Shown in pieces: positions 1-64,000 of a DNA stretch of 64,000 nt. A model generated the notes under the pieces. It was given only the letters and a program-made list of their open reading frames with translations. It was not told the DNA's origin and did no database searches. Each line of letters opens with the position of its first letter. Position 1 is the stretch's first letter. The stretch comes from an uncultured Pseudacidovorax sp. (GTDB lineage: Bacteria; Pseudomonadota; Gammaproteobacteria; Burkholderiales; Burkholderiaceae_C): positions 1-64,000 of the forward strand of contig NZ_CAJYES010000153.1 of assembly GCF_913773995.1 (NCBI RefSeq), written 5' to 3'. Made by a program: the position numbers and the translations under genes.

Positions 1-139
1 CGCCCTGTCGGCACGCGTCGCACCAATGAAAAAGGCCGGGGCGCTGGCAGCACCACGGCCTCGGGATTGTGCCCAGCCTGCACGGCCGGCGGGGTGGAAC
101 CCTCCACCCGCCGCACGCCGTGCGGGGGCTTGCGGCCGA

Positions 140-1534
140 TCAGGCGCGCGCCGCCTGGGCCAGCGCCTCGCCGCGCAGGCGCATGTATTCGCCTTCGGGC
201 ACCGGGGCCGCTTCGGGCTTGCCCAGGTCGTTCATCGCCAGGCGATACGTCTCGCGGGCCGTGTAGCAGGCCACGGCCGAGATCACGGTGATGCCGAAGG
301 CCAGCGCGCCCACCGTCACCCAGATGTTGGTGGAGCCGGGGGGCGCCACGGCCGCGAAGACGGCCGGCAGCATGGCGGTGATGGCGGTGCCCACGTTCTG
401 CGAGATGGCCATGGCCGACACGCGGGTGCGGGTGGGGAACAGCTCCGGATAGAAGCTGGGGAACACGGCGTTGTAGCCCTGGTAAACGATGCCCCACATC
501 AGCAGCGACATGCAGATGGCCAGCGGCACGCTGCCGATGCTGATGGCATACAGGTAGCCGAAGGCCAGCAGGCCGGCCAGCACCGAGCCCACGATCATGG
601 GCGGGCGGCGGCCGATCTTGTCGGACAGGTTGCCGACCAGCGGGATCACCAGCACGGCCAGGATGTTGCCCAGCACGGGGATCCACAGGTACACGTCCTT
701 GTGGAAGCCGATGCCGTAGGCCGGCTGCACCGCATAGGCGGCGCCGAAGATGGTGGCCACGACCGGGATCACGTTCATCAGCGACATCAGCACGACGCGC
801 AGCATGTCGGGCGCGTGGTTCTTGAAGGCCTCGGTCACGGGCGAGCGCGGCTTGGCGGCGCCTTCCTGGGTGAAGGCGGGTGTCTCATCGACCTCGCGGC
901 GGATGATCCAGCCGATGATGATGACGATGAAGCTCAGGATGAAGGGCACGCGCCAGCCCCAGCTGTTGAACTGGTCGGTGGGCATGTAGTGCGCCAGCGG
1001 CAGGAAGACGGCGGCGGCCAGGATCTGGCCGGCCTGCACGCCCTGCAGCGTGAAGCTGGCGAAGAAGCCGCGGCGGCCGAAGGGCGCATGCTCCAGGATC
1101 ATGGAGCTGGCCCCCGAGATCTCACCGGCGACGGCGAAGCCCTGCACCAGGCGGCACAGCACCAGCAGCGCGGGCGCCCACAGGCCGATCTGGTCGTAGG
1201 TGGGCAGCAGGCCCACGGCGATGGTCGAGAAGCCCATCAGGAACATGCACAGCACCAGCACCTGCTTGCGCCCGCGGGTGTCGCCCATGTGGCCCAGCAC
1301 GAAGGCGCCGATGGGGCGCGCGACGTATCCCACGCCGTAGGTGGCCAGCGAGGCGATGATGGCGATGGCCGGGTCGCCCTTGGGGAAGAAGATCTGGGGA
1401 AAGATCAGCGAGGCGGCCGTGGCGTAGATGAAGAAGTCGTAGTACTCCAGCGCCGAGCCGATCCAGCCGCTGGCGGCGGCCTTCTTGGACTGGCGCCGGC
1501 CTTCGGGCTCGTGCGCGTGGGAAGAGGTGGACAT
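140..1534 (-). CDS. MFS transporter, metabolite:H+ symporter (MHS) family, shikimate/dicarboxylate-like
   Basis: 464 aa; GSALEYYDFFIYATAASLIFPQIFFP N-terminus and GHMGDTRGRKQVL loop typical of MHS transporters; upstream of (3' to) a dehydroshikimate dehydratase gene on the same strand. Confidence 0.88.
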   Translation of the reverse strand: MSTSSHAHEPEGRRQSKKAAASGWIGSALEYYDFFIYATAASLIFPQIFFPKGDPAIAIIASLATYGVGYVARPIGAFVLGHMGDTRGRKQVLVLCMFLMGFSTIAVGLLPTYDQIGLWAPALLVLCRLVQGFAVAGEISGASSMILEHAPFGRRGFFASFTLQGVQAGQILAAAVFLPLAHYMPTDQFNSWGWRVPFILSFIVIIIGWIIRREVDETPAFTQEGAAKPRSPVTEAFKNHAPDMLRVVLMSLMNVIPVVATIFGAAYAVQPAYGIGFHKDVYLWIPVLGNILAVLVIPLVGNLSDKIGRRPPMIVGSVLAGLLAFGYLYAISIGSVPLAICMSLLMWGIVYQGYNAVFPSFYPELFPTRTRVSAMAISQNVGTAITAMLPAVFAAVAPPGSTNIWVTVGALAFGITVISAVACYTARETYRLAMNDLGKPEAAPVPEGEYMRLRGEALAQAARA

Positions 1535-1609
1535 GGTGCGAGGTCTCCGCGTTGGTGTGTGTGACGTGTGGTTGTGGAACGGGGATGAGGGTAGGCGGAT
1601 GCGGCTGAC

Positions 1610-3520
1610 TCAGGCCTGCGCCTGGGCCGCCATGCGCGCCGGGCTGTTGGCGGCGCCGTAGCCGTCATAGAAGCCGATGCGCTGCACCACCTCGAAGAAC
1701 AGGCCTTCGTCCGCGGCGCGGGTGTAGATGTGCAGGAAGTCGCCGTCGGCCGAGCGGTCGAACAGCACGCCGGCGTCGCGCATGCGGGCCAGCAGCGCCG
1801 GCTCGATGTCGAAGCGCGTGGGCAGGTCGTCGTAGTAGTTGGGCGAGATGGGCAGGAAGGCCACGCCCTGGGCACGCAGTGTGGCGACCGATTCGAAGAT
1901 GTCGTCGCTGGCGAAGGCGATGTGGTGCACCCCGCCATCGCCGCGGCGGCCCACCGTACGGGCCGTGAGCGTGCGGCGGCTGAGCGACGCGTTGAGCACC
2001 AGGCGCACGCTGCGGGCCCGATCGGCCGCGGCGCGACTGCGCACCAGGCCGAAGGGGTCGGCCAGCTCCAGGCTTTCGGCCAGCGAAAGGCCCAGCACGG
2101 CACGGGTGAACAGCGTCCAGGTGTCGTACTGCTCCAGGCTCAGGCCCAGGGCCACGTGGTCCACGCAACGCAGGCCGGCATCGGCGGGCGCATCGTCGTC
2201 CACCTCGGGCAGGAAGTCGGCGGCGAACAGGCCATCGGGGCCCAGGCGCTCGTCGACGAAATGCATCAGGTTGCCGCCGGGCGAGACGATGGCCGGCACC
2301 TCCACCTCGCCCGGACCCAGCGGGCTGCGGTGGCGCTGCGAGCGCAGGGCGATGGCCCGGTCCTGCGCGGCCTGGGGCTGCGGCGTGCGCAGGCCCAGGG
2401 CGCAGACCGAGGGGCCATGCAGCTCGAAGCGGCTGCGCGCGAAGGAGGCCGGCTCGGCATTGACGATCACCGCGATCTCGCCCTGTCGGTACAGCGTGGC
2501 GGCCTTGGAGCGGTGGCGACCGGCGCGACGGAAGCCCAGCTGGTGCAACTGCGTGTCCAGCTGCGGCGCGCTGGCCTCGTCGGCCGCGAATTCGATGAAG
2601 GCGAAGCCGGCGAAGTCGGGCGCGGCCGGCGGCTCGGCCAACTCGCGCACTTGGAGCACCTCCATCGCACGCGAATCGGGCCGCGCCGCGGCCGCGCGCG
2701 CGGCCAGGCGCGGACGCACCTGGCTCTCGAGGTACTGCAGCGAGCGCATGGCGTCCACCGCCGTGCGGCGGTTGGGCGTCTCGCGGAACATGTCGTTGAA
2801 GATCTCGAGCGACAGCGGGCCGCTGTAGCCCGCCAGCAGCACCTGCTCGTAGAAACCCACCACGTCGAAGTCGCCCTGACCCGGAAAGACACGGTGGTGC
2901 CGCGCCCACTGCAGCACGTCCATCGACAGCAGCGGCGCGTCGGCCATCTGCAGAAAGAAGATCTTGTCGCCCGGGATGTCGGCGATGCCGGCCGGGTCGT
3001 CGCGCAGCGAGAGCGTGTGGAAGCTGTCCAGGATCAGGCCCAGCGCCGGATGGTTGGCGCGGCGCACGATGTCCCAGGCCTGGCGGTACAGCGAGGTGTG
3101 GCGGCCCCAGGCGAGCGCCTCGAAGCCCACGCGCAGGCCCCGGCGCGCGGCGCGCTCGGCCAGCACATGCAACTGCTCGGCGGCGAGCTCGGGCTCGTCG
3201 ACCGACAGCGGCGAGGTGTTGGAGCAGCACAGCATCAGCGGCGCGCCCATGGCCTGCATGAGGTCGAACTTGCGCTCCGCGCGGTCCAGGCTGCGGGCGA
3301 ACACGCCGGGCGGCATGGCCTCGAAATCGCGGAAGGGCTGGAACAGGTCGATGGTCAGGCCCAGGTCCGCGGCCATGCGCCCCAGGGCGGCGGCCATGCC
3401 GGGAAAGTGCGTGAAGTCGGGCTCGAACAGCTCCACGCCGTCGAAGCCCGCCGCGGCCACGGCCTCCAGCTTCTGGCGCAGCGTGCCGCTGAGGGAGACG
3501 GTGGCGATGGAACGGCGCAT
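1610..3520 (-). CDS. quiC: 3-dehydroshikimate dehydratase: N-terminal sugar phosphate isomerase/epimerase (TIM barrel) fused to C-terminal HPPD-like VOC domain
   Basis: 636 aa; MRRSIATVSLSGTLRQKLEAVAAAGFDGVELFEPDF and C-terminal CVDHVALGL...VHHIAFASDDIF...GLFFEVVQRIGFYDGYG HPPD-like motifs. Confidence 0.82.
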   Translation of the reverse strand: MRRSIATVSLSGTLRQKLEAVAAAGFDGVELFEPDFTHFPGMAAALGRMAADLGLTIDLFQPFRDFEAMPPGVFARSLDRAERKFDLMQAMGAPLMLCCSNTSPLSVDEPELAAEQLHVLAERAARRGLRVGFEALAWGRHTSLYRQAWDIVRRANHPALGLILDSFHTLSLRDDPAGIADIPGDKIFFLQMADAPLLSMDVLQWARHHRVFPGQGDFDVVGFYEQVLLAGYSGPLSLEIFNDMFRETPNRRTAVDAMRSLQYLESQVRPRLAARAAAARPDSRAMEVLQVRELAEPPAAPDFAGFAFIEFAADEASAPQLDTQLHQLGFRRAGRHRSKAATLYRQGEIAVIVNAEPASFARSRFELHGPSVCALGLRTPQPQAAQDRAIALRSQRHRSPLGPGEVEVPAIVSPGGNLMHFVDERLGPDGLFAADFLPEVDDDAPADAGLRCVDHVALGLSLEQYDTWTLFTRAVLGLSLAESLELADPFGLVRSRAAADRARSVRLVLNASLSRRTLTARTVGRRGDGGVHHIAFASDDIFESVATLRAQGVAFLPISPNYYDDLPTRFDIEPALLARMRDAGVLFDRSADGDFLHIYTRAADEGLFFEVVQRIGFYDGYGAANSPARMAAQAQA

Positions 3521-3628
3521 GGCGGCAGAGCTTGGGACGAAGAGGTCGAGGGTCGGCCGAAAGTGGCCGAAACGGCCGCGACTTTAAGAAGACGCGGCCT
3601 GCGCCTACAACGTTGCCCGTGCCCAGCC

Positions 3629-3664
3629 GTTCGCTGAACGCACCTGCGCGTTCGATGATCGCAC
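3629..3664. promoter_or_regulatory. Two tandem IclR/PcaR-like operator candidates (GTTCGCTGAACGCAC and GTTCGATGATCGCAC)
   Basis: Two 15-mers starting 21 bp apart upstream of quiC; second matches the PcaR consensus GTTCGATAATCGCAC (recalled from literature) at 14/15, first at 12/15. Confidence 0.5.
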
Positions 3665-3674
3665 GCGTCCGGGG

Positions 3675-3917
3675 TTAACCCTGAACCCGGGCGACCGGTG
3701 CAAGCTGCGCGCGATGCACTTGCACCGCCTCGCGCACCAGGGGATGCAGGGCGGGCGCGCCCGCATCCAGCGCCGCCAGGAAGTCAGCCCGCATGCGCGG
3801 CGCCCAGAACTTCTTCAGGTGCTCGGCGATGCCCGCCAGCGCCTCGTCGCGGTCGGGCTGGGCGGCGAAGAAGTCGCCGATGCGGTTGGCCATGCGCACC
3901 AGGTTGTCAGCGTCCAT
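3675..3917 (-). CDS. fdsD: NAD-dependent formate dehydrogenase delta subunit
   Basis: 80 aa; MDADNLVRMANRIGDFFAAQPDRDEALAGIAEHLKKFWAPRMR, typical FdsD; overlaps 3' end of fdsA. Confidence 0.88.
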   Translation of the reverse strand: MDADNLVRMANRIGDFFAAQPDRDEALAGIAEHLKKFWAPRMRADFLAALDAGAPALHPLVREAVQVHRAQLAPVARVQG

Positions 3918-6798
3918 CGGTGGCGGCCTCCAGGTGGGCGATCTGCTCGGCGTTGAAGCGCGCGTAGTCGCGCTGCCAGGCCGAGCGCTGCTGCGGCTGC
4001 GTGACCGGCGCCACCTGCACCGCCGTCACCTTGTATTCGGGGCAGTTGGTGGCCCAGTCGGAACTGTCGGTGGTGATGACGTTGGCGCCCGACTCCGGGA
4101 AGTGGAAGGTGGTGTAGACCACACCGGGCTGGATGCGCTCGGTGACGGTGGCGCGCAGCACGGTCTCGCCGGCGCGGCTGGTGATGCCCACCCAGTCGCC
4201 GTCGTGGATGTCGCGCTCTTCGGCATCGTGCGGATGGATCTCCAGCCGGTCCTCGCTGTGCCACTGGTTGTTGGGCGTGCGCCGCGTCTGCGCGCCGACG
4301 TTGTACTGCGACAGGATGCGCCCGGTGGTCAAGAGCAGCGGGAAGCGCGGCGTGACCTTCTCGTCCGTGGCCACGTACTGCGTGACGATGAAGCGGCCCT
4401 TGCCGCGCACGAACTTGTCGATGTGCATGATCGGCGTGCCGATCTCGGGCGTGCTGTCGTTGCATGGCCACTGCAGGCTGCCGTGCTGGTCGAGCTTGTC
4501 GTAGCTGACGCCCGCGAAGGAGGGCGTCAGCGCCGCGATCTCGGCCATGATCTCGCGCGGATGCATGTAGTGCATCGGGTAGCCCAGCGCGTTGGCCAGC
4601 AGCTGCGTCACCTCCCAGTCGGCGTAGGTCGCCAGCGGCGGCATGACCTTGCGCACGCGCGAGATGCGGCGCTCGGCGTTCGTGAAGGTGCCGTCCTTCT
4701 CCAGGAAGGAGGAGCCGGGCAGGAACACATGGGCGTACTTGGCCGTCTCGTTGAGGAAGATGTCCTGCACAACGATGCATTCCATGGCCGAGAGCGCCGC
4801 GGCCACATGCTGCGTGTTGGGGTCGGACTGCACGATGTCCTCGCCCTCGCAGTACAGGCCCTTGAAGCTGCCGCCCAGCGCGGCGTCGAACATGTTGGGA
4901 ATGCGCAGACCAGGCTCGGGGCTGAGCTCCACACCCCAGGCGGCCTCGAACTGGCTGCGGGTGGTGGTGTCGCTGATGTGGCGGTAGCCCGGCAGCTCGT
5001 GCGGAAAGCTGCCCATGTCGCAGCTGCCCTGCACGTTGTTCTGACCGCGCAGCGGATTCACGCCCACGCCCTCGCGGCCGACCATGCCGCAGGCCATGGC
5101 CAGGTTGGCGATGCCCATCACCATGGTCGAGCCCTGCGCGTGCTCGGTCACGCCCAGGCCGTAGTAGATAGCACTGTTGACGGTCTCGCCGGTCTTCACG
5201 CCCTCGGCATTGCCGGTGGCGTAGAGCCGCGCGGCGCCGCGCACCACGGCCGCGGGCACGCCGGTGACGGCCTCCATGGCCTCGGGCGAGTTGTCCGGGC
5301 GCGCGACGAAATCTTTCCACGCCCGGAAGGACTTCTCGTCGCAGCGCTCGGCGATGTAGTCGTCGGCCAGCAGGCCCTCGGTGACGATCACATGCGCCAG
5401 CGCGCTGATCACCGCCACATTGGTGCCGGGCTTGAGCGCCAGATGGAAGTCCGCCTGCAGGTGCGGGCCGCGGACCATCTCGGTCTCGCGCGGGTCGATG
5501 ACGATCAGGCGCGCGCCCTGGCGGATGCGCTTCTTCATGCGCGAGGCGAACACCGGATGGGCCGCCGCCGGGTTGGCGCCGATCACCAGAATGACGTCGC
5601 TCTTCTCGACCGACTTGAAGGTCTGCGTGCCGGCCGAGGTGCCGAAGGTCTGGCCCAGGCCGTAGCCGGTGGGCGAATGGCACACGCGCGCACAGGTGTC
5701 GACGTTGTTGTTGCCGAAGGCCGCGCGGATGAGTTTCTGCACCAGGTAGGTCTCTTCGTTGGTGCAGCGGCTGGAGGTGATGCCGCCGATGGAGTCCTGC
5801 CCGTGCTGGGCCTGGATGCGGCGGAACTCCGAGGCCGCATGGGCGATGGCCTCTTCCCAGCTCACCTCGCGCCAAGGATCGGTGATCCTGGCGCGGATCA
5901 TGGGCGTCGTGATGCGATCCTGGTGCGTGGCGTAGCCCCAGGCGAAGCGGCCCTTGACGCAGCTGTGACCCTCGTTGGCCTTGCCATCCTTCCACGGCAC
6001 CATGCGCACGACCTGCGTGCCCTTCATTTCTGCTTTGAAGGCACAACCGACGCCGCAGTAGGCACAGGTGGTGATCACGCTGTGCTCGGGCTGGCCGAGC
6101 TCGATGACCGACTTCTCCTGCAGCGTGGCGGTGGGGCAGGCCTCGACGCAGGCGCCGCAGCTCACGCATTCGCTCTCCATGAAGGGCTGGTCCTGCCCCG
6201 GCGAGACGCGCGAGTCGAAGCCGCGGCCGCTGATGGTGAGAGCGAAGGTGCCCTGCGTCTCCTCGCAAGCCCGCACGCAGCGGTTGCAGACGATGCACTT
6301 GGACGGGTCGTAGCTGAAATAGGGGTTGGACTCGTCCTTGGCCGCCTTCAGATGGTTGGCGCCGTCGAAGCCATAGCGCACGTTGCGCAGGCCCGTGACG
6401 CCCGCCATGTCCTGCAGCTCGCAGTTGCCGTTGGCCGAGCAGGTCAGGCAGTCCAGGGGATGGTCGGAGATGTAGAGCTCCATCACGCCCTTGCGCAGCT
6501 TCTGCAGCCTGGGGCTTTGGGTGCGCACCTTCATGCCCGCCTCGGCCGGCGTGGTGCACGAGGCCGGGAAGCCCTTGCGCCCCTCGATCTCGACCAGGCA
6601 CAGCCGGCAGGAGCCGAAGGGCTCCAGGCTGTCGGTGGCGCACAGCTTGGGCACGCGCACACCGGCATCGACGGCGGCGCGCATCAGCGAGGTGCCCTGC
6701 GGCACGGTGACGGACTGGCCGTCGATCTCCAGCGTGACTTCCTGCGTGGACTCGCGCAGCGGCGTACCGTAGTCGGTGGTCTTGAGGTGGTCGAGCAT
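3907..6798 (-). CDS. fdsA: NAD-dependent formate dehydrogenase alpha (Mo/W-bisMGD) subunit
   Basis: Start set at MLDHLKTTDYGTPL; 2Fe-2S and 4Fe-4S motifs (CRLCLVEIEG, CIVCNRCVRACEE, CVSCGACVEACPT), CAYCGVGC, C-terminal molydopterin-binding domain. Confidence 0.95.
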   Translation of the reverse strand: MLDHLKTTDYGTPLRESTQEVTLEIDGQSVTVPQGTSLMRAAVDAGVRVPKLCATDSLEPFGSCRLCLVEIEGRKGFPASCTTPAEAGMKVRTQSPRLQKLRKGVMELYISDHPLDCLTCSANGNCELQDMAGVTGLRNVRYGFDGANHLKAAKDESNPYFSYDPSKCIVCNRCVRACEETQGTFALTISGRGFDSRVSPGQDQPFMESECVSCGACVEACPTATLQEKSVIELGQPEHSVITTCAYCGVGCAFKAEMKGTQVVRMVPWKDGKANEGHSCVKGRFAWGYATHQDRITTPMIRARITDPWREVSWEEAIAHAASEFRRIQAQHGQDSIGGITSSRCTNEETYLVQKLIRAAFGNNNVDTCARVCHSPTGYGLGQTFGTSAGTQTFKSVEKSDVILVIGANPAAAHPVFASRMKKRIRQGARLIVIDPRETEMVRGPHLQADFHLALKPGTNVAVISALAHVIVTEGLLADDYIAERCDEKSFRAWKDFVARPDNSPEAMEAVTGVPAAVVRGAARLYATGNAEGVKTGETVNSAIYYGLGVTEHAQGSTMVMGIANLAMACGMVGREGVGVNPLRGQNNVQGSCDMGSFPHELPGYRHISDTTTRSQFEAAWGVELSPEPGLRIPNMFDAALGGSFKGLYCEGEDIVQSDPNTQHVAAALSAMECIVVQDIFLNETAKYAHVFLPGSSFLEKDGTFTNAERRISRVRKVMPPLATYADWEVTQLLANALGYPMHYMHPREIMAEIAALTPSFAGVSYDKLDQHGSLQWPCNDSTPEIGTPIMHIDKFVRGKGRFIVTQYVATDEKVTPRFPLLLTTGRILSQYNVGAQTRRTPNNQWHSEDRLEIHPHDAEERDIHDGDWVGITSRAGETVLRATVTERIQPGVVYTTFHFPESGANVITTDSSDWATNCPEYKVTAVQVAPVTQPQQRSAWQRDYARFNAEQIAHLEAATDGR

Positions 6799-6842
6799 CG
6801 GGGCTCCTTGCGGGTCTCGTTCGTTCTTCAGTGCAGGGCGCG

Positions 6843-8432
6843 TCAGGCGACGGCGCCAGCAGTGGCCTGCGCGGCGTCGGCCGGTTGCAGCCCGAAGTCT
6901 TCGGGGTAATGGTCGAGCGCGGACAGCACCGGGTACGGCGTCATGCCGCCCATGGCGCAGAGCGAACCGGCGAGCATGGTGTCGCACAGGTCGCGCAGCA
7001 ACTCGACCTGCTCGGCCTTGGCGGTGCCCGCGCGCGCCGTGATGCGGTCGATCACCTCGACGCCGCGCGTCGAGCCAATGCGGCAGGGCGTGCACTTGCC
7101 GCAGGATTCGATCGCACAGAATTCCATGGCATAGCGCGCCAGGCGCGAAAGGTCGGCCGTGTCGTCATGCACCACGATGCCGCCGTGGCCCACCACCGCG
7201 CCCATGGCGGCATAGGCCTCGTAGTCGAGCGGCACGTCCCAGCTGGATTCGGGCACATAGGCGCCCAGCGGGCCGCCCACCTGCACCGCCTTCACCGGTC
7301 GGCCCGAGGCGGTGCCGCCGGCCCAGTCGATGAGCAGCTCGCGCAGCGTGACGCCGAAGGCCAGCTCCACCAGCCCGCCGCGACGCACATTGCCCGCGAC
7401 CTGGATCGGCAGCGTGCCGTGCGAGCGGCCCACGCCGTAGTCGCGGTAGAAGGCCGCGCCGCGCGCCAGGATGATGGGCACCGAGGCGAAGGTGATGACG
7501 TTGTTGATCACCGTCGGCTGGCCGAACAGGCCCGACAGCGCCGGGATCGGCGGCTTGGCGCGCACGATGCCGCGCTTGCCTTCCAGGCTTTCGAGCAGGG
7601 CCGTCTCCTCGCCGCAGACATAGGCGCCCGCGGCCATGCGCACCTCGATGTCGAAGGCGCGGCCGCTGCCCAGCACGTCGGGCCCGAGGATGCCGGCGGT
7701 GCGGGCGATGTCCACCGCCTCGCGCAGCGTGCGCACGGCGAAGGGGTATTCGGAGCGCACGTAGATGTAGCCGCGCGTGGCGCCCGTGCTGATGCCGGCG
7801 ATGGCCATGCCCTCGACCAGCACGAAGGGGTCGCCCTCCATGATCATGCGGTCGGAGAAGGTGCCGGAGTCGCCCTCGTCGGCATTGCAGACCACATACT
7901 TGTGGCCGGCCGCGGCCGAGGCCACCGTCTTCCACTTGATGCCGGCCGGAAAGGCCGCGCCGCCGCGTCCGCGCAGGCCCGAATCGGTCACCTGCTGCAC
8001 CACCTCGGTGGCCGGCATGGCGAGCGCGCGGCGTAGGCCCAGCAGGCCGCCGTGGGCCTCGTAGTCGGCCAGCGACAGCGGGTCGGTGATTCCGACGCGG
8101 GCGAAGGTCAGGCGCTGCTGGCGCTTGAGCCAGGGCAGCTCGTCGACCGCGCCCAGCGAGAGCGCATGCGTGTTTGCGCCGCCGTGCAACCAGCCGGCGT
8201 CGAACAGGGCCGGCACGTCTTCGGGCGCCACGGGCCCGTAGCCCATGCGGCCCTGCGGCGTCTGCACCTCGACCAGGGTTTCGAGCCAGAGCATGCCGCG
8301 CGAGCCGTTGCGCACGATACGCACCGGCTGGCCGCGGGCAGCCGCCTCGCGTTCGATGGCGGCGGCCACCTCGTCGGCGCCGACGGCCAGGGCGGCGCTG
8401 TCGCCCGGCACGTAGACGGTGGTGGGGTTCAT
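6843..8432 (-). CDS. fdsB: NAD-dependent formate dehydrogenase beta subunit (NuoF-like, FMN/NADH binding)
   Basis: Start set at MNPTTVYVPGDSAALAVG; GLRGRGGAAFPAGIKW, CNADEGDSGTFSDR, ESCGKCTPCRIGSTRG motifs. Confidence 0.94.
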   Translation of the reverse strand: MNPTTVYVPGDSAALAVGADEVAAAIEREAAARGQPVRIVRNGSRGMLWLETLVEVQTPQGRMGYGPVAPEDVPALFDAGWLHGGANTHALSLGAVDELPWLKRQQRLTFARVGITDPLSLADYEAHGGLLGLRRALAMPATEVVQQVTDSGLRGRGGAAFPAGIKWKTVASAAAGHKYVVCNADEGDSGTFSDRMIMEGDPFVLVEGMAIAGISTGATRGYIYVRSEYPFAVRTLREAVDIARTAGILGPDVLGSGRAFDIEVRMAAGAYVCGEETALLESLEGKRGIVRAKPPIPALSGLFGQPTVINNVITFASVPIILARGAAFYRDYGVGRSHGTLPIQVAGNVRRGGLVELAFGVTLRELLIDWAGGTASGRPVKAVQVGGPLGAYVPESSWDVPLDYEAYAAMGAVVGHGGIVVHDDTADLSRLARYAMEFCAIESCGKCTPCRIGSTRGVEVIDRITARAGTAKAEQVELLRDLCDTMLAGSLCAMGGMTPYPVLSALDHYPEDFGLQPADAAQATAGAVA

Positions 8433-9028
8433 GCCGTCACCTCCGTCGCCATGCAGGCACCGATCACGCGGTCCAGCCGCTCGGGCGAGAGCCGCGCATG
8501 CGGCCGGCCATCGAGCATGGCGGCCGGCGACTGGGCGCACAGGCCCAGGCAGTAGACGGGCTGCAGCGTCAGCGAACCGTCGGGCCGCGTGCCGCCGGCC
8601 TCTGGCAGGCCCAGGCCCTCGCAGGCGTGCCGCCAGAGTGCGTCGGCACCCATGGACTGGCAGGCCTCGGCGCGGCACACCTCCAGCACATGGCGACCGG
8701 CGGGTTCGCTGCGGAAGTGGTGGTAGTAGCTGACGACGCCGTGCACCTCGGCGCGCGACAGGTTGAAGCCGAGCGCGATCTCGCCCACGACCTCGGGCGG
8801 CACGCAGCCCAGGGCGTCCTGCACGTCGTGCAGCGCGGGCAGCAGGCCGCCGCGCTGCAGGGCATGGCGCGCGACGATCTCGCGGACGGTGGCCAGGCGC
8901 GGATCGGCGGCTTCGGCGGGGGCGCGGCCCAACTGGCGCAGGCGGTCGCGCAGTTCGTCGGGGGTGGCGAGCACGCGTTCGCTGCGAACGCGTGCGGGGC
9001 CGCTGGGCGGTGTCGGGGTCTGGGCCAT
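8429..9028 (-). CDS. fdsG: NAD-dependent formate dehydrogenase gamma subunit (NuoE-like)
   Basis: 199 aa; EIALGFNLSRAEVHGVVSYYHHFRSEPAGRHVLEVCRAEACQSMGAD and CLGLCAQSPAAMLDG 2Fe-2S motif; overlaps fdsB start. Confidence 0.93.
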   Translation of the reverse strand: MAQTPTPPSGPARVRSERVLATPDELRDRLRQLGRAPAEAADPRLATVREIVARHALQRGGLLPALHDVQDALGCVPPEVVGEIALGFNLSRAEVHGVVSYYHHFRSEPAGRHVLEVCRAEACQSMGADALWRHACEGLGLPEAGGTRPDGSLTLQPVYCLGLCAQSPAAMLDGRPHARLSPERLDRVIGACMATEVTA

Positions 9029-9237
9029 CGTGGGGCGGTCACCGGTCGCTTGGGTGCCGCGCCAAGGGCGGGTGGGCGGCAGCCGGGCGGTGACAGTGGA
9101 GTTGTCTCGGGCCGAGTGTCCGTGCGGGGGGTGCCGGTCGCAAATTGCTTCGCGACATGGGGTGATTCAAGGAATGAATGGGCCGGGGGTGTGAGGTGAA
9201 TGGCGTCGGTGACTGGTGGTTGGTGCCGTCGTGGTCG

Positions 9238-9318
9238 GACGCGCGAGAGGCAGGTGCTAACCCGGCAGAGGACGCCGGACGCGCGAAGGCAGGGGTGCTA
9301 ACCCGGCAGAGGACGCCG
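9238..9318. repeat. ~40-bp imperfect tandem duplication (GACGCGCGA..GGCAG..GTGCTAACCCGGCAGAGGACGCCG x2)
   Basis: Read directly: two adjacent near-identical copies at about 9238-9277 and 9277-9318. Confidence 0.85.
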
Positions 9319-9456
9319 GCATGCGCGCTCCCGGTGCACGCTCGCGCTGACCGGCTTGTTGCACAGGGCGGGTGCTCGCTCTCCACCGACGCGCCTGCCG
9401 CACTGCACGGCGCCGCGAATGGCACCTCCGCACGCACACCGTCATCCTCCGCCTCG
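9281..9456 (+). repeat. Left arm of a large imperfect inverted repeat
   Basis: Reverse complement of about 9785-9960 aligns with few mismatches (shared core ...CTAACCCGGCAGAG..GCCGGCATGCGCGCTCCCGGTGCACGCTCGCGCTGACCGGCTTG...GGGTGCTCGCTCTCCACCGACG.GCCTGCCGCACTGCACGGCGCCGCGAATGGCACCTCCGCACGCACACCG). Confidence 0.9.
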
Positions 9457-9623
9457 ACGCTGCGCGCGAGCCCTCCCCTGTTCAGGTCGTGGGGTCTTGA
9501 GGCCCATCAGAGCCGTGGAATCGTTAAGTTCAGGGGGCCGCGGGATCTCGGGGTGCTAGCCCTTGTCCTGGCCCTGGTACCGGGTTCCTCACATTCTGGG
9601 ACGAGGCGGGTCAGTCAACCCAA

Positions 9624-9650
9624 GACCGTTCGGGCTGAGCCTGTCGAAGC
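9624..9650 (+). repeat. REP-like palindromic unit, left copy
   Basis: GACCGTTCGGGCTGAGCCTGTCGAAGC; near reverse complement of unit at 9717-9746. Confidence 0.75.
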
Positions 9651-9716
9651 CTCGCCCCTGAAGCTTGCGCTGAGGCGGAACAGGATGGCCGAGCCGTTGC
9701 GCCGCGCGCCGCTCTG

Positions 9717-9746
9717 CCCTTCGACGAGCTCAGGGCGAACGGGGTG
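9717..9746 (-). repeat. REP-like palindromic unit, right copy
   Basis: CCCTTCGACGAGCTCAGGGCGAACGGGGTG, inverted relative to 9624-9650. Confidence 0.75.
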
Positions 9747-9784
9747 AGGCCCCGGGCGGCCGAACCGGCAGTGCAGCCGCACAG

Positions 9785-9960
9785 TCCAGGCGGAGGGTGC
9801 CGGTGTGCGTGCGGAGGTGCCATTCGCGGCGCCGTGCAGTGCGGCAGGCACGTCGGTGGAGAGCGAGCACCCGTCTGATGAGGCAAGCCGGTCAGCGCGA
9901 GCGTGCACCGGGAGCGCGCATGCCGGCGCCCTCTGCCGGGTTAGCGTCCCTGCGTCTCGC
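9785..9960 (-). repeat. Right arm of the large imperfect inverted repeat
   Basis: See left arm; also produces matching spurious ORFs on opposite strands. Confidence 0.9.
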
Positions 9961-9962
9961 CC

Positions 9963-10010
9963 GCCCCGTCGCCCCGTCGCCCCGTCGCCCCGTCGCCCTG
10001 TCGACCCGTC
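9963..10010. repeat. 8-bp tandem repeat, 6 copies (GCCCCGTC x4, GCCCTGTC, GACCCGTC)
   Basis: Read directly from sequence. Confidence 0.93.
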
Positions 10011-10144
10011 GACCCTTCAATCCGTCGGCCCTTCAATCCGTCACCCGTTGACCAGCCAACCAGCGACCAGCGCAATGGGCAATGGAAAAACCGAAAGCCA
10101 CAGAACGCAGGCAAGGCGACCAAGGAGCGCCACGTTCCACCCCC

Positions 10145-10249
10145 TCAGCGCCCGATGTTGAACAGCCAAAGAAAGAAGCGCCCCACCATCACCAGCAGCT
10201 CCCACAGCGCCCGCAGCGCGTCCAGCAATCCGGCTTCAGGCGGCACCAC
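10145..10249 (-). CDS. Candidate ~34-aa hydrophobic microprotein (VVPPEAGLLDALRALWELLVMVGRFFLWLFNIGR)
   Basis: GTG start(s) at 10249/10246 preceded by GAAGGGAG Shine-Dalgarno-like sequence; one predicted transmembrane segment; starts about 30 nt after the LysR stop codon; not in supplied ORF track. Confidence 0.5.
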   Translation of the reverse strand: MVPPEAGLLDALRALWELLVMVGRFFLWLFNIGR

Positions 10250-10279
10250 GGCGACTCCCTTCGACAGGACGCATGGCCA

Positions 10280-11230
10280 TCACGCCGCCAGCGCTCCGCC
10301 ATGCGCCCGCAGTTCGCCCAGCCACTCGGGCGACTGCAGCAGCACCAGCGCCGCCTCCAGCGCCCGCGAAGGCCGCACCGCCGCCGGCGCCATGAAGCCC
10401 AGCGGCGTACGCACCGTCGGCCCCACGAGCGGCTGCGCCACCAGGCCAGGCTGGCCGCGCACGGTGTCGACCATCGCGCCCGGCAGCACCGCGCACACAT
10501 CGCCGGTCTGCACCGCCAGCACCAGCGTGAGCACCGAATTGGTCTCGACTGCCGGCGCCACCCCCGCCGCACCCGCCTCGGTGAAGGCGGCGTCGATGAT
10601 GGCGCGGTTGTGCATCTCGGGCGTGAGCAGGCACAGCGGCAGCGCCGCCGCCTCGGCCCAGCCGATGGGCTCACCCATCTGCAGCACCGCGGGCGTCGGG
10701 CTTTCGGGGGATGTGCGCAACAGGAAGTAGTGCTCCTCGATCTGCGGCCAGGTCTGCAGCGCCTTGGCCGCCGGGCCCTGCCGGCCGGTGTAGCCCAGGG
10801 CCAGGTCGATGGCCAGGTGGTCCAGCCCGGTCTCCAGTTCCAGCGAGCTCATCGACAGCACCGTCGGCACGATGCCCGGATGCCGCACGCGCAGTCGCGC
10901 TGCAAAGCGGCTGAGCAGCGGGATGGCCGTGGGCACGGCCGCCATGCGCAGACGCCCGCGTGGCTGGCCGGCCTCGCTGCGCAACTGCTGCTGCAGGCGC
11001 TCGTGCTCGTGCAGCATGCGGTGGGCGCTGGCCAGCACCTGCTCGCCCTCGGGCGTCAGGCCCGCATAGGCCCGGCCCCGACGCACGATGGCCACACCGA
11101 ATTCGGCCTCCAGCGCCCGCATGGCGTTGGACAGCGCCGGCTGCGTGATGTGGCAGGCCGCCGCGGCCCGGCCGAAATGCCGGTGCTCGGCCAGGGCGGC
11201 AAGGTAGCGCAGGGAGGCGAGGAGGTTCAT
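10280..11230 (-). CDS. LysR family transcriptional regulator (possibly formate dehydrogenase regulator FdsR)
   Basis: Start set at MNLLASLRYLAALAEHRHFGRAAAACHITQPALSNAMRALEAEFG, classic LysR HTH; assignment to fds control is positional inference. Confidence 0.9.
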   Translation of the reverse strand: MNLLASLRYLAALAEHRHFGRAAAACHITQPALSNAMRALEAEFGVAIVRRGRAYAGLTPEGEQVLASAHRMLHEHERLQQQLRSEAGQPRGRLRMAAVPTAIPLLSRFAARLRVRHPGIVPTVLSMSSLELETGLDHLAIDLALGYTGRQGPAAKALQTWPQIEEHYFLLRTSPESPTPAVLQMGEPIGWAEAAALPLCLLTPEMHNRAIIDAAFTEAGAAGVAPAVETNSVLTLVLAVQTGDVCAVLPGAMVDTVRGQPGLVAQPLVGPTVRTPLGFMAPAAVRPSRALEAALVLLQSPEWLGELRAHGGALAA

Positions 11231-11281
11231 GCGTCGTCGGGGCGGCAAGGCAGATGAGGCCGTCCCGATGATCGCCCGGCT

Positions 11282-11320
11282 TCCTTGCAAATGGATCGGC
11301 CGGCGATCAATTTGCAAGGA
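11282..11320. promoter_or_regulatory. 39-bp near-perfect palindrome, candidate operator
   Basis: TCCTTGCAAATGGATCGGCCGGCGATCAATTTGCAAGGA; outer 11-bp arms perfect, inner GATCG/CGATC arms perfect; between LysR start (11230) and mrp stop (11357). Confidence 0.7.
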
Positions 11321-11356
11321 CGGGGGGCGGCGCGAAGCCGGTCGCCCCGCAGACGA

Positions 11357-12448
11357 TCAGGTGTTCTTGCTCACCGTGATCGTCGGGAACTTGGACGAGA
11401 AGTCCTTGGCCTTGCCCGCGATGCCCATCGCCACCTGGCGGGCGACGGCCTTGTACAGACCGGCGATCTCGCCGTCGGGATCGGCCACCACGGTGGGCTT
11501 GCCGCCGTCGGCCTGCTCGCGGATGGTCATCGCCAGCGGCAGCGCGCCAAGGTAGGCCATGTTGCGCTCGGCCGCCATCTTCTTGCCGCCCTCGTGGCCG
11601 AAGATGTGCTCCACATGGCCGCAGTTCGTGCACACGTGCACCGCCATGTTCTCCACGATGCCCAGGATGGGCACGCCCACCTTCTCGAACATGGTGATGC
11701 CCTTGCGGGCGTCGAGCAGGGCGATGTCCTGCGGCGTGGTCACGATCACCGCGCCGGTGATGGGCACGCGCTGGCTCAGGCTGAGCTGGATGTCGCCGGT
11801 GCCGGGGGGCATGTCGACCACGAGGTAGTCGATGTCCTTCCAGTTGGTCTGGCGCAGCAGCTGGTCCAGCGCCTGGGTGGCCATGGGGCCGCGCCAGATC
11901 ATGGCCTGGTCGGGGTCGACCAGGAAGCCGATGGACATCAGCTGCACGCCGTGGCCTTCCAGCGGGTCCATGGTCTTGTCGTCGGGGCTGGTGGGCCGGC
12001 CGCTCACGCCCATCATCATGGGCTGGCTGGGGCCGTAGATGTCGGCGTCGAGCAGGCCGACGCGCGCGCCCTCGGCCGCCAGCGCCAGGGCCAGGTTGGC
12101 CGCGGTGGTGCTCTTGCCCACGCCGCCCTTGCCCGAGGCCACGGCCACGATGTTCTTCACGCCCGGCAGCAACTGCACGCCGCGCTGCACGGCATGGGCG
12201 GTGATCTCGGTCAGCACGTTGACCGACACGTTCTCGACGCCGGGCACGGTGCGGGCCGCAGCGACCAGCGCCTTGCGCAGCGCCGGATGCTGGCTTCGGG
12301 CCGGATAGCCCAGCACCAGGTCGAAGGCGACGTCGCCGCCGTCGATCTGCAGGTTGCGCACGGCCTTGGCCGCCACGAAGGACTGGCCGGTGTTCGGGTC
12401 CTGGACGCTCTTGAGCGCGTCGAGCAGGCCCTCGGGGGTCACGGTCAT
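11357..12448 (-). CDS. apbC: Mrp/ApbC family iron-sulfur cluster carrier P-loop ATPase
   Basis: 363 aa; VASGKGGVGKSTTAANLALALA Walker A; CTNCGHVEHIFG C-terminal motif. Confidence 0.94.
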   Translation of the reverse strand: MTVTPEGLLDALKSVQDPNTGQSFVAAKAVRNLQIDGGDVAFDLVLGYPARSQHPALRKALVAAARTVPGVENVSVNVLTEITAHAVQRGVQLLPGVKNIVAVASGKGGVGKSTTAANLALALAAEGARVGLLDADIYGPSQPMMMGVSGRPTSPDDKTMDPLEGHGVQLMSIGFLVDPDQAMIWRGPMATQALDQLLRQTNWKDIDYLVVDMPPGTGDIQLSLSQRVPITGAVIVTTPQDIALLDARKGITMFEKVGVPILGIVENMAVHVCTNCGHVEHIFGHEGGKKMAAERNMAYLGALPLAMTIREQADGGKPTVVADPDGEIAGLYKAVARQVAMGIAGKAKDFSSKFPTITVSKNT

Positions 12449-12522
12449 TGGATTTGGCTCCTCAATTGGGCGGCGAGTCTACGGGGCGGGGCCGGCCGCT
12501 GCCGCGGAAGGGGCAAGCCGCG

Positions 12523-13338
12523 TCAGCCGGCCGGCGCGGCGGGCCCCGCCGAGGCAAAGGCCTCCGGCTCGGCCCTGCGGCGCCGGCGCCGGTCGCCCTG
12601 CGCCGCCCAGTGCACGGCCAGGCCCAGCGCCAGGGCCATGTAGCCCAGGCCGCCCGGCACCCACATCACCAGGCCGGCGATCTGCTGGTCCGTCAGCGGA
12701 TCCAGGCCCCAGGCCCGCGCGCCGGGCGCCTGCAGGGCGTAGAGCGGCTCGCCGGCGAAGGTGAGCAGCGCGCCCAGCAGCCCGGTGTGCGCCAGCGTGG
12801 CCAGCACGGCCAGCAGCACGGCGCCACGACGGTCGGCCGGCGCATGCACGGCGCGGTGGAAGAAGGCGAAAGACGCGACCGCCAGCGCCGCCGTCGCAAC
12901 CCAGTGCACCGCGGCGCCGGTCAGCGTGGCGGCATAGACGACCGGCAGATGCCACAGCCACAGCAGCCCGCCGTGCAGGCACGCGGTCAACGGCAATGCG
13001 ATGCGCGAACCGCGACGAGGGGGCGCCCAACCGACGGCCAGCAGCGCACAGCCCGCCACCAGCACCATCAGCTGCACCATGTGTGCGCCGGCCAGGGTGG
13101 CGGCGAGTCGGCACAGGGGCGAGACCAGCGCCAGTGCCAGTAGAGCCAGCCCCGCGAGCCGCCAGCCGCGGGCGGGGCCCTCCGGCAGGCCCGACTTCAC
13201 CGACGGCCGGCAGGCATGGAAGGCCAGCGCCAGGAGCGGCAGCAGCATGGCAGGCGCCAGGCTCCAGGCGGACCACCAGCCCTGCGGCAGCGCGGGCATG
13301 GCGCCGAGGGTGCACAGGCGGATCAGGTCGAGCGACAT
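12523..13338 (-). CDS. Cytochrome c oxidase assembly protein, CtaG (caa3-type) family
   Basis: Start set at MSLDLIRLCTLGAMPALPQGWW; HMVQLMVLV, LWHLPVVY, polytopic membrane protein. Confidence 0.8.
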   Translation of the reverse strand: MSLDLIRLCTLGAMPALPQGWWSAWSLAPAMLLPLLALAFHACRPSVKSGLPEGPARGWRLAGLALLALALVSPLCRLAATLAGAHMVQLMVLVAGCALLAVGWAPPRRGSRIALPLTACLHGGLLWLWHLPVVYAATLTGAAVHWVATAALAVASFAFFHRAVHAPADRRGAVLLAVLATLAHTGLLGALLTFAGEPLYALQAPGARAWGLDPLTDQQIAGLVMWVPGGLGYMALALGLAVHWAAQGDRRRRRRAEPEAFASAGPAAPAG

Positions 13339-13360
13339 GGCGGGGACTCCTCGGGGTTGG

Positions 13361-13987
13361 TCAGAGACACGGCGGCAGCCGCAGGAGTGGCAAGGCCACG
13401 AAGACGGTGGATGCGGCCGCCAGACCATGCAGCAGCGCCGCCATGAAGGCGATGAAGCGCCGCCGCTCCCGGCGCTGGGCGAAGGCGCTCTCGGGAACCT
13501 CGCCGAGGGGCGGATCGTCGGCATCGGCCTGGCCCACCGCGTCTGCCGGACGCGCCGGGTGACGCGGGCCGGCCGGGTCCAGTCCACGCAGGGTGCGGGC
13601 ATGGCGCAGGCAGCGGCGCGCGGCCAGCAGCAGCAGGACGAGGGTGGCCAGCGTGCCGCCAATCAGGGCGCCGTTGACCCCGTTCCCGGGCCCGGCCGCA
13701 TCGGCCGCCCAACCCGCCGCGCAAGCCACCGACACGCCGCCGTACACGCCCACGAACCAGAGCGACCACAACATGAAGCCCAGCGCCAGCTGCCAGGGGC
13801 TGTCGGGCGACAGCCAGCGCCACGTCCGCGTTGCCCCCGTAGGGCCGCCCTCCTCCTCGCTTCCCCCGCGGGAGAAGGGCCAGGGAAGCGGGGGCGACGA
13901 CGCTCGTGCAGCGCGACTGTCCGCAGGCGGCCGGGCCTTCGCCGCATGCCCGTCCCGCACCGGCGCATCGTTTCGCCCGCCCTTCAT
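13361..13987 (-). CDS. Hypothetical membrane protein of cytochrome oxidase cluster
   Basis: 208 aa from MKGGRNDAPV; ATGA overlap with coxAC; transmembrane segments WQLALGFMLWSLWFVGVYGGVSVA; start codon uncertain. Confidence 0.6.
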   Translation of the reverse strand: MKGGRNDAPVRDGHAAKARPPADSRAARASSPPLPWPFSRGGSEEEGGPTGATRTWRWLSPDSPWQLALGFMLWSLWFVGVYGGVSVACAAGWAADAAGPGNGVNGALIGGTLATLVLLLLAARRCLRHARTLRGLDPAGPRHPARPADAVGQADADDPPLGEVPESAFAQRRERRRFIAFMAALLHGLAAASTVFVALPLLRLPPCL

Positions 13988-16536
13988 GCCCACCCCCGCG
14001 GCACCAGCGCAAAGGCCAGCCAGGCGACCGCACAGGCTCCTGCCGTGTAGTGGCAGAAGGTCGCCACCACGCCAGGCTCGTAGGGCCGTCGCAGGCCGAC
14101 ATGGCCCGCCCGCACCCGCGCCGCCTGCATCAGCGCCAGCACCCCCGCGAGCAGCGTGTGGAAGCCCAGGTAGAGCAGCGTGACGGCGACGATGGCGTCG
14201 TGCGCCTGCAGACGCGGGCGCAGGTCGAGCGTGGCGCCCAGCAGCGCCAGGCCGGCCGCCGCGCCCAGCGCCAGCCCGCCCGCCAACGCCAGGCGCAGAG
14301 CCAGCCCGCCGCCCTCGCCCCGCCGCAGCCGACCGACCGCATTGCGCATCGACACGCTCGCTGCCACCGCCAGCCCGGTCACGACCAGCAGCGGCCACAG
14401 GCCCATCACCGGCCGCGCCGGGGCCTGCCAGCCCGGCGCCACCGTCCACAGGTAGAACCAGCCGAAGAGCAGCGAACTGAAGAACGCCCCATCGGCCAGC
14501 AGCGTGAACTTCATGCCCCACAGCCCCGGCCCGTCGAAGCCATGGGTGTGCGGGCGCAGCACCACGCCGTGGACGTCGGTGACGGCGTCTTGCTCTTCAT
14601 GCGGCGCGCCATAGCCGCGGTGGTCGCCATTGACCCAGGACCAGCGCAGCAGCACCAGCGCTGCCCCCGTCGCTGCGATGGCCGCGGGCCAGTACAGCTT
14701 GAGCAGCAGCATCACGCACAGCAGTGCGATCAGCAGCGCCGCCTGGAAGGGCAGCCAGCTGTTGCCCGGCAGCACGATCAGCTCGGTGGGCCGTGCGGCC
14801 ACGGGGCTGCTGCCCAGCGTCTCGCGGGCCGCCACGCCGCGGGCCAGCGCATGGCGGCCGGCGGCGATCTCGGCGGGCAGGCCCAGCCGCGTCCACAGCG
14901 GATGCCGCGTGTGCACGGCCGGCTGGCTGGCGAAGTTGTAGGCCTCGGCGGGCATCGCCGTGGCCCATTCCAGCGTGTCGGCCTTCCAGGGGTTGACCTC
15001 GGCGCGGCGGCCCAGGCGCCAGTGCAGCACCAGGTCCAGCAGCACCGTGACCACGCCGAAGGCCATGACGAAGCCGAACACCGAGGAGACGAGGTTGGGC
15101 CATTCCCAGCCCAGCCCCGGCTCGTAGGTGTACACGCGCCGCGGCATGCCGAGCAGGCCCGTCCAGTGCATCACCAGGAAGGTACCGTTGAAGCCGATGA
15201 CGGTGAGCCAGAAGCCCGCCCGCGACAGCCGCTTCGACGGCATGCGCCCGCTCATGTGCGGCAGCCAGTAGTAGAGCCCCGCCAGCAGCGGGAACAGCAT
15301 GCCGCCCACCAGCACATAGTGGAAGTGCGCCACCACGAAATGCGTGTCGTGCACCTGCCAGTTGAAGGGCACAAGCGCCAGCATCACGCCCGTCAGCCCC
15401 CCGGCCACGAACACCACCAGGAAGGCCGCGATCCACAGCATGGGCACCTCCCAGCGCGGCCGGCCGGTCCACAGCGTGGCGAGCCAGGCGAAGATCTGCA
15501 CCGCCGTCGGAATGCCCACCAGCATGCTGGCCGCAGAGAAGAAGGCCTGCGCAAGGGCCGGAATGCCCAGCGTGAACATGTGGTGCACCCACAGGCCGAA
15601 GCTCAGGAAGCCGATGCCGATCAGCGAAGCCACCACCCAGCGGTAGCCCACCAGCGGCCGGCCCGCGAACACCGGCACCATGGTGGAGATGAGCCCTGTG
15701 GCGGGCAGGAAGATGATGTAGACCTCCGGGTGGCCGAAGAGCCAGAAGAGGTGCGCCCACAGGAGCGGATCGCCTCCGCGCGTCGGGTCGAAGAAGGCCC
15801 AACCGGCGACGCGCTCCAGCTCCAGCAGCAGAGAGCCAAGGATCAGCGGCGGAAAGCCGATCACGATCATCAGGGAGGTGACCAGCATCGCCCACGCGAA
15901 CACCGGCATGCGCTGCAGCGCCATGCCGGCCGAACGGGTGCGCAGCACCGACACCGCCAGCTCGATGGCCGCCGCCATGGTGGAGATCTCCACGAAGGTG
16001 ATGCCGATGAGCCAGAAGTCCGAGTTGATGCCCGGCGAATAGGTGTTGCTGGACAACGGCGTGTACATGAACCAGCCCGCGTCGGGCGCCAGCTCGAAGG
16101 CCAGGCTGCTGGTGAAGATCACGCCACCGAACAGGTAGCACCAGTAGCCGAAGGACGACAGGCGCGGGAAGACCAGGTCGCGTGCGCCGATCATCTTGGG
16201 CAGCAGGTAGGCCGCGATGCCCTGCAGCATGGGCACGGCGAACAGGAACATCATCAGCGTGCCGTGCATGGTGAAGGCCTGGGCATAGGCCTCGGCGCCC
16301 ATGAAGTCGTGCTGCGGCAGCGCCAGTTGCGCCCGGATGAGCATGGCCAGCACGCCGGCGATCAGAAAGAAGGCGCCGCCGGTGAGCATGAAGCGCTGCG
16401 CGATGGTGCTGTGGTTGACCGCCGCCAGCACGCGCCAGCCGGTCGGGTTGCGCCAGGTCTCGTGCAGGGCGCGGTGCAGGGCGTCGTCGGCCTGCTGGTT
16501 GGTGGCCTCGCTGGTGGGCTGTTCGCGCTCGGTCAC
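13984..16536 (-). CDS. Fused cytochrome c oxidase subunit I/III
   Basis: GTG start at VTEREQPTSEATNQQADD; HPEVYIIFLPATG and VVAHFHYVLVGG heme-copper ligands; C-terminal subunit III-like (LLADGAFFSSLLFGWFYL...LGFHTLLAG). Confidence 0.92.
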   Translation of the reverse strand: MTEREQPTSEATNQQADDALHRALHETWRNPTGWRVLAAVNHSTIAQRFMLTGGAFFLIAGVLAMLIRAQLALPQHDFMGAEAYAQAFTMHGTLMMFLFAVPMLQGIAAYLLPKMIGARDLVFPRLSSFGYWCYLFGGVIFTSSLAFELAPDAGWFMYTPLSSNTYSPGINSDFWLIGITFVEISTMAAAIELAVSVLRTRSAGMALQRMPVFAWAMLVTSLMIVIGFPPLILGSLLLELERVAGWAFFDPTRGGDPLLWAHLFWLFGHPEVYIIFLPATGLISTMVPVFAGRPLVGYRWVVASLIGIGFLSFGLWVHHMFTLGIPALAQAFFSAASMLVGIPTAVQIFAWLATLWTGRPRWEVPMLWIAAFLVVFVAGGLTGVMLALVPFNWQVHDTHFVVAHFHYVLVGGMLFPLLAGLYYWLPHMSGRMPSKRLSRAGFWLTVIGFNGTFLVMHWTGLLGMPRRVYTYEPGLGWEWPNLVSSVFGFVMAFGVVTVLLDLVLHWRLGRRAEVNPWKADTLEWATAMPAEAYNFASQPAVHTRHPLWTRLGLPAEIAAGRHALARGVAARETLGSSPVAARPTELIVLPGNSWLPFQAALLIALLCVMLLLKLYWPAAIAATGAALVLLRWSWVNGDHRGYGAPHEEQDAVTDVHGVVLRPHTHGFDGPGLWGMKFTLLADGAFFSSLLFGWFYLWTVAPGWQAPARPVMGLWPLLVVTGLAVAASVSMRNAVGRLRRGEGGGLALRLALAGGLALGAAAGLALLGATLDLRPRLQAHDAIVAVTLLYLGFHTLLAGVLALMQAARVRAGHVGLRRPYEPGVVATFCHYTAGACAVAWLAFALVPRGWA

Positions 16537-17348
16537 GGGCGGGCCTCCGGCGGGGACGCGGATGCTGCTGCGGCGGCGGCCGGCAGCGTGCCGGCGGCGG
16601 CCTGGGCCGGCGCATTCAGCCAGACTTCGAACTCTTCGGCCGGCATCGCCTGCACCACCATCGGCATGTGGGCATGGCCGGCGCCGCAGAACTCGGCGCA
16701 GACGCCGCGGTAGGTGCCGGGCCGGTCCGCCTGCAGCCGCACGACCAGCGTGCGGCCCGGCACGGCGTCGAGCTTGCCGCCCAGGCGCGGCACCCAGAAG
16801 CCGTGGATCACGTCGGCGCTGCGGGTGTGCACGTCCACCGCGCGGCCGGCGGGCAGGCGCAGCTCGTTGCGCAGGCGCTGGCCGGTGTCGGGGTAATGCA
16901 CCTCCCACCACCACTGGTGGCCGGTGACCTCCACCCGCAGCGGGGCGGCGGCGGCGCCCGGCCAGGGCAGCTGGTGGAAGCCGGCCGGCGAGCCGAAGAC
17001 CAGCAGCGCCGTGATGGCGACGCCCGGCAGCAGCAGCCCGCCGCCGACGAGGCAGCGGCGCGCGATGCGGCGCTGGCGCGCGCTGTCCTCGGCCCGGCGC
17101 GCCTCCTGGCCGGAGCGGTGTTCGCCCCCTTTTTCGACACCCGCCCATTCGCCCTTGCCACCGCAGCGGTCACGACCGGCGCGCATGGCCAGCGCACCCA
17201 GCACCACCATCAGCAGCCAGACCGCCACCGCCATGCCGAACATCCACCACCACACCTGCGCGATGGCGCCGGCCGAGGGCCCGGCTGGGTCAAGGACCGA
17301 CAGCGGCCCCCGGCATCCGCCGAGGAGCGGCAGCAGGCCCAGCCCCAC
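16533..17348 (-). CDS. Cytochrome c oxidase subunit II (CuA), putative lipoprotein
   Basis: CuA motif CAEFCGAGHAHM, QWWWEVHYP; N-terminal lipobox LLGGC; GTG start proposed at VGLGLLPLLGGC. Confidence 0.88.
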   Translation of the reverse strand: MGLGLLPLLGGCRGPLSVLDPAGPSAGAIAQVWWWMFGMAVAVWLLMVVLGALAMRAGRDRCGGKGEWAGVEKGGEHRSGQEARRAEDSARQRRIARRCLVGGGLLLPGVAITALLVFGSPAGFHQLPWPGAAAAPLRVEVTGHQWWWEVHYPDTGQRLRNELRLPAGRAVDVHTRSADVIHGFWVPRLGGKLDAVPGRTLVVRLQADRPGTYRGVCAEFCGAGHAHMPMVVQAMPAEEFEVWLNAPAQAAAGTLPAAAAAASASPPEARP

Positions 17349-17390
17349 AATGGCCGGATGAGCGCCGCACCTCCGAGCCCGGGCCAAGTG

Positions 17391-17846
17391 ATGCCCGAAC
17401 CCATCCGCAGCCGCGCGGCCATTGCGGGCCATCCGCTGCATCCCATGCTGATCCACTTTCCGGTGGCGGCGCTGATCGGCCTGGTGGGCACCGACGGCGC
17501 CTGGTGGTGGACGCAGGACCCCTTCTGGGCGCGCGCCGGCCTGTGGCTGGCGGGCGTGGGCGCGGCCGGCGGCTGGATCGCCAGCGTGGCCGGGCTGATC
17601 GACCTGCTGACGGTCAGGCGCATCCGCCGGCTGGTCACGGCCTGGGGCCACGCCATCGTCGCCGTGATGATGCTGTCGCTGGCCACGCTCAACTGGGCGG
17701 TGCGCTGGCGCGCGGAAGACCCGGCCCAGTGGCTGTGGCCCTGGGGCGCGGGCATCACGCTGTTCACGGCGTGCTTCATCGCGCTGGCCGCCTACCTGGG
17801 CGGGCGGCTGGTGTACGAGAAGGGCGTGGCGGTCGACATGACCTGA
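17391..17846 (+). CDS. DUF2231 domain membrane protein
   Basis: MPEPIRSRAAIAGHPLHPMLIHFPVAALIG typical DUF2231 N-terminus. Confidence 0.85.
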   Translation: MPEPIRSRAAIAGHPLHPMLIHFPVAALIGLVGTDGAWWWTQDPFWARAGLWLAGVGAAGGWIASVAGLIDLLTVRRIRRLVTAWGHAIVAVMMLSLATLNWAVRWRAEDPAQWLWPWGAGITLFTACFIALAAYLGGRLVYEKGVAVDMT

Positions 17847-17914
17847 GCCAGCACCGCCTGCCCCGGAGTGGGTCGGATGAGGACGCGCCTTCGCCAGTAC
17901 GTGGCAGGCACCAC

Positions 17915-18349
17915 TCATGGCAGTGCCCCGTCCAGCCCGGGCTTGCGCAACACCAGCCAGGCGATGGCCAGCAGCAGCGGCAGCAGCAGCGCACCGATGA
18001 GCAGCGCGGCGCGCCGCGCAGACTGCCCGCGCTCCACGCGCAGGATGAGCAGGCCGAAGCTGGCATGTCCCAGGGCCAGCAGTCCGACCAGCACCAGCTT
18101 GGCCAGCAACCACAGCCCGAGCGTGCCCTGCACGACAAAGATGAGCGTGCCCGATCCGATGGCCAGCAGCGCGGCCGGCGTGGCCACCCAGATGAACAGG
18201 GCGCGCAGGATCTCGTCCTGCGGATCGCCCAGGGCTGCCGGTCGGCGCCGGGCGTCGCCGGAAGCGGCTGCGGTCGCCAGCGGCAGATAGAGCAACGAGC
18301 CGCACCACAGGATGACGGCGCCGATGTGCAGCACCTTCAGCCAGGGCAT
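17915..18349 (-). CDS. CopD family / copper resistance D-domain membrane protein
   Basis: MPWLKVLHIGAVILWCGSLLYLPL..., four TM segments. Confidence 0.8.
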   Translation of the reverse strand: MPWLKVLHIGAVILWCGSLLYLPLATAAASGDARRRPAALGDPQDEILRALFIWVATPAALLAIGSGTLIFVVQGTLGLWLLAKLVLVGLLALGHASFGLLILRVERGQSARRAALLIGALLLPLLLAIAWLVLRKPGLDGALP

Positions 18350-18455
18350 GCCGCCCCCGCGTCAGAAGGCAGGCGCGACGCGCGTGGCAGGCGGAACCAG
18401 TGACGCAGGCACGGCATGCCCAGCGGAGCCGGCGGGCGGATTCGATACCGCGCGC

Positions 18456-18707
18456 TCAACGCACATCCACCGGGGCGTCGCGCCCCTTGGCGGCGGGATG
18501 AGGTGCGCCACTGGCGTCGCCCTTCTCGCATACCTTCTCGCCGTCGTGGCTGCCAGGCTCGTGCGGCGGCGGCAGGTCCGCGTCCTGGGACTGCGCGGGC
18601 CGGCGGCGCCGGCTGCCCGGCTTCAGGCGGCCTTCTTCCTCCATCTTGCGCGCCTGTTCCCGGCTGCCGGTGGTGGCCGCGCGCGTGCGCGGCGTGTTCG
18701 TGGACAT
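18456..18707 (-). CDS. Hypothetical small charged protein
   Basis: 83 aa MSTNTPRTRAATTGSREQARKMEEEGRLKPGSRRRR; no competing ORF of better quality. Confidence 0.5.
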   Translation of the reverse strand: MSTNTPRTRAATTGSREQARKMEEEGRLKPGSRRRRPAQSQDADLPPPHEPGSHDGEKVCEKGDASGAPHPAAKGRDAPVDVR

Positions 18708-18871
18708 CGCCAGACCCCTTGCTCGAAACGGGCCGGCACCGCGGATGGCGCCAGCGGGTTCGGGTCAGGTCGCGTGTCCTGTAGTTGTGTGTTGCGGCGA
18801 CGGCACCCCGGGCTCTCCCCCTGCGTGCCATCGTAGGAAGCCCGGCGCGCGCCCGCTGTCGGACAACAGAG

Positions 18872-20908
18872 CTATGAGGTCGAGCGCGCCAGGTACTGCT
18901 GCGCAAAGTCCACGAACCAGTCGATAGCCGCGGGCTGCGCGAGCGCATCCCGCTTGACCACCTTCTCCACCGGCTGGCCCAGCAGCAGCTTCTTGACGGG
19001 CAGCTCCAGCTTCTTGCCGGTGATGGTGCGCGGCACCAGCGCCACCGGCACGATCTCGTCCGGCACATGGCGGGCCGAGAGCCCGGTGCGCAGCGCCTGC
19101 CGGATGCGCTGGCGCAGCGGCTCGTCCAGCTCGATGCCGGGCCGCAGTTGGACGAACAAGGCCATCCACGAGGGGCGGCCCAGGTATTCGAGGTCCACCA
19201 CCAGGCTGTCGGCCACCTCATCCAGCTGCTCCACCACGCGGTAGAACTCGGCCGTGCCCATGCGCACGCCCTGGCGGTTGATGGTGGCGTCAGAGCGGCC
19301 GTAGATGACGCCGCCCACCGCCCCCGGCCGGGGCACCAGCCGCAGCCAGTCGCCATGCCGCCAGACGGGGCGCCCGGCCGCGTCCTGGAAGGTGTCGAAG
19401 TAGCTCTCGCGGTAGCGGCTGCCGTCTTCGTCGCCCCAGAAGAACAGCGGCATCGAGGGCAGCGGGTTGACGCAGACCAGCTCGCCGACCTCGTCCATCA
19501 CCGGGCGGCCGTCGTCGCTCCAGGCCTCGACGCGGGCGCCGAGGACGCGGCACTGCATCTCGCCCAGGTACACCGGCAGCGTGGGCAGGCCCACCAGGAA
19601 GCCGCCGGCCAGGTCGGTGCCGCCGGAGACCACGTTGAGCCACAGGTCAGGCCGGATCGACGCGTAGATCCAGGCGCATGCCTCGGGCGACAGCGGCGAG
19701 CCGGTGGAACCGATGGTGTGAAGCGCGCCTAGGTCGGCGATGTCGCGCGGCACGATGCCGGCCTTCATACAGCTCTGGTGGATGGCGGCACCGGCGCCGA
19801 AGAAGTTGACGCGCGTGCGACCGGCGAGCTTCCACAGGTGGCCCCAGTCGTGTTCGGGCCCGGCGCCCGTCACGCTGCCGTCGTAGAGCACGACGGTGGC
19901 GCCGCCCAGCAGGCTCATGATGTGGGCGTTCCACACCATCCACGAGGTGTTGACGGCCCACAGCACCCGGTCGCCGGGATGCAGGTCGTTGTGCAGCACC
20001 ATGTTGACCATGCCGTTGGCCAGCACGCCGCCATGGCCATGCACGATGGGCTTGGGCAGGCCGGTGGTGCCGGAGGAATAGAGGATCCACAGCGGATGGT
20101 CGGCCGGCAGCGGCTGAGGCGCCACGACGGACGGTGCGGCCAGGGCCTCGGCCCAGGGCACCCAGCGCCGGGCCCGTACCTGGGGCGGCGGCTCGGCGTC
20201 GGCCGCGAGGTGGGGCACCCACAGCACGGCCTGCACGCTGGGCAGGCCGGCCAGGATCTCGTCCAGCGGCGCGCGGCGGTCGAAGGGCTTGCCGGCGAAG
20301 CGGTAGCCGTCGACCGCGATCAGCACCTTGGGCGCGACCTGGCGGAAGCGGTCGCCGACGCTCACCGGGCCCATGTCGGGCGCGCACAGCGTCCAGATGG
20401 CGCCCAGGCTGGCGGCGGCCAGGAAGGCCACGACGGTCTGCGGGATGTTGGGCAGGTAGCCCGCCACGCGGTCGCCGGGTTCCACGCCCAGGGCGCGCAG
20501 CGTGGCGGCCACGGCGCCGACCTGGCGCCGCAGCTCGGCCCAGTCCATCTCGCCGGTACCCCCGGCCTCGCTCTCGTAGACGATGGCCGGTGTCGCCAGC
20601 CCCTCGTGGCGCAGCACCTGCTGCACGAAGTTCACCCGCGCGCCCGGAAACCAGCGCGCGCCGGGCATGGGCGCGTCCTCCCGCATGCGCGCGGGCGGCG
20701 GGTCGAAGGGCAGCGCGAAGAAGTCGAGCACCGCACGCCAGAAGCCCTCGGTGTCCTGAACCGACCACTGCCACATCGCCTCGTAGCCGTCGAAGTGAAG
20801 GCTGCGCTCGCGCTGTAGCCATTGCGCGAAGGCCGTGATCAGGGCACGGTCGCGGCGAGCGTCATCGGGCGTCCAGAGGGGGGTGGGCGGATGTTCGGAG
20901 GGGGTCAT
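18872..20908 (-). CDS. aacS: Acetoacetate--CoA ligase
   Basis: 678 aa; ILYSSGTTGLPKPIVHGHGG AMP-binding motif; NVVSGGTDLAGGF. Confidence 0.93.
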   Translation of the reverse strand: MTPSEHPPTPLWTPDDARRDRALITAFAQWLQRERSLHFDGYEAMWQWSVQDTEGFWRAVLDFFALPFDPPPARMREDAPMPGARWFPGARVNFVQQVLRHEGLATPAIVYESEAGGTGEMDWAELRRQVGAVAATLRALGVEPGDRVAGYLPNIPQTVVAFLAAASLGAIWTLCAPDMGPVSVGDRFRQVAPKVLIAVDGYRFAGKPFDRRAPLDEILAGLPSVQAVLWVPHLAADAEPPPQVRARRWVPWAEALAAPSVVAPQPLPADHPLWILYSSGTTGLPKPIVHGHGGVLANGMVNMVLHNDLHPGDRVLWAVNTSWMVWNAHIMSLLGGATVVLYDGSVTGAGPEHDWGHLWKLAGRTRVNFFGAGAAIHQSCMKAGIVPRDIADLGALHTIGSTGSPLSPEACAWIYASIRPDLWLNVVSGGTDLAGGFLVGLPTLPVYLGEMQCRVLGARVEAWSDDGRPVMDEVGELVCVNPLPSMPLFFWGDEDGSRYRESYFDTFQDAAGRPVWRHGDWLRLVPRPGAVGGVIYGRSDATINRQGVRMGTAEFYRVVEQLDEVADSLVVDLEYLGRPSWMALFVQLRPGIELDEPLRQRIRQALRTGLSARHVPDEIVPVALVPRTITGKKLELPVKKLLLGQPVEKVVKRDALAQPAAIDWFVDFAQQYLARSTS

Positions 20909-20953
20909 GGGCGGTCGGTTGAAGGGGGCGGCGTATCGCTCGCCGGCAGAGTT

Positions 20954-21943
20954 TCAGGAGTCGGCCGTGAAGCCGATGCGCGGCACCTGCACGCGCCAGA
21001 AGTCGGTGTCGGCCTTGAGTTTCGCCGCCAGTTCCTTGGGACCGACGAACTGCGCGCTCATGCCGAATTCGGCCAGGCCCTGCGCATAGTCCGGCTGCGC
21101 GACGGCGGCGCGGGCGGCCGTCGCCAGCCGGTCGATGACGGCCTGCGGCGTGCGGGCCGGCACGAAGAGCCCGAACCATTCGGTGTTGTCGAGCGCATAG
21201 CCCTGCTCCGCATAGGTGGGCAGCTCCGGCGCGAAGGGGCTGCGTGCGCTGCCGCTGACGGCCAGCAGGCGCAGCCGGCCCGAGCGCAGTTGGGGCAGGT
21301 AGCTGCCCAGCACGGTGGAATAGCCCGCCACCTGCCCGCCCATCAGGTCCTGCAGGCCGGGGCCGTCGCCGCGGTAGGGCACATGGGTCAGCTCCACCCC
21401 GGCAATCTTGCCCAGCAGGCTGCCCAGCAGGTGCGGCGTGGAGCCCGCGGCGGGCGAGCCGAAGGCCGCCTGTGCCGGATGCGCCTTGGCCCAGGCGATG
21501 AAGTCGGGCAGCGTCCGGACGCTGGCCGGCACCGCGGGCCCGACGGCGAAGGCGAAAGGGAAAGTGCACACCATCGCCACCGGCACCACGTCCTGCGGTG
21601 CATAGGGCAGCTTGCGGTAGGTGAAGGGATAGATGCTGAAGGGCGCTGGCGGCGACAGCAGCACCGTGCCGCCGTCGGCCGCGGCCTCCTTGACGGCGCC
21701 GACCGCGATCTGCGTGCCGGCGCCCGGTCGGTTGTCCACCAGCATCGTCGGCGCGTAGGCGCCGCGCAGCTTCTCGGCCAGGCGGCGGGCCACGTTGTCG
21801 GTGCTGCCGCCGGGCGGAAAGCCGACGACGATGCGCACCACCTCGGGCGTCTGCGCCGAGGCCGGGCGCGGCCACAGGGGCAGGGCGGCGGTGGCACCCA
21901 GGGTGCCCAGCAAGCGGGCGGTGAACTGGCGGCGGTCGGTCAT
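20954..21943 (-). CDS. Bug-family (TctC-like) extracytoplasmic substrate-binding protein
   Basis: Start set at MTDRRQFTARLLGTLGATAALPLW; VVRIVVGFPPGGSTDNVAR, NRPGAGTQIA motifs. Confidence 0.92.
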   Translation of the reverse strand: MTDRRQFTARLLGTLGATAALPLWPRPASAQTPEVVRIVVGFPPGGSTDNVARRLAEKLRGAYAPTMLVDNRPGAGTQIAVGAVKEAAADGGTVLLSPPAPFSIYPFTYRKLPYAPQDVVPVAMVCTFPFAFAVGPAVPASVRTLPDFIAWAKAHPAQAAFGSPAAGSTPHLLGSLLGKIAGVELTHVPYRGDGPGLQDLMGGQVAGYSTVLGSYLPQLRSGRLRLLAVSGSARSPFAPELPTYAEQGYALDNTEWFGLFVPARTPQAVIDRLATAARAAVAQPDYAQGLAEFGMSAQFVGPKELAAKLKADTDFWRVQVPRIGFTADS

Positions 21944-22091
21944 GGCAAGGTCTCCTTCAGGCCCGGTCTGGTCGCTGCCGGGCTCGGTGCGCACTGTGCC
22001 GCGGGCGGCGATGGAGGCCTGTCGGTTTGCTGCGCCGGCTGTCGGCGCCTTGCGCCACCGCGGGAAAGCCCTGAGAAAGACCGCGGGCCGT

Positions 22092-23018
22092 TCAGCCGCC
22101 GCGCCGCAGGGCCGTCGGCGATTGGCCCCAGTGGCGCCGGAAGGCCTGCGAGAAATGCGGCGCCGAGCGGTGGCCGGTGCGGGCCGCGATCTCGGCGATG
22201 TCGAGCGAGGTCTCGCGCACCAGCTCGCCGGCCCGCGACATGCGCTGCGCGTTGAGCCAGGCATGGGGCGTCATGCCGTACGAGGCCTTGAAGGCGCGCG
22301 CGAAGTGGAAGCTGCTGAGGCCCACCAGGCGCGCCATGCGCTCGACCGTCCAGTGGGCATCGAGCGCTTCGCGCACCGCCTCCTCCAGCTGCTGCATCTG
22401 CCGTCGCAGCAGCCAGGCGCCGCCGCGCAGCGCCCGGTGCGGGCCGGCATAGTGGCTGAGCAGGTGCAGCGCCAGGGCCTGCGCCACATGCTCGCCGAAG
22501 CCCCTGTGAAGCGCCGCCTGGCTGTCCAGCGCACCGAGCAGCATGCGGGCGAAGCCGTCGAGCACCGGGTCGTCGCGGCCGAAGCAGCTGTGCAGGCTGA
22601 CCTCGGCCTGCGCGCTGCGGTGCAGCCAGCTCGGGGCGACGTCGATGTGCAGGTTGTCGCGCGGCCGGGCGCTGCGCCAGAAGCTGGGCAGGCCCGCGGG
22701 CACTACCACGGCCTGCCCCGGCTGCCAACGGGTGCGGCCCACGCTTGCGCCGTGGCGCTGCAGAAGGTCGGTGGGAATGGCGCAACGCACGAGGATGGTG
22801 TGCTCGGCCGTGGGCGGCACGTAGAGGTCGCCCTCGGGGCCGACCTGGTGCCACAGCATCAGACCCGGCCAGGGCAGGCCCTGGCTGGAGCGGCGCACGG
22901 AATGGCCAGGCAGGGCCTGCCAGGGCTCGCGGGCGGGCGAGGCGCCTTCCAGCGCGCGCCAGCGGCGCAGGTCGAAGCCGCCCGGGGTGTTCGCGGTCGG
23001 ATCGGATTCGAGGTTCAT
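22092..23018 (-). CDS. AraC family transcriptional regulator
   Basis: C-terminal Ara[44 protein letters not shown]...[21 protein letters not shown]. Confidence 0.92.
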
Positions 23019-23085
23019 GGCGGCGGTCCGGGCATGGCGGTGCGCGCGATGCTACTGCCGCGGCCCGCCCCGTCCCGCGCCGTCG

Positions 23086-23484
23086 TCAGCCGCCCTTGCG
23101 GGCCGCCAGCATCTCGCCCATGCGCTGGTGGATCAGGTTCACCGCCTTGAGCGGCCGCAGCATGACCTTGAACTGTGTGATGCGGCCATCGGCGTTCCAG
23201 CTGATGATGTCCACGCCGTTGACCTCGATGCCATCGAGCGTGACGGCGAACTCGAGCACGGCATGGTCGGCCGCGATGGTTTCGCGCACGTAGCGGAAGC
23301 TGTCGTTGAAGAAGACCTGGAAGGCCGCCGTGAGGTAGGCGCTGACGATGGGCCGGCCCACCTGCGGCGTGTGCACCACGGGCGAATGGAAGACGGCGTC
23401 CTCGGCCAGCAGCGCCCACAGGCCGGCGCTGTCGTGGGTCTGCACCAGGCGGTGCCATTGGGCCAGGGCGGCGGGGTGCGTCAT
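23086..23484 (-). CDS. Nuclear transport factor 2 / SnoaL-like protein
   Basis: 132 aa; [26 protein letters not shown]...[29 protein letters not shown]. Confidence 0.82.
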
Positions 23485-23685
23485 GGGGTGTCTCCGGTGG
23501 GCGCGGGTGGCCTGTTTCTTGGGGAGACGGAAGGTAGCGCAGCCGGCCCCGCGAGGGCCGTCCGCTGGGTGACAGCGAGCCCATGGCCCGACGGGCCCGG
23601 GGGATCGCGCGGCCGTCGCGGGCCCTTCTCCCTACCCCTCGAGGGCAGAGGGACTCATCCGGACATGGCCGGACGGCGCGGGATT

Positions 23686-24369
23686 TCAGGCGACGTCGAT
23701 GCCAAGGTCTGCGCAGACCTTGGCCAGCGTGGCCTTGAGGGTGGCGACTTCGGCCTCCAGCCGGTCCACCCGCAGGCGCAGGGCGGCCGTCTCACCGGCG
23801 TCGGCCCCGGTCGCCGTCGCAGCGGCACCCGCCACCGGCACCGCCATCAGCTCCGCCGCCACCGGCCCGGACAGCAGGTGCGCCCAGCGGCTCTCGCGCG
23901 CGCCGGGCAGGCGCGGCAGCTTGACCACCAGCGCGCCGGCCGGCCGCTCGGCCATCTCGTCCAGGAAGCCTTCGACCGAGGAGATGTCGGCGAAGTTGTG
24001 CATGCGGTCGCTGGCGATGCGCAGCTCGCCCGCCGTCTGCGGGCCGCGCAGCATCAGCACGGCCAGCAGGATCACCGACTGCGAGGGCAACCGCAGCACG
24101 CGGTCGGTGTTGTGGCCGTAGCGCATGGCACGGCCGCCGCTGCTCTCGTCCACCAGACTGCGGCGGCGCAGGCTTTCCAGCGCGTCCTGCACCTCGGCCT
24201 CGGCCAGTTCCATCACCGGATGACGGCTGGTCTTCTGGTTGCAGCCGGCCAGCAGGCTGTTGACGGTGAGCGGGTAGCTGTCGGGCACGGTGCGCTGCTT
24301 CTCGATCAGCACGCCGAGCACCCGGGCCTCGGAAGGCGAGAGGATGGGCAGGTTCTGCTCGGTCGTCAT
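23686..24369 (-). CDS. YceH family protein (DUF480)
   Basis: Start set at [53 protein letters not shown]. Confidence 0.93.
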
Positions 24370-25403
24370 GCACCCCCCTTGATCCGCGCGACCAGCGCCT
24401 TGGTGAAGGCGATGGTGTTGGCGCCGCCGCCCAGGTCGCCGGTGCGCACGTTGTCGACATTGAGCGTCTGGTCGATGGCGGTGCGCAGACGGTCGGCCAG
24501 GTCGACGCGCTTGACGTGGTCCAGCATCTGGGCCGCGGCCAGCATCAGCGCGATGGGGTTGGCGATGCCCTTGCCCGCGATGTCGGGCGCCGAGCCGTGC
24601 ACCGCCTCGAAGATGGCCGCATCGGCGCCGATGTTGGCGCCGGGCGCCATGCCCAGGCCGCCCACCAGCCCGGCCACCAGGTCGGACAGGATGTCGCCGA
24701 ACAGGTTGGTGGTGACGATCATGTCGAACTGCCAGGGGTTGAGCACCAGCTTCATGGCGCAGGCGTCCACGATCATGGTCTCGAACTGGAATTGGCCCTG
24801 GTATTCGGCGGCGTAAAGCTGTTCGGCCGTCTCCAGGAAGATGCCCGTCAGCGCCTTCATGATGTTGGCCTTGTGCACCACCGTCACCTTCTTGCGGCCC
24901 TGGGCCACCGCAGCCTCGAAGGCATAGCGAAGGATGTGCTTGCAACCCTGGCGGGTGTTGATGCCGGTGGCCATGGCCACGGCGTGCGGGTCGTCCTCGA
25001 TGCGGATGTAGTGCTCGTGGCCGATGTACAGGCCTTCGAGGTTCTCGCGCACCACCAGCAGGTCGATGTTGTCGAAGCGCCCGCCCGGAATGATGGTGCG
25101 CGCCGGCCGCACGTTGGCGAAGAGCTGGAAGGCCTCGCGCAGCCGCACGTTGGAACTGCGGTAGCCACCGCCCGACGGTGTCTCCAGCGGGCCCTTGAGT
25201 GCCAGGCGCGTGCGGCGGATGCTCTCGAGCGTCGCCTCGGGCAGCGGGTCGCCCGAGGTCTTGACGCCGCCCAGGCCGGCGATCTGCGGGTCCCACTCGA
25301 AGGGCGAGCCCAGGGCGTCGAGCGCGGCCAGGGTGGCTTCCATGATCTCGGGGCCGATGCCGTCGCCGGAGATCAGGGTGGCGGGGATGCGGGGGGTGGT
25401 CAC
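24366..25403 (-). CDS. NAD-dependent isocitrate dehydrogenase (IDH3/isopropylmalate dehydrogenase family)
   Basis: GTG start [67 protein letters not shown] overlap with yceH. Confidence 0.9.
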
Positions 25404-25541
25404 GGGGCTTCCTCCTTCGGGGTCTGCGGGCAAAGCCGCAAGCATACGGCTGCGACGCGGGCCCAAACCTAAAATGCCCGACCCTGCCAGAGCGCGGCGC
25501 CCTGCCGCGACACGACCGGCCCATCCGCGAGACCGACATCC

Positions 25542-27614
25542 ATGCCCGCAGCGCGCAAGCTCTTCGTCACCACCGCCCTTCCCTACGCCAACGGCAAGTT
25601 CCACATCGGCCACATCATGGAATACATCCAGGCCGACATCTGGGTGCGCTTCCAGCGGATGAACGGTGCCGAGGTCAACTTCGTCTGCGCGGACGACGCC
25701 CACGGCGCCGCCATCACCATCGCGGCCGACAAGGCGGGCATCACGCCCCAGGCCTTCGTGGCCGAGATCGCGGCCGGCCGCAAGCCCTACCTCGACGGCT
25801 TCCACATCGCCTTCGACAACTGGCATTCCACCGACGCGCCCGAGAACCACGAACTCGCGCAGCAGATCTACCGCGACCTGAAGGCCGCCGGCCTGATCGA
25901 GACGCGCCCGGTCGAGCAGTTCTACGACCCCGAGAAGGGCATGTTCCTGGCCGACCGCTTCATCAAGGGCGAGTGCCCGAACTGCCACGCCAAGGACCAG
26001 TACGGCGACAACTGCGAGGTGTGCGGCGCCGTCTATGCGCCCACCGAGCTGATCAATCCCTACTCGGCGCTGTCGGGCGCCAAGCCGGAGCTGCGCAGCT
26101 CCGACCATTTCTTCTTCAAGCTGTCCGACCCGCGCTGCGAGGCCTTCCTGAAGGAATGGACCACAGCCCCCGGCCACGTGCAGCCCGAGGTGCAGAACAA
26201 GATCCGCGAATGGCTGGTCAAGAAGGAAGACGGCACCGGCGGCCTGGGCGACTGGGACATCAGCCGCGACGCGCCCTACTTCGGCATCGAGATCCCCGAC
26301 GCGCCGGGCAAGTACTTCTACGTCTGGCTGGACGCACCGGTGGGCTATCTGGCCTCGCTCAAGAACTGGCTGGGCAAGAAGGGCGAGGACTACGCCGCCT
26401 ACATGGCCCAGCCCGATCTGGAGCAGGTGCACTTCATCGGCAAGGACATCATCACCTTCCACACCCTGTTCTGGCCGGCCATGCTGCATTTCAGCGGCCG
26501 CAAGGCGCCGGACGGCATCTTCGTGCACGGCCACCTGACGGTGAACAACGAGAAGATGAGCAAGAGCCGCGGCACCGGCATCGATCCGCTCAAGTACCTC
26601 AGCCTGGGCCTGAACCCCGAATGGCTGCGCTACTACATTGCCGCCAAGCTCAACGGCCGCAACGAGGACATCGACTTCAACCCCGAGGACTTCGTCGCCC
26701 GCGTCAACAGCGACCTGGTGGGCAAGTTCATCAACATCGCCAGCCGCTCGGCCGGCTTCATCGCCAAGCGCTTCGGCGGCCAGCTGGGCACGGTTTCCGT
26801 TGATGGCGAAGAGCTGCTGGTGATGCTGCGCGCCGGCGCAGAGGACCTGCGCCAGCTCTACGACAGCCGCGACTACGCCCGCGCCCTGCGCGAGGTGATG
26901 GCCCTGGCCGACCAGGTGAATGCCTATGTCGACGCCAACAAGCCCTGGGAGCTGGCCAAGCAGGCGGGCCAGGAAGAGCGGCTGCACGACGTCTGCACCA
27001 CCTGCATCGAGGCCTTCCGCCTGCTCACGCTCTACCTCAAGCCGGTGCTGCCGGCGCTGGCGGCGCAGGTCGAGGCCTTCCTGAAGATCACCCCGCTGCA
27101 GTGGGCCGACGCGGCCCGCTCGCTGAGCGCCGGCCATGCCATCGGCGATTACAAGCACCTGATGACGCGCGCGGACCCGAAAGTGCTGGAACAGCTGTTC
27201 ACGCCGCCCGCCACTGCCGCCGCGCCAGCGGCCGAAGCGGCGCCGGCACTGCCCGGCGGCGAGGCCCTGGCCCCCACCATCACCATCGACGACTTCGTCA
27301 AGATCGACCTGCGCATCGCCAAGATCGTGGCCTGCGAGAAGGTCGAAGGCTCCACCAAGCTGCTGCGCCTGACGCTGGACGTGGGCGAAGGCAAGACCCG
27401 CAACGTGTTCAGCGGCATCGCCTCGGCCTACCAGCCGGAGCAGTTGGTGGGCAAGCTCACCGTGATGGTCGCCAACCTGGCGCCGCGCAAGATGAAGTTC
27501 GGCGTCAGCGAGGGCATGGTGCTGGCCGCCAGCCATGCCGACGAGAAGGCCCAGCCGGGCATCCACGTGCTTGAGCCCTGGCCGGGTGCCCAGCCGGGCA
27601 TGCGGGTGCGCTGA
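25542..27614 (+). CDS. metG: Methionyl-tRNA synthetase
   Basis: 690 aa; HIGH (HIGH-like FHIGHIMEY), zinc [26 protein letters not shown]-terminal tRNA-binding (EMAP-like) domain. Confidence 0.98.
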
Positions 27615-27660
27615 GGGCGCACAACGCCCGCTTGACACCAGCACCGCACACAGGCCCTCC

Positions 27661-28836
27661 ATGCCCACCCCGGTCCTGCCTCAACGGATGCGTTGGCTGC
27701 TGGGTCGGGCCGCTGCGGCCGGCCTGATGCTCATCGCCGCCTTGGGTGCAACCGCACCTGCCCTTGCGGCCGGCCAGTCATCGGACTTACAGGCCTGCAG
27801 TCAGGCGGCTTCCGACGCGTGCCTTCAGGCCATCGACCTGCCCGACGGGGCGGGCCGGCTGTCCTATTACGCCTCCCGCGGCGTGAGTGACGGCGGGCCG
27901 CCGCCCACGCGGCTGCTGCTGGTCATGCACGGCCATCCGCGCGATGCGAACCGCAGCTTCGACGCGGCGCTGCAAGCCCTGCAGGGAAGCGGCCACGAGA
28001 TGGACACGCTGGTGGTGGCGCCCCTCTTCCAGGTGCCGGCCGACAAGGCCGGCCGCTGCAGGGCGCCGGGCGCCCCCGCCGCCCGGCCCGGCGACGCGCT
28101 GTGGACCTGCAGCAGCTGGCTGGCCGGCGGCGATTCGGCCGGCACCCGGCCGATCTCTTCCTTCGCGGCGCTCGACGCCCTGCTCGACGCCCTGGCCCAG
28201 CGCTGGCCCAGCCTGCGCGAGGCCACACTGGCCGGCTTTTCCGCGGGCGCCCAGATGCTGCAGCACCGCATCGGCTTCGCGGCCGACGCGCCGGCCGGCT
28301 GGCGCGTGCGCTACGTGATCGCCGACCCGGGCACCTGGCTGTATTTCGACCCGGCGCGACTGGCGCCCGTTGCCAGCGGCGGGGCCACGTCCGACTGGGA
28401 CGGCTGCCTGGCACCAGACGGCACCGGCTTGAACGCCGACTGCCGCTGGCAAGCCCTCCCCGATGCCGAGCTGGCCGCCTGCCCCGGCTACGACGACTGG
28501 AAGTACGGCACCCGGAAGCTGCCCGCCGCACTCGGCCGCAGCGCCGCCGACGCGCGGGCGCGCTATGCCGCGGCCGACATCCATCGCCTCGAAGGCGCCC
28601 TCGACAGCGGCACCGGCCGCGGCACGGCCGCGCGGGTGCTCGACCAGTCCTGCGCCGCCCGGCTGCAGGGCCCCTACCGCCTGCAGCGCGGGCTGGCCTA
28701 CGCGGCCTACGAACAGCAGGTGCTGCGGCCGACCGGCGCGCGCAGCTTCGCCGTCGTACCCGGCTGCGCCCACGACGTGGCCTGCGTGCTGCCCTCGGCC
28801 GCCGGCCGTGCGGCGCTGTTCGGCAGCGCTCGCTGA
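27661..28836 (+). CDS. Secreted alpha/beta-hydrolase-like protein
   Basis: Signal peptide; LLLVMHGHPRDANRSF and GFSAG nucleophile-elbow motif. Confidence 0.72.
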   Translation: MPTPVLPQRMRWLLGRAAAAGLMLIAALGATAPALAAGQSSDLQACSQAASDACLQAIDLPDGAGRLSYYASRGVSDGGPPPTRLLLVMHGHPRDANRSFDAALQALQGSGHEMDTLVVAPLFQVPADKAGRCRAPGAPAARPGDALWTCSSWLAGGDSAGTRPISSFAALDALLDALAQRWPSLREATLAGFSAGAQMLQHRIGFAADAPAGWRVRYVIADPGTWLYFDPARLAPVASGGATSDWDGCLAPDGTGLNADCRWQALPDAELAACPGYDDWKYGTRKLPAALGRSAADARARYAAADIHRLEGALDSGTGRGTAARVLDQSCAARLQGPYRLQRGLAYAAYEQQVLRPTGARSFAVVPGCAHDVACVLPSAAGRAALFGSAR

Positions 28837-28866
28837 TCCATCCTTCATCCCCTACCGGAGCCGCCC

Positions 28867-29100
28867 ATGGACCGCGTCCTCTTTTCCCGCCTGCTGCTGG
28901 CCGCCGTCACCCTCGGCGGCCTCGGCGGCTGCGCCGTCGTCAGCGTGGCCGGCGCTGCCGTGTCGGTGGGCGCCACGGCCGTGAGCGTCGGGGCTGGCGC
29001 CGTCGGCCTGGCCGCCGATGCGGCCATCGGCACCGCGCGGCTGGGCGGCAGGGCCGTGGGCGCGGCCGCGGGCGCGGTTCTGCCGGGCGGCAACGACTGA
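28867..29100 (+). CDS. Small glycine-zipper-like lipoprotein
   Basis: 77 aa; lipobox LGGC; alternating A/G/V repeats. Confidence 0.7.
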   Translation: MDRVLFSRLLLAAVTLGGLGGCAVVSVAGAAVSVGATAVSVGAGAVGLAADAAIGTARLGGRAVGAAAGAVLPGGND

Positions 29101-29315
29101 CAGCGTCCGCGACGGCGGTTTTGGGGTGCGGCGTGGCGCCTCACAGGGCGCCGCCGATCCATCAGCGGGAACTCAGTTGTCCACGGCGCCGAAGCGCCAG
29201 CCGCACGGCATGAAGCCGGCGCCCCGACCCTGATCGAAAGGCCGCGGAGCAGGCCACGCCAGTGCACCAGCGGAACGGGCTCGGCCCGGCCGCCGGGTGC
29301 GCCCCTTGAGGGGGA

Positions 29316-29346
29316 TTGGACTTCCACACGCAGTGAGGAAGTCCAA
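29316..29346. terminator. Stem-loop (10-bp perfect stem, 11-nt loop) in a convergent intergenic region; possible terminator or dispersed repeat
   Basis: TTGGACTTCC-ACACGCAGTGA-GGAAGTCCAA, preceded by CCCCTTGAGGGGG. Confidence 0.6.
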
Positions 29347-29362
29347 ACGGGGTGGTCTCATG

Positions 29363-29860
29363 TCACGGTGCCTCGACGCCGCGATCCTGCGACGAGCCGC
29401 TGCGCAGCACGTACTGCTGGTCGTTCAGCACCGCGGTGAACACCATCGGCGTATTGGGCGGCTGCGTCCAGTGCCAGTCCCATTCCGTCTCCTGCTTGAG
29501 GGCATAGCGCGTCACCTTGGCGGGCTTGCCCAGCAGCTTGCGCAACTCTTCCATCGGCATGCCCGGCTGCACGCGGGCGAAGTTCTCGGGCGTGAGCACC
29601 TGGCGCAGGGCGCTCATGCGACCGTCGGGGCCGATGGTGATCATGTAGTTCTTGCGGCCAGCCGGCTGGCGGTTGTATTCGAGCACCCGGCCGGCGGGCG
29701 AATCCCAGATGTTCTCGGGCTCGCCGAACTGGGCACGCACATCGGCCTCGGTGGCCACGCCCTCTTCCAGCTTGTCGATGCGCTGCGGGTCGCAGCCTGC
29801 CAGGGCGGCCAGCGCGGTCAATGCGGCGGCGATGCGCGCCGCGGTCCTGCCTGTGGTCAT
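29363..29860 (-). CDS. BamE/SmpA-like outer membrane lipoprotein
   Basis: 165 aa; lipobox LAGC; EGVATEADVRAQFGEPENIWDSPAG...VQPGMPMEELRKLLGKP duplicated SmpA/OmlA motifs. Confidence 0.85.
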   Translation of the reverse strand: MTTGRTAARIAAALTALAALAGCDPQRIDKLEEGVATEADVRAQFGEPENIWDSPAGRVLEYNRQPAGRKNYMITIGPDGRMSALRQVLTPENFARVQPGMPMEELRKLLGKPAKVTRYALKQETEWDWHWTQPPNTPMVFTAVLNDQQYVLRSGSSQDRGVEAP

Positions 29861-29926
29861 CGATTCCCCATCGCCCCGTCGTTAAAATCGCGCCCCTCGT
29901 CCAGTCACAAGAAGCAGCACCAGTCT

Positions 29927-30133
29927 ATGTCGATCTTCGGCCGCCCCCACTACACCTCCGATGCCACCCAGTTCATCGAGAAGCTGCGCGAGCAGAAGCC
30001 GACGCTCGAAGCCGAACAGCGCGCCGGCCGCGCTCTGCTGTGGGACAAGCAGATAGACCGCCAGACGCAGGCCGAGTTCGAGGCCGCTGCCGTCGCGCAG
30101 CAGCCTTACGTTTACCAGACGAAGTCGCATTGA
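29927..30133 (+). CDS. DUF3460 family protein
   Basis: 68 aa MSIFGRPHYTSDATQFIEKLREQKPTLEAEQRAGRALLWDK. Confidence 0.85.
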   Translation: MSIFGRPHYTSDATQFIEKLREQKPTLEAEQRAGRALLWDKQIDRQTQAEFEAAAVAQQPYVYQTKSH

Positions 30134-30993
30134 GCACCACCCCCGCGCTGCCTGCCGCCACCGCGGACGACGACGACCGCCCCGCGGTCGCCGCCATGCC
30201 CGAGGTGGTGGACCAGGTGGCGCTGGCCCGCCTCTACGGCGAGCCGCTGTTCGCGCTGCCGAACGACCTCTACATCCCGCCGGATGCGCTGGAGGTCTTC
30301 CTGGAGGCCTTCGAGGGGCCGTTGGATCTGCTGCTCTACCTGATCCGCAAGCAGAACTTCAACATCCTCGACATCCCCATGGCGGGCGTCACCCGCCAGT
30401 ACCTTGCCTACGTGGACGAGATCCGCAGCCGCAACCTGGAGCTGGCGGCCGAGTACCTGCTGATGGCGGCGATGCTCATCGAGATCAAGTCGCGCATGCT
30501 GCTGCCGCCCAAGAAGACGGCGGACGGCGAAGAGGCCGAAGACCCGCGCGCCGAGCTGGTGCGCCGCCTGCTGGAATACGAGCAGGCCAAGATGCAGGCC
30601 GCCGCCATCAATGCGCTGCCCACCTACGGCAGGGATTTCTGGAAGGCGCAGGTCTACATCGAGCAGTCGCTCAAGCCGCGCTTCCCGGACGTGAGCCTGG
30701 ACGATCTGCGCCAGGCCTGGGCCGACATCCTCAAGCGGGCCAAGCTGGTGCAGCACCACAAGATCTCCCGCGAGGAACTGTCGGTGCGCGAGCACATGAG
30801 CATCGTGCTGCGTCAGCTGCAGGGGCGGCGTTTCGTCGAATTCGAGTCGCTGTTCGACGCCACGCGCGGCGTGCCGGTGCTGGTCGTCACCTTCATCGCG
30901 CTGCTGGAGCTGGGCAAGGAGACGCTGGTGGAGATCACGCAGGCCGAGGCCTTCGCGCCCATCTACGTGCGGCTGGCCTACGCGCCGAGCTGA
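30130..30993 (+). CDS. scpA: Segregation and condensation protein A
   Basis: TTG start overlapping upstream stop, or ATG at MPEVVDQ; FEGPLDLLLYLIRKQNFNILDIPMAGVTRQYL. Confidence 0.93.
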   Translation: MSTTPALPAATADDDDRPAVAAMPEVVDQVALARLYGEPLFALPNDLYIPPDALEVFLEAFEGPLDLLLYLIRKQNFNILDIPMAGVTRQYLAYVDEIRSRNLELAAEYLLMAAMLIEIKSRMLLPPKKTADGEEAEDPRAELVRRLLEYEQAKMQAAAINALPTYGRDFWKAQVYIEQSLKPRFPDVSLDDLRQAWADILKRAKLVQHHKISREELSVREHMSIVLRQLQGRRFVEFESLFDATRGVPVLVVTFIALLELGKETLVEITQAEAFAPIYVRLAYAPS

Positions 30994-31052
30994 GCCTGGC
31001 GGCCTTGGCGACGGGCGGGGCGCCCCTTGGTGCCGTCAACGCCTTGGTGCCG

Positions 31053-32048
31053 TCAGATTTCCTGAGCCGGCTCGCGCGCCATCAAGGCGGCGACGGCGTC
31101 CGCCGGCCTGAGCCGGCCGTCCAGCAAGCCCACAACCGCCTCGGCGATGGGCATTTCCACCTCTAGCTGCCGTGCCCGCTGCACCACCGCCCGGGCACAG
31201 TTGACGCCCTCGGCCACATGGCCGAGCGAGCGGACCGCCTCGTCCAGCGTCTGCCCCTCGGCCAGCAGCAGGCCCACGCGTCGGTTGCGCGACAGGTGGC
31301 CGGTGGCCGTCAGCACCAGATCGCCCAGGCCCGACAGGCCCATGAAGGTCTCGGCACGACCGCCCAGCGCGATGCCCAGCCGGGTCATCTCGGCCAGGCC
31401 GCGGGTGATCAGGGCAGCGCGCGCATTCAGGCCGAGCGCCAGCCCGTCGGCCAGGCCAGTGGCGATGGCCAGCACGTTCTTGACCGCGCCGCCGACTTCC
31501 ACGCCCGTGACGTCGTCATTGCCATAGACCCGCAATGCCGGCCCATGGAAGGCCGCGACCAGGCGCTCGCGCACTTCGGCATCGGAACTCGCCGCCACCA
31601 GGGCGGTGGGCTGCGCCTGGCCGACTTCCAGCGCGAAGCTGGGGCCGCTCAGCAGGCCGGCGCGCAGCTGCGGCGCCACCTCGGCCTGCACCTCATGGGG
31701 AAAGAGTCCGCTGGCGGGCTCCACGCCCTTGCACAGCCAGGCGACGGGCGCGGTGCAGCCGGCCTTGGCCAACGCCGCCAGCTGCGCGCGCAAGGCAGCC
31801 ATGGGCGTGCCGAGCACCACAAGGTCGGCATCGCGCCAGGCCTCGCGGGCATCGCCGGACTGGAGAAGAAGGGAAGTCGGGAAGGTCACGCCCGCCAGGT
31901 AGCGGGGATTGGCGCGGCTGCGCGCCATCGCGTCCATCTGGGCGGGGTCCCGGCCCCAGAGCACCACGCGGTGCCCGGCCGGATGGGCTGCGGCGCTGAT
32001 CGCCAGCGCCGTGCCCCAGGCGCCGGCGCCGAGCACGCAGATGCGCAT
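31053..32048 (-). CDS. gpsA: Glycerol-3-phosphate dehydrogenase [NAD(P)+]
   Basis: Start set at [54 protein letters not shown]. Confidence 0.97.
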
Positions 32049-32081
32049 GGGGGCGCCAGGCCGGTTTGCCGTTGCCGGCAA

Positions 32082-32546
32082 TTACTGGGCGTTGGCCGGC
32101 AGGCCTTGGCCGGCGGCCTGGGCCTGCTGCTGCTCGTACATGGCCTGGAAATTGATCTCGGCCAGGTGCACGGGCGGGAAGCCGCCGCGCTGGATGGTGT
32201 CGGCCACGTTGCCGCGCAGGTAGGGATAGACGATCTGCGGGCAGGCGATGCCCAGGATCGGGCCCATCTGGTCTTCGGGCAGGTTGCGGATCTCGAAGAT
32301 GCCGGCCTGCTTGGCTTCGACCAGGAACACGGTGCGGTCGTCAATCTTGGTCTGCACGGTGGCCGAAACGCTCACCTCGAAGATGCCTTCGGCCACGTTC
32401 TGTGCCTCGACGCCCAGCTGGATGTCGACGGTGGGCTGGGTCTGCTCCAGCAGGATGGCCGGCGAATTGGGCTGCTCCAGCGACAGGTCCTTGAGGTAGA
32501 CGCGCTGGATCTGGAAGACGGGTTCTGCGGCTTGTTGGTCGGCCAT
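32082..32546 (-). CDS. secB: Protein-export chaperone SecB
   Basis: 154 aa; [51 protein letters not shown]. Confidence 0.97.
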
Positions 32547-32649
32547 GGTGCTTGGAGGTGTGTCGGGACAAAAAGGCCCGCGGTCAGCGGGCGCGAAAGC
32601 GTTCGATTATGGCCTGTGCCGACGACAGGCCCGGCCGGCCCCGGCCCTC

Positions 32650-32910
32650 TCAGGCGCCTTGCAGCAGCGGCACCAGACCGCCCCGGCCGTCGAGCGCGAT
32701 CAGGTCGTCGCAGCCACCGACATGGGTGTCGCCGATGAAGATCTGCGGAACGGTGCGCCGCTGGGTCAGGCGCATCATTTCGTCGCGGGCCGCGGGGTCG
32801 GCGTCGACCCGGATCTCCTGGATGCTGTCCACGCCCTTGGCCTTGAGCACCTGCTTGGCGCGGATGCAGTAGGGGCAGACGGCAGTGGTGTACATCTTCA
32901 CGGCTTGCAT
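32650..32910 (-). CDS. grxC: Glutaredoxin 3
   Basis: 86 aa; [11 protein letters not shown] active site, [18 protein letters not shown]. Confidence 0.96.
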
Positions 32911-32955
32911 GGATTTCCTCGTGGGCGGGTGAATGCGGGATGGGTCGGAAGGCGT

Positions 32956-33375
32956 TCAGGCCTTGACGGCCACCTTCTCGACGGGCAGGTTAGCCTCGTT
33001 CCAGGATTTCATCCCGCCACCCACGGCTTGGGCCTGTTCGTAGCCCAGTTTCTTGGCGGCGGCGACGGCACGCTGGGCACGGGCGCCGGTGGCGCACATC
33101 AGCAGCACCGGCAGGGCCTTGTTCTTGACCACGCCCGGCAGCTTCTGCTCCAGCTCGGCCAGGGGCACGTTGCGCGCGCCGACGGCGTGGCCGGCGGCGA
33201 ACTCCTCGGGCTCGCGCACGTCGATCAGCACGCCCTTCTGACGGTTGATGATCTGCACCGCGCCCTGGGCGCTGAGCGAGCCCTGGCCCGCGCCGCGCAG
33301 CACCGGCCAGGCCAGCATGCCGCCCGAGCCGAGTGCGAGGAGGATCAGGGCCCAGTTGTCGAGGATGAATTTCAC
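32956..33375 (-). CDS. Membrane-anchored rhodanese-like domain protein
   Basis: [27 protein letters not shown]; catalytic [10 protein letters not shown]. Confidence 0.9.
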
Positions 33376-33447
33376 GGGAAGCTTCCGAGATGGCAAACCG
33401 TCAATTTTAGAATGGCGGTTTTACTCCGGCGACACGTAAGGGACCCC

Positions 33448-34191
33448 ATGCATAAACTGGTGCTGATCCGCCATGGCGAATCGACCTGGAACCTCGAAAA
33501 CCGCTTCACCGGCTGGACCGACGTCGACCTGACCGACACCGGCATCGAGCAGGCCAAGCAGGCCGGTCGCCTGCTCAAGGAGCAGGGCTACGACTTCGAC
33601 GTCGCCTACACCAGCGTGCTCAAGCGGGCCAACCGGACCCTGTGGCATGTGCTGGACGAGCTGGACCGCACCTGGCTGCCGGTCGTCCATTCGTGGCGCC
33701 TGAACGAGCGCCACTACGGCGCGCTGCAGGGCCTGAACAAGGCCGACATGGCCAAGCAGTACGGCGACGAGCAGGTGCTGGTCTGGCGCCGCAGCTACGA
33801 CACGCCGCCGCCGGCGCTGGAGCCGACCGACCCGCGCAGCGAGCGCGGCGACGTGCGGTACGCGAAGCTCGACCCGGAGCAGGTGCCGCTGACCGAATGC
33901 CTCAAGGACACCGTCGCGCGCGTCCTGCCCTTCTGGAACGAGTCGATGGCCCCGGCCATCCGTGCCGGCCGCCGCCTGGTGGTGGCCGCGCACGGCAATT
34001 CGATCCGCGCCCTGGTGAAGTACCTGGACGGCATCTCCGACAGCGACATCGTGGGCCTGAACATCCCCAACGGCATTCCGCTGGTCTACGAGCTGGACGA
34101 CGACCTCAAGCCGCTTCGCCATTACTACCTGGGCGACGCGGCAGCGGCCGAAAAGGCGGCAGCCGCCGTCGCCTCGCAGGGCAAAGCCTGA
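33448..34191 (+). CDS. gpmA: 2,3-bisphosphoglycerate-dependent phosphoglycerate mutase
   Basis: Start set at [28 protein letters not shown]. Confidence 0.97.
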
Positions 34192-34300
34192 TTCGGGGAT
34201 ACGGACGGAACCCGCGGGGCCATTTCCGCTTCCAAAGTCCGCGTATATTGATTGGCGATTTTGTGAACGACGGATCGGGTCTCCCGAAAGGACGCTGCCC

Positions 34301-35743
34301 ATGGGCCAGAAATTGAAGATCACCGGCTGGGTCGCCGCAGGCGCGGTCGCTGGCGCGCTCACCACCGTCTCGCTGCAGACGATGGCGCGTGGGGCCCTCG
34401 CACCCCTGCCGCTCGAAGAGCTGCAACAGCTCGCCGCCGTGTTCGGCATGGTCAAGAGCGACTATGTCGAGCCGGTGGACGAGAAGAAGCTCATCTCCGA
34501 CGCCATTTCCGGCATGGTGGCCGGGCTCGATCCGCACTCCCAGTATTTCGACAAGAAGTCCTTCAAGGAATTCCGCGAGGGCACTTCGGGCCGCTTCGTG
34601 GGGGTAGGCATCGAGATCTCGCAGGAAGACGGTCTGGTCAAGGTGGTGTCCCCCATCGAGGGCTCCCCGGCCTTCCGCGCCGGTCTCAAGCCCGGCGACC
34701 TGATCACCAAGATCGACGACACCGCCGTCAAGGGCCTGACCCTGAGCGATGCCGTCAAGCGCATGCGAGGCGAGGCGGGCACCAAGGTGCTGCTGACCAT
34801 CTTCCGCAAGGACGAGAGCCGCACCTTCCCGGTGACGATCACCCGCGAAGAAATCCGCACGCAGTCGGTGCGCGGCAAGGTGATGGAGCCTGGCTACGCC
34901 TGGATCCGCCTGTCGCAGTTCCAGGAACGTACGGTCGACGACTTCGCCAAGAAGATCGAAGAGATCTACAAGCAGGACCCGAACCTCAAGGGCCTGGTGC
35001 TCGATCTGCGCAACGATCCGGGCGGCCTGCTGGACGCGGCGGTGGCCGTATCCGCCGCCTTCCTGCCGCAGGGCTCGACGGTGGTGACCACCGATGGCCA
35101 GCTGGCCGAGAGCAAGCAGGTCTACAAGGCGATTCCGGCCGACTACCAGCGCCGCTCGGGAAGCGACCCGCTGCGCAACCTGCCGGCCGCCCTCAAGACG
35201 GTGCCGTTGGTGGTGCTGGTCAACGAGGGCTCGGCCTCGGCCAGCGAGATCGTGGCCGGCGCGCTGCAGGACCACAAGCGCGCCACGGTGATGGGCAGCC
35301 AGACCTTCGGCAAGGGCTCGGTGCAGACGGTGCGCCCGCTGGGCCCCGATACCGGCCTGAAGATCACCACCGCCCGCTACTACACGCCCAGCGGCACCTC
35401 GATCCAGGCCCGCGGCATCGTGCCCAACGTGCTGGTGGACGACACGGCCGAGGGCAGTCCCTTCGCCGTGCTGCGCATGCGCGAGGCCGACCTCGAGAAG
35501 CACCTGTCCAGCGGCCAGGGCCCCGAGAAGAAGGACCCCGAGCTCGAGAAGCAGCGCGACGAGGCTCGCAAGCGCCTCGAAGAGGAAACCAAGAAGTCCC
35601 CCCAGGCCCGGATCACGCCCGAGTTCGGCACGGACAAGGACTTCCCGCTGATGCAGGCGCTCAATCAGCTCAAGGGCCAGCCCGTGGTCGCCAGCAAGAC
35701 GCAGGTGATCGTGGAGAACAAGGAAGAGAAGAAGGAAAACTGA
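34301..35743 (+). CDS. S41 family carboxyl-terminal processing protease
   Basis: 480 aa; PDZ domain and NEGSASASEIVAGALQDHKRATVMGSQTFGKGSVQTV. Confidence 0.95.
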   Translation: MGQKLKITGWVAAGAVAGALTTVSLQTMARGALAPLPLEELQQLAAVFGMVKSDYVEPVDEKKLISDAISGMVAGLDPHSQYFDKKSFKEFREGTSGRFVGVGIEISQEDGLVKVVSPIEGSPAFRAGLKPGDLITKIDDTAVKGLTLSDAVKRMRGEAGTKVLLTIFRKDESRTFPVTITREEIRTQSVRGKVMEPGYAWIRLSQFQERTVDDFAKKIEEIYKQDPNLKGLVLDLRNDPGGLLDAAVAVSAAFLPQGSTVVTTDGQLAESKQVYKAIPADYQRRSGSDPLRNLPAALKTVPLVVLVNEGSASASEIVAGALQDHKRATVMGSQTFGKGSVQTVRPLGPDTGLKITTARYYTPSGTSIQARGIVPNVLVDDTAEGSPFAVLRMREADLEKHLSSGQGPEKKDPELEKQRDEARKRLEEETKKSPQARITPEFGTDKDFPLMQALNQLKGQPVVASKTQVIVENKEEKKEN

Positions 35744-35837
35744 GGCCCGGCGCCCCGGCTTCCGCAATGCATCGGCCTCCCGCGTGGAGGCCGATGTCTT
35801 TGGCGGGCGACGCGGGCGCTTTCGCCCCGGCCAGACC

Positions 35838-36593
35838 ATGGACGACCAAGCCCTGCTGCGCTATTCGCGCCACATCCTGCTCGAAGAGTTCGGCATCGAC
35901 GGCCAGGAGCGCGTGAGCGCCGCACATGCGCTCGTCATTGGCGCAGGGGGGCTCGGCTCGCCCGTGGCGCTGTATCTGGCGGGCGCCGGAGTGGGCCGGA
36001 TCACGCTCGTGGACGACGACGTGGTCGATGTCACCAACCTCCAGCGCCAGATTGCCCACAACACGGCGCGGGTGGGGATGCCGAAGGTGGAGTCAGCCGC
36101 CGTGGCCATGCGCGCGCTCAATCCCGACATCGAGGTTCGAGCGATCCGTGCGCGTGCCGATGGGCCGCTGCTCGAAGCTCTCCTGCCGGACGTGGATGTG
36201 GTGCTGGACTGCAGCGACAACTTCGACACGCGGCATCGCGTCAACGCGGCCTGTGTGGCGCACCGCAAGCCCCTAGTTGCAGGGGCGGCGATCCGCTTCG
36301 ATGGTCAGCTCTCGGTTTACGACGTGCGCCAGCCGGACAGCCCCTGCTATGCCTGCCTCTTTCCGCCTGATGTGGCCTTCGAGGAAACGCGCTGTGCGGT
36401 GATGGGCGTTTTTTCTCCTGTCGTGGGCACGCTGGGGACCTTGCAGGCCCATGAAGCCCTCAAGCTCGTCGCCGACATCGGGGGAACGTTGACAGGGCGT
36501 CTGTTGATGTTCGACGGCCGCAACAGCCGCTTCGACACGCTGCAGGTCCGTCGCGACCCCCAGTGTCCCGTCTGCGGCGGACGGGGCCACTAA
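35838..36593 (+). CDS. moeB: ThiF/MoeB family sulfur-carrier adenylyltransferase
   Basis: Start set at MDDQALLRYSRHILLEEFGIDGQERV; GAGGLGSPVALYLAGAGVGRITLVDDDVVDVTNLQRQ, zinc cysteines at C-terminus. Confidence 0.92.
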   Translation: MDDQALLRYSRHILLEEFGIDGQERVSAAHALVIGAGGLGSPVALYLAGAGVGRITLVDDDVVDVTNLQRQIAHNTARVGMPKVESAAVAMRALNPDIEVRAIRARADGPLLEALLPDVDVVLDCSDNFDTRHRVNAACVAHRKPLVAGAAIRFDGQLSVYDVRQPDSPCYACLFPPDVAFEETRCAVMGVFSPVVGTLGTLQAHEALKLVADIGGTLTGRLLMFDGRNSRFDTLQVRRDPQCPVCGGRGH

Positions 36594-36597
36594 CAGG

Positions 36598-38658
36598 TCA
36601 GCGCCGCACGGACTTGGCCTGATCGGCCGCCTTGGCGGCTTCCGTGGATTGCGGCTTGCGCGCCTCGGCAAGGGCGCCCGCGCAGTCCGCGTCTTCGCCC
36701 GGCCCTGTCTCGACGGTGGCGGCAAGGGCCAGCAATGGATTGATGGCCCCCAGCGCCAGGGCTGCCGCGCCACGGGCGACCAGCGGCATGGCTTCGACGC
36801 CCGGGCGGGGATCACCGAAATGGCCCCGAATCGTGAGCGGCGTTCGCAAGCTCAGAATGCTCTTGTCCTTTGGCTGCGGCCGGATCACGAAGTCCAGCGT
36901 CTCGTCCTTGAGGCTTGCCTGGCCGGTGGCCGTGAACAAGGTGTCGTCGGTGTCAAAGATGAGCGTGCGGCCACTCATGACACCCTTGTTCACGTCGAAG
37001 GCCAGTGCGGCACAACGCATGCGGACGTTCTTGTCGCCCCGCAGCAGGAATTCCAGGACCTCGCCACCATCCAGTCCAGCAATTTCCAGCAACAGGTTGC
37101 TGAACTGCCCGCGCCCCGTCATGGCCGCCACGTCGCCGGATGCTTGACCCAGCCAGTTCGCCACTGAGGTCCCCTGCCCTGCCAGGTTGATGCGGCCGTC
37201 GAGCCGGCCCAGACTGCTCTTGGTCGACTCCACCTTCGGGATCAACTGGTTGAGCTGCAGCGCCTTGACATCCAGTGCCATGCGGATATCGGCCGGGTTG
37301 CGCGAACCGTCGATGCGCACCGCACCCTGGATGCTGCCACCGGCGACGCCCAGGTCGAGTGGCTTGAGTTCAAGAATGCCGGCATTGAGGGCGACCTGGA
37401 CGCTCCCGCGTTGCAGGGGCACCTCGCGTACGTTGCGGATACGCTCAGCGGTGTATCGAACGTCGGCGTCCATTGCACGCAGACGTTCGAAGTCCAGTGG
37501 GGCGGTGGGCAGCACCCGCACATCACTACGGCGTCGGCGCGTCTGCTCAAGGGTGGCAGGCGCCTCCACACCCTCGACGGCCTTGGCCGAGCGTTCGGTG
37601 GGTGGCAAACCGATCAGGGGACCGAGGTCATCCATGTCCATGACCTTCGACGCCAACGTGCCGCTGAGCTTCGGGCGGGTGGCGCCCTTCTCGAAGCGCA
37701 ACTCGCCGCCGATGTCCGAAAGGCCGAGCCGGCCCGCCAGTTGCTGCGCCTGCCAGGTGTTGCCCGTCTTGAGCAGCCGGCCTTCCACTTGGTAGGGCGA
37801 GGTGTCCGGCAGCGCCACACCGATCAAGCGGTACAGATCGCCCAGATTGCGTCCCTTCAACTTCACTTTGGCGTCCACGCCGTCGAGCTCGGTCAGCGCG
37901 GCCATGCTGCCGGTCGCGTCGAGACGGGTCCCACCGGCCGTCGCGTGGATCTCGAACGGGAAAGGCGGTAGGCCGGTCTGTGTCAGCAGCAGCACATTGC
38001 CGGTTCGGCCCTGTGCACTGAGCGGCTGGGACTGGTATCTGCCTTTCATCTGGTACGACAGCGGCATTTCGCCCTTCTGCGTGTCGAAGGAGAAGTCGAC
38101 GCGCATGTCCACGCCCAGGTGCTTGGCCAGGAAATCGAGATGGCCACCATCGACCTGCACGAGGCCGATCTTGGGTGTCGCACCGCGACCGGCTTCCCCG
38201 TCATCGCCCTTTTCAAGCGCCCAGGTCTTGCGTCCGTCCTCTTCCATCTGGAGACCGACCCGGGGCGCACTCAGCATCAGCCGCGGAATGTCCACCTGTT
38301 TTCGCAGCAAAGGCCAGATCCGGATGTCGATTTCGGCCTTGTCCGCGCCGACGAGCAGGGGGTCCCTGGCCCACTTGGGGTTGTCGAACTCGATGCCATC
38401 GAGGGTGATGCGCGCGGTGCGAAAACCGGGCTTCACATCAAGATGCCGCGTGATCTCGAAGCGGCGCCCGGTCTTCTCGCTGATATAGCGATTGATGGGC
38501 TGCCGCAGCACATCCCAGGGAAAAAACATCACCAGCAGCACGAGCGCCACGACGATGACCACCAGGGCGATGAGCAATCGACGCAGCCAATGTCGACCGC
38601 CTTGCGCCGGCGAGGATGAATGGGCAGGGGCGACCGGAGCACGCATGGGAGAGCTCAC
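36598..38658 (-). CDS. AsmA family protein
   Basis: 686 aa; N-terminal TM anchor, long beta-rich AsmA/AsmA_2 sequence with SLGRLDGRINLAGQGTSVANWLG...GVMSGRTLIFDTDDTLFTATGQASL. Confidence 0.88.
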   Translation of the reverse strand: MSSPMRAPVAPAHSSSPAQGGRHWLRRLLIALVVIVVALVLLVMFFPWDVLRQPINRYISEKTGRRFEITRHLDVKPGFRTARITLDGIEFDNPKWARDPLLVGADKAEIDIRIWPLLRKQVDIPRLMLSAPRVGLQMEEDGRKTWALEKGDDGEAGRGATPKIGLVQVDGGHLDFLAKHLGVDMRVDFSFDTQKGEMPLSYQMKGRYQSQPLSAQGRTGNVLLLTQTGLPPFPFEIHATAGGTRLDATGSMAALTELDGVDAKVKLKGRNLGDLYRLIGVALPDTSPYQVEGRLLKTGNTWQAQQLAGRLGLSDIGGELRFEKGATRPKLSGTLASKVMDMDDLGPLIGLPPTERSAKAVEGVEAPATLEQTRRRRSDVRVLPTAPLDFERLRAMDADVRYTAERIRNVREVPLQRGSVQVALNAGILELKPLDLGVAGGSIQGAVRIDGSRNPADIRMALDVKALQLNQLIPKVESTKSSLGRLDGRINLAGQGTSVANWLGQASGDVAAMTGRGQFSNLLLEIAGLDGGEVLEFLLRGDKNVRMRCAALAFDVNKGVMSGRTLIFDTDDTLFTATGQASLKDETLDFVIRPQPKDKSILSLRTPLTIRGHFGDPRPGVEAMPLVARGAAALALGAINPLLALAATVETGPGEDADCAGALAEARKPQSTEAAKAADQAKSVRR

Positions 38659-38664
38659 GCGCGG

Positions 38665-38835
38665 TCAAGGACCGACAAAGAATGAGAGCCAGTACTTGCC
38701 CATGTCGCTTTTCGCATCGGCGGTCACGGCCTTGACCAGATGCAGTTCGGCCGAGCCCGGCTCGCCCTGCACCACCACCCATGCCGCCAGCAAGGCCAAA
38801 CCGCCTGCCACCAGGAAACCCAGAATGCCTTTCAT
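38665..38835 (-). CDS. Small single-pass membrane protein
   Basis: 56 aa MKGILGFLVAGGLALLAAWVVVQGEPGSAELHLVKAVTADAKSDMGKYWLSFFVGP. Confidence 0.6.
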   Translation of the reverse strand: MKGILGFLVAGGLALLAAWVVVQGEPGSAELHLVKAVTADAKSDMGKYWLSFFVGP

Positions 38836-39176
38836 GGTCCACCTCTTGGAAGCCGTCATGATGTTGATTGCAGGACGTAAGACCTACGCGGCGCCCCGCT
38901 GAAGATCCTGTGCCGGTAGCCTCACGGCCGGATTGAACAATGAGAGAAATCTAGGCCACGCCCCGGTGGCGAAGGGTCGGCCGCCCGCCGCAGCCCCTGT
39001 GCGCTGCGACCTACGGACGGACCGTCGGCTCGCTCCTACAGCAACAGGCCTTCCGGGATTGCAGGTTCCGCAGGCCGGGCTTCTACGATCTCGCCAATAC
39101 CAGCATCGGGCCGTGTCTGCCACCTTGCTCCCCGCCGCTATCCCTGCGGAAGCATTGCCCAGCGTCCCCACCCATC

Positions 39177-39569
39177 ATGAGCGGAAGACTTCCCACCTAC
39201 ATCGTCGAAGACAACGTCACCATCCGCGAGAACCTGGTGGGCACCCTCGAAGAACTCACCCCGGTCAGTGCCGTGGGATACGCAGAGACGGAGACAGACG
39301 CGCGCCAGTGGCTGCGCGACCATCGTGGCGACTGGCAGCTGGCCATCGTGGATCTGTTTCTCAAAGAAGGGAGCGGTCTTGGCGTACTCCATGCCTGTCG
39401 CGAACGCCGTCCCCAGCAGAAGGTCGTCGTGCTCAGCAATTACGCCACCCCCGACATCCGCCGCCGCTGCGCCCAGCTCGGCGTCGACGCCGTTTTCGAC
39501 AAGTCCAATGAGATCGACGCCTTGGTGGACTATTGCTTGGCCCATTCCCAACGCTCGGCGCCTCACTGA
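39177..39569 (+). CDS. Single-domain response regulator (REC only)
   Basis: 130 aa; YIVEDN, AIVDLFLKEGSG phospho-acceptor, VVVLSNYATPDIRRRC, FDKS. Confidence 0.87.
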   Translation: MSGRLPTYIVEDNVTIRENLVGTLEELTPVSAVGYAETETDARQWLRDHRGDWQLAIVDLFLKEGSGLGVLHACRERRPQQKVVVLSNYATPDIRRRCAQLGVDAVFDKSNEIDALVDYCLAHSQRSAPH

Positions 39570-39584
39570 GCGCCTCAAAAAACA

Positions 39585-39615
39585 GAACCGCGCCAAGCGG
39601 GGCCTGGCGCGGTTC
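39585..39615 (-). terminator. Rho-independent terminator for the minus-strand response regulator gene
   Basis: Perfect 11-bp stem GAACCGCGCCA/TGGCGCGGTTC, 9-nt loop, followed on minus strand by TGTTTTTTGAG. Confidence 0.85.
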
Positions 39616-39654
39616 GATTCGGAGGATGCGCCTCTCCGGCGCATCACTCGTGGC

Positions 39655-40287
39655 TCAATCGATCAGCTTGTTCTTGAGCGCGTAGTAGGTCAGATCGCTG
39701 TTCGACGAGAGATTCATCTTCTCCATCAGGCGGGTGCGATAGGTGCTCACCGTCTTCACGGACAGGGACAGGGTCTTGGCAATCTCGCCAGCGGTCTCGC
39801 CCTTGGCCAGTTTGAGGAAGACTTGGAACTCCCGCTCGGACAGCTGTTCGTGCGGGGCCGCGTCGTCCTTGCGATCCAGCTGACGGGCCAGCAGTTCGGC
39901 AACCGCCGGCGTGATGTAGCGACGGCCCAGCGAGATGGTGCGGATCGCATTGACGATCTCCATCGGATCGCAATCCTTGTTGAGATAGCCGCTGGCGCCC
40001 TGCCGGATGAGGTTCATCGCGTAGTGCTCTTCGGGGTAGCCGCTCAGGATCAGGATGCCCACGTCGGGCGCCTTGGCGCGGATCATGGCCAGGGCATCGA
40101 TGCCGCTTTGGCCGGGCATCGACAAGTCCATCACCAGCACATCGAGCTCGGTGGTGCGGACCAGCTCGATGGCCTCGCGGCCGGTGGCGGCTTCTCCCAC
40201 CACGCGAAGGTCCACGTGCTCGGAGAAAAACTGCTTCAGTCCGGACCGGACGATCGCATGGTCGTCCACAATGCCAATCTTGATCAT
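39655..40287 (-). CDS. NarL/LuxR-type response regulator
   Basis: Start set at MIKIGIVDDHAIVRSGLKQFF; LSEREFQVFLKLAKGETAGEIAKTLSLSVKTVSTYRTRLMEKMNL HTH. Confidence 0.95.
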   Translation of the reverse strand: MIKIGIVDDHAIVRSGLKQFFSEHVDLRVVGEAATGREAIELVRTTELDVLVMDLSMPGQSGIDALAMIRAKAPDVGILILSGYPEEHYAMNLIRQGASGYLNKDCDPMEIVNAIRTISLGRRYITPAVAELLARQLDRKDDAAPHEQLSEREFQVFLKLAKGETAGEIAKTLSLSVKTVSTYRTRLMEKMNLSSNSDLTYYALKNKLID

Positions 40288-40388
40288 TTGTTGCCTTTGT
40301 TGAGTCGCACGGGCCTTTTGCCGCTGCCCAAGTAGCTTTCGTTGACAAACATTATTCAATAAATAGGCCGCCCGATTCCCTCTCACGC

Positions 40389-41741
40389 ATGCTGAAACAC
40401 AAGCTGTCGATGTTGGCTTACAAGAAGAAAGCCTTGAGTCTGAGCCTGGCCGTCCTGGCCGCGTTCGCACTCGTCGCCTTCAACGAGTCGGGCTATCACC
40501 GATCGAACCAGGCGCTGGAAGAAATCGGTCGGGCGCAGGATGCACGGCTGTCCATCCATCTGCTGTTGCGCTATACCCTAGACGCCGAAACCGGCACGCG
40601 CGGCTTCATGCTGACCGGCGATCCGCGCTATCGCGAGCCCTACGACCTGGCGGTCGCCGAGCTGCCCAAGCAGTTGGACCGCCTGCGCACGCTCTACGCA
40701 AACCAGCCGGTGGAGCGAGCCCATCTCGCTGCGCTCGGCAACCACCTGTCCCGCAAGCTGGCTGAAATGGAGTTGACGGTCCGCATGCTGAGCACCGGCA
40801 ATTCGGATGCCTCCCGCTTCGTGCTCAGCACGGATGTGGGACGGGAGGAAATGCAGGGCATCCGGCAGGAAGCGGATGCGCTCATGGCGCTCAGCACACG
40901 CTCCGTGGAAGACGGCAGGCTGCAGATCGCCCAGGCGCTGGGTCTCGCCCGCGTGGGCATCGGCCTGATCGTGCTGGCGGCCCTGCTGGCCTTCGTGCTG
41001 TACCTGCGCCAGACATCGGCCCTGCAGCAGGCCAACGAGCGCCAGCAGCAGGCGCTGCAACGCGAACGCAATTCCCTGGAGCTGGAGGTGCGCGACCGCA
41101 CCGCGTCGCTGGCCGAACTGGCCACCCATCTGCAGGAAGTGCGCGAGTCCGAGCGTGGCTATCTTGCGCGCGAACTGCATGACGAACTCGGCGCTCTGCT
41201 CACGGCGGCCAAGCTCGACGTCGCCCGGCTCAAGTCGAGATTGGGCGATTCGCCCGACGCTGCCCAACGTCTGGCCCACCTGACCGAGCTGCTGAATTCG
41301 GGCATTGCGCTCAAGCGGCGCATCATCGAAGACCTGCGGCCCTCGTCGCTGTCCAATCTGGGGCTGGTGGCTTCGCTGGAGATCCTCGGGCGTGAATTCG
41401 CCGAGCGCTCGGGCATCCAGGTGGACATGGCGCTGGAGCCGGTCGATCTGGACGAGGCGCGACAACTCACCATCTACCGCATGGTGCAGGAAGGCCTGAC
41501 CAACATCGGCAAATACGCGCACGCGCAGGAAGCCACCATCGTCCTCAAGGACTACGACAACCACGTCGAAGTCGAAGTCAGTGACAACGGCCGAGGCTTC
41601 GACCTGCAGCAACAGGCCACCCGTCCCAGCCATGGGCTTGCAGGCATGCGCCACCGCGTTCAGGCGGCTGGTGGAAAGCTCATGGTGGACAGCACGCCCG
41701 GGCATGGCACGCGCCTGCATGCGGTGATGCCCAAGCACTAG
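40389..41741 (+). CDS. Membrane sensor histidine kinase (CHASE3-like sensor, HisKA_3/HATPase)
   Basis: 450 aa; LDAETGTRGFMLTGDPRYREPYDLA CHASE3-like, YLARELHDELGALLTAAKLDV H-box, DNGRGFD, GLAGMRHRVQAAGG. Confidence 0.93.
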   Translation: MLKHKLSMLAYKKKALSLSLAVLAAFALVAFNESGYHRSNQALEEIGRAQDARLSIHLLLRYTLDAETGTRGFMLTGDPRYREPYDLAVAELPKQLDRLRTLYANQPVERAHLAALGNHLSRKLAEMELTVRMLSTGNSDASRFVLSTDVGREEMQGIRQEADALMALSTRSVEDGRLQIAQALGLARVGIGLIVLAALLAFVLYLRQTSALQQANERQQQALQRERNSLELEVRDRTASLAELATHLQEVRESERGYLARELHDELGALLTAAKLDVARLKSRLGDSPDAAQRLAHLTELLNSGIALKRRIIEDLRPSSLSNLGLVASLEILGREFAERSGIQVDMALEPVDLDEARQLTIYRMVQEGLTNIGKYAHAQEATIVLKDYDNHVEVEVSDNGRGFDLQQQATRPSHGLAGMRHRVQAAGGKLMVDSTPGHGTRLHAVMPKH

Positions 41742-41938
41742 CAGGCGCCCCATCGAGCGGCGCGCGAAGGGGCCGGAAGGCGCCGCCATTCGCCGCTTTC
41801 CTACGCCCCCCGGACCCCGCTGCTGACAGGTCCCGCAAGGGCGCGCTCCTAAGATTTCGCCATCGGCAAAGACAAGGTGCAGCCGCCTCAAGCGCCCCGT
41901 CAGGGCTCAGGGCTGCACCAGCATGAAAGGAGCCTGCC

Positions 41939-42103
41939 ATGCTTCATTACACCGTTGTTTTTCTCGTCATCGCACTGGTGGCCGCATTGTTCGGCTTCGG
42001 TGGCATCGCGGCCGGCGCCGTGGGCATCGCCAAGCTCCTGTTCGTGATCTTCGCCATCCTGACGATCGCCAGCTTCATCGCGGGCCTGTTGCGCCGGCGC
42101 TGA
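41939..42103 (+). CDS. DUF1328 family small membrane protein (YtjA-like)
   Basis: 54 aa [54 protein letters not shown] with AAGGAG Shine-Dalgarno; absent from ORF track because short. Confidence 0.9.
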
Positions 42104-42179
42104 GGCGATAGCATCTTTGCGCGTCGGAGTGCCTCCGACGAACTGATCTCTTTCTCTCCCCCATCCAAAGGACTTCCTC

Positions 42180-42557
42180 ATGAACTCGACCGCCAAGACC
42201 CCCTCCCAACTTGCCGACGAGCTGCGCGGTGCCGCCCAGGACGCGGCAGACAGCACGCGCAACTACGCCAAGAACGCCGTCGATGCGACGGGCCAGAAGG
42301 TGCGCCAACTGCGCGGGGAAGTGGAGCCGACGGTGGAGCAGATCGCGTCGCGTGTCCAGCAGGCCGTGCAGCGTGGTCTGGAGGCCGCGTCGAAGACCAC
42401 GAGTCGCGCACAGGAACGCTTCGGCGAAGCCGCGACCGTCACCACCCGCTACATCGCCGATCAGCCGGTGCGCTCTGTACTGATTGCCGCGGCAGCGGGC
42501 GCTGCCATCACGGCCTTGATCGTGCTGGCCAGCCGCCGCAGCAGCGACGACTACTGA
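42180..42557 (+). CDS. YqjD/ElaB-like (DUF883) tail-anchored protein
   Basis: 125 aa; long amphipathic helix then RYIADQPVRSVLIAAAAGAAITALIVLASRR. Confidence 0.85.
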   Translation: MNSTAKTPSQLADELRGAAQDAADSTRNYAKNAVDATGQKVRQLRGEVEPTVEQIASRVQQAVQRGLEAASKTTSRAQERFGEAATVTTRYIADQPVRSVLIAAAAGAAITALIVLASRRSSDDY

Positions 42558-42583
42558 TCGATACCGCGGCGCCCAGATCGGTC

Positions 42584-42970
42584 ATGCTCCATCCCGTCAT
42601 TTCTGCGGCGCTGCGGCACCCTGCGCTCGTCGGGCGCCACCTCCTCAACTACCTGGCCCTCGCCAAGGTTGAGATGGCGGAGGCCGGCCGGTCGGTGGTC
42701 ACGCGCGCCATTGGCGGCGTGATCGCCTTGCTCGGTGCCCTGTTCACGCTGGGTTGGGGCGGCGTAGCCGTCATGCTGGGTATGCTTCACGGACGATTCG
42801 AGTGGGTGCTGTTGGTTGTGCCCGGGATTGCATTGCTGTTGATGCTTCTCGGTGTCGTGCTTGCGTTGAGACCACCCCAACTCCCCCTGTTTGCTGGATT
42901 GAAAAATCAGGCAGCCGAAGACATGCAGGTGCTCCATGCCCTCTCCGAAAGCGGCCATGCCGAACGTTGA
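42584..42970 (+). CDS. Phage-holin-like / YqjE family membrane protein
   Basis: 128 aa; two TM helices, follows yqjD-like gene. Confidence 0.78.
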   Translation: MLHPVISAALRHPALVGRHLLNYLALAKVEMAEAGRSVVTRAIGGVIALLGALFTLGWGGVAVMLGMLHGRFEWVLLVVPGIALLLMLLGVVLALRPPQLPLFAGLKNQAAEDMQVLHALSESGHAER

Positions 42971-43445
42971 CGCTGTCGATTCGCCTGGCGTCCCGCTGAC
43001 GCCTCAGGAACGGCTGGCACAGTCCCGTCTCGCGTTGCTCGACGCCCTTCTTCCTCCGCCTCCCCCGCCTCGTCCGACCCGCTCCAGCAGTGCACGGCCG
43101 GTTCAGAAGGCGGCCTTTCGCGGCGCATCGGTGTTGAAAAGCCTGCCGTGGCTGGACATGGGCCGAAACATGGCACGGCGGTGGTGGCAGCGTCACCCGC
43201 TTCATGCAGCGGGCCAGTTGGCACACCCCCTGTTGCAGAGCTACGCGAGTCGGCATCCCGCCAAGTTGTTGGCCGGGGCCGCAGCGGCGGGATCGTTGCT
43301 CGCACTGACGCGTCCCTGGCGCCTTCTGTCGGGGACTGCCCTGCTCGCCTTGCTGCTGCGCACTTCCGACGTGGCCGACCTCATCACCACCTTGGCCATG
43401 TCCCGCCCAGAAACAGAACCTCCCCCACGAAAGGAAATGCCATGA
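42957..43445 (+). CDS. YqjK-like protein
   Basis: Starts inside end of yqjE-like gene at MPNVDAVDSPG (or 42936); proline-rich then membrane region; gene order yqjD-yqjE-yqjK. Confidence 0.65.
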   Translation: MPNVDAVDSPGVPLTPQERLAQSRLALLDALLPPPPPPRPTRSSSARPVQKAAFRGASVLKSLPWLDMGRNMARRWWQRHPLHAAGQLAHPLLQSYASRHPAKLLAGAAAAGSLLALTRPWRLLSGTALLALLLRTSDVADLITTLAMSRPETEPPPRKEMP

Positions 43446-43984
43446 ACGACACCCTTGCAGCGCGCCAGCGCCTCGAACTCGATCAAAAGGCCATCGACGC
43501 CGCGGCGAAAAGCCTGGACGATGGCGCAGTGACGCCCAGCTACGGCCCGTGGCGCGACGACATCGTCAAGCTGCTCAACGATGCGCTCGCCACCGAACTG
43601 GTGTGCGTGCTGCGCTACAAGCGCCACTACTTCACCGCCAAGGGCGTCGAGTCGCCCGCCATCGCCGACGAGTTCCTGGTGCATGCGAACGAAGAATCGG
43701 CCCATGCGGACCGGATCGCCGAACGCATCGTGCAGCTGGGTGGCGAGCCCAACTTCCAGCCTGACAGCCTGTCGAAGCGCAGTCATGCCGATTACGACGA
43801 GTCCAAGGATCTGCAGGCCATGGTCCGTGCCAACCTCAAGGCCGAACGCATCGCCGTCGAGAGCTACCGTCAGATGGTGGCCCTGATCGGCGACAAGGAC
43901 CCGACGACCCGCCGCATGCTCGAAGAGATCCTTGCCGACGAGGAAGAGCATGCCGACGAGCTGAGCGACTGGATGGGCAAGTAA
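43442..43984 (+). CDS. Ferritin-like domain protein (bacterioferritin-like)
   Basis: 180 aa; LNDALATELVCVLRYKRHYFTAKG...FLVHANEESAHADRIAERI...MLEEILADEEEHADEL di-iron motifs. Confidence 0.9.
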   Translation: MNDTLAARQRLELDQKAIDAAAKSLDDGAVTPSYGPWRDDIVKLLNDALATELVCVLRYKRHYFTAKGVESPAIADEFLVHANEESAHADRIAERIVQLGGEPNFQPDSLSKRSHADYDESKDLQAMVRANLKAERIAVESYRQMVALIGDKDPTTRRMLEEILADEEEHADELSDWMGK

Positions 43985-44011
43985 GCCCGCCGTCGTCACC
44001 AGAGGCGCTGG

Positions 44012-44833
44012 TCAGGCGCCCACGATCCAGCCTTCGAGCGGGTCCATCAGGGCCGGGAGTCCATACCCCGGCCCTTCGCTTCTGGCCCGCTTCGCTCCCC
44101 AAGCGGCCAGCATCAGGCACAGGGCAGCGTCCAGCGAATCGCCGCTTGCATCGGCCACCAGGGCATCGCGGAGCGTGGGCGTCAATGCAAGGCGCAGACC
44201 CAGCCGCCCTTCTCCCGCCTCCAGCCGGCTGACCAGTCGATCGCGCGCCTCGCGACGTGCGACGGTCTGCTTGGCCCGGTCGTCGCTCTTGTAGCTCTGC
44301 ACACCCAAGAGGTCGCGCGCCACGAGGCCGGGATAGGCCTCCAGGGCGACCTTCCGCGACCCCGGCAGGCCGCCCTGTCCCGGAAGCCATGCGCCAGCCG
44401 CCAGGAGGCGCGGCACGCCCGCATGCATCATCCAGGCGACGGGCGGGTTGACCCACTTCATCGACGGGCTCGACCCCGCCGGCCGGTCCGTGGCGCGGTG
44501 GGCGAACTTGCCACCCACCGGTCGTGCGGCACAGAAGGCGACGAAGCGATCGCGCAGCGCCGCACGGCTCAATCCGGCAAAGACCGCCATGCATGCGGCC
44601 CAGTCCAGTGGCCAGCCCTGGGCCACCACGAACTCCCGAGGCAGGCCGAAGGGGAAGTCGAATCCGCCAGCCCACGCCGGCTCGGCCATCAGCCGGTCGG
44701 TCCAGGCCTCCAGTGTTGGAAAGGCTTCGAGCGATTCCACGAACACCTCGTCGCCCTCGCACCGCCCCCACGCCATGACGATGGGCTTGCGACGCGTGGG
44801 CGTGCTGGAGAAATCGCAGCCGACCAGGCGCAC
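44012..44833 (-). CDS. DUF429 domain protein
   Basis: 273 aa; GCDFSSTPTRRKPIVMAWG, GGFDFPFGLP, KVALEAYPG, GDSLDAALCLMLAAWG. Confidence 0.75.
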   Translation of the reverse strand: MRLVGCDFSSTPTRRKPIVMAWGRCEGDEVFVESLEAFPTLEAWTDRLMAEPAWAGGFDFPFGLPREFVVAQGWPLDWAACMAVFAGLSRAALRDRFVAFCAARPVGGKFAHRATDRPAGSSPSMKWVNPPVAWMMHAGVPRLLAAGAWLPGQGGLPGSRKVALEAYPGLVARDLLGVQSYKSDDRAKQTVARREARDRLVSRLEAGEGRLGLRLALTPTLRDALVADASGDSLDAALCLMLAAWGAKRARSEGPGYGLPALMDPLEGWIVGA

Positions 44834-44868
44834 GGTGCGCTGGACTGCCGGCGTGGCAGCGAGGTCCT

Positions 44869-45291
44869 TCAGGGACGGCCGACGATGGCCGCGGTGGCCA
44901 TCAGCTCTTCGAGCAACGCGAGCGAAACCCGGCCGGAAACGGCGTAGGGATCTAGTTCGGGACGTTCCGAGTACTTGAGCACCGTCGTCGCATTGAGCTT
45001 GTTCAGGTTGACCTGGCCCATGGTCCAGCCGCCGAATCGGCGCTCCTGGATCTCTTCGTAGTGCAGCAGCACCACATCCTTGTGGCGAGGGTCCTGCAGG
45101 ATGTGGGCGTAAAGGGCGTTGACCGCCATGCGCCCCCCCTCCAGCGCCTGCAGGAACACGCCACCCCCGTAGCAGAGGATGCCCGTGATGCCGGAGGCCG
45201 TGTTGTGGGCCCGCCCGGTGGACAGGATGCTGTCGAGCGCGCCCGGCGACACGTCGACGGCGCGGCTGGCGTAGAGAAGGCGCACGAGCAT
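44869..45291 (-). CDS. Short BLUF-domain blue-light photoreceptor
   Basis: Start set at MLVRLLYASRAVDVSP; LLYASRA, RAHNTASGITGILCYGGGVFLQALEG flavin-binding Tyr/Asn/Gln motif, GGWTMG. Confidence 0.92.
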   Translation of the reverse strand: MLVRLLYASRAVDVSPGALDSILSTGRAHNTASGITGILCYGGGVFLQALEGGRMAVNALYAHILQDPRHKDVVLLHYEEIQERRFGGWTMGQVNLNKLNATTVLKYSERPELDPYAVSGRVSLALLEELMATAAIVGRP

Positions 45292-45296
45292 GGCAT

Positions 45297-46028
45297 TCAC
45301 CCCTTGCGTGGAAGCAGCGCGAGGAATTCGCGGCGCAGGTTCGGGTCCTTGAGGAAGACGCCGCGCATGACGGAGTTGATCATCTTGCTGTCCGTTTCCT
45401 TCACGCCGCGCCACTGCATGCAGAAATGCTCGGCCTCCATCACCAGGGCCAGGCCGTCGGGCTGGGTCTTCTCCTGGATCAGGTCAGCCAACTGCACCAC
45501 GGCCTCTTCCTGGATCTGCGGCCGGCCCATCACCCATTCAGCCAGGCGCGCGTACTTGGACAGGCCGATCACGTTGGTGTGCTCGTTCGGCATCACGCCG
45601 ATCCACAGCTTGCCCATGATGGGGCAGAAGTGGTGGGAGCAGGCACTGCGCACCGTGATCGGGCCGACGATCATCAGTTCGTTCAGCCGCTCGGCATTGG
45701 GGAATTCGGTGAGGCTGGGCCCCTGCACATAGCGGCCGCGGAACACCTCGTTGAGGTACATCTTGGCCACGCGGCGGGCCGTGTTGCCCGTATTGTGGTC
45801 GCTGTCGATGTCGATCACCAGGCTGTTCAGCACATCGCGCATCTTGACCTCGACCTCGTCGAGCAGCGCCTCCAGCTCGCCCGGCTCGATGAACTCGGCG
45901 ATGTTGTCGTTGGCGTGGAAGCGATGGCGCGCGGCCTTCAGGCGCTCGCGGATCTTGACGGAAACGGGCGTGCCCTCGTCGCTCGCCGCTGCGGCGGGAC
46001 GGTCCTCGGGCTGGGCTGGGGTCAACAT
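45297..46028 (-). CDS. folE: GTP cyclohydrolase I
   Basis: Start set at MLTPAQPEDRP; SACSHHFCPIMGKLWIGVMPNEHTNVIGLSKYARLAEWVMGRPQIQEEAVVQLADLI. Confidence 0.95.
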   Translation of the reverse strand: MLTPAQPEDRPAAAASDEGTPVSVKIRERLKAARHRFHANDNIAEFIEPGELEALLDEVEVKMRDVLNSLVIDIDSDHNTGNTARRVAKMYLNEVFRGRYVQGPSLTEFPNAERLNELMIVGPITVRSACSHHFCPIMGKLWIGVMPNEHTNVIGLSKYARLAEWVMGRPQIQEEAVVQLADLIQEKTQPDGLALVMEAEHFCMQWRGVKETDSKMINSVMRGVFLKDPNLRREFLALLPRKG

Positions 46029-46152
46029 GCAGGAATCGTAACAGCAGGGTTTTTTGACCACGGGCGCGCAGCGCGCAATCCCACGTGCGGGCACAGGCCG
46101 CTGTGATCCACGGGCGGGGCGCGTCGCGTAGCGACCTGTGCCGTGCAAAACC

Positions 46153-46941
46153 TCAGTCGAGCGCGAACTCGGCCACCAGCGGCAAGTGGTCCGACATGCG
46201 CGCCCAGATGCGGCCACGCGGCACCGACAGCGAGACGGGCCGCAGTCCACGGCCGTAGATGAAGTCCAGCTGCGCCAGCGGTAGCCGCGAGGGATAGGTC
46301 GCGCACCGCGGCATCACGAGATCGACCAGGCCCACGTCGTTCATGGCCGGTCGCATGCGCGCACCCCAGTCGTTGAAGTCGCCCGCGACCACCAGCGGCT
46401 CGCCGGGCGGCACTTCGCGTTCGATGTAGCGCTGCAGCTGCGCCACCTGCCGCACCCGGCTGCCGCGGATCAGGCCCAGGTGCACGACGATGGCATGCAC
46501 CGGCTGGCTGCCGACGGTCACTTCCACATGCAGCAGGCCGCGCTGTTCGAAGCGGTGGTCCGACATGTCCTCATGGCCATGGCGCACCACCGGCCAGCGC
46601 GTGAGCAGCGCATTGCCGTGCTCGCCGTGGCGGGTGTAGGCATTGGTCTCGTAGACCGCGCGGTAGCCCTCGGGGCAGAGGAAGTCGGCCTGCGGCTGCT
46701 CCGGCCAGCGGGCGAAGCGGCGTTCGCCCTGGCGATTGAGCTTGCGCACCTCCTGCAGGCAGACGAGGTCGGCGTCGAGCTGCTCGACGGCATGGCCCAA
46801 GTTGTGGATCTCCAGCCGCCGCGCCGGGCCCACGCCCTGCACGCCCTTGTGGATGTTGTAGGTGGCCACCCGCAGCGTCGACAGGGCGCCGAACTCGCTT
46901 TCGGCCCGGCCGGAGTCGCTCGTGGGATGCGCAGCAGTCAT
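46153..46941 (-). CDS. Endonuclease/exonuclease/phosphatase family protein
   Basis: LRVATYNIHKGVQG, VCLQEVR, VVAGDFNDWG, SDHLPLVAEF. Confidence 0.9.
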   Translation of the reverse strand: MTAAHPTSDSGRAESEFGALSTLRVATYNIHKGVQGVGPARRLEIHNLGHAVEQLDADLVCLQEVRKLNRQGERRFARWPEQPQADFLCPEGYRAVYETNAYTRHGEHGNALLTRWPVVRHGHEDMSDHRFEQRGLLHVEVTVGSQPVHAIVVHLGLIRGSRVRQVAQLQRYIEREVPPGEPLVVAGDFNDWGARMRPAMNDVGLVDLVMPRCATYPSRLPLAQLDFIYGRGLRPVSLSVPRGRIWARMSDHLPLVAEFALD

Positions 46942-47414
46942 GCCCGAAATTGTGGCAGCAGCAGGATGGCTTCCGCGTTGGAAGGGGAAAAGCAGGCATC
47001 GGCCGCGTCGCGCCAGGGCAGCCATTGCCAGGCGTCATGCTCGCGCGGCGCGAGGACTGGCGTGACGGCCTCGGGCACGCACAGGCCGAAGAGATGCTCG
47101 GTGTTGCGCGTCACGCCCGGCGCATAGCGATGCAGCCAGCGCGGGTAGATGTCGTAGACGTTCTCCAGGCCCCAGTCCTGCAGGGCCAGCGATGTGCCCG
47201 GACCGCAGCGGATGCCGGTCTCCTCGGCCACCTCGCGCACGGCGGTGGCAGACCAGCTTTCTTCAGGCCAATCCTTGCTGCCAGTCACCGACTGCCAGAA
47301 CGGCGGCGTGACGCCGACGCGGCGGATAAGCAGCACCTCCAGCGCCGGCGTGTGGATGACCACCAGCACCGACTGCGGGATCTTGTAGGCCGTCGGCGGC
47401 ATGTCCGTGGCCAT
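46938..47414 (-). CDS. nudB: Dihydroneopterin triphosphate diphosphatase (NUDIX)
   Basis: Start set at MATDMPPTAYKIPQSVLVVIHT; Nudix box WSATAVREVAEETGI; adjacent to aspS. Confidence 0.9.
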   Translation of the reverse strand: MATDMPPTAYKIPQSVLVVIHTPALEVLLIRRVGVTPPFWQSVTGSKDWPEESWSATAVREVAEETGIRCGPGTSLALQDWGLENVYDIYPRWLHRYAPGVTRNTEHLFGLCVPEAVTPVLAPREHDAWQWLPWRDAADACFSPSNAEAILLLPQFRA

Positions 47415-47480
47415 GATCGGGAGACGGGGCGCCCGCCCACCGTGGCCCCGCACGTGGGACCGCGGCGGCCGGGCCAGTCC

Positions 47481-49286
47481 TCAGACCGGATGCGGGTTGC
47501 GCAGGCGGATGTGCAGCTCGCGCAGCTGCTTCTCGTCCACTGCGCTGGGGGCCTGCGTGAGCAGGTCCTGCGCGCGTTGCGTCTTGGGGAAGGCGATCAC
47601 GTCGCGGATCGAATCGGCGCCGGTCATCAGCATGACCAGGCGGTCCAGGCCGATGGCGATGCCGCCGTGCGGGGGCGCGCCGTACTGCAGCGCGTCGAGC
47701 AGGTAGCCAAACTTGAGCTGCGCATCCTCGGCCGAGATCTTTAGAGCGCGGAACACCTTGCTCTGCACTTCCTCGCGATGGATACGCACCGAACCGCCGC
47801 CCATCTCGATGCCGTTGAGCACCATGTCGTAGGCCTTGGCCAGGCACTTCTCGGGCGCCGTGTCCATCAGGTCCTCGTGGCCATCCTTGGGGCTGGTGAA
47901 CGGATGGTGCACCGCGCTCCAGCGCTGGTTGTCCTCGTCGAACTCGAACATCGGGAAGTCCACCACCCACAGCGGTGCCCAGCGATCCTCGAACAGGCCG
48001 TTCTTGCGGCCGAAGGCGCTCTGGCCGATCTTCACGCGCAGCGCGCCAATGGCGTCGTTGACCACCTTGGCCTTGTCGGCGCCAAAGAAGATCAGGTCGC
48101 CGTTGCGCGCGCCGGTACGGGCGATGATCTCGCCCAGGGCGTTGTCGTCCAGGTTCTTCACGATCGGGCTCTGCAGGCCCTCGCGGCCCAGCGACCAGTC
48201 GTTGACCTTGATGTAGGCCAAGCCCTTGGCGCCGTAAATCTTGACAAACTCGGTGTAGCCGTCGATGTCGCCGCGCGACAGGCCACCCTCAGCCGCGCCG
48301 CCGCCGGGCACCCGCAGGGCCACCACGCGGCCACCGTCCATGTTGGCCGCGCCGGCGAAGACCTTGAACTCCACCCGCTTCATCACCTCGGTCAGCTCGG
48401 TGAACTCGAGCTTGACGCGCAGGTCGGGCTTGTCGGAGCCGTACTTGAACATCGCGTCGCCGTAGCTCATGACCGGAAACACGCCCAGGTCGATGTCGGC
48501 CACGTTGCGGAAGACGTTGCGGATCATGCCCTCGAACATGTCGCGGATCTCGTCCTCGGTGAGGAAGGATGTCTCGATGTCGATCTGCGTGAACTCGGGC
48601 TGGCGGTCGGCGCGCAGGTCTTCGTCGCGGAAGCACTTGACGATCTGGTAGTAGCGGTCGTAACCCGACACCATCAGCATCTGCTTGTAGAGCTGGGGCG
48701 ACTGCGGCAGCGCGTAGAAGGCACCGTCGTGCACGCGGCTGGGCACCAGGTAGTCGCGCGCACCCTCGGGCGTGGACTTGCCCAGCATGGGCGTCTCGAT
48801 GTCGATGAAGCCGTTGGCGTCGAGGAACTTGCGTGCCTCCATCGTCACCTTGTAGCGCGTCATCATGTTCTTCTGCATCGCGGGGCGGCGCAGGTCGAGC
48901 ACGCGGTGGGTGAGGCGGGTGGTCTCCGACAGGTTGTCGTCGTCCAGCAGGAAGGGCGGCGTGACGGACGGGTTGAGTACCTTCAGTTCGTGCGCCAGCA
49001 CCTCGATCTTGCCGCTTTTGAGAGCGTCGTTGGTGGTGCCCTCGGGCCGGGCACGCACGATGCCCTTGACCTGCACGCAGAACTCGTTGCGCAGGCCTTC
49101 TGCCGCGGCGAAGGTGGTGGCGCGGTCGGGGTCGCACACCACCTGCACATAGCCTTCGCGGTCGCGCAGGTCGACGAAGATCACGCCGCCATGGTCACGC
49201 CGGCGATTGACCCAGCCGCACAGGGTGACGGTTTCGCCCATCAGAGCCTCGGTCACGAGACCGCAGTAGTGATACCGCAGGGCCAT
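47481..49286 (-). CDS. aspS: Aspartyl-tRNA synthetase
   Basis: 601 aa; [45 protein letters not shown]; class II motifs [33 protein letters not shown]. Confidence 0.98.
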
Positions 49287-49332
49287 GCTTGGATTCCTGC
49301 GCCCCGCGCGGGGCGCCTTCTTGTTTGTGATG

Positions 49333-49956
49333 TCAGGATTGCTTGGTGGGCAGCGCGGCAGGGCCGCCCGGCACCACCACGCCCATCGAGACGATGTACT
49401 TCAGCGCCTCGTCGACGCTCATCTTCAGCTCGATGCAGTCGCTGCGCCGGAGCATGACGAAGTAGCCGCCCGTAGGGTTGGGCGTGGTGGGCACGTACAC
49501 GCCCAGGTAGTCGCCGTGCAGGTGGTTGACCACGTCGCCGCCGGGTGCGCCGGTGACGAAGGCGATGGTCCACATGCCCTCGCGAGGCCATTGCACCAGC
49601 ACCGCGGTGCGGAAGGCATTGCCGCTTTCGGAGAACAGCGTGTCCGAGACCTGCTTGACGCTGGAGTAGATGGAGCGCACCACCGGGATGCGGCGCACGA
49701 GCGCATCACCCCAGCCCAGCAGCCGCTTGCCGATGAAGTTGCTGGCCACGGCGCCGACCGCCAGCAGGATGGCCAGGGTCAGCAGCACGCCCAGGCCACG
49801 GATCCGGTGGTCGGACAGCCAGACCTGCCACTGCTCGGGCAGCAACCAGAGCGTCTGGTCCAGCGTGCCGACGATCCAGTTGAGCACGCCCAGGGTCACG
49901 GCCAGGGGCACGATGACCAGGAGGCCGGACAGGAGCCATTTGCGCAGGGCGAGCAT
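49333..49956 (-). CDS. DUF502 domain membrane protein
   Basis: Start set at [60 protein letters not shown]-like motif. Confidence 0.92.
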
Positions 49957-49981
49957 GGTGCGACGACGTGCGAGGCGAGGG

Positions 49982-50326
49982 TCAGTCGGCCTTGGCGGCG
50001 GGCGCCGGGGCGGGTGCGGGGGCAGCAGGCGCCGGCGATGCCGCAGGCGCGGGCGACGACGCTGCCGGGGCGGCCGCATCGCTGCCGGCAGGCGCGGCCG
50101 CAGGTGCTGGCGCACTTCCACCGGACTTGCCGGTATTGGAGCCGCCCTCGCGGAAATCGGTGACGTACCAGCCCGAGCCCTTGAGCTGGAAGCCGGCGGC
50201 GGTCAATTGCTTGCTGAAAGAGGCCGCACCACAGGAAGGGCAGACGGTGAGCGGCGCATCCGACATCTTCTGCAGCACATCCTTGGCAAAGCCGCAGGCG
50301 CTGCATTTGTAGGCGTAGATGGGCAT
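49982..50326 (-). CDS. FmdB family zinc-ribbon protein with Pro/Ala-rich tail
   Basis: MPIYAYKCSACGFAKDVLQKMSDAPLTVCPSCG. Confidence 0.92.
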   Translation of the reverse strand: MPIYAYKCSACGFAKDVLQKMSDAPLTVCPSCGAASFSKQLTAAGFQLKGSGWYVTDFREGGSNTGKSGGSAPAPAAAPAGSDAAAPAASSPAPAASPAPAAPAPAPAPAAKAD

Positions 50327-50451
50327 GGAAAAAGCTGCTGGGGAAGACGTGAAACGGGCGGCCGGCGGCCGCCGCGCAAAGCCCGCGATTATAGGCGCCG
50401 GCCCGAGGCTTTCCCCAGCCCGGGGTGGCGAGGGCCGGCGCCTGCAGCGCC

Positions 50452-51894
50452 TTATTCGCCAGCCAGCATCCGGTGCGGCATGCGCCGGTTGGCCATCCAC
50501 TGGGGCAGCAAAGAACCGACGACCATCCCCGCTGCCGAAGCCAGCACGCCGGCCAGCTGGGCCGGGAACACCTCACCCCACGGAAGCGCCAGCCCTGCGA
50601 GCCAGACGCCGACACCCAGCAGCACCGCCGCCACCGCGCCCTGCGTGGTGGCCCGGTTCCAGTACAGGCCGAAGACCAGCGGCACGAAGGCACCCACCAG
50701 CGGCACCTGGTAGGCGCCGGACACCAGCTCATAGATCGAGGTGCCCTGCATCCGTATGGCATAGGCCAGCACGGCCGCGCTGAACACCAGCACCGTGATG
50801 CGCATGGTGCGCAGGTTCTCCCGATCAGTGCCCTGGGGGCGGAACTGGCGCCAGATGTTTTCGGTGAAGGTCATGCTGGGGGCCAGCAGCGTCGCCGAGG
50901 CGGTGGACTTGATGGCCGACAGCAGCGCGCCGAAGAAGAACACCTGCATGATGAACGGCATCTTCTCCATCACCAGCGTGGGCAGCACCTTCTGCGGATC
51001 TTCCTTGAGCAGCGCCGTGGTCTGCTCGGGCATGATGATCAGCGCGCTGGCCACCAGGAACATGGGCACGGCCGCGAACAGGATGTAGGCGACGCCGCCG
51101 ATGACCGGGCCGCGCGTGGCGGCCTTGGCGCTGTTGGCCGACATCACGCGCTGGAACACGTCCTGCTGCGGGATGGAGCCCAGCATCATCGTGATGGCCG
51201 CCGCGAAGAAGAAGACGATGTCGTGCCAAGTGGGCTCGGGCCAGAACTTGAAGAGTTCCTTGCTGGCGGCGAGGTCGATCACCTTGTCGGCGCCGCCGGC
51301 CATGTTGCCCGCGAAGACCGCGATGATCGACAGGCCCGCCACCAGGATGATCATCTGCACGAAGTCGGTGACCGCCACCGACCACATGCCACCGAACAGC
51401 GTGTACGCCAGGATGGAGATCACGCCGATCACCATGCCCCACGGCACGCTCACCGCGCCGCCCGACAGCAGGTTGAACACCAGCCCCAGCGCCGTGACCT
51501 GCGCCGACACCCAGCCCAGGTAGCTCAGCATGATGATCAGTGAGCACACCACCTCGATGAAGCGGCCATAGCGCTCACGGTAGTAGTCGCTGATGGTCAG
51601 CAGCGTCATGCGGTAGAGCTTGCCGGCGAAGAACAGGCCCACCAGGATCAGGCAGGTGCCGGCGCCGAAAGGGTCTTCCACCACGCCACCCAGGCCGCCC
51701 TCGATGAACTTGGCCGGGATGCCCAGCACCGTCTCCGACCCGAACCAGGTGGCGAAGGTGGTGGTCACGATCATGAACAGCGGCAGATGCCGGCCGGCGA
51801 TCGCGAAGTCGGTCGTGTTCTTCACCCGCCGGGCCGCGTACAGGCCGATGCCGATGGTGACCAGCAGGTAGACGATGACCAGTGACAGCAGCAC
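50452..51894 (-). CDS. Sodium:solute symporter family protein
   Basis: GTG start proposed (VLLSLVIVYLLVTIGIGLYAARRVKNTTDFAIAGRHLPLF); multiple TMs; GALLSAIKSTASATLLAPS. Confidence 0.92.
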   Translation of the reverse strand: MLLSLVIVYLLVTIGIGLYAARRVKNTTDFAIAGRHLPLFMIVTTTFATWFGSETVLGIPAKFIEGGLGGVVEDPFGAGTCLILVGLFFAGKLYRMTLLTISDYYRERYGRFIEVVCSLIIMLSYLGWVSAQVTALGLVFNLLSGGAVSVPWGMVIGVISILAYTLFGGMWSVAVTDFVQMIILVAGLSIIAVFAGNMAGGADKVIDLAASKELFKFWPEPTWHDIVFFFAAAITMMLGSIPQQDVFQRVMSANSAKAATRGPVIGGVAYILFAAVPMFLVASALIIMPEQTTALLKEDPQKVLPTLVMEKMPFIMQVFFFGALLSAIKSTASATLLAPSMTFTENIWRQFRPQGTDRENLRTMRITVLVFSAAVLAYAIRMQGTSIYELVSGAYQVPLVGAFVPLVFGLYWNRATTQGAVAAVLLGVGVWLAGLALPWGEVFPAQLAGVLASAAGMVVGSLLPQWMANRRMPHRMLAGE

Positions 51895-51952
51895 GACGGG
51901 TTCTCCTCGATGAAGGCTTGTTGTTGGAACCGGAAGACGAAAGGGAAATCGC

Positions 51953-53518
51953 TCAGAGCCAGTGCAGCCGCGGCAGCACCTGCATGACCAGCACGCCCAA
52001 TACAAAACCCGTGCCACCCCAGATTACGGCCTGGAGCAGCCGGTGGGTGCGCTTGTGCGCGGCCAGCAGCTCCTGCAGCTCGCGACGGTCGTCCGCTGGG
52101 CGTCGCTCCAGGTAGTCGTGCAGCAGGCGCGGCAACTGCGGCAGCAGCTTGGCGTAGCGCGGACCCTCGGCGCGCAGCTGCTCCCATAGCTTGCGCGGAC
52201 CGATCTGGTCGGCCATCCACTTTTCCAGGAAGGGCTTGGCGGTAGCCCACAGGTCGAGTTCGGGGTCGAGCTGGCGGCCCAGGCCTTCGATGTTGAGCAG
52301 CGTCTTCTGCAGCAGCACCAGCTGCGGCTGGATCTCGACGTGGAAGCGGCGCGAGGTCTGGAACAGGCGCATCAGCACCATGCCCAGTGAGATCTGGCGC
52401 AGCGGCCGGTCGAAGTAGGGCTCGCACACCGTGCGGATCGCGGCCTCCAGCTCGTCGATGCGCGTGCCGGGTGGCACCCAGCCGCTTTCCAGGTGGAGTT
52501 CGGCCACACGCTTGTAGTCGCGGCGGAAGAAGGCGGCGAAGTTCTGCGCCAGGTATTCCTTGTCGGACTCGGTGAGCGTGCCGACGATGCCGAAGTCCAG
52601 CGCGATGTAGCGGCCAAAGGTCTCAGGCGCCAGGCTCACCTGGATGTTGCCCGGGTGCATGTCGCCGTGGAAGAAGCCGTCGCGGAAGACCTGGGTGAAG
52701 AAGATGGTCACGCCATCGCGCGCCAGCTTCTTGATGTCCACGCCCGCCGCGCGGATGCGGTCGAGCTGGGCGATGGGCACGCCCTTCATGCGCTCCATCA
52801 CCATCACTTCAGGATGGCACCAGTCCCAGAACATCTCGGGGATCAGCAGCATGTCGAGCTTGGCCATGTTGCGGCGCAGCTGGGCAGCATTGGCCGCCTC
52901 GCGCACCAGATCCAGTTCGTCGTGCAGGTACTTGTCGAACTCGGCCACCACCTGCCGCGGCTTCAGCCGCTTGCCGTCGGCCGACAGGCCCTCGACCCAG
53001 CCGGCCATCATGGCCATCAGTTCCAGGTCCTTGTCGATGACCTTGCGCATGCCCGGGCGCAGCACCTTGACGGCGACTTCGCGCAGGCTGCCGTCGGGCA
53101 GGCGCAGGGTGGCGAAATGCACCTGCGCGATGGAGGCGCTCGCCACCGGCGTGGTGTCGAACTGCTCGAAGATCTCGGAGATCGGCCGGCGGAAGGCGCG
53201 CTCGATCGTGGCGACCGCGATGGCCGAATCGAAAGGCGGCACGCGGTCCTGCAACCAAGCCAGTTCGTCGGCGATGTCGGGCGGCAGCAGGTCGCGCCGC
53301 GTGGACAGCACCTGGCCGAACTTGACGAAGATCGGGCCCAGGCTCTCCAGCGCCTCGCGCAGGCGCTGGCCGCGCGGCGCCTCCAGGCGCCGGCCCAGGG
53401 TCAGGATGCGCGCCAGACGGCGCAGCAGCGGGTTGTGAAAGCTGGTGAGGACGAGCTCGTCCAGGCCGTAGCGCAGTGCGACCCAGACGATGAAGAAGCC
53501 GCGGGCGATGCGCCTCAT
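51953..53518 (-). CDS. ubiB: Ubiquinone biosynthesis protein UbiB (ADCK/ABC1 kinase-like)
   Basis: 521 aa; [37 protein letters not shown] KxGQ motif; [12 protein letters not shown]. Confidence 0.95.
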
Positions 53519-54069
53519 TCGGCGCTGCCGCCGGGAGACCGCGGCCGTGCGGCGCGGTCCACGAACTGGCGCAGCGCGCCCGCCACCTTGCGGGCCGCAT
53601 TGCCGACGGCATGGGCCGGCGCGTCGCCGATCAGGCGCGCGAGATCGTCCTCAACGTCCCAGCGCACATGGTCGACCAGCCAGTTGACCTCAGCGGCCAG
53701 CTGCACATCCCCTTCGATCTCGACCTTGGGCTTGTCGCCGCGCAGTTGGGCGCCGGCCAGGGCGAAGGGCGAGGTTTCGGCGACGGTCAGCGTCAGATCA
53801 GGCAGGGCCGAATCGGGCGCCAGGTCGAGCAGGCCGGCCGGCGTGGCGACGAGACGCATGTGCAGGTTGCGCCAACGGAAGAGCACCACCCGCCCCTTCT
53901 GCCTTGCCAGACGATCCTGCGCTTCGGGCTCCTGCTGCAGCACATGGTTCAGGAAGAGCACGGCGCGGTGCTGGACTTCGTGGATGGCCCAGGCCGGCGG
54001 CTGAAGGCGCTCGCCGATGCGCTCGAACAGCGATTCCACAAAAGCAAATGGGGACGATGGTGTGACCAT
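53515..54069 (-). CDS. ubiJ: Ubiquinone biosynthesis accessory factor UbiJ (SCP2 domain)
   Basis: Start set at [49 protein letters not shown]; overlaps ubiB. Confidence 0.85.
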
Positions 54070-54138
54070 GTCCCCATTATCTGGTGACGGGCCCCTGCCG
54101 ATGCAGAAACCCGGGCCCGTCCGACGGGCCAATGCGCC

Positions 54139-55155
54139 TTATTGGAGCGCCTGCACACCGGCCACGAGCCAGCCGCCACCGTGGGCAGGCTTGCTCATGT
54201 TCCAGACCTCGCGGAAGGGGCTGGGGCCGGCCGAGTCGTCCTCGCGGATCATGCCCGAGAACTCCACGCTGGCGAGGTACACGTCGGGCATCTCCTCGAT
54301 GCCCAGCAGCTTGGCGTCGAGCATCACCACTTCCGTCCTGTTGGGACGGCCGCCGGAGCTGCGCTCGCGCTCCTCCAGTTGGGTGCGGATCTCTTCGACC
54401 ATGCTGTCTGTCATCATGGAACGCAGAGCCGGAATGTCCGCACGGTCCCAGGCATGCTGCAGCGTCACGAAGTTGCGCTTGGCCGCTGCAAGGAAACCGT
54501 CGACGTCGAAGCCGTCCGGCACCCCCCAGCCCTGAGCCCCTTGGAGCGCAGAGCCGATGCTCACACCGGTCGCGCCGGCCAGGGTCGAAGCCGACCCTGC
54601 GTTGCCACCCGCGGCAGAGCCATCGAAAGCCGTCTGCTGACGCTCCCACGGACGGGCCGACGCGTCATTGCCGACGTTGTTGGGGCTGTAGCTGCGCGAC
54701 ATGCTCGGCGAACCGGCTGCACCGGCGCCCTGCATAGCCAGTTGGCCAGCGGCGCCGCGCGAGCGGTTGCTCAGCACGCGCCAGATCACCACGGCGCCAA
54801 GGACCAGCAGCGCGATCAGCAGGAAGTTGCCGAAGGCAGCACCCAGGCCCAGCGAATTGGCCAACCAGGCCAAGCCCAGGCCGGCTGCGATGCCACCCAG
54901 GATGCCGGCCCAGGGCCGCTTGGGCGCTGCCTGCGCCGCGCCGGCCGGCGTCCCCGGCCTGGCGGCGGGCGCCGCGTTGGTCGCGTTCTGGGTGGGGGCG
55001 CCCGGTGCGGCCGTCGGCGCGGCCTCACGCTGCGTCACGTTGTTGGACTGCCGCCCCATCGACTTGCCCCCGCCCATGCGCTTGGCATCGGCGTCCAGGC
55101 TCACGACGGCCATCGACGCACACACCAGCAGCACGGCCCACAAATTTCGCTTCAT
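54139..55155 (-). CDS. Tim44-like domain protein
   Basis: 338 aa; signal/TM N-terminus with KRMGGGKSMGRQSNNV, C-terminal Tim44-like ...FLAAAKRNFVTLQHAWDRADIPALRSMMTDSMVEEIRTQL. Confidence 0.9.
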   Translation of the reverse strand: MKRNLWAVLLVCASMAVVSLDADAKRMGGGKSMGRQSNNVTQREAAPTAAPGAPTQNATNAAPAARPGTPAGAAQAAPKRPWAGILGGIAAGLGLAWLANSLGLGAAFGNFLLIALLVLGAVVIWRVLSNRSRGAAGQLAMQGAGAAGSPSMSRSYSPNNVGNDASARPWERQQTAFDGSAAGGNAGSASTLAGATGVSIGSALQGAQGWGVPDGFDVDGFLAAAKRNFVTLQHAWDRADIPALRSMMTDSMVEEIRTQLEERERSSGGRPNRTEVVMLDAKLLGIEEMPDVYLASVEFSGMIREDDSAGPSPFREVWNMSKPAHGGGWLVAGVQALQ

Positions 55156-55287
55156 CGTCCAGTCTCCTTCCGGATTCGAAACATCAGTTTCAGATCGACT
55201 CGTAGTTCTCTTGTTGTGTGAATAGCGAGCACGCTACTCCCCTTGCACCTGACGGCCCCATGGAATGCGGCCGGGCCGGTCAGCCCC

Positions 55288-56019
55288 TCAACACTTGATT
55301 CCAACATGCAGGGCCACCACGCCTCCCGTCATGTTGTGATAGTCCACATGTCCGAAACCGCCCTCTTTCATGAGGGTCTTGAGCGACTCCTGATCCGGAT
55401 GCATCCGGATGGACTCGGCAAGGTAGCGGTAGCTGGCGTCGTCGCCTGCCACCGCTTTGCCCAGGCGCGGCAGCACGTTGAAGGAATACCAGTCGTAGGC
55501 CTTGCGCAGAGGCTGAGCCACCTGAGAAAACTCCAGTACCAGCAGCTTGCCGCGCGGACGCAGCACGCGATTCATCTCTTTGAGCGCCGCGTCCTTGTGC
55601 GTCATGTTGCGCAGGCCGAAGGCCACGGTGACGACGTCGAAATGGTTGTCGGGAAAGGGCAGCTTCTCGGCATCGCAGACTGTGGTGGGGAGCACCACGC
55701 CGGCATCGAGCAGGCGCTCACGGCCGGTGCGCAGCATGGCCTCGTTGATGTCGGTGTGCACCACCTGGCCGCTGCGGCCGACCTTCTTGGCGAAGGCCAG
55801 CGCGAGGTCGCCCGTACCGCCGGCGATGTCCAGCACCTTGGAGCCTTCGTGCACGTTCGCGACCATCACGGTGTACGCCTTCCATGCCCGGTGCAGGCCC
55901 ATGGACATGAGGTCGTTCATCAGGTCGTAGCGCGGGGCCACGGAATCGAACACGCCGCGCACGCGGCGCGCCTTGTCGCTTTCGTCGACGGTCTCGAAAC
56001 CGAAGTGGGTGGAACTCAT
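55288..56019 (-). CDS. ubiE: Demethylmenaquinone/2-methoxy-6-polyprenyl-1,4-benzoquinol methyltransferase
   Basis: Start set at [59 protein letters not shown]. Confidence 0.97.
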
Positions 56020-56110
56020 GGCTCTGATGTTAGGCGGATCGCCCGGCCTTCCGGCCGACGACCCTTGACAGGCGGCGGACATTCGCGCAGCGCGCGATGC
56101 CCCCTCGAAC

Positions 56111-56524
56111 TCAGGAGGGGCTGCAGGTGGAGGGGCCCGACTTGGGCATGGGCGCGTCGCGGTCGGCCCCGGTCTCGGTGATGCGACGCTCGTACTCGGC
56201 CCAGTGCTCGGCCTGGCGTGCGCCCAGGTCATAGAGCAGGTCCCAGGAGTAGATGCCGCTCTCGTGCCCGTCACTGAAGAGCGGCTGCACGGCATAGTGG
56301 CCCACCAGTTGCAGATCGACGATCTCGACCTCGCGCTTGCCGGTCTGCAGGATCTCCTGCCCGGGCCCATGACCTTTCACCTCGGCCGAGGGCGAGCTGA
56401 TGCGCAGCAGTTCGTAGGGGATGCGGAACACCGCGCCATCGGAAAAGCCCACCTCCAGCACGCGCGACTGCGCATGCAGGGTGATGGATTCGGGCGTCGG
56501 TGCGCCGGGCGTCAAGCCTGCCAT
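56111..56524 (-). CDS. DUF971 / gamma-butyrobetaine hydroxylase-like N-terminal domain protein
   Basis: [43 protein letters not shown]...[28 protein letters not shown]. Confidence 0.9.
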
Positions 56525-56549
56525 GCGAAAGATTCCTTGCTCATCAAGA

Positions 56550-56984
56550 TCAACGGCGCGCGAGCGCGGCCACCATGGCCGACTCCGCCGCAGGCAGGCG
56601 GGCCTGAACGTCCTGTTCGCGCGCCATGTCGCGCGCCCGGCGGGCCTCGGCCCACACGGGCGAGGGAAAGTGGCTGTCCCAGTCGAAGCGCGCGATCACA
56701 TGCCAGTGCAGGTGCGGGACCATATTGCCCAGCGTGGCCACGTTCATCTTGGCGGGCGCCAGCGCATCGCGCAGCACACGCTCCACCGCCGCCACCACGC
56801 GCATGCACTCGGCACGCTCGTCGTCGGACAGGTCGGAGAACTCCGCCACGTGCGCCGTCCAGACCACGCGGTAGAAGGCCGGAAAGCCCGCCTCCTGCGC
56901 ATGGATGACGCGCCACTGTGCGCCCTGGGCGACCACACGGCCACCCGGCTCGGTACACAGCGGGCAGCCAGCGACCGCACTCAC
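56550..56984 (-). CDS. HIT family protein
   Basis: [10 protein letters not shown] histidine triad motif. Confidence 0.9.
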
Positions 56985-59900
56985 ACCAGCACCCGCTCGA
57001 TCCCACCCGCATTGGCGGCCGACACGTACTCAGGCATCCAGTTCTCACCCAGGATGCGGCGCGCCATCTCGACCACGATGTAGTCGGCCTCGAGCAGGCC
57101 GTTGTTCAGGTCATTGCCGTAGCGCGACAGGCCCTGCAGGCAGCTGGGGCAGCTGGTGAGGATCTTCACGTCGCCCTGCGCCGGCAGCGCATGGGTGGCG
57201 CGCAGCGCGGCCTCGCCCTTCTTCAGCTCCTCTTCCTTGCGGAAGCGGATCTGCGTGGAGATGTCGGGCCGCGTCACGCCCAGCGTGCCCGACTCGCCAC
57301 AGCAACGGTCGCTCTTGAGCACCTGGTCGCCGACCAGCGACTTGACCGTCTTCATCGGGTCCTGCAGCTTCATGGGCGTGTGGCAGGGGTCGTGGTAGAG
57401 GTAGGCGGCGGCGTTGGCCTCCAGCTTGATGCCCTTCTCCAGCAGGTATTCGTGGATGTCGATGATCCGGCAGCCGGGGAAGATCTTGTCGAACTGGTAG
57501 CCCTGCAGCTGGTCGTAGCAGGTGCCGCAGCTCACCACCACGGTCTTGATGTCAAGGTAGTTGAGCGTGTTGGCGACGCGGTGGAACAGCACCCGGTTGT
57601 CGGTGATCATCTGCTCGGCCTTGTCGAACTGGCCCGAGCCGCGCTGCGGAAAGCCGCAGCACAGGTAGCCCGGCGGCAGCACGGTCTGCACGCCGGCGTG
57701 CCACAGCATGGCCTGCGTCGCCAGGCCGACCTGCGAGAACAGCCGCTCCGAGCCGCAGCCCGGGAAGTAGAAGACCGCCTCGGTCTCGGGCGTCGTGGCC
57801 TTGGGATCGCGGATGATCGGGACGTAGTCGGCGTCCTCGATGTCCAGCAGCGCGCGCGCCGTCTTCTTGGGCAGGCCGCCCGGCATCTTCTTGTTGACGA
57901 AGTGGATGACCTGTTCCTTGATCGGCGCCGCGCCCAGGCTGGCGGGCGGATGCGCGGTCTGCTTCTTGGCAGCGGGCCGCAGCAGGTCGTTGGCCAGGCG
58001 CTGGGCCTTGAAGCCCACTTCGACCATGCCCGTGCGCATCGCCTTGATGGTCGACGGATTGGTCGCGTTCAGGAAGAACATGGCCGCGGCGTTGCCGGGC
58101 CGGAAGCTCTTCTGGCCCATCTTGCGCAGCAGGTTGCGCATGTTCATCGACACGTCGCCGAAGTCGATCTTTACCGGGCAGGGCGTCAGGCACTTGTGGC
58201 AGACAGTGCAGTGGTCGGCCACGTCCTCGAACTCCTGCCAGTGCTGGATCGACACGCCGCGGCGCGTCTGCTCCTCGTACAGGAAGGCTTCCACCAGCAA
58301 CGAGGTGGCGAGGATCTTGTTGCGCGGGCTGTAGAGCAGGTTGGCGCGCGGCACATGCGTGGCGCACACCGGCTTGCACTTGCCGCAGCGCAGGCAGTCC
58401 TTGACCGAGTCGGCGATGGCGCCGATGTCGGACTGCTGCATGATGATCGACTCGTGCCCCATCAGCCCGAAGCTGGGCGTGTAGGCATTGGTCAGGTCGG
58501 CATGGCGGGCGTCGGCCGGCGCCGCATCGCCGCGCAGCAGCTTGCCCTTGTTGAAGCGGCCTTCCGGATCGACCTGCTGCTTGTACCGCGCAAAGGGCGC
58601 CAGCTCTTCGTCCGACAGGAACTCCAGCTTGGTGATGCCGATGCCGTGCTCGCCCGAGATCACGCCGTCCAGGCTGCGCGCGAGCTTCATGATGCGCTCC
58701 ACGGCCTCGTGGGCCGTCTGCAGCATCTCGTAGTCGTCGCTGTTGACGGGGATGTTGGTGTGCACGTTGCCGTCGCCGGCATGCATGTGCAGCGCCACCC
58801 AAACACGGCCCTTGAGCACGCGCTTGTGGATGGCCTCGCACTCGGCCAGGATCGGCGCGAATTCGCTGCCACCGAAGATCTTGGTCAGCGGGGCGCGGAT
58901 CTCGGTCTTCCAGCTGGCGCGCAGCGAATGGTCCTGCAGTTGCGGGAACAGCGCTTCCACGTCGCCCAACCAGCTCTGCCAGCGGCCGCGCACCTCGCGC
59001 ACCAGGGCCACGGCCTGCTGCACGCGACCTTCCAGCAGCTCGGCGGCGGGAATCTCGTGCGCATCGTCGCTCTTGCCCAGCGGCAGATTGCCGCGCGAGA
59101 GGAAGGCTTCCAGCTCGTGCGTGAGCCGGATCTTGTTGCGCAGCGACAGCTCGATGTTGATGCGCTCGATGCCGTCGGTGTACTCGGCCATCCGCGGCAG
59201 CGGGATCACCACGTCCTCGTTGATCTTGAAGGCGTTGGTGTGGCGGCTGATGGCGGCGGTGCGCTTGCGATCCAGCCAGAACTTCTTGCGCGCCTCGGGG
59301 CTGATGGCGATGAAGCCTTCGCCCGAGCGCGAGTTGGCGATGCGCACCACCTCGCTGGTGACGCGGGCCACCGCATCGGCATCGTCGCCGCTGATGTCGC
59401 CGAACAGCACCATCTTGGGCAGGCCGCCGCCGTGCTTCTTGCTCTTGGTGGCGTAGCCCACGGCCTTCAGGTAGCGGTCGTCCAGGTGCTCCAGGCCCGC
59501 CAGCAGCACGCCACTGCGCTTCTGCTCGGCGAACATGAAGTCCTTGATCTCGACGATCGAGGGCACGGCGTCCTTGGCATTGCCGAAGAACTCCAGGCAG
59601 ACGGTGCGGGTGTGCGCCGGCATGCGGTGCACCACCCAGCGGCAGCTGGTGATCAGGCCGTCGCAGCCCTCCTTCTGGATGCCGGGCAGACCAGCCAGGA
59701 ACTTGTCGGTGACGTCTTTGCCCAGGCCTTCCTTGCGGAAGGTGCGGCCGGGGATCTCCAGCCGCTCGGTGCGCAGCGGCGTCCTGCCGTCGGCTGCGAA
59801 ATACTGCAGCTCGAAGACGGCGCTGTCGACGTCGTGAATCTTGCCCAGGTTGTGGCCCAGGCGCGTGACTTCGAGCCACTCGGCCTGCGGCGTCACCATG

Positions 59901-60859
59901 CGCCAGGAGGCCAGGTTGTCCAGCGCCGTGCCCCACAGCACGGCCTTCTTGCCGCCGGCGTTCATGGCCACGTTGCCGCCCACGCAGGAGGCCTCGGCCG
60001 AGGTCGGATCGACCGCGAAGACGAAGCCCGCGCGTTCGGCCGCATCGGCCACGCGCTGCGTGACCACGCCGGCCTCGGTCCAGAGGGTGGGCACCGCGCC
60101 TTCGACGCCGGGCAGGCTCACCATCTCGACCTCGGTCATGGCTTCGAGCTTCTCGGTGTTGATCACCACGCTCTTCCAGGTCAGCGGAATGGCGCCGCCG
60201 GTGTAGCCGGTGCCGCCGCCGCGCGGGATGATGGTCAGGCCCAGTTCGATGCAAGCGGCCACCAGCGCGGCCATCTCGGCCTCGGTGTCAGGCACCAGCA
60301 CGACGAAGGGGTATTCGACCCGCCAGTCGGTGGCGTCGGTCACGTGGGCCACGCGCGAGAGACCATCGAACTTGATGTTGTCGCGCGCGGTGCAGCGGCG
60401 CAGCACGCGCTGGGCCTTCTGGCGCAGGGTCGCCAGTTCGTCGAAATGGGCGGAGAAGCCGTCGATGGCCTGCTGCACCAGCGTCAGCAGCTCGCCGACC
60501 AGGGCATCGCGCTGCGCATCGTCTTGCGGCGTTCGGCGGCGCTGCACCTCGGCCAGGCGGTGGCGCAAGGCCTCGACCAGCTGGCCGCGGCGGCGCGGGT
60601 TGTCCAGCAGGTCGTCGACCAGGTACGGGTTGCGCTGCACCACCCAGATGTCGCCCAGCACCTCGTACAGCATGCGGGCGGAGCGGCCCGTGCGGCGCTC
60701 GTCGCGCAGGCTCTGCAGCAGCTCCCAGGCCCGGCTGCCGAGCAGGCGGATCACGATCTCGCGGTCGGAGAAGCTGGTGTAGTTGTACGGAATCTCGCGC
60801 AGACGCGCCGGCTCGGCGGCCTGCGACAGCAGCGCATTGAGCGCGGTCGGGGCATTCAT
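56981..60859 (-). CDS. Large FAD-linked oxidoreductase: DUF3683 + FAD-binding (GlcD-like) + 4Fe-4S/CCG (GlcF-like)
   Basis: 1292 aa; [80 protein letters not shown], two CCG-type cysteine motifs. Confidence 0.93.
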
Positions 60860-60980
60860 CGGGGGAAGGCGCCACGGCAGGGCGCCTCGCGCCCTTGAAC
60901 CGGGGGGCGGATTTTAGTCGGGGCCCTTGTGGCAGCGCTCGGACAGGCCCATGGCGGCCGCAGCCGGCCCGCCGAGCGCG

Positions 60981-61373
60981 CTAAACGGTGATCTCGATCC
61001 GGTTGCCCTCGGGGTCGAGCACGACGCTTTCGTAGTAGCCGTCGCCCGTACGCCTCGGGCCATCGAGCAACGGCGAGCCACGACGCTGTAGCTCCCGGGT
61101 CAGCGCGTCGACCCGGGCCTCGCTGCCCACGGCCATGGCCAGATGGGTGAGCCCCATGCGCTGGCTGCCAGGTGCGGACGCAATGGGCGCGAGGGTGGTT
61201 GTGGTCATGAACTCGATGCGCGCGCCGTCTTCGAAGACCACGAAGCGGGACGCGAATCCCTTCGTGAGGTTCTGGTACAGCGGCCCAGGCTGTCCGCCGA
61301 AGGCCTCCGAATAGAAGGCGCACATGGCGTCCAGGTCGTTCACCCAAAAGGCGACGTGATCGATGCGTGGCAT
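60981..61373 (-). CDS. VOC (glyoxalase/bleomycin-resistance) family protein
   Basis: Start set at MPRIDHVAFWVNDLDAMCAFYSEAFGGQPG; SVVLDPEGNRIEITV. Confidence 0.9.
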   Translation of the reverse strand: MPRIDHVAFWVNDLDAMCAFYSEAFGGQPGPLYQNLTKGFASRFVVFEDGARIEFMTTTTLAPIASAPGSQRMGLTHLAMAVGSEARVDALTRELQRRGSPLLDGPRRTGDGYYESVVLDPEGNRIEITV

Positions 61374-61413
61374 GGGACTGGGGAAGGAAGCGACGGTCGC
61401 GGGCAACGGATTT

Positions 61414-61815
61414 TCAGGCCCTGTCGTCGTTCGCGAACACCGCGCCGCGGGCGGCGAGCAGTTCGCGCAGGACCGAGCGATGGCAGCGGCCCTCATGCTC
61501 GCAATAGCAGCCCACGGACAGGCTGGCGTTGCGCGACAGGACGGCCAGCAGGTCGAGCGACTGCTGGGCCTCCGGCGTGTTCAGTTCAGCCTTGAATTTA
61601 CGGACGAAGGCGGACCATTGCTGCGGCGTCTCGGCCTCGCGCCCCTGCTTCATGGTGTCGGCCGAGGGCGCCAGGACCGGGAACCAGACGTCGTACCAGT
61701 TGCCCGACGCAAAGGCCGCCTTGGGCACACCCCGAGGCGGGCGGCGGACGGTTCCGATGCGCGTGCCTTCGTCGGCGGCACGCGGCGATCCCAGCTGAAC
61801 GACTCGAAGCGGCAT
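61414..61815 (-). CDS. DUF488 family protein
   Basis: Start set at MPLRVVQLGSPR; GNWYDVWFPVLAPS, SVGCYCEHEGRCHRSVLRELLAARGA. Confidence 0.88.
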   Translation of the reverse strand: MPLRVVQLGSPRAADEGTRIGTVRRPPRGVPKAAFASGNWYDVWFPVLAPSADTMKQGREAETPQQWSAFVRKFKAELNTPEAQQSLDLLAVLSRNASLSVGCYCEHEGRCHRSVLRELLAARGAVFANDDRA

Positions 61816-61954
61816 GGACGCTCCCGGCAATGACAAGGGGCGCCATCGTACGGCCACCCGCGGCAAACAGGCCATCAGCCGCGGCTTTGACGGCGTGGCA
61901 TGCGGGCCCCGAGAGGCCCGGGGGCTCACGCCAGGGCAGGCCGCGCAGCCGTGA

Positions 61955-63187
61955 CTAGAACAGCACCCGGCTCTTGATCGTCCCCGGCACCTTGGCCAGC
62001 GCCTCGTGCGCCACGTCGGACGAGGCAGCGTCCACGTCGGTCACCACGTAGCCGACCTTGTCGTTGGTCTGCAGGTACTGCGCGGCGATGTTGATGTGGT
62101 GGTCGGCAAAGACCTGGTTCACCGCCGACAGCACGCCCGGCACGTTGCGGTGGATGTGCAGCAGCCGGTGCTTGCCCGGATGTGCGGGCAGCGCCACCTC
62201 CGGGAAGTTGACCGAACGCGTGGTGGTGCCGTTGTCGCTGTAGCGCACCAGCTTCTCGGCCACCTCGACGCCGATGTTGGCCTGGGCCTCCATGGTCGAG
62301 CCGCCGATGTGCGGCGTAAGGATCACGTTGTCCAGCCCGCGCAGCGGCGACTGGAACTCGTCCTTGTTGCTCTTGGGTTCCTTGGGGAAGACGTCGATGG
62401 CGGCGCCCAGCAGCCGGCGCTCGCGCAGCGCGGCGGCCAGCGCCTCGATGACCACCACCGTGCCGCGCGAGGCATTGATGAGGATGGCGCCCGGCTTCAT
62501 GGTGGCGAGCTCGGCCTCGCCGATCATCCATTGCGTGGAAGGCAGCTCGGGCACATGCAGGCTCACGATGTCGGACTGGGCCAGCAGCTCGTCCAGGCTG
62601 CGGGCCTGGCGCGCATTGCCCAGCGGCAGCTTGGCCACCACGTCGTGGAAGACCACATGCATGCCCAGCGCCTCGGCCAGCACCGACAGCTGCGCGCCGA
62701 TGGAGCCGTAGCCCACGATGCCCAGCGTCTTGCCACGGATCTCGAAGGCGTTCTCGGCCGTCTTGAGCCAGCCGCCGCGGTGGGCGGCGGCGTTCTTCTC
62801 GGGCACCCCGCGCAGCAGCAGGATGGCCTCGGCCAGCACCAGCTCGGCCACCGAGCGGGTGTTGGAGTACGGTGCGTTGAACACGGCCACGCCATGCTCG
62901 CGCGCCGCGTCCAGGTCGATCTGGTTGGTGCCGATGCAGAAGGCGCCCACGGCCACCAGCTTGGGCGCGGCCGCGAACACCTCGGCCGTGAGCTGCGTGC
63001 GCGAGCGGATGCCCAGGAAGTGCACGTCCGCCAACCGAGCCTTGAGCTCCTCGCCCTCCAGGGCGCCCGGCAGCGTCTCCACCTGGGTATAGCCGGAGGC
63101 CTGCAGCAGTTCGACCGCGGAAGGATGGATGCCTTCCAGCAACAGGAACTTGATCTTGGCCTTGTCCAGCGAGGTGGTCTTCGTCAT
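61955..63187 (-). CDS. serA: D-3-phosphoglycerate dehydrogenase
   Basis: Start set at MTKTTSLDKAKIKFLLLEG (ORF extends to 63211); LGIVGYGSIGAQLSVLAEALGM, INASRGTVV, C-terminal ACT domain. Confidence 0.96.
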   Translation of the reverse strand: MTKTTSLDKAKIKFLLLEGIHPSAVELLQASGYTQVETLPGALEGEELKARLADVHFLGIRSRTQLTAEVFAAAPKLVAVGAFCIGTNQIDLDAAREHGVAVFNAPYSNTRSVAELVLAEAILLLRGVPEKNAAAHRGGWLKTAENAFEIRGKTLGIVGYGSIGAQLSVLAEALGMHVVFHDVVAKLPLGNARQARSLDELLAQSDIVSLHVPELPSTQWMIGEAELATMKPGAILINASRGTVVVIEALAAALRERRLLGAAIDVFPKEPKSNKDEFQSPLRGLDNVILTPHIGGSTMEAQANIGVEVAEKLVRYSDNGTTTRSVNFPEVALPAHPGKHRLLHIHRNVPGVLSAVNQVFADHHINIAAQYLQTNDKVGYVVTDVDAASSDVAHEALAKVPGTIKSRVLF

Positions 63188-63331
63188 GCCCGGCATCAAC
63201 ACGTTTGTCAAAACGGTCGAGTATGGTTCAAGCCTGCTGCACCGCCGCAGCGCGGCCGGCCCGCCCCGGCCGCAAAAAGGGTTTCCCCGCTTGAGCAGTC
63301 ACCGCCTGCCATGCGACAACCCGCCGTCTTG

Positions 63332-63349
63332 CTGTCACAGAACAGCCAT
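63332..63349 (+). promoter_or_regulatory. Pho-box-like PhoB site upstream of ugpB
   Basis: CTGTCAC-AGAA-CAGCCAT: 11/14 matches to CTGTCAT-N4-CTGTCAT, followed by a TGTAAT -10-like hexamer at 63364-63369. Confidence 0.5.
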
Positions 63350-63387
63350 AGTCTCTTCACTTTTGTAATTCGCATCCAGGAGTCTTC

Positions 63388-64000
63388 ATGCGATTCACGC
63401 AACTTGCTGCAGCCGCCACCGTGGCCGTCATGGCCGCCGTTCCGGCGCACGCACAGACCGAGATCCAGTGGTGGCACGCCATGAGCGGCCCGCTGGGCGA
63501 GTGGGTCAATGACCTCGCCAAGCAGTACAACGAAAGTCAGAAGGAATACAAGGTCGTCCCCACCTTCAAGGGCACCTATGACGAGTCGATGACGGCCGCC
63601 ATCGCCGCCTTCCGCTCGGGCAATGCGCCGCACATCCTGCAGGTCTTCGAAGTGGGCACCGCCACCATGATGGCCTCCAAGGCCGCGATCAAGCCGGTGG
63701 CCGAGGTGATGAAGGAAAGCGGCGTGAGCTTCGACCCGAAGGCCTACATCCCTGCCGTGGCCGGCTACTACACGGCCCCCAACGGCCAGATGCTGAGCCT
63801 GCCCTTCAACAGCTCGACGACCATCTTCTACTACAACAAGGACGCCTTCAAGGCGGCCGGCCTCGACCCCGAGAAGGCGCCCAAGACCTGGCCCGAGGTC
63901 GTCGCCGCCGCCGCGAAGCTCAAGGCCAGCGGCCACAAGTGCCCCTTCACCACCAGCTGGATCAGCTGGACGCAGCTGGAGAGCTTCTCGACCTGGCACA
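63388..64000 (+). CDS. ugpB: sn-glycerol-3-phosphate ABC transporter substrate-binding protein (truncated by window end)
   Basis: MRFTQLAAAATVAVMAAVPAHAQTEIQWWHAMSGPLGEWVNDLAKQYNESQKEYKVVPTFKGTYDESMTAAIAAFRSGNAPHILQVFEVGTATMM. Confidence 0.93.
   Translation, partial: MRFTQLAAAATVAVMAAVPAHAQTEIQWWHAMSGPLGEWVNDLAKQYNESQKEYKVVPTFKGTYDESMTAAIAAFRSGNAPHILQVFEVGTATMMASKAAIKPVAEVMKESGVSFDPKAYIPAVAGYYTAPNGQMLSLPFNSSTTIFYYNKDAFKAAGLDPEKAPKTWPEVVAAAAKLKASGHKCPFTTSWISWTQLESFSTWH

Follow-up and report, generated by a model that had tools for sequence, protein, structure and literature searches.

The fdsG-LysR gap

The window, a stretch of 64,000 nucleotides from an uncultured Pseudacidovorax sp., contains, both on the - strand, an operon for formate dehydrogenase and a gene for a LysR-type regulator; the gap between them spans positions 9029 to 10279. 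An earlier sequence-only reading of this DNA had named the neighbors correctly. On one side stands fdsG, scoring above the cut-off of the NCBIfam model for formate dehydrogenase subunit gamma and followed by genes of the fdsB and fdsA types; on the other stands the LysR-family regulator.

A repeat search of the window identified two inverted arms in this gap, 9289-9464 and 9778-9953, each 176 nt long, 91% complementary and separated by 313 nt; the sequence-only reading had placed the same arms to within about 10 bp. Allowing one gap lengthens the match to 9277-9465 versus 9778-9967. The tandem duplication at the left arm and the 8-bp array beside the right arm, both reported earlier, are present (Table 1), and there is no transposase open reading frame (ORF) inside the element, as had also been stated. 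Folded as RNA, 9238-10010 yields -572.8 kcal/mol compared to a shuffle mean of -398.6 (z = -20.4), far beyond chance. A search for intrinsic terminators (a G+C-rich hairpin followed by a T run) found 0 in 9000-10320, and a simple sigma-70 scan at the locus found no promoter-like site.

Table 1. Features of the repeat element between fdsG and the LysR gene (positions in the window)
Feature	Position	Strand	Details
Left 149-nt unit	9305-9453	-	Closing stem 9433-9453 with 9305-9325 (GGCGGAGGATGACGGTGTGCG / CGCATGCCGGCGTCCTCTGCC); reads outward from the loop, to fdsG; covariance model 126.1 bits (G000:C153:9305-9453:-)
Right 149-nt unit	9789-9937	+	Closing stem 9789-9809 with 9917-9937 (GGCGGAGGGTGCCGGTGTGCG / CGCATGCCGGCGCCCTCTGCC), 21/21 positions paired, G.U counted; reads outward from the loop, to the LysR gene; covariance model 131.4 bits (G000:C153:9789-9937:+)
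Variable spacer (loop) between the units	9454-9788		Sequence and length differ among orthologues
Inverted pair of a short REP-like repeat, inside the spacer	9625-9742		About 9625-9650 and 9717-9742; core CTGAGCCTGTCGAA / TTCGACGAGCTCAG
Tandem duplication (period 41), outer end of left unit and flank	9238-9319		26/26 nt identical (9253-9278 = 9294-9319)
8-bp tandem array beside right unit	9962-10017 (end approximate)		CGCCCCGT; orthologues have unrelated arrays at the same place

The short REP-like sequence in the spacer is a separate dispersed repeat, with its core at 9635 and 9720 and dozens more copies in the genome. It is absent from the spacer of some copies of the element, such as L047.

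A family of paired 149-nt units

The element belongs to a family whose units fold with a polarity and occur mainly as pairs. A dispersed intergenic repeat family was among the explanations offered by the sequence-only reading, and it is borne out: the element recurs at 11 further places in the same genome, on 11 other contigs of the 261-contig assembly, with arms mostly 85 to 97% identical, and has many copies in relatives. The true copy number in this genome may be higher, because several copies sit at contig ends. The arms are multi-copy and show no coding-like evolution, which leaves the dispersed reading standing. Protein coding in the arms was considered for the outward frame (VRAEVPFAAP...) and rejected, as this frame contains a stop in 32 of 150 units and its third codon positions are not enriched for variation.

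Searches with a covariance model found 1 to 28 units in each of 12 of the 15 genomes of the genus (Pseudacidovorax/Xenophilus) and none in the other three; genomes G003 and G014 are unit-free. In the wider taxonomic family, the Comamonadaceae, units are present in at least 34 of 301 genomes and at least 22 of 141 sampled genera, both lower bounds since ten candidates were scored per genome. Copy number spans 1 to about 34 units, and the distribution is patchy. Of 349 genomes drawn from the order, about 340 belong to other families; matches were confined to this one family. Phage and plasmid collections contained no match to the element, and a phage or plasmid origin was therefore rejected.

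Comparison of distant copies shows each arm closed by its own inverted repeat, indicating that the folding unit is the single arm and not the arm pair. The unit has a median length of 149 nt, constant to within a few nucleotides across genera. A stem of 21 bp closes it, its core is nearly invariant (GCCATTCGCGGCGCCGTGCAGT and GCGCGA...GGAG..CGCA within the genus) and its middle is variable. The window copy has a conserved GGGTTAG-like tail at the 3' end of the unit; REPs carry a GTAG or CGTC tag at the foot of the hairpin. The GTTAG-like tail prompted us to consider a relationship to integron attC sites, which we dropped because the attC core-site pattern does not seem to fit.

Across 166 distinct units, 83.4% of stem pairs are Watson-Crick, and the rest comprise 529 G.U, 3 A.C and 47 others; unit strand was set at extraction by geometry (loop outward), and reading the opposite strand would turn G.U pairs into A.C mismatches. 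A second set, 79 distinct units of other genera that did not enter the training of the model, has 89% of its stem positions paired; shuffling 5' against 3' halves among these units gives 57% on average and 60% at most. Because the stem is part of the model that set the ends of these units, the figure may be modestly biased. Shifting the register by 1 to 3 positions reduces Watson-Crick pairing in the 79 units from 78% to about 31%. They contain 187 G.U versus 16 A.C pairs, with several pair types at most stem positions. The stem thus covaries across sequences in both sets, as in structured RNAs; it is not the sequence-conserved terminal inverted repeat of a miniature inverted-repeat transposable element (MITE), since its sequence changes while its pairing stays. 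Together, covariation and the G.U/A.C polarity provide strong evidence that every unit has retained the ability to fold on a single strand of one polarity, RNA or single-stranded DNA, read outward from the loop. Covariation alone does not say which of the two it is, but because one particular strand must fold, the choice between them is directly testable. No Rfam family matches, the best hit being a sub-threshold chance match in the spacer.

Nearly all units are paired head to head, with the - unit on the left and the + unit on the right, around a spacer of about 45 bp to several hundred. The complete genome G105, from another genus, contains 14 compact pairs with a spacer constant at 48-49 bp, several of them 96 to 100% identical across about 450 bp and sited at unrelated places. 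An outer inverted repeat starting with GGCNGYTNNCGGCCC lies beyond the pair in this genome, bringing the element to about 462 bp in total (L267-L278). The related genome G653, from which the element is absent, has a matching GGCCGCGAGCAGCC at the right-hand junction.

In two Xenophilus genomes, each of 13 of 13 pairs joins one A unit to one B unit, with identities of 93 to 95% (A-A), 93 to 96% (B-B) and 76 to 78% (A-B). This A+B pairing is what spread of a whole two-ended element would leave, and the low A-B identity shows that resemblance between the arms is not required. The sequence-only reading had also raised a very long hairpin that insulates fds. This finds no support, as pairing is preserved within each arm, with each stem still paired in Xenophilus where the arms are only about 76% alike, and no terminator T run is present. 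The long hairpin between the arms appears incidental, the result of two homologous units standing head to head.

Age, setting and decay of the copies

The fdsG-LysR copy is common to the window genome, P. intermedius DSM 21352, RU35E and NFM-22; its conserved position in at least four species marks it as old. We also compared the syntenic gap in an element-free relative, as the sequence-only reading had proposed: in the fds-bearing genome G003, which has zero units genome-wide, the gap is about 0.2 kb. Between the window copy and the other three, the units differ by 5 to 9%, fourfold sites of fdsG by 17 to 20%, and the loop and left flank by about 15 to 22% plus indels. Comparing the three closer relatives with one another gives no clear sign that the units change more slowly than the flank. 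Constraint on the unit is therefore real, yet partial. The two arms of this copy appear to have traded patches of sequence. Most other loci in the genus are likewise common to several species, by a loose clustering used qualitatively only, so that the copies are mostly old. Movement in Pseudacidovorax/Xenophilus is thus rare or past, and the near-identical G105 copies at unrelated sites indicate that the pair can spread.

The elements are intergenic, with one doubtful gene overlap among 134. Where both neighboring genes were called (67 elements, using a simple in-house codon-usage caller), 34 gaps are convergent, 30 tandem and 3 divergent, compared to 16, 93 and 57, respectively, for the remaining gaps of 80 bp or more on the same tiles. 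The associated p-value of 1e-12 is inflated, because orthologous copies are recounted and the gene caller is simple; the bias has the same direction in every genome. Genes ending towards an element do so at a median distance of 110 to 260 bp.

In the 200-bp flanks, 20.5% of the sequence is short tandem array, and in the spacers 14.5%; the share is only 0.9% in other intergenic DNA and 1.2% in the units themselves. The arrays are of unrelated sequence and differ even among orthologous copies, which suggests that repeated slippage beside the hairpins makes them.

Copies also show decay and REARRANGEMENT. Relative to one of the NFM-22 copies, the metagenome-assembled genome G009 is missing 498 bp. 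The loss is bounded by 6-bp GCGTGC repeats, which lie in the two arms, and what remains is a short palindrome. We considered G009 as an empty site, an insertion polymorphism relative to NFM-22, and rejected this because its sequence is that of a 498-bp hairpin-type deletion inside an existing element. At one other locus, a single unit is present in ALPHA2B and pairs are present in E41 and DSM 19424. Further, the flanks of two elements are swapped between Xenophilus E41 (L104, L169) and X. aerolatus DSM 19424 (L145, L178), from a|b + c|d to a|c + b|d, consistent with an inversion via recombination between two copies. With roughly 20-fold more tandem-array sequence in the flanks than in other intergenic DNA, and elements at the breakpoints of this apparent inversion, the family offers a natural system for palindrome-driven genome instability.

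A REPIN-like reading and its rivals

We favor, with moderate confidence, the reading that the fdsG-LysR element is one copy of a dispersed, non-coding, giant REPIN-like non-autonomous element. It consists of two 149-nt units head to head around a variable spacer, each forming a hairpin on the outward-read strand, with the 21-bp stem closing the conserved core. The spreading entity would be the pair, whose two ends may act as single-strand hairpins recognized in trans by a putative enzyme; the presumed parallels are RAYTs on REPINs and TnpA on IS200/IS605 ends. Copies in Pseudacidovorax/Xenophilus are mostly old and inherited at fixed sites, where they decay by losing one unit or through hairpin-type deletions, gather tandem arrays at their edges and can act as rearrangement breakpoints.

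REPINs are known as inverted doublets of REP sequences that show compensatory changes, with singlets taken as decayed doublets (PMC3116915). The element shares with these doublets, also called BIMEs, the inverted hairpin repeats, variable spacer, intergenic location and lack of an ORF, as well as compensatory changes, apparent remnants in the form of singlets, occasional tandem clusters and probable spread in trans. It differs in its unit, 149 nt with its own 21-bp covarying stem and conserved core, whereas a REP is by definition a short palindrome of 20-40 bp (PMC3733652). Here there are about ten pairs rather than hundreds, and no RAYT is flanked by units. REPINs are therefore the closest known kind; the element behaves like one, and membership fails on unit size and a cognate RAYT. 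ERIC, YPAL and NEMIS/Correia, palindromic intergenic repeats of about 100-170 bp (compiled in PMC2267715), resemble the unit in length, intergenic location, RNA hairpins and non-autonomy, but by description are single elements of enterobacteria, Yersinia and Neisseria, whereas the element studied here is head to head and from another lineage. Imperfect hairpins at both ends are also found in IS200/IS605-type elements and their palindrome-bearing derivatives; in known systems, these hairpins are active as single strands. Here, no tnpA lies inside or beside the element, and the hairpins are far longer. Finally, covariation is of the kind that defines structured RNA families, but the unit matches none of those in Rfam and behaves as a dispersed repeat.

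The family of non-coding repeats is apparently undescribed. We found no description in Comamonadaceae in a literature search covering few subscription journals, and the main text of a large REP survey has no entry for Burkholderiales, Acidovorax or Comamonas (PMC3733652). REP/REPIN-type repeats are usually tiny. Against that background, a unit of 149 nt whose fold is directional and covaries, and which occurs in at least 22 genera and lies outside Rfam, is unusually informative.

The sequence-only reading had proposed a non-autonomous mobile element. This is plausible given the near-identical G105 copies at unrelated sites; a target-site duplication and a mobilizing enzyme were not found. No target-site duplication was seen in the G105 copies, the comparisons made gave no clean empty site, and G206, G651, G653 and G655 are too diverged from G105 for an insertion junction to be read. 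Exactly one RAYT-like Y1 transposase gene is present per genome in 14 of the 15 genus members (for example, G000:C113:32271-32540), and we considered it as a cognate RAYT. It was rejected since units do not flank it (none in the 4-kb neighborhoods of the eight genes examined). The gene is also present in the unit-free genomes G003 and G014.

The unit is several times the length of a REP, and its core exceeds the obvious needs of a transposase binding site, both of which argue against the REPIN-like reading. It is possible, though we hold the idea only tentatively, that the 149-nt unit instead represents a new class unrelated to REPs, a functional RNA or single-stranded DNA substrate whose core would bind a specific partner and which would have spread across Comamonadaceae as head-to-head pairs.

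The main rival to the REPIN-like reading is a host function at gene 3' ends, which we regard as unlikely. Here, a read-through transcript would read antisense unit, spacer and sense unit and fold into a hairpin that would stop exonucleases, attract RNase III or keep convergent read-through in check. Such a host-adopted RNA element would account for the strong bias towards the 3' ends of genes and away from divergent promoters, for the stem polarity and G.U tolerance typical of RNA, and for the slower change of the units relative to fourfold sites between the window and its relatives. However, insertion-tolerant sites suffice for the same location bias, as with REPs; there is no terminator-like T run, slower change in the units than in the flank is not evident among the three closer relatives, and three genomes of the genus manage without units.

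An independent structured RNA with a function of its own (or two divergent small RNA genes, each transcribed away from the spacer), spread by duplication, seems improbable. The steady 149-nt length across genera, nearly invariant core and covariation would fit, but the spacers are variable and rich in tandem arrays and other repeats, the sigma-70 scan revealed no promoter-like site, and units are patchily distributed in widely varying numbers.

More doubtful again is a classical MITE, with terminal inverted repeats recognized by the DDE transposase that moves it. The inverted termini, the lack of an ORF and the extra outer inverted repeat in G105 resemble one, but stem sequence that is free to vary while paired is not predicted for recognition of double-stranded termini, a G.U/A.C asymmetry is meaningless in duplex DNA, and no target-site duplication was seen in the G105 copies. 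A cruciform or insulator that evolved specifically for the fds operon is scarcely credible: the long hairpin is very stable, but the copy is one of many beside unrelated genes, a dispersal that already refutes this idea, no terminator or promoter-like sequence was found there, Xenophilus arms are too dissimilar, and G003 has fds without the element.

Some units depart from the compact head-to-head pair. In G303 (L264, L265 and L266), direct tandem arrays of units with a period of about 205 bp replace head-to-head pairs, and one of these arrays ends beside a terminator-like hairpin. Of the widest pairs, one in G016 surrounds a lipoprotein-like ORF and one in G144 the ORF of a HARE-HTH protein; we considered both as autonomous versions of the element and rejected this, as neither ORF is a transposase. 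In the G144 case (L262:1024-2290), the units lie about 1.1 kb apart around an ORF at 1267-2124 with a HARE-HTH domain (Pfam PF05066), the C-terminal part of which appears GIY-YIG-like by eye.
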